From Lutispora sp. (lineage in GTDB: Bacteria; Bacillota; Clostridia; Lutisporales; Lutisporaceae), in assembly GCA_030834765.1 (NCBI GenBank), contig JAUQXG010000471.1, forward strand, positions 1-15,498: a stretch of 15,498 nt of DNA, written 5' to 3'. Within the stretch, counting starts at the first letter, position 1; every line of letters starts with the position of its first letter. The position numbers and the translations under genes are program-made. Below the pieces are notes generated by a model, which saw only the letters and a program-made list of their open reading frames with translations, was not told where the DNA came from and did no database searches. Below are positions 1 through 15,498 of the stretch, piece by piece.

Positions 1-1
1 G

Positions 2-1156
2 CTGAAAGGTATCCTCCTTGATGGAGAAGCTTGGAAGGTACTCCATGAGAAATATGCGGAGGAGCAGGGAGAATTAAGAAGCAAGCTCCTTGAGGAGCTG
101 GAGCAGGGCTTTGTTCAGGTAGACTTCTTTGGTGAGGAAAAGGTCATCGGCATAAATCTAGACAGCCATCAGCAGATGATAAAGGCATTTAAGAGCAAGG
201 GGATAAATCTGGAATCTACCTCCCACCGAGAGCTTTTGGAGTATAAGGACAAGAGCGAAATGGTAAAATTGTTCCTAGAGTACAGGAGAATGACAAAAGC
301 AATACAAAGCTTCCTTTCTCCCATCCCTCAATATATCAGTACCGCAACAGGCAGGCTGCATCCAAGCTATTATCAGCTAGGAGCGCACTCAGGGCGCTTT
401 GCCTGTGGAAATCCTAATATACAGCAAATACCAAGAGGAAAGGAGTTTAGGAATTGTTTCATACCTGAGAAAGGATACAAACTGATCATTGCAGATTATT
501 CTCAAATAGAGTTGAGAGTGGCAGCAGAGATTGCACAAGATAATACAATGCTAGAGGCTTATAGGAAGAACATGGATCTTCACGCATTAACTGCTTCTCT
601 TATCGCGAACAAACCTATTGAAAATATTAGTAAGCAAGAAAGGCAGGCCGCCAAGGCAGTGAACTTTGGATTGATTTATGCCATGGGAGCCAGAGGACTT
701 CAGGGTTATGCAAAGTCAGTATACGGAGTAGATTTGTCCCTTCAAGAGGCAGAACTTTTCAGAAGCAGATTCTTCAATGCCTACAAGGGAATCGCAAAAT
801 GGCATGATCGAATGAAAAATGCTTCAGATATAAGGGAAAGCAGGACACTAAGCGGCAGGCGTGTTTTATACAGAGAACAGCCTAACATTACAGTGCTTTT
901 AAATACGCCTGTACAAGGAACAGCAGCTGATATCGTGAAAAGAGCACTGGGGATGCTGCTTCCTGTGACCAAAAGATTGGGAGGCAGCATCATAGCTACT
1001 GTACATGATGAAATACTCCTTGAAGTACCAGCGTTTACAGCTCAGGAAGCAGCTAACGAATTGAAAAGCATTATGGAGGCAGCTGGAGCCTACTATCTCA
1101 AGAAGGTTCCCGTGATAGCTGAGACTGTGATTGCAGATTCCTGGGCAGAAAAATAA
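2..1156 (+). CDS. Family A DNA polymerase, C-terminal part (5' truncated by window edge)
   Basis: The frame is open from base 2, so the N-terminus lies outside the window. The visible ~384 residues are the palm/fingers half of a PolA-type template-directed DNA polymerase. Motif A is DYSQIELRVA (from base 494, with the metal-binding Asp). Motif B (O-helix) is RQAAKAVNFGLIYAMG (from 641, with the nucleotide-binding Arg, Lys and Phe). Motif C is VHDEILLEVP (from 1001, with the catalytic His-Asp-Glu). TPVQGTAADIVKRA (from 907) is also conserved. The O-helix text GLIYAMGARGL differs from the GIVYGIS-type text usual in housekeeping Firmicutes PolA, so I infer an accessory, phage- or element-type polymerase. 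Whether a 3'-5' exonuclease domain precedes it cannot be seen. No classical terminator follows the TAA stop. Confidence 0.93.
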   Translation: MKGILLDGEAWKVLHEKYAEEQGELRSKLLEELEQGFVQVDFFGEEKVIGINLDSHQQMIKAFKSKGINLESTSHRELLEYKDKSEMVKLFLEYRRMTKAIQSFLSPIPQYISTATGRLHPSYYQLGAHSGRFACGNPNIQQIPRGKEFRNCFIPEKGYKLIIADYSQIELRVAAEIAQDNTMLEAYRKNMDLHALTASLIANKPIENISKQERQAAKAVNFGLIYAMGARGLQGYAKSVYGVDLSLQEAELFRSRFFNAYKGIAKWHDRMKNASDIRESRTLSGRRVLYREQPNITVLLNTPVQGTAADIVKRALGMLLPVTKRLGGSIIATVHDEILLEVPAFTAQEAANELKSIMEAAGAYYLKKVPVIAETVIADSWAEK

Positions 1157-1231
1157 AGGAGCTTAGTTTATTCTTGCAAGAGAAACCTCCAGATATTCTT
1201 TAAGGCTACTAAGAGCTCGATTCTATAAAAG

Positions 1232-1285
1232 TTCATATTAAATTCATAACCAATTCACAGTGAGGACACATTGAACTCTTATAAT
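1232..1285 (+). promoter_or_regulatory. Promoter with three 11-bp-phased direct repeats (putative response-regulator box)
   Basis: TTCATA at 1232-1237, TTCATA at 1243-1248 and TTCACA at 1254-1259 recur at exactly 11-bp steps. A perfect TATAAT lies at 1280-1285, about 20 bp after the last repeat, and there is no good -35 hexamer. Direct repeats at 11-bp steps just upstream of a -10, replacing the -35, is the layout bound by OmpR/PhoB-family activators. That the response regulator at 2539 binds here is inference. The start codon at 1342 leaves a leader of about 50 nt. Confidence 0.6.
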
Positions 1286-1341
1286 CATATTGTAGCTCGG
1301 AATTAGCAGCTAAAGAATTGAAAAACAAGGAGGAAAATAAA

Positions 1342-2412
1342 ATGAAAAAGGTAGCCGCTCTTGGGATGGTAGTTGCGATGAGTGCAGCATTGTGTTTTAC
1401 TACATATGCAGACAACAGCAATAACACCACTGCAGTAAACAAATCAATTCGTATTAAGCAAGGAACTGTTACAATAACAAGTCCTAATGCAGTGAAACCA
1501 GAGACAAAAACAATAAAGGGGGCTGTCAAGGAAATCAACGACTTTGGAATCAAAGTCATTGCAGAAGACGGCAAAGTATATGTAGTCCCAACTGGAATGA
1601 TAGCTGACACAGCAGAATATGAATCCTTGAAGCTGAAGGTTGATGACAAAATCACAGTAGAAGGATTAGATTTCGAGAAGATAAAAGTTTCAAAAGAAAT
1701 CTCTTTTACACTAGATGAAAATGATGTAGCTTCAAAAGACATAATATATATAAGAGAAGCTGTGCCAGCCATAAAAGCAGTAAGAATAGAAGCTGGTGGC
1801 AATTTGATACAGAAGGTGGAAAAGGCCGATGGGATCAAACTGGATGTAAATGAATTCATATTTCCTGCGGAAAAAATAACTGCTAATGGTGTAACGATTG
1901 AGTTAGAAAAGCTCATGACAAAATTTGCAGAAACACAGGCAATCAAGATTGAAACAAAAACAGTGAAAGGTACAGTGAAAGAAATAAATGATTTTGGGAT
2001 AAAGATGAATAGTGAGGACAATAAGGTATATGTGATACCTACATCTATATTTGCAGAAACAGAAGATTTTAAGTCTATGAATCTTAAAGTGGGTGACAGC
2101 ATCACTGTAGAAGGTCCAGACTTTGAAAAAATGATGGGTAAAATAGAAAATCAAAAAGGGAGTGTCTTTTTTACCGCGCCAGCTATTGCAAGTGCTAAGG
2201 TAGAGTTTAAGGATTTGCAAGAGAATGCTTCTACAAATGGGCAAGAGATTATTGTTAAAAAGCTTGATAAAGCAGAAATGTTTAAATTAGATAAGGATGA
2301 CATCATGTTCCATGCAGAGAAAATCTCAGCTAATGGAGTAACAATAGATATTCAAAAATTAATGATGGAATTCCAAAAACCATTTCAGATTCATCTAAAA
2401 CCTAATAATTAA
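1342..2412 (+). CDS. Secreted protein with two tandem ~150-residue repeats
   Basis: I chose ATG 1342 because AAGGAGG at 1327-1333 sits 8 nt before it; an upstream in-frame TTG at 1318 would put the RBS inside the gene. The 356-residue product starts with a signal peptide (MKKVAALG, hydrophobic core, likely cleavage after TYA near residue 24). The mature part is an internal duplication. TKTIKGAVKEINDFGIK near residues 55-71 recurs as TKTVKGTVKEINDFGIK near 205-221. LKVDDKITVEG at 98-108 recurs as LKVGDSITVEG at 248-258. AEKITANGVTI near 176-186 recurs as AEKISANGVTI near 325-335. The GxVKEI...V(Y)V(I/V)P...LKVGDxITVEG pattern is beta-rich and resembles small OB-like DUF5666-type domains (inference). 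There is no catalytic motif, LPXTG, SLH or lipobox. It is upstream of a two-component system whose kinase shares part of the repeat, so it is probably a target or partner of that system. Specific function unknown. Confidence 0.85.
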   Translation: MKKVAALGMVVAMSAALCFTTYADNSNNTTAVNKSIRIKQGTVTITSPNAVKPETKTIKGAVKEINDFGIKVIAEDGKVYVVPTGMIADTAEYESLKLKVDDKITVEGLDFEKIKVSKEISFTLDENDVASKDIIYIREAVPAIKAVRIEAGGNLIQKVEKADGIKLDVNEFIFPAEKITANGVTIELEKLMTKFAETQAIKIETKTVKGTVKEINDFGIKMNSEDNKVYVIPTSIFAETEDFKSMNLKVGDSITVEGPDFEKMMGKIENQKGSVFFTAPAIASAKVEFKDLQENASTNGQEIIVKKLDKAEMFKLDKDDIMFHAEKISANGVTIDIQKLMMEFQKPFQIHLKPNN

Positions 2413-2464
2413 CAATTTGTGATACTTATAAATAGATTTAAATTTAGATATAGATGATATAAAG

Positions 2465-2509
2465 CCAAAATACAAGTACTTGAATTAAATTGCAGGTACT
2501 TGTATTTGG
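2465..2509. repeat. Inverted repeat / stem-loop between secreted-protein gene and response regulator
   Basis: The left arm at 2465-2482 (CCAAAATACAAGTACTTG) pairs with the right arm at 2493-2509 (CAGGTACTTGTATTTGG) around a 10-nt loop, with one bulged A and one G-U. The core CAAGTACTTG (2473-2482) is itself a perfect palindrome, and its near copy CAGGTACTTG (2493-2502) lies exactly 20 bp away. No T-run follows, so it is not a textbook terminator. It could be a partial terminator, an RNA-processing site or a double operator. Confidence 0.6.
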
Positions 2510-2538
2510 TATTTAAAAAGCTGAAAGGATTTGGCAAT

Positions 2539-3216
2539 ATGAATAAGTGTGTTTTACTTGCAGAAGACGAAAGCAGGATACGAGAAATTATGGCTGATTA
2601 TTTTAAAAATGAGGGGTTCACAGTTTTGGAAGCCGAGGATGGTAAGGAAGCTTTGGAAATACTGGAGACCCATAATGTTGATATGCTTATATTAGATATT
2701 ATGATGCCCAAGCTTGATGGATGGTCGGTTTGCAAAAGAGTACGCAATACTTCTGATGTCCCAATCATCATTTTAACTGCAAGAGAAGAAGAGGAAGACA
2801 AGTTATTAGGCTATGAGCTGGGAGCTGATGATTATGTTACAAAGCCTTTCAGTCCGAAAGTCCTTGTAGCGAAAGTGAAAACACTGATTAAAAGAATGGA
2901 AAAGCAGACAGGAGAAGGGGAGGAGCTAAATATCCAAGGATTATCAATAAATAAGCTTTCTCGTACGGTGATGCTTGATGAAAAACCCATTGAATTAGCG
3001 CATAAGGAATACGAGTTGCTCCTATATCTCGTGGAAAACAAGGGTAGGGTATTATCTCGTGACAAGATTTTGAATAGTGTTTGGGGTTATGACTATTATG
3101 GTGACCTTAGAACTGTGGATACACACATTAAAAAGCTTAGGGGAAAACTTGGAGATAGATCAGGATATATTGCAACGGTTATACGTTCTGGCTATAAATT
3201 TGAGGTGGGAAAATGA
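2539..3216 (+). CDS. OmpR/PhoB-family response regulator
   Basis: ATG 2539 is preferred because GAAAGGA at 2523-2529 is suitably placed; an upstream TTG at 2500 lies inside the stem-loop. The product is 225 residues, the normal size for the family. The receiver domain (about 1-118) has acidic pocket E9/D10, phospho-acceptor D53 in LILDIMMP, T80 in IIILTA and K102 in the TKPF motif. A winged-helix Trans_Reg_C domain follows (about 130-225), with KEYELLLYL, VDTHIKKLR and GYKF. It is a DNA-binding transcriptional regulator activated by phosphotransfer from the kinase encoded next; the genes overlap by 4 bases (ATGA), implying translational coupling. The repeats at 1232-1259 are a plausible target. 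Exact subfamily (PhoP, KdpE, ResD or other) cannot be fixed from sequence alone. Confidence 0.95.
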   Translation: MNKCVLLAEDESRIREIMADYFKNEGFTVLEAEDGKEALEILETHNVDMLILDIMMPKLDGWSVCKRVRNTSDVPIIILTAREEEEDKLLGYELGADDYVTKPFSPKVLVAKVKTLIKRMEKQTGEGEELNIQGLSINKLSRTVMLDEKPIELAHKEYELLLYLVENKGRVLSRDKILNSVWGYDYYGDLRTVDTHIKKLRGKLGDRSGYIATVIRSGYKFEVGK

Positions 3217-5144
3217 AGAACCGAAGTATTGTTTTTAAATTATTCATCCTTACAACTGTTTTGTTCTTATTGTTCATTGTGCTTTCAATGACTGCCCAGT
3301 CCTTATTTTTTGGGAAATTCTATATAGACAGGAAAGTAGATAAATTGCAAAAAAACCTTGAAGCATTTGCAAGAAATTATAACACTGGCAGTTGGTCGGA
3401 TGAGCAAATAAATACGAATACCAATTTGTTTATTGAAAACAACAATGCTCAAATGGCTATTCTGGATCAAAACGGTATGTTGAAGCACATGAATTCTTAT
3501 CAAATTACCATAAATACACCAGCAGGCGAAGAAATAATAATACCTATGAATAATATAATTTATTCTGATGGTTTGGAAAAGCTTAATCTCAAGGTAGGTG
3601 CGAAAGCTACTATTGAAGGTGCTTTTTTGAATTCTGATAATAAAATGGTTAGTATTTCAAGTATAGAAGCAAATAATTATAAATGGGAGAATCATAATAA
3701 ACTAGCAACTAATATGATAATGACTAAACCACCCTTTATTAGTGGGACTGCCGCAGCCCCAGCAGTAGATGCTAATATAAAATTTACTTATGTACCTATC
3801 GAAGGTCAGACAGAAGGGATATCGTCGAAAAAAGTGGAGTCTACACTAACCATTAGCAAGGCCGCTGGCTTTATCAGCATAAGAGCTGGAAAGATTGAGG
3901 GTGAAATAAAAAAGCTTGATATACCATCTCAAATGGATTATTTGCTGCCTTATCGAACAAGTATGCTTTTGAATGCGGTGGATAATTGGTTTTGGATATC
4001 CAAAACCAATGAAATAGAGCTGCAACCTAATAAAATTATTCGTTATCAATATATAGACCCGTCCAATGGAGTAAAAAATGCGATATTTGTTATGCCTTTG
4101 TTTAAGAATGGAAATATCAGCGAGATGTTATTTACAATGTCGTCCCTTCAGCCTGTTGATGAAGCAGTAGAAGCCATGAGAGATTATTATATCTATGGCT
4201 TTGCAGCCGCCTTTGTATTTATCATATTGCTTTCTTTTATGTATTCTAAAATGATAGCCAAGCCACTCATTAATATTAACAAGGTTGCACTTAAAATGTC
4301 GGAACTGGACTTTGCAGAGCAGCTAGCAGTGGTGTCCAATGATGAAATCGGAAGTTTATCCTCTAGTATCAATACCCTGTCAAGGAATCTAAAGGATAAG
4401 ATAGAGCAGCTGCATTTTGCCAATCAACAGCTGGTACAGGATATCCAAAAGGAAAGAAAACTGGAAATTATGAGAAAAGAATTTATCTCTGGAGTTTCCC
4501 ATGAGCTAAAGACCCCTCTTTCAATAATCAAGAGCTATACAGAGGGTATAAAGGATGGTGTATCCAAGGGTAAAGAAGATTACTATCTTGATGTGATAAT
4601 GGATGAATCTATGAAGATGGAAGGACTTGTGCGTAGTATGCTGGATTTATCGAAGTTAGAGTCTCAGAGCACTTCACTAGATATTGAGTCCTTTGACATC
4701 AATGAAATGGTAGACGAAGTAAGAATGAAACTTAATTATTTATCAGAAGAGAAGGGGATAGAAGTTCATTTACAATGTGCTGATAAAGGTTTATATGTGA
4801 AAGCTGATAAGGGAAGAATGGAGCAGGTGCTTAACAATCTTATTAGTAATGCATTACTTTATACTCAAAAGGACGGATATGTAGAAATAAGCTTATTGAA
4901 AGTGGATAATAAGATTAAAGTGATGGTAGAAAATTATGGAGAGATCATTCCAGAGGACAAATTGGATAAAATTTGGGATCGATTTTACAGATTAGATGAG
5001 TCCCGTGATCGTAAAACAGGAGGGACCGGTCTCGGCTTATCTATTGTTAAGAATATTCTTCAATTGCACCAGAGTCAATATGGAGTAAGTAATACAGAAA
5101 AGGGCGTATTGTTCTATTTTTATTTGGAATCTGCAATAGAATAA
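3213..5144 (+). CDS. Membrane sensor histidine kinase with large extracytoplasmic domain
   Basis: The 643-residue partner of the response regulator starts at an ATG overlapping that gene's stop. TM1 is about residues 8-30 and TM2 about 325-346, enclosing a ~295-residue outside domain. HAMP follows, then HisKA with phospho-acceptor H430 in SHELKTPLSIIKS, and HATPase_c with N-box NNLISNA (N546) and glycine box GGTGLGL (603-609). The usual DxGxG box reads VENYGE (N574, G576), a variant seen in other VanS/YkoH-like kinases as far as I recall. Residues 98-136 of the outside domain align gap-free with the repeat unit of the secreted protein upstream; by my count 13 of 39 positions are identical to its first copy, including GxxxxxxP and LxLKVxxKxTxEG. 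A close family name is not evident. Signal unknown; envelope-related sensing is inferred from the domain sharing. Confidence 0.93.
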   Translation: MKNRSIVFKLFILTTVLFLLFIVLSMTAQSLFFGKFYIDRKVDKLQKNLEAFARNYNTGSWSDEQINTNTNLFIENNNAQMAILDQNGMLKHMNSYQITINTPAGEEIIIPMNNIIYSDGLEKLNLKVGAKATIEGAFLNSDNKMVSISSIEANNYKWENHNKLATNMIMTKPPFISGTAAAPAVDANIKFTYVPIEGQTEGISSKKVESTLTISKAAGFISIRAGKIEGEIKKLDIPSQMDYLLPYRTSMLLNAVDNWFWISKTNEIELQPNKIIRYQYIDPSNGVKNAIFVMPLFKNGNISEMLFTMSSLQPVDEAVEAMRDYYIYGFAAAFVFIILLSFMYSKMIAKPLININKVALKMSELDFAEQLAVVSNDEIGSLSSSINTLSRNLKDKIEQLHFANQQLVQDIQKERKLEIMRKEFISGVSHELKTPLSIIKSYTEGIKDGVSKGKEDYYLDVIMDESMKMEGLVRSMLDLSKLESQSTSLDIESFDINEMVDEVRMKLNYLSEEKGIEVHLQCADKGLYVKADKGRMEQVLNNLISNALLYTQKDGYVEISLLKVDNKIKVMVENYGEIIPEDKLDKIWDRFYRLDESRDRKTGGTGLGLSIVKNILQLHQSQYGVSNTEKGVLFYFYLESAIE

Positions 5145-5247
5145 GCATGATGTCAGGCATCGAGTATAAGAACTTATTATGAAAGAATCTATGCATTTAT
5201 CACTGTGATGGCGAAGTGTATCATAAGTAACAGGGTTTTTTTATTTG

Positions 5248-5277
5248 TTGAAAGTAGAAAAATAACGTATCTTTAAT
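5248..5277 (+). promoter_or_regulatory. Candidate sigma-A-type promoter for the L,D-transpeptidase
   Basis: TTGAAA (5248-5253) and TTTAAT (5272-5277) are separated by 18 bp; each differs from consensus at one position. It lies ~110 bp upstream of the chosen start and just after a T7 tract (5236-5242) that may mark the end of the kinase transcript, though the hairpin before that tract is weak. Confidence 0.4.
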
Positions 5278-5386
5278 ATGTTGTGTGATAAGATCTGCAT
5301 ACTTAGGCTTAAAATCAAAAATACAATCATAGAATTAGTTATCACGTTTAAATCAAATGTATTCTTGATGAAGGGTGCAAATCAGT

Positions 5387-6781
5387 ATGCTGAATATTAA
5401 GATAGAAAAGCTTTTTAGAAAAGATTTTAAAAGAAATAGTATTATTTTAATAGCTTCAATAGTACTAATATATTTATTCATTTCATTATACTTTGTGAAT
5501 CATTGCTTTTTTAATACAGTGATAAATGGAGTAGATGTCTCATTAAAAGCACATGATGATGTAGATCATATCATTACAAGCTATATTAAAAATTATAAGT
5601 TACAGTTAATTGGAAGAAATGGAGAAATCGAAGAAATCATAGGACGAGATATAGAAATGCAATACAATGAAAAAAATAGCATTGATAAGATATATCAAAT
5701 ACAAAATTCATTTAGATGGGCAAGTTCATTATCAAAGAAGCAAAGGTATCATGTAAATAATTTATTTCTTTATAATAAGGATAAATTAGAAATTAAAATA
5801 AATGAATTAAATTGTTTAAATAAAAACATTATAGAACCTAAAAATGTAAGTTTTAAGTATTCTGATGGTTCATATGAAGTGATTGAAGAAGTATATGGAA
5901 ATAAGATATATAAAGATAAATTATACGAAGCTGTAGAAGCAAGTATATTAAAAGGAAAATCAAAATTAGATTTAAATCAAAATCATTGTTACGAAAACCC
6001 AAGATACACTTTAAGCTCTAATAAAACTCCTGAAACTAAGAATTTGCTTAATAAGTATGTATCAGCAAAAATTACTTATATATTTGGAAGTGAAAATGAA
6101 ATACTAGATGCAAATACGATAAATCAATGGCTTGATGTTGATGAAAATTTAGAAGTAATAATAAATCAAAAATCAGTTAAGGAATATGTGCAAGGATTGA
6201 GTGAAAAATATGACACTGTTGGAATAGCAAGAAAAATTAAAACATCTACAAATAAAGTAGTAGAAGTTAAGGGCGGATTTTATGGATGGAGAATCAATTG
6301 CGCTGATGAAACAAAAGCATTAACAGAAAATATAAGACTTGGTGAAATACTAGAAAAAGAACCTATATATACACAAAAGGCTATCATTAGGGGCAAAGAT
6401 GATATAGGTAATACTTATGTAGAAATCAACATAACAAGGCAGCATTTATGGTTTTATAAAGATGGAAAGCTTATAGCTCAGGGTGCTATCGTAACAGGTA
6501 ATCCCAATAGAGGAAATTCAACTGAGCTTGGAATCTATATGCTTAATTATAAACAAAAAGGATCAACTTTAGTAGGTCCGAATTATGAAGCTGAAGTAAC
6601 TTACTGGATGCCTTTTAACGGGAACATAGGAATACATGATGCAAGCTGGAGGTATTCTTTTGGTAGAGATATATATAAGAGAAATGGAACTCATGGATGT
6701 GTAAATGTCTCATTATATTTAGCTAAAAAAATTTTTGATAATATAGAAGATGGAACCCCTGTTATTTGTTATGAAGAATAG
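5387..6781 (+). CDS. L,D-transpeptidase (YkuD) with PG-binding N-terminal region
   Basis: ATG 5387 is preferred; AAGGGTG at 5371-5377 can serve as its RBS, whereas the in-frame GTG at 5375 overlaps that RBS. The product is 464 residues: a short cytoplasmic N-terminus, one membrane anchor (about 18-38), then an external region. A long middle part, including a GVDVSLK segment and a GGFYGWRIN segment, fits the PG_binding_4/VanW-like architecture that precedes YkuD in clostridial L,D-transpeptidases. The catalytic YkuD domain begins near VEINITRQHLWFYKDGK. It has H417 in GIHDASW and the signature THGCVN with H436 and nucleophile C438. It should form 3-3 cross-links in peptidoglycan or attach proteins outside the membrane. 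The gene is visibly more AT-rich (many ATA, AAA, AAT codons) than the polymerase or kinase genes, perhaps from different ancestry. It appears to be its own transcription unit. Confidence 0.93.
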   Translation: MLNIKIEKLFRKDFKRNSIILIASIVLIYLFISLYFVNHCFFNTVINGVDVSLKAHDDVDHIITSYIKNYKLQLIGRNGEIEEIIGRDIEMQYNEKNSIDKIYQIQNSFRWASSLSKKQRYHVNNLFLYNKDKLEIKINELNCLNKNIIEPKNVSFKYSDGSYEVIEEVYGNKIYKDKLYEAVEASILKGKSKLDLNQNHCYENPRYTLSSNKTPETKNLLNKYVSAKITYIFGSENEILDANTINQWLDVDENLEVIINQKSVKEYVQGLSEKYDTVGIARKIKTSTNKVVEVKGGFYGWRINCADETKALTENIRLGEILEKEPIYTQKAIIRGKDDIGNTYVEINITRQHLWFYKDGKLIAQGAIVTGNPNRGNSTELGIYMLNYKQKGSTLVGPNYEAEVTYWMPFNGNIGIHDASWRYSFGRDIYKRNGTHGCVNVSLYLAKKIFDNIEDGTPVICYEE

Positions 6782-6798
6782 AGATGAAAGAAAATATA

Positions 6799-6833
6799 TT
6801 GACAAAAAAGCATGTAAAAGGTAATCTTATAAT
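6799..6833 (+). promoter_or_regulatory. Promoter elements upstream of marR-family gene
   Basis: A perfect TTGACA (6799-6804) and a perfect TATAAT (6828-6833) lie before the MarR gene, but the spacer is 23 bp, longer than a standard promoter. TTGACA also pairs at 17 bp with the weaker TAATCT (6822-6827). Which combination is used is unclear. The palindrome at 6835-6846 begins right after the TATAAT, a good position for repression. Confidence 0.4.
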
Positions 6834-6834
6834 A

Positions 6835-6846
6835 GTGTAAGTACAC
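6835..6846. promoter_or_regulatory. Putative MarR operator, copy 1 (GTGTA-AG-TACAC)
   Basis: Perfect inverted repeat with 5-bp arms, GTGTA AG TACAC, between the promoter and the MarR start codon. The same arms recur at 7323-7334 in front of the next gene. MarR-family dimers bind short palindromes and commonly repress their own gene; assigning this site to this MarR is inference. Confidence 0.55.
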
Positions 6847-6868
6847 GATATCGGAAAAAGGTGATAAA

Positions 6869-7306
6869 ATGGATAAAAATATTTATGATAAAAAACCCTC
6901 TGTCTGCAATTGTCTTAATATACGAAGAGCTTCACAAGCAATTACTGAAGTTTACGATGAATTTCTTGCACCAAGTGACTTGAAGATAGGTCAGTTTTCA
7001 CTGCTTAAACATATATACAGATTAGGCCCTGTAAGTGTCAGTGATTTAGCCCTCAGCATCAGACTAGACAGAACTACCCTTGTGAGAAATCTTAAACCTT
7101 TGGAAGAAAGAGGCTTTGTAACAGATATAGCAGCAGAAGGTAGTAGAAATCGACAACTGAAACTAACAGATCAAGGAATTCAAACCTATCAATCAGCAGA
7201 ACAGCTTTGGGCAAAAGCACAAAGTTTTCTTGAAGAATATTTAGGTGAGGATAATATAAATACGTTTACAACATTACTTTCTAAAATTGAGGCTTTAGTG
7301 CCTTAA
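6869..7306 (+). CDS. MarR-family transcriptional regulator
   Basis: 145 residues, the usual MarR length, with RBS AAAGGTG a few bases before the ATG. A winged helix-turn-helix spans about residues 55-99: VSVSDLALSIRLDRTTLVRNLKPLEERGFV, split as helices near 55-83, followed by a basic wing (GSRNRQLKLT). Flanking helices form the dimerisation region. Two cysteines, C13 and C15, sit in CNCLNIRRAS near the N-terminus, so thiol or metal sensing is possible but unproven. The palindromes before this gene and before the next suggest that it represses itself and the QueG-like gene. Small phenolic or oxidant ligands are common for the family; the ligand here is unknown. Confidence 0.93.
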   Translation: MDKNIYDKKPSVCNCLNIRRASQAITEVYDEFLAPSDLKIGQFSLLKHIYRLGPVSVSDLALSIRLDRTTLVRNLKPLEERGFVTDIAAEGSRNRQLKLTDQGIQTYQSAEQLWAKAQSFLEEYLGEDNINTFTTLLSKIEALVP

Positions 7307-7322
7307 ATTTTTATTGTGTAAC

Positions 7323-7334
7323 GTGTATATACAC
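7323..7334. promoter_or_regulatory. Putative MarR operator, copy 2 (GTGTATATACAC)
   Basis: Perfect 12-bp palindrome in the 109-bp gap between the MarR gene and the QueG-like gene, sharing both 5-bp arms with the site at 6835-6846 and differing only in the central two bases. A further GTGTAA half-site lies just upstream (7316-7321). No convincing -35/-10 pair could be assigned around it. Confidence 0.55.
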
Positions 7335-7415
7335 TATTGCATAAAATATATGCTAGATGGTCTTTTTCATATATGAATGAAATCAGTACGCTAAAATTAT
7401 TTTGGAGGTCTTGTA

Positions 7416-8261
7416 ATGGAAAGTTTAATAAAAAATGAAATAAAAAGATATTTCCGAGAAAGCAAGGAGAATTGGTTTGAAGAGATTCATGGCAATTATT
7501 TTGAAGAGCCTGTTATAAAATTTGCATCTCCAGAAGATTCTTTGTTTCAAGAGTATAAAAAAGTAATTGGGGATCATCACTTTACGCCAAAGGAAGCTTT
7601 TGAATTAGCTTTTGGTGAAGATAGTTATAAAGGGGGAACGGTTATAAGCGTTGTATTACCTATAAATGAAAAGATTAGAAAAAGCAATAGAATACAAACG
7701 AAATGGGCTTCAAGAGAGTGGGTATTAACTCGTACTTTTGGAGATGAAATATTTATGAAAGGATTTGCTAAGTATTTAGAGAGTTATTTAAATAAAATGG
7801 GGTATAAAACTGTAGCTCCTTATGTTTCTGAATGGTTTCAAGTCCACAGAACAGCTTCAGGACCAACATCAAATTGGTCAGAACGTCATATCGCTTATGC
7901 AGCTGGACTGGGGACCTTTTCCATAAATGATGCTTTTATTACTGAAAAAGGAATTGCAATCAAATTAATTTCATTTGTAACTGAATTAAAGCTTAGACCA
8001 GATGTTAGAGTGGCTGTAAGTCATATCGAAAACTGCTTGCTATGCAGCAAAGGTATTTGTGGAGCTTGTATAAATCGATGCCCAGTCAATGCAATATCTA
8101 AAGCAGGACATGACAAGATAAAATGTATGCAATATGTTTATGGCGAAGAATCAAGAAAATTGGCTGAATCCTATGGCGCAAGTCCAAAGGCAGGATCAGG
8201 GTGTGGTTTATGTCAAACTGGGGTACCTTGCGAAGGCAAAAATCCAACTAAGGTCGTCTAG
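7416..8261 (+). CDS. QueG-like 4Fe-4S reductase-family protein
   Basis: 281 residues with RBS GGAGG just before the ATG. It belongs to the epoxyqueuosine-reductase-like superfamily. AAGLGTFSINDAFITEKG (about 162-179) matches the conserved AGLG...N...T segment, and a ferredoxin-like cluster follows: C207, C210, C215, C218 and C222-Pro. C237 and a late C263, C266, C272 group could complete a second cluster. It is much shorter than true QueG (~380 residues) and lacks the C-terminal HEAT-like extension, so tRNA queuosine function should not be assumed; B12 binding is uncertain. Position next to MarR and the shared palindrome suggest an inducible redox enzyme, for example in detoxification or stress. 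A strong terminator follows at 8298. Substrate unknown. Confidence 0.8.
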   Translation: MESLIKNEIKRYFRESKENWFEEIHGNYFEEPVIKFASPEDSLFQEYKKVIGDHHFTPKEAFELAFGEDSYKGGTVISVVLPINEKIRKSNRIQTKWASREWVLTRTFGDEIFMKGFAKYLESYLNKMGYKTVAPYVSEWFQVHRTASGPTSNWSERHIAYAAGLGTFSINDAFITEKGIAIKLISFVTELKLRPDVRVAVSHIENCLLCSKGICGACINRCPVNAISKAGHDKIKCMQYVYGEESRKLAESYGASPKAGSGCGLCQTGVPCEGKNPTKVV

Positions 8262-8297
8262 TATTCAGAATGAATTGGAATATTGACTTTTGATTAC

Positions 8298-8334
8298 AGC
8301 CATCTTTTTTGAATGGAAATAGAAGATGGCTTTT
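8298..8334 (+). terminator. Intrinsic terminator after the QueG-like gene
   Basis: Perfect 9-bp stem: AGCCATCTT (8298-8306) pairs with AAGATGGCT (8323-8331) around a 16-nt loop, and a short T tract follows (8331-8334). It lies between convergent genes and abuts the stop of the minus-strand exonuclease gene, so it may also stop that transcript, though on the minus strand no T-run follows the hairpin. Confidence 0.8.
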
Positions 8335-9079
8335 ATACAGATTGAAATTGATTTGTTCTTCCCATCACATAAGCCAGCTTAATGATGGATTGCTCTTCTT
8401 CTGTCATTTGTCTGTCATACATCTTCTCAAATTGCTTTATTAGCTTATCTGTATCAAGCTTTGTTTTTTTATTGATCCCTCTTGACCTGCTTTCTTGATT
8501 TAAATGATATAAAGCGGGCTTCATATCATAGCTATAAATATGCTTGAAAACTTCAGTTGTATAGTAAGCATCATGAAAAGCATCATGAAATTTATTGCCA
8601 AGAGGAATATTTAATAGTTCTACAGCATTACGCAAACCCACACTTGTTCCTTTGGGGCAGTGCAGATACTTAGAAGCATAAATCTGAATATTGATATATT
8701 CTTTTGGGATGATAGATACATCCAATTTATGATATTTTATGTTTCTCAGCAATTCCTTCATATCGGATATACCCCACATACAAAAAACATTTTTATTACC
8801 TATAAATTGAGCAAATTCTTTATAGACTTCTTTAAAGGGTTTTGCAGAAGCTAAGCTTTCTATTGTTATACCAGTAAGCTGTTTAACAAAGGGGTGCATA
8901 TCTATATACAATTCAGGCTTTACCAGTCTATCAAAAGTTGATACGATTTGAAGTTTTTCATCCAATTGCAGCGCACCAATTTGAACTATTTCAAAAGGGC
9001 ATTTGGAATTTATGAAGCTTTTATTTTCTTCAAAATCCCAGGCTTGATTAAATTCTAAGTCAAATACGATATAATTCAT
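8333..9079 (-). CDS. DEDDh-family 3'-5' exonuclease (ERI1/KapD-like)
   Basis: 248 residues; on the minus strand an AGGAGT RBS (9087-9092) precedes the ATG. The five DEDDh residues are visible: D7 and E9 in FDLEFNQAW, D106 in WGISDMKELL, and H165 with D170 in FHDAFHDAYYT. The single-domain layout with the FDLE(F/A) opening and a late HDAxxDA motif resembles ERI1/KapD-type exonucleases that trim RNA or DNA 3' ends, rather than a PolC or DnaQ proofreading subunit. The ~75-residue C-terminal tail is charged and not assigned to a domain. It is monocistronic, divergent from the MATE gene and convergent with the QueG-like gene. Substrate unknown. Confidence 0.9.
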   Translation of the reverse strand: MNYIVFDLEFNQAWDFEENKSFINSKCPFEIVQIGALQLDEKLQIVSTFDRLVKPELYIDMHPFVKQLTGITIESLASAKPFKEVYKEFAQFIGNKNVFCMWGISDMKELLRNIKYHKLDVSIIPKEYINIQIYASKYLHCPKGTSVGLRNAVELLNIPLGNKFHDAFHDAYYTTEVFKHIYSYDMKPALYHLNQESRSRGINKKTKLDTDKLIKQFEKMYDRQMTEEEQSIIKLAYVMGRTNQFQSV

Positions 9080-9267
9080 TTTGCTTACTCCTATATATGT
9101 TTCATACTTCTATTGTTCCATCAGGTTAAAAAAATACTCAAAACTGCACGATGCATCATGTTATAAGTATATATCATAAATTATATTTTTATAATGTACT
9201 TCTCTATGTTATAATTCAATCGACTAGGCACGATTGACAATATCATAGTGCATCAGGAGATGAGTTC

Positions 9268-10614
9268 ATGAAAGGTGATATGACACAAGGAAATACATCA
9301 AAGATTTTAATAACCTTTACAATTCCCATGGTGCTGGGTAATATATTTCAGCAACTCTATAATACAACGGATGCAATTATAGTAGGTAGATTTATCGGTA
9401 AGAATGCATTGGCCGCAGTGGGTGTGGCAAATCCCTGTATGTCCATTGCGATTTTTCTTATATTTGGTATTTGTATGGGTACCTCTGTACTTATGTCACA
9501 GCTTTTTGGAGCCGGAAAGTATGGAGATCTAAAGAAAGAGGTTTCTACAGCTCTCATTGCTGGGATAATTTTTACTTTAGTAATTTCGGTTATTTTTATT
9601 TTCTTGTCTAGAGGAATTCTTGTATTAACAGGCACCCCTAAAGAGATTTTAGATGATGCTGATATATATTTGAAAATAATTTTTGGCGGATTAATCTTTT
9701 CGTTTTTATATAACTTTTACTCATCTGCACTGAGATCAGTAGGAGATTCCAAAACCCCTCTCATATTTTTAGTGATCTCTTCGATTCTAAATGGAGTTTT
9801 ATGTGTAATATTTGTTGGCATTTTAAATACTGGGGTAGCTGGTTCTGCAGTGGCAACAGTGATTGCACAAGGCGTATCCGCTATACTATGTATTGCATAT
9901 GTTTATATGAAAATTCCGTTGATCAAGATTAATCTAAATGAATTGATTCTAGATAAACCTTTATTGAAACGAACAATACAATATAGCTGGATAGCAGCAT
10001 TGCAGCAGTCTATATTATACATAGGAAGACTATTGGTTCAAGGCGTTGTGAACCCTTTTGGGACAAATGCCATAGCAGCATATAATGCTGTAACAAGAAT
10101 TGATTCATTTGTACTAGCACCTGGAGATAGCTTTGGGGTATCTGTCGCTACCTATTCTGCTCAAAATAGCGGAGCTGGGAAGTTTGAAAGAATAACCGAA
10201 GGTTATAAAAAGAGTAACATCATTATAACTATTTACTGTGTTGCTACTGCTCTAATTGTATTCTTAATGGCGGAGCGGATCATGGGTTTGTTTGTATCAA
10301 GTTCTGAAAAGGATGTTATATTAACAGGTGTGAGATATCTGAAGCTAATGTCAGTCTTCTATGTTCTTTCAGGCTTTTGCAACATCTTTCAGGGCTTATT
10401 CAGAGGTGTTGGAAAACTTCGCATCACACTTATTGCCACAATCATGCAAATAACTGTAAGAGTTGCATTATCTTATATGTTGGCACCATATCTAGGAATT
10501 ATAAGTGTTTGCTATGCAGTTGGTGCTGGATGGGTGTTGATGATGATCTATGAAGGTATGGCATGTAAAAAGTATTTTTCGGAAAATAAAAAATTACAAC
10601 AAGCACAAGGCTAG
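9268..10614 (+). CDS. MATE-family multidrug/sodium antiporter
   Basis: 448 residues, typical MATE size, with AGGAG 8 nt before the ATG. Two MatE halves, each about six membrane helices, give 12 predicted segments. The N-terminal text DMTQGNTSKILITFTIPMV and the IFQQLYNTTDAIIVGRFIG segment are characteristic of clostridial MATE exporters, as are ALRSVGDSKTPL near the middle and the GLFRGVGKLRITL motif in the second half. It should export cationic drugs or metabolites from the cytoplasm using a Na+ or H+ gradient; the substrate cannot be read from sequence. A TATAAT at 9210-9215 in the 188-bp divergent gap, with only a weak -35, could be its promoter. It appears monocistronic; no regulator of its own is adjacent. 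Confidence 0.95.
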   Translation: MKGDMTQGNTSKILITFTIPMVLGNIFQQLYNTTDAIIVGRFIGKNALAAVGVANPCMSIAIFLIFGICMGTSVLMSQLFGAGKYGDLKKEVSTALIAGIIFTLVISVIFIFLSRGILVLTGTPKEILDDADIYLKIIFGGLIFSFLYNFYSSALRSVGDSKTPLIFLVISSILNGVLCVIFVGILNTGVAGSAVATVIAQGVSAILCIAYVYMKIPLIKINLNELILDKPLLKRTIQYSWIAALQQSILYIGRLLVQGVVNPFGTNAIAAYNAVTRIDSFVLAPGDSFGVSVATYSAQNSGAGKFERITEGYKKSNIIITIYCVATALIVFLMAERIMGLFVSSSEKDVILTGVRYLKLMSVFYVLSGFCNIFQGLFRGVGKLRITLIATIMQITVRVALSYMLAPYLGIISVCYAVGAGWVLMMIYEGMACKKYFSENKKLQQAQG

Positions 10615-10789
10615 GTGTTTAGACGATAGTTGAAGTCTAATGTATTCCCAGTATGAAGGCCTTTAAAAGCTTATCTAACGTGATGTTGCAGCGTTGTAAT
10701 AGGAAGAGTTACAATATAAATATCATGATGTTATATACAGTAAAACAAAATCAGTAGATGTCTAAGTTTATTATAAGGAGCGATCATAG

Positions 10790-11815
10790 ATGGATAAAAT
10801 AAGATTGGGTAGGACCAATTTAATGGTGACAAGAAGTAGCTTTGGAGCTTTGCCTATACAAAGAGTCTCCTTTGAAGAAGCTAAAAGGATTTTCCGTAAG
10901 GCTTATGAAAATGGAATAAACTTTTTTGATACCGCAAGAATCTATACAGATAGTGAAGAAAAAATAGGCTATTCTCTTTCAGATGTAAGAAAGGACATTA
11001 TAATAGCTACAAAAAGCCCTGCAAATGATAAAAAAACTTTATTAGAGAATCTTGAAACAAGTTTAAAAAATTTAAAAACTGATTATGTAGATATCTTACA
11101 ATTACATAATCCTGCTGAGCTTTCTAATCCAGAAGATCCCCAAGGCCTTTACGCCGGGTTACTTGAAGCAAAGAAAAAAGGGATGATTCGCTTTATAGGA
11201 ATTACCAATCATAGAATAAACATTGCTTTAAATGCAGCAGCTTCAGGACTGTATGATACAATACAATTTCCTTTGAGTTCGTTATCTGCTGATACAGATT
11301 TAAAACTTATTGAAGAATGTAAACAAAGGGATATTGGGGTTATTGCCATGAAAGCTCTCTCGGGTGGACTCATAACCAATGCAGCTTCTACCTTTGCATT
11401 CCTAAGACAATTTGATAATGTTGTACCTATATGGGGAATTCAAAGAGAAAGTGAATTGGACGAATTTGTTGCGCTAGAGAAAAATCCACCAAAACTAGAT
11501 GAAGCCATGTGGTCTATTATCAATAAGGATCGTGAAGAACTAGCAGGTGACTTTTGCCGTGGCTGTGGCTATTGTATGCCTTGTCCTGCTGGAATTAATA
11601 TTCCTACTGCTGCAAGAATATCTCTTCTTTTAGGAAGAGCTCCTTATGAAGGATTTTTACAAGATGAATTTAAGGAAAAGATGCAGCTTATTCATAACTG
11701 TATAGAATGTGGAAACTGTAAAGAACACTGTCCATATAAGCTTGATACCCCAAATCTTTTAAAGAGAGAGCTTAAAAATTATGAAGCGTTTTATTCTAAT
11801 CATAAAAATAGTTAG
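10790..11815 (+). CDS. Aldo/keto reductase with C-terminal two-cluster 4Fe-4S domain
   Basis: 341 residues, RBS AAGGAG before ATG. The N-terminal TIM-barrel carries the catalytic tetrad D47 (NFFDTA), Y52 (RIYTDSE), K75 (ATKS) and H106 (LQLHN). The C-terminal quarter adds two ferredoxin-type motifs: C256, C259, C262, C265-Pro and C304, C307, C310, C314-Pro. This AKR-ferredoxin fusion is common in anaerobes and is thought to couple carbonyl reduction to iron-sulfur electron transfer; substrate unknown. The order is AKR then 4Fe-4S, and the protein is a little shorter than the ~370-380 residues often seen, mainly through a compact barrel. It is transcribed alone, with 175 bp of intergenic DNA before it and a convergent minus-strand gene after it. 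Confidence 0.93.
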   Translation: MDKIRLGRTNLMVTRSSFGALPIQRVSFEEAKRIFRKAYENGINFFDTARIYTDSEEKIGYSLSDVRKDIIIATKSPANDKKTLLENLETSLKNLKTDYVDILQLHNPAELSNPEDPQGLYAGLLEAKKKGMIRFIGITNHRINIALNAAASGLYDTIQFPLSSLSADTDLKLIEECKQRDIGVIAMKALSGGLITNAASTFAFLRQFDNVVPIWGIQRESELDEFVALEKNPPKLDEAMWSIINKDREELAGDFCRGCGYCMPCPAGINIPTAARISLLLGRAPYEGFLQDEFKEKMQLIHNCIECGNCKEHCPYKLDTPNLLKRELKNYEAFYSNHKNS

Positions 11816-11904
11816 TAGTTGTGTTGAAACATTAGGATAGTACAGCAAAAAATAAATCTAAGAGGATTTCAAGCAGGTGGAAGTGACTGTATACTAAAAT
11901 CGGA

Positions 11905-12795
11905 CTAGTAAGTTCTCAGTATAACTGCAATAATAACTAGAATTGCCATGTGTGCAGGGTAAAAAATATAGCCTACATATTTATTGAGTCTAATCCAGCT
12001 TTGATTAATACTTTCTAACCCAAGAATCGGAATTAATGCAAGGACTCCCCATGCATTAAAGTAGTATCTTTGCAGCTGCGATAATCCATTCTGAAAGTTA
12101 AGCTGGCTCCATACATAATTGAAATTGAAAAGATTGCTCCAAAATAGGGTGGATGAATATGCGGAGTTGAATAGAGCAACTCTGTAATAACCATGAAGCA
12201 GGTATAATAGTACAATGCTTATTACGGCAGCTACTGTCTTTTCCTGAAAGATGTGAAATAATAAAACTAAGGCTAATGCCAACAAGCCATATTCTACATA
12301 AAAACCTTTTACAATGAAGCTTATTACTTCAGGAAGAACCACTATTATAGCAGCCAGGACTAGTAAGAATATACCATACAAAAGGTTTTTATAATTTCTG
12401 TCTTTCATAAAATTCTTAATTTTTAAGATTCCCATATCATAAACATAAAGCAAACCTATAGCTGCTACAAACGTAAACAGTACATTAAAATGAATAGGGT
12501 TAAATTCAAGATTGGGGTTAAAAAAAGAATAGGGTACCTGAGTGATCAGAGCAAATAGGGAAAGTCTTAAAACATATTTTTTGAGATTAGATGTTCGCGA
12601 ATAACCAATGGCAATCTGATAGGCGAAAATAGGAAAGGCCAATCTTCCTATAATCCTAAAGAGCATCTCATTTGGAAAATACATATATCCAATATGATCA
12701 ACAAGCATCGTTACTAATGCCAGCAGCTTTAGCATATCATTTCGACGTACACTTGTTTGCAGTACCTTTTTTTCAACAACTAATGTTTCCATCAT
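11905..12795 (-). CDS. TraX-family membrane protein
   Basis: 296 residues. A very G-rich RBS (GAGGGGG on the minus strand) lies 6 nt before the first of two adjacent ATG codons, so the start could be 12795 or 12792. After a short cytoplasmic N-terminus the protein is almost all membrane helices, about eight or nine. The first block LKLLALVTMLVDHIGYMYF plus RIIGRLAFPIFAYQIAIGY is the TraX signature, with conserved Asp-His and Gly-Arg-Pro. TraX of F plasmids N-acetylates pilin, but most Firmicutes homologues are chromosomal and unlinked to conjugation, as here; the family is related to membrane acyltransferases. A role in acetylating a surface polymer is plausible, not shown. Confidence 0.9.
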   Translation of the reverse strand: MMETLVVEKKVLQTSVRRNDMLKLLALVTMLVDHIGYMYFPNEMLFRIIGRLAFPIFAYQIAIGYSRTSNLKKYVLRLSLFALITQVPYSFFNPNLEFNPIHFNVLFTFVAAIGLLYVYDMGILKIKNFMKDRNYKNLLYGIFLLVLAAIIVVLPEVISFIVKGFYVEYGLLALALVLLFHIFQEKTVAAVISIVLLYLLHGYYRVALFNSAYSSTLFWSNLFNFNYVWSQLNFQNGLSQLQRYYFNAWGVLALIPILGLESINQSWIRLNKYVGYIFYPAHMAILVIIAVILRTY

Positions 12796-12831
12796 AATTT
12801 GCCCCCTCTATAACTTGTACTGTTCCAAATA

Positions 12832-12860
12832 ATTATATCATTTATCATTTACTATGACAG
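12832..12860 (-). promoter_or_regulatory. Candidate promoter for the TraX-family gene
   Basis: On the minus strand, CTGTCA (12855-12860, four of six matches to TTGACA) is followed after 17 bp by a perfect TATAAT (12832-12837), about 36 nt upstream of the start codon. Confidence 0.45.
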
Positions 12861-13009
12861 AACTTTTAGAAGAAATATTTAAACAAGCCTATGAGGAGAA
12901 CCCCTGGAGTATGACTAGCAGTTTGATAATATGCTATTATTTTTATGCGAATCATGCTCCAATTCTAATATGTATTTTATCAAGGTTTAAGCATTCCTCA
13001 ACACTGTAA
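12854..13009 (+). other. Unrecognised 51-codon ORF, possibly a gene remnant
   Basis: ATG 12854 to TAA 13009 encodes a 51-residue peptide beginning MTELLEEIFKQAYEENPWS, a coding-like amphipathic stretch that turns into hydrophobic, AT-rich text after about residue 23. There is no ribosome binding site, it overlaps the TraX promoter at one end and the acetyltransferase stop at the other, and I recognise no family. It may be the 5' stub of a lost gene or chance. It is the only candidate content in the 191-bp gap between the two minus-strand genes. Confidence 0.2.
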
Positions 13010-13529
13010 TAAACTCATGCAGTATTTGGTGACTTATTTTGAAACCTTTACCTTGATAGAATTTTAATGCATTATCGTTTCCATTTGATACAAAGATAAA
13101 CAAATCACTTATTGACTTAAATGAATTTAACCAATCCATAGACTTTTCAAACAAAGCACTGCCAATGCCAGTATTACGATAACTCTCTTTTATATAAAAC
13201 TGAGAAAGACAACCTACATCTTCGCTTTTCACAGAATCAAAATCAAAGAAATTTACAGGATCAAGAGTAGCAAATCCACCAGAATAGGTATTCTTTGCAG
13301 AAATATTGCTATAGGCATATCCAACAATTTCATTCTTATCTTTAGCTGCTATGATAAAGTTGGCTTTAGCACTTTTGAGAGATGGAACCATTCTAGTCTC
13401 AAAACTCATGTTATCAAACCACTCAGGATGAATATAGGCTTTAGATTTTTGATAAGTCATTAATTCATTGCATAAATCCTTCACGCAAATAATATTATCA
13501 TCCGAAATAATTTCATAATGGATACTCAT
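12987..13529 (-). CDS. GNAT-family N-acetyltransferase
   Basis: Start at ATG 13529 (MSIHYEII...), preceded on the minus strand by AGAGGAAG at a good distance; longer in-frame starts reach back over the divergent promoter and into the HxlR gene and are rejected. The 180-residue product has the GNAT fold: the acetyl-CoA-binding motif A is FYIKESYRNTGIGSALFEK with R118, G121 and G123, and motif B is NALKFYQGKGF with the usual Asn and Tyr. It transfers acetyl groups to an amine; the acceptor (amino acid, antibiotic, polyamine or protein N-terminus) is unknown. It is divergent from the HxlR regulator with a 145-bp shared control region, so HxlR may regulate it. Confidence 0.9.
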   Translation of the reverse strand: MSIHYEIISDDNIICVKDLCNELMTYQKSKAYIHPEWFDNMSFETRMVPSLKSAKANFIIAAKDKNEIVGYAYSNISAKNTYSGGFATLDPVNFFDFDSVKSEDVGCLSQFYIKESYRNTGIGSALFEKSMDWLNSFKSISDLFIFVSNGNDNALKFYQGKGFKISHQILHEFITVLRNA

Positions 13530-13567
13530 ATGAATCTTCCTCTCTAAAATAAATTTAAGAAACATGT

Positions 13568-13595
13568 TTGATTGATCAATCAGATTAGATATAAT
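13568..13595 (+). promoter_or_regulatory. Promoter overlapped by a 14-bp palindrome upstream of hxlR-type gene
   Basis: TTGATT (13568-13573), a 16-bp spacer and a perfect TATAAT (13590-13595) form a good promoter for the plus-strand operon. A perfect 14-bp palindrome, TGATTGATCAATCA (13569-13582), covers the -35, as expected for a repressor operator. It lies in the region shared with the divergent acetyltransferase gene. HxlR proteins bind palindromes and often control divergent genes; the assignment is inference. Confidence 0.55.
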
Positions 13596-13674
13596 TGTAT
13601 CAGTTATCATTATAATAACAAGTATGCAGTATTTTCTGTTTAAGAAAGTAAAAACTGAGTATAGGAGTGATTTT

Positions 13675-14022
13675 ATGAGTGACCAAGCATTATATAAAAG
13701 CAATCTTGATAACTGTCCTTTAACATTTGCTTTAAATTTTATTGGCGGAAAGTGGAGATTGCCGATTATTTGGGCATTATATAAAAATGGGACTATGCGA
13801 TATAATGAGTTAAAAAGAAGTATTGAGGGAATTACAAATATGATGCTAACTCAATCATTAAAGGAATTAGAAGTGAATGGTATCATTAATCGAAAGCAAT
13901 TTATGGAAGTGCCGCCGAGAGTTGAGTATTCACTGACTGATAACGGAGAAAGTCTTATTCCTGCTCTGAAAGCATTAGCTAGTTGGGGTAGTAAAATAAA
14001 AAACAGTATTCATTCAAAATAA
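13675..14022 (+). CDS. HxlR-family transcriptional regulator
   Basis: I chose ATG 13675, with AGGAG at 13663-13667 seven bases upstream, over an in-frame ATG at 13624 that lacks an RBS. The 115-residue protein has the family signature: N-terminal C14 in NCPLTFAL, then IGGKWRLPIIWAL, and the winged helix MRYNELKRSIEGITNMMLTQSLKELEVNG with wing VPPRVEYSLT. HxlR proteins are dimeric winged-helix regulators; the conserved N-terminal Cys responds to electrophiles or disulfide stress in some members (HypR, YodB). It is first in a likely operon with the YbjQ-family and PC4-like genes (gaps of 27 and 35 bp). Confidence 0.93.
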   Translation: MSDQALYKSNLDNCPLTFALNFIGGKWRLPIIWALYKNGTMRYNELKRSIEGITNMMLTQSLKELEVNGIINRKQFMEVPPRVEYSLTDNGESLIPALKALASWGSKIKNSIHSK

Positions 14023-14049
14023 TATAAAATATAAACTGGAGGGATTATC

Positions 14050-14376
14050 ATGCTAGTGACAACAACGCCTAATATAGAAGGCAAAAAAATCACAGAGTAC
14101 AAAGGAATTGTTTTCGGTGAAGTAATTTCAGGCGTAGATTTCATTAAGGATTTTACGGCGGGGTTGACCAACTTCTTTGGAGGTCGTTCCGGATCCTATG
14201 AACAAGAATTGATAGAAGCAAGAGTAGCGGCATTAAAGGAAATGGAGAGAAGAGCAGAGTCACTTGGTGCCAATGCAATTGTTGGAGTGGATATTGACTA
14301 TGAGGTATTGGGACAGGGCGGTAACATGCTGATGGTAACTGCTTCCGGAACAGCAGTAAGAGTTGAAATGGACTAG
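14050..14376 (+). CDS. YbjQ/UPF0145-family protein
   Basis: 108 residues with strong RBS CTGGAGGG before the ATG. It matches the YbjQ (DUF74, heavy-metal-binding-like) family: opening [23 protein letters not shown], central [13 protein letters not shown], then [17 protein letters not shown] and a C-terminal GTAVRVE strand. Members are small cytoplasmic proteins forming a pentameric ring-like fold; the name comes from a structural resemblance to metal-binding proteins, and metal binding is not established for most. There are no cysteines. It is the middle gene of the HxlR operon. Biochemical role unknown. Confidence 0.92.
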
Positions 14377-14411
14377 GTTAACCATATTTATAAATGAAGA
14401 AGGTGGATATC

Positions 14412-14633
14412 ATGGCAGAAATAAAATATGATGTAAAAGAAAAACTGGGAGTTCTATCAGAATCGGCTAAAGGCTGGTCTAAGGAGTTAAGAAGTATTAG
14501 CTGGAATGGACGTGAAGCAAAGTTCGACATCAGAGAATGGGCGCCAGAAGATGAAAGCATGGCAAAAGGAGTAACCCTATCAAAGGAAGAGCTAAAGAAA
14601 CTAAAGGATATTTTGAATAATATGGATTTATAG
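14412..14633 (+). CDS. PC4/YdbC-family single-stranded nucleic-acid-binding protein
   Basis: I chose ATG 14412 because the purine-rich RBS GAAGGTGG lies just upstream and inside a longer in-frame start at 14394. The 73-residue product carries the PC4/p15-like signature WNGREAKFDIREWAPEDE followed by MAKGVTLSKEELKKL. Firmicutes YdbC proteins have the PC4 beta-sheet fold and bind single-stranded DNA as dimers; a role in transcription, replication or recombination is possible. It is last in the HxlR-YbjQ operon, and the terminator at 14667 follows closely. No link to the topoisomerase gene downstream is required, although both act on ssDNA. Confidence 0.88.
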   Translation: MAEIKYDVKEKLGVLSESAKGWSKELRSISWNGREAKFDIREWAPEDESMAKGVTLSKEELKKLKDILNNMDL

Positions 14634-14666
14634 TAGTTCAGCTATAATAGGAAATGAAAGATGAGG

Positions 14667-14697
14667 GCTTCCACTAGATATTCAGTGGAGGCTTTTT
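14667..14697 (+). terminator. Intrinsic terminator closing the HxlR operon
   Basis: A 9-bp stem (GCTTCCACT at 14667-14675 with AGTGGAGGC at 14684-14692, one G-U) and an 8-nt loop are followed directly by TTTTT (14693-14697). Confidence 0.88.
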
Positions 14698-14875
14698 ATT
14701 GTATAATATTACCTCATATGCGAAGAGTATATTTTATATATTATGAGCTTAGAAAGTTATGATATAATATGAAGAAAAGTTGAATTATTTGGCTTGAATA
14801 TGTACAGTGAAATTCGCTGACATGACAGCCGACAATTATAAGAATACATTAATAAAACATGTAAAGGGTGAAATT

Positions 14876-15498
14876 TTGAGTAAGCGATTATATATAACCG
14901 AAAAACCGTCTGTTGCTGCCAGTTTTGCTAGTGCGCTGGGTGTACAGATTTCATCAGCTGACAGAGGTAGAGGTTATGCTGAAACAGCAACTACCATTAT
15001 TACATGGTGTTTCGGGCATCTTGTAACAATGGCATATCCTGATGTCTACAATCCAGAATATAAATCATGGAAAGTGGAGCATCTGCCTATCATTCCAAAA
15101 GAATATAAATATATTGTGATAGATAACAACGGAACGGTAAAGCAGTTTGAAGTCATAAAATCATTGATGTGCAGGAAAGATGTGGAGATGATTTATGCCT
15201 GTACCGATAGTGGACGGGAAGGAGAGTACATTTTCCGATTGGTCTATCATCAAAGCGGTTCAGATAAACCTGCAAAAAGAGTTTGGATTTCTTCTCAGAC
15301 GGAAGATGCAGTAAAAAAGGGAATTGAAGAAGCAAAGGATATCTGCGAGTACGATTCACTTTCAAAGGCAGCCTATTGCAGAGCAAAAGAGGATTGGCTC
15401 TTTGGCATGAATTTTAGTAGAATTTATACCTGTCAATACGGTAGAAAGCTATCCGCCTTTTTAAAGGAAAATAAATCATCAGTGATCCCTATTGGCAG
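14876..15498 (+). CDS. DNA topoisomerase III (type IA, TopB-like), N-terminal part, cut by window edge
   Basis: TTG 14876 is the likely start: AGGGTG lies 5 nt upstream, the frame is open to the right edge, and MSKRLYITEKPSVAASFA fits a TopB N-terminus with catalytic Glu at residue 9. The 207 visible residues contain a Toprim domain: FGHLVTMAYPDVY (about 51-63), then the acidic motif CTDSGREGEYIF with D111 and E115. In this type the second Asp of DxD is Gly, a substitution I recall as common in Firmicutes TopB. The protein cuts and rejoins single-stranded DNA to decatenate and relax. TopB copies are found both on chromosomes and on conjugative elements; the rest of this gene is needed to decide. 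A TATAAT at 14763-14768 in the preceding gap could be its promoter. Confidence 0.9.
   Translation, partial: MSKRLYITEKPSVAASFASALGVQISSADRGRGYAETATTIITWCFGHLVTMAYPDVYNPEYKSWKVEHLPIIPKEYKYIVIDNNGTVKQFEVIKSLMCRKDVEMIYACTDSGREGEYIFRLVYHQSGSDKPAKRVWISSQTEDAVKKGIEEAKDICEYDSLSKAAYCRAKEDWLFGMNFSRIYTCQYGRKLSAFLKENKSSVIPIG

Follow-up and report, generated by a model that had tools for sequence, protein, structure and literature searches.

Does a sensor histidine kinase share a domain with the secreted protein encoded upstream of it and, if so, what would the two have in common? The question is raised by a clostridial stretch of 15,498 nucleotides, hereafter called the window, in which the genes for a secreted protein, a response regulator and a kinase follow one another and would make up a three-gene signalling unit.

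Organization of the locus

The elements of the locus, all on the + strand and given in window coordinates, are the following:

1232..1275, +, four 11-bp direct repeats (TTCATA, TTCATA, TTCACA and GACACA, with five bases after each), candidate response regulator site
1280..1285, +, TATAAT, probable -10 element 3' of the four repeats, from the sequence
1342..2412, +, secreted protein of 356 aa, signal peptide followed by two repeats
1510..1677, +, barrel of secreted repeat 1 (residues 57-112), from alignment, profiles and PF00924
1855..1911, +, proposed last strand of secreted repeat 1 (residues 172-190, FPAEKITANGVTI), 3' of a variable stretch, from alignment
1960..2127, +, barrel of secreted repeat 2 (residues 207-262), from alignment, profiles and PF00924
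2305..2361, +, proposed last strand of secreted repeat 2 (residues 322-340), from alignment
2468..2507, +, hairpin 3' of the secreted gene and 5' of the regulator gene, perhaps a partial terminator, from folding
2539..3216, +, OmpR/PhoB-type response regulator (Response_reg and Trans_reg_C)
3213..5144, +, sensor histidine kinase of 643 aa, from Pfam domains
3492..3692, +, putative small-barrel insert in the kinase ectodomain (residues 94-160), from profile comparisons
3894..3932, +, conserved kinase strand 3' of a variable linker (residues 228-240, VEGEIKKLDIPSQ type), with near-invariant G and P

The kinase and the regulator have the Pfam domains of a two-component system, HisKA and HATPase_c in the former, a receiver and a winged helix in the latter. 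The kinase runs from a membrane helix through an ectodomain (about residues 31-322) to a second membrane helix, HAMP, HisKA and HATPase_c, its helices being called by eye, as was the signal peptide of the secreted protein (MKK at the start, a hydrophobic run, TYA-DN). We liken the ectodomain to those of extracellular PAS-like/Cache sensor kinases, which likewise have one ectodomain flanked by membrane helices, with HAMP after the second, but the window kinase differs in the small barrel that appears to be inserted in it. The hairpin at 2468..2507 had a folding energy of -17.4 kcal/mol (z -4.4) and was absent from the output of the terminator scan; of the other loci only L005 and L006 were folded, and both have a hairpin at the equivalent position.

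A domain shared by the kinase and the secreted protein

The initial annotation had aligned kinase residues 98-136 with residues 70-108 of the secreted protein, ungapped and with 13 of 39 positions identical; coordinates and count were both right, and residues 220-258, in the second copy, shared 12 of 39 positions with the same kinase segment, also without gaps. The 13/39 identity is by itself only mildly unusual, as 1% of 500 shuffled versions of the ectodomain reach it, and to that extent a chance or compositional match could explain the resemblance. The other comparisons speak against this explanation, the profile-profile one decisively. The Smith-Waterman score of 81 was above all 1000 shuffles (best 68), and in the profile-profile comparison that had been proposed as a check, kinase residues 93-160 gave an hhalign probability of 97.5% and a raw score of 55.3, whereas the columns of this segment, shuffled 200 times, never scored above 15.7. 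With kinase residues 85-160 the probability was 97.9%, and it was 96.1% between disjoint sets, namely seven secreted barrels from which the clade of the window had been left out and 47 Bacillales kinases. A BLASTP search of the kinase against the secreted protein, as a single comparison, gave an E value of 2e-5.

The Bacillales-insert model was run on 2632 proteins and the matches below 480 residues were ranked. Fourteen of the 15 secreted entries outranked all other proteins of that size except one, a 476-residue protein truncated by the end of its locus, which is probably another kinase. The window secreted protein was matched at 8.4e-9, and the fifteenth entry, L123, at 0.3, below three unrelated proteins. 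With the shuffle nulls exceeded by both Smith-Waterman and hhalign, a chance match was rejected at the sequence level and we consider it most improbable. As judged from the profiles, the disjoint sets and the Bacillales-insert model, the kinase and the secreted protein share a homologous domain.

The extent of the match had to be redrawn: residues 98-136 do align, with better boundaries at about 94 and about 160. BLAST extended the match to kinase residue 88, which enters the strand NGMLKHMN; this strand looks like part of the sensor scaffold, since kinases lacking the insert (L022 and P0016) have a similar one. At the other end, the proposed last strand of secreted repeat 1 aligned with kinase residues of about 140-160 when the intervening stretch was omitted. 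What the kinase carries is the barrel of about 65 residues and not all 150 residues of the repeat, so that the initial term, repeat unit, was right in part; the secreted homologues of Geosporobacter and Alkaliphilus hold a single barrel.

Fold of the shared domain

The secreted protein scored 31.8 with PF00924, the MscS beta-domain (cut-off 20.2), in two stretches, and its homologues P0004, P0005 and that of R. cellobioparum scored 39.0, 31.5 and 25.5. Among seven distant secreted homologues only L006 was above the cut-off; L127 was below it, and L005, L121, L122, L123 and L128 had no match to this family. The kinase insert stayed under the cut-off (14.9 to 16.1 versus 20.2), with one of 57 kinase ectodomain rows matching PF00924 at E values up to 0.1. 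We liken the secreted protein, which is not a channel, to the MscS beta-domain and to other small beta-barrel or OB-like domains (DUF5666, S1, DUF1344); the match in the kinase is sub-threshold. A Pfam name for the insert was sought and dropped, nothing being above cut-off. No solved structural relative of the secreted family was found by sequence, and the kinase profile matched only kinase cores among solved structures, never the ectodomain, among the matches listed (60 of 89). The kinase segment resembles a small beta-barrel set into the sensor domain.

The kinase strand at residues 228-240 may complete this barrel in permuted order. In an hhalign scan of 202 prefixes the strand after the linker (kinase 218-240) was the best, at 69.1 versus 61.2 for the native strand, and a second scan gave 59.9 versus 53.7; an HMM test pointed the opposite way, since with 12 of the 13 secreted proteins the native strand had the higher score.

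A conserved repeat upstream of the secreted gene

The repeat at 1232..1275 agrees with a TTCAYA consensus at 22 of 24 positions, the best score in the window. All eight loci compared had such a 4 x 11-bp repeat, ungapped, upstream of the secreted gene, window included, at 93-120 bp before the start of the reading frame, and it was the top-scoring site of its locus in every case, though in L121 other sites scored equally. Since the window, L005 and L006 supplied the consensus, the independent cases are L121, L122, L123, L127 and L128. A -10-like element stood at equal spacing in most of these loci, but not in L128; the TATAAT at 1280..1285 was absent from the output of a simple promoter scan. 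The 4 x 11-bp repeat is likely to be the regulator's site, and because it is conserved upstream of the secreted gene, this gene is probably the target of the adjacent regulator, a label that the initial annotation had applied and that now gains sequence evidence.

The kinases of L007, L009 and L125 adjoin secreted metallopeptidase-like proteins without a barrel, and in L007 and L125 a similar site lies directly upstream of the metallopeptidase-like gene. With a position-weight model of nine sites, L007 and L009, both outside the model, scored 26.9 and 29.7, the null maximum over 100 simulations being 18.5. The Bacillales loci L008 and L010 gave weak matches (7.1 and 10.2), below that maximum, and a site in this order is not claimed.

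Distribution of the insert and of the secreted protein

The insert was present in 67 of the 80 related kinases taken from 163 confirmed relatives. The model used was built from alignment A4 (57 rows; kinases lacking the insert and some near-duplicates were left out), and its match to most of the 67 therefore follows from how it was made. All nine genomes with a full-size secreted protein had the order secreted protein, regulator, insert kinase, five of them (G512, G519, G523, G817 and G841) having been reached through the secreted-protein search alone; the co-occurrence anticipated for related genomes was thus found in 9/9. Searches with the secreted-protein profile scored at most five candidates per genome, in the own genome and part of the survey. 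At 1e-5 the matches of the profile in its own genome were the secreted protein and the adjacent kinase (E 4.5e-6), and no others. With E values up to 1 allowed, R. cellobioparum likewise yielded just the secreted protein and the kinase (the latter at 2.1e-4). The best match in Geosporobacter outside the secreted gene was the adjacent kinase (0.014; next 0.28). Of six kinases from loci with a secreted gene, those of L123, L126 and L127 were found by the profile and those of L121, L122 and L128 were missed, and it found no insert kinase in the genomes of L007, L008, L010, L013 and L016.

For 64 of the 67 insert kinases no secreted neighbour of this type was found within the sequence fetched. G451 encodes a 137-aa lipoprotein with one barrel, with the system described here missing from the 9 kb fetched and no 4 x 11-bp site. 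A crude automatic sorting of the upstream genes as secreted, membrane or cytosolic was set aside, as it mislabelled known cases such as L005.

Comparison of partners

Secreted proteins resembled their own kinases no more than those of other loci (mean 66.8 for own versus 65.7 for mixed pairs, p 0.36); P0003/P0009 and P0004/P0010 were presumed pairs, and the R. cellobioparum kinase was represented, here and in the kinase tree, by the database protein P0013. This result and the 64 insert kinases for which no such neighbour was found speak against a link specific to each pair. Recent duplication or gene conversion between the neighbours has no support, own pairs not being closer. The conserved positions common to both families (N, F, P, L, G and G) look structural, and no conserved charged residue common to the two was found; binding of the same ligand through a conserved pocket was looked for in these positions and not found.

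These residues, structural in appearance, would fit an incidental sharing, in which such barrels are common extracellular modules and the regulated surface or extracellular product and the kinase insert have separate jobs. The many inserts that occur without a partner, the G451 lipoprotein and the sites placed before a metallopeptidase-like gene instead in L007 and L125 also speak for it. A free-standing common module would not, however, predict that the profile matches nothing else in its own genome or in R. cellobioparum at the thresholds given, nor that full-size secreted proteins are seen only beside an insert kinase (9/9), and we regard this explanation as possible but rather unlikely.

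Direct accessory control was also weighed: the exported barrels would dock on the barrel or ectodomain of the kinase and hold it off (or on) until removed by a stress. YycH/YycI, with WalK, are among the accessory proteins of two-component systems. CpxP binds CpxA physically until stress displaces it (PMC4160245), and QseG, whose gene lies between qseE and qseF, binds and activates QseE (PMC12691602). In these systems an exported or envelope protein belongs to a two-component system by gene position or by regulation; the window product would resemble it, with a signal peptide called by eye and a conserved upstream candidate site. Gene order and likely co-regulation agree with such control. The eight kinases lacking the insert formed one group in a tree of 44 of 48 chosen kinases (L039, L082, L083 and L125, without the anchor motif, were left out), and no secreted barrel gene was found in the 13 insert-less loci, of which L039 and L052 include only short upstream stretches. 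Insert and partner are therefore missing jointly, but this may go back to one event in one lineage. An accessory protein has no need of a domain in common with its kinase, which would leave the sharing unexplained, and the pairs show no co-variation. To our knowledge, the accessory proteins named above do not share the sensor module of their kinase. We regard direct control as unlikely.

Discussion

The shared domain, the gene order and the upstream repeat are established from sequence, with the signal peptide called by eye. We strongly infer that the secreted gene is under the control of the regulator; a common ligand and negative feedback may be added to this. The reading that we favour, and hold tentatively, joins these parts: the kinase would sense an extracellular state through the small beta-barrel in its sensor domain, the regulator would bind the 4 x 11-bp site and switch on the first gene, and the product would be exported with one or two barrels of the kinase-insert family. 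These barrels would recognise extracellular ligands of the class that the sensor binds, and the product would therefore handle or soak up the signal and the response would shut off. Counted against this common-ligand model are the equal similarity of mixed pairs, the structural look of the shared residues, the kinases without such a neighbour, the insert kinases missed by the secreted-protein profile, and the barrel-less metallopeptidase-like neighbours in L007, L009 and L125. A narrower form, which we think rather doubtful, would make the output protein a soluble copy of the sensor's receptor module that titrates the signal, a receptor-decoy loop in which the kinase copy is possibly permuted.

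No described system of this arrangement was recognised in the literature covered, most subscription papers lying outside its scope. In the beta-lactam induction of S. aureus, the enzyme induced by BlaR1, BlaZ, is of class A. According to PMC5957439, the BlaR1 sensor shares its ligand-binding fold with class D beta-lactamases, secreted enzymes that act on its signal. Sensor and target domains are homologous there, as in the window pair; unlike the window kinase, BlaR1 is a metalloprotease receptor with a known ligand. The window system has no known enzyme motif, and ligand-binding residues common to the secreted and kinase families were not found, the conserved positions that they share looking structural.

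Many extracellular sensor domains of kinases have no known ligand. Here a soluble protein with a signal peptide and the same module, encoded beside the kinase and probably a target of it, offers a means of searching for the ligand; this protein should be easy to make, and the regulator site could be used for finding other targets. If the output is a receptor decoy, it would give a two-component system a simple way of shutting itself off. In this group of clostridia, the probable activation of the exported barrel protein by the kinase's own regulator suggests that there may be a feedback loop outside the cell.

Relationship between the kinase segment and the secreted repeats

The three genes of the unit lie in the following positions:

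1342-2412, plus strand: secreted protein of 356 residues with two repeats (signal peptide judged by eye)
2539-3216, plus strand: OmpR/PhoB-type response regulator
3213-5144, plus strand: histidine kinase of 643 residues

The gapless match of the kinase to both repeats, reported in the initial annotation, was exact, with 13/39 identities for copy 1 and 12/39 for copy 2. The identity count alone was weak evidence, 13 being attained in 1% of 500 shuffles; the Smith-Waterman score of the kinase against the secreted protein (81) exceeded all 1000 shuffles (best 68), and BLASTP gave an E-value of 2e-5. The profile-profile comparison proposed as a check (hhalign) bore the match out, kinase residues 93-160 aligning to the secreted barrels with a probability of 97.5% and a raw score of 55.3 (200 column shuffles of this segment: mean 9.2, maximum 15.7). 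Residues 85-160 yielded 97.9% and 60.8, and ectodomain parts 29-92 and 240-325 only 0.1-0.2%. Non-overlapping sets (47 Bacillales kinases and 7 secreted barrels, none of the latter from the window's clade) still gave a probability of 96.1%. These comparisons show that a domain is common to the kinase and the secreted protein. The segment was named a putative small beta-barrel because the secreted protein resembles the Pfam MscS beta-domain, for which it scored above the cut-off and the kinase below it.

An 11-protein secreted profile run against the whole genome holding the window at 1e-5 matched only two genes, the secreted one and the kinase beside it (3381-3680, E = 4.5e-6). The single secreted sequence, at E up to 1, found the kinase (0.016) and one other weak place (0.17). 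In R. cellobioparum, too, the profile matched the secreted gene along with its neighbouring kinase (2.1e-4); in Geosporobacter, leaving aside the secreted gene itself, the neighbouring kinase ranked first (0.014, the next match being at 0.28). In six other genomes (five with insert-bearing kinases, one with an insert-less kinase) the fetched kinases were unmatched, the strongest match being 0.045, in one genome. Within fetched regions, the kinases of loci L123, L125, L126 and L127 were matched (1.9e-8 to 9.3e-7) and those of L121, L122 and L128 were not. Conversely, an insert model built from Bacillales only was searched against 2632 proteins; among matches shorter than 480 residues, 14 of the 15 secreted entries (L012 and L126 being the same locus) outranked the others, with the exception of a 476-residue protein cut at its locus end, and the 15th, L123, scored 0.3. 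This model detected the insert in 14 of 15 kinases tested, the exception being the insert-less P0016.

The ectodomain alignment placed the insert at ~94-160, with a beta-strand-like pattern, after the first sensor strand; a variable linker follows, and then a conserved strand (~228-240). The insert was present in 67 and absent in 13 of the 80 kinases kept from 163 confirmed relatives. A tree built from 44 kinase cores placed all 8 kinases lacking the insert together in a single group within the clostridial side; provided that its midpoint root is correct, loss of the insert is the simplest explanation. In hhalign scans, kinase residues 218-234 placed ahead of the insert were the best of 202 prefixes, which reads as if the first strand of the secreted barrel were the last of the kinase insert. 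A plain HMM test scored the native strand that precedes the insert above the permuted one for 12/13 secreted proteins; against five control prefixes, the native strand won in 13/13 and the permuted in 12/13.

Distribution of the unit and its neighbours

Profile searches covered four genome sets, with 391 from the class, 22 from the order, 393 from the order of Geosporobacter and 58 from that of Ruminiclostridium; in part of these searches at most 5 candidates per genome were scored. Eleven genomes had a match at 1e-5. The G642 match was a kinase, and that in G451 was a minimal single-barrel version of the secreted protein, with no unit and no kinase around it in the 9 kb fetched:

L124:5665-6078, minus strand: lipoprotein of 137 residues

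The 9 remaining genomes all carried the secreted gene, regulator and insert kinase consecutively, the co-occurrence that the initial annotation had suggested looking for. Besides the window's own genome, G394, G395 and G809 (L005, L006 and L012, the last two from one species) had already been reached via the kinase, and G512, G519, G523, G817 and G841 were reached by the secreted-protein search alone, the G519 protein being P0019, a member of the search profile. Two further database pairs, P0003 with P0009 and P0004 with P0010, each probably share a contig. From the kinase side a secreted neighbour was rare, being found within the sequence fetched for 3/67 insert kinases (L005, L006, L012) and 0/13 insert-less ones; a few loci (L039, L052, L065) had little 5' DNA.

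Other genes were observed nearby. An L,D-transpeptidase (YkuD) with PG_binding_4 (5375-6781) lies 3' of the window kinase, the window's three best repeat sites being elsewhere, and a small protein further 3' (14050-14376) resembles L127:2209-2574, just 5' of the L127 secreted gene (108 and 121 residues as listed). In clostridia with an insert kinase and without a barrel protein, the 5' genes were secreted zinc-metallopeptidase-like (L007:4058-5212; L009:2749-5201, two in tandem; L125:6843-7907), mostly below the Pfam cut-off, L009:2749-3672 being above it for PF15890. In Priestia taiwanensis, an HtrA/DegP-like membrane-anchored serine protease (L008:7759-9175, named by eye) lies directly 3' of the insert-bearing kinase, preceded by a weak 11-bp repeat (7.1, under the null maximum), an arrangement that recalls secretion-stress systems. 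Also by eye, sugar ABC transporter permease-like genes lie 5' of the regulator in seven Bacillales loci (L037, L046, L048, L050, L058, L062, L079), and a MacA-like protein, ABC ATPase and FtsX-like permease lie 3' of Ruminiclostridium-type kinases (L006:8073-11021, L127:6813-9001).

Predicted regulator site

A candidate site precedes the secreted gene:

1232-1275, 5' of the secreted gene: four ungapped 11-bp repeats of TTCAYA type (22/24 positions), then TATAAT

The consensus was derived from the window, L005 and L006. The same layout was found 93-120 bp ahead of the reading frame in these and in L121, L122, L123, L127 and L128, as the best site of its locus in all eight (tied with others at 17 in L121); the L005 and L006 scores equalled or barely topped simulated maxima, and L128 had no -10 at the corresponding spacing. 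The L124 lipoprotein gene was without such a site (score 15, rank 18). A nine-site weight model found two sites not used to build it, L007 (26.9) and L009 (29.7), both exceeding the null maximum of 18.5. The L007 site precedes the metallopeptidase-like gene, as does that of L125, part of the model; the L009 site is far upstream, before a thioredoxin-like gene. In the window's genome, every other match to a three-unit pattern written from the site had at least 2 mismatches; with up to 3 mismatches there were 31 matches and 22 for a backward control, so the weak matches mean little. A second, imperfect repeat run was observed in this genome at G000:C200:735-773 (minus strand; two overlapping matches, 2 mismatches each). 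A hairpin was predicted 3' of the secreted gene in all three loci folded (window, L005, L006), and may lower read-through into the regulator. We strongly infer from such sites that the exported protein is the target of the adjacent regulator.

Possible relation between the secreted protein and the sensor

The literature search returned no paper recognised as describing this secreted protein-regulator-kinase arrangement. The nearest precedent for a sensor domain with homology to proteins acting on its signal is BlaR1 (PMC5957439); for an exported accessory protein, CpxP-CpxA (PMC4160245) and QseG-QseE (PMC12691602) are precedents. Own secreted-kinase pairs were no more alike than mixed pairs, and the residues that both families conserve appear to be structural, which disfavours a pair-specific function. 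A shared ligand with feedback is our tentative preference, in which the secreted barrels would meet the same ligand as the barrel of the sensor. Incidental sharing of the domain is considered less likely, and direct docking of the secreted protein on the sensor slightly less likely still.
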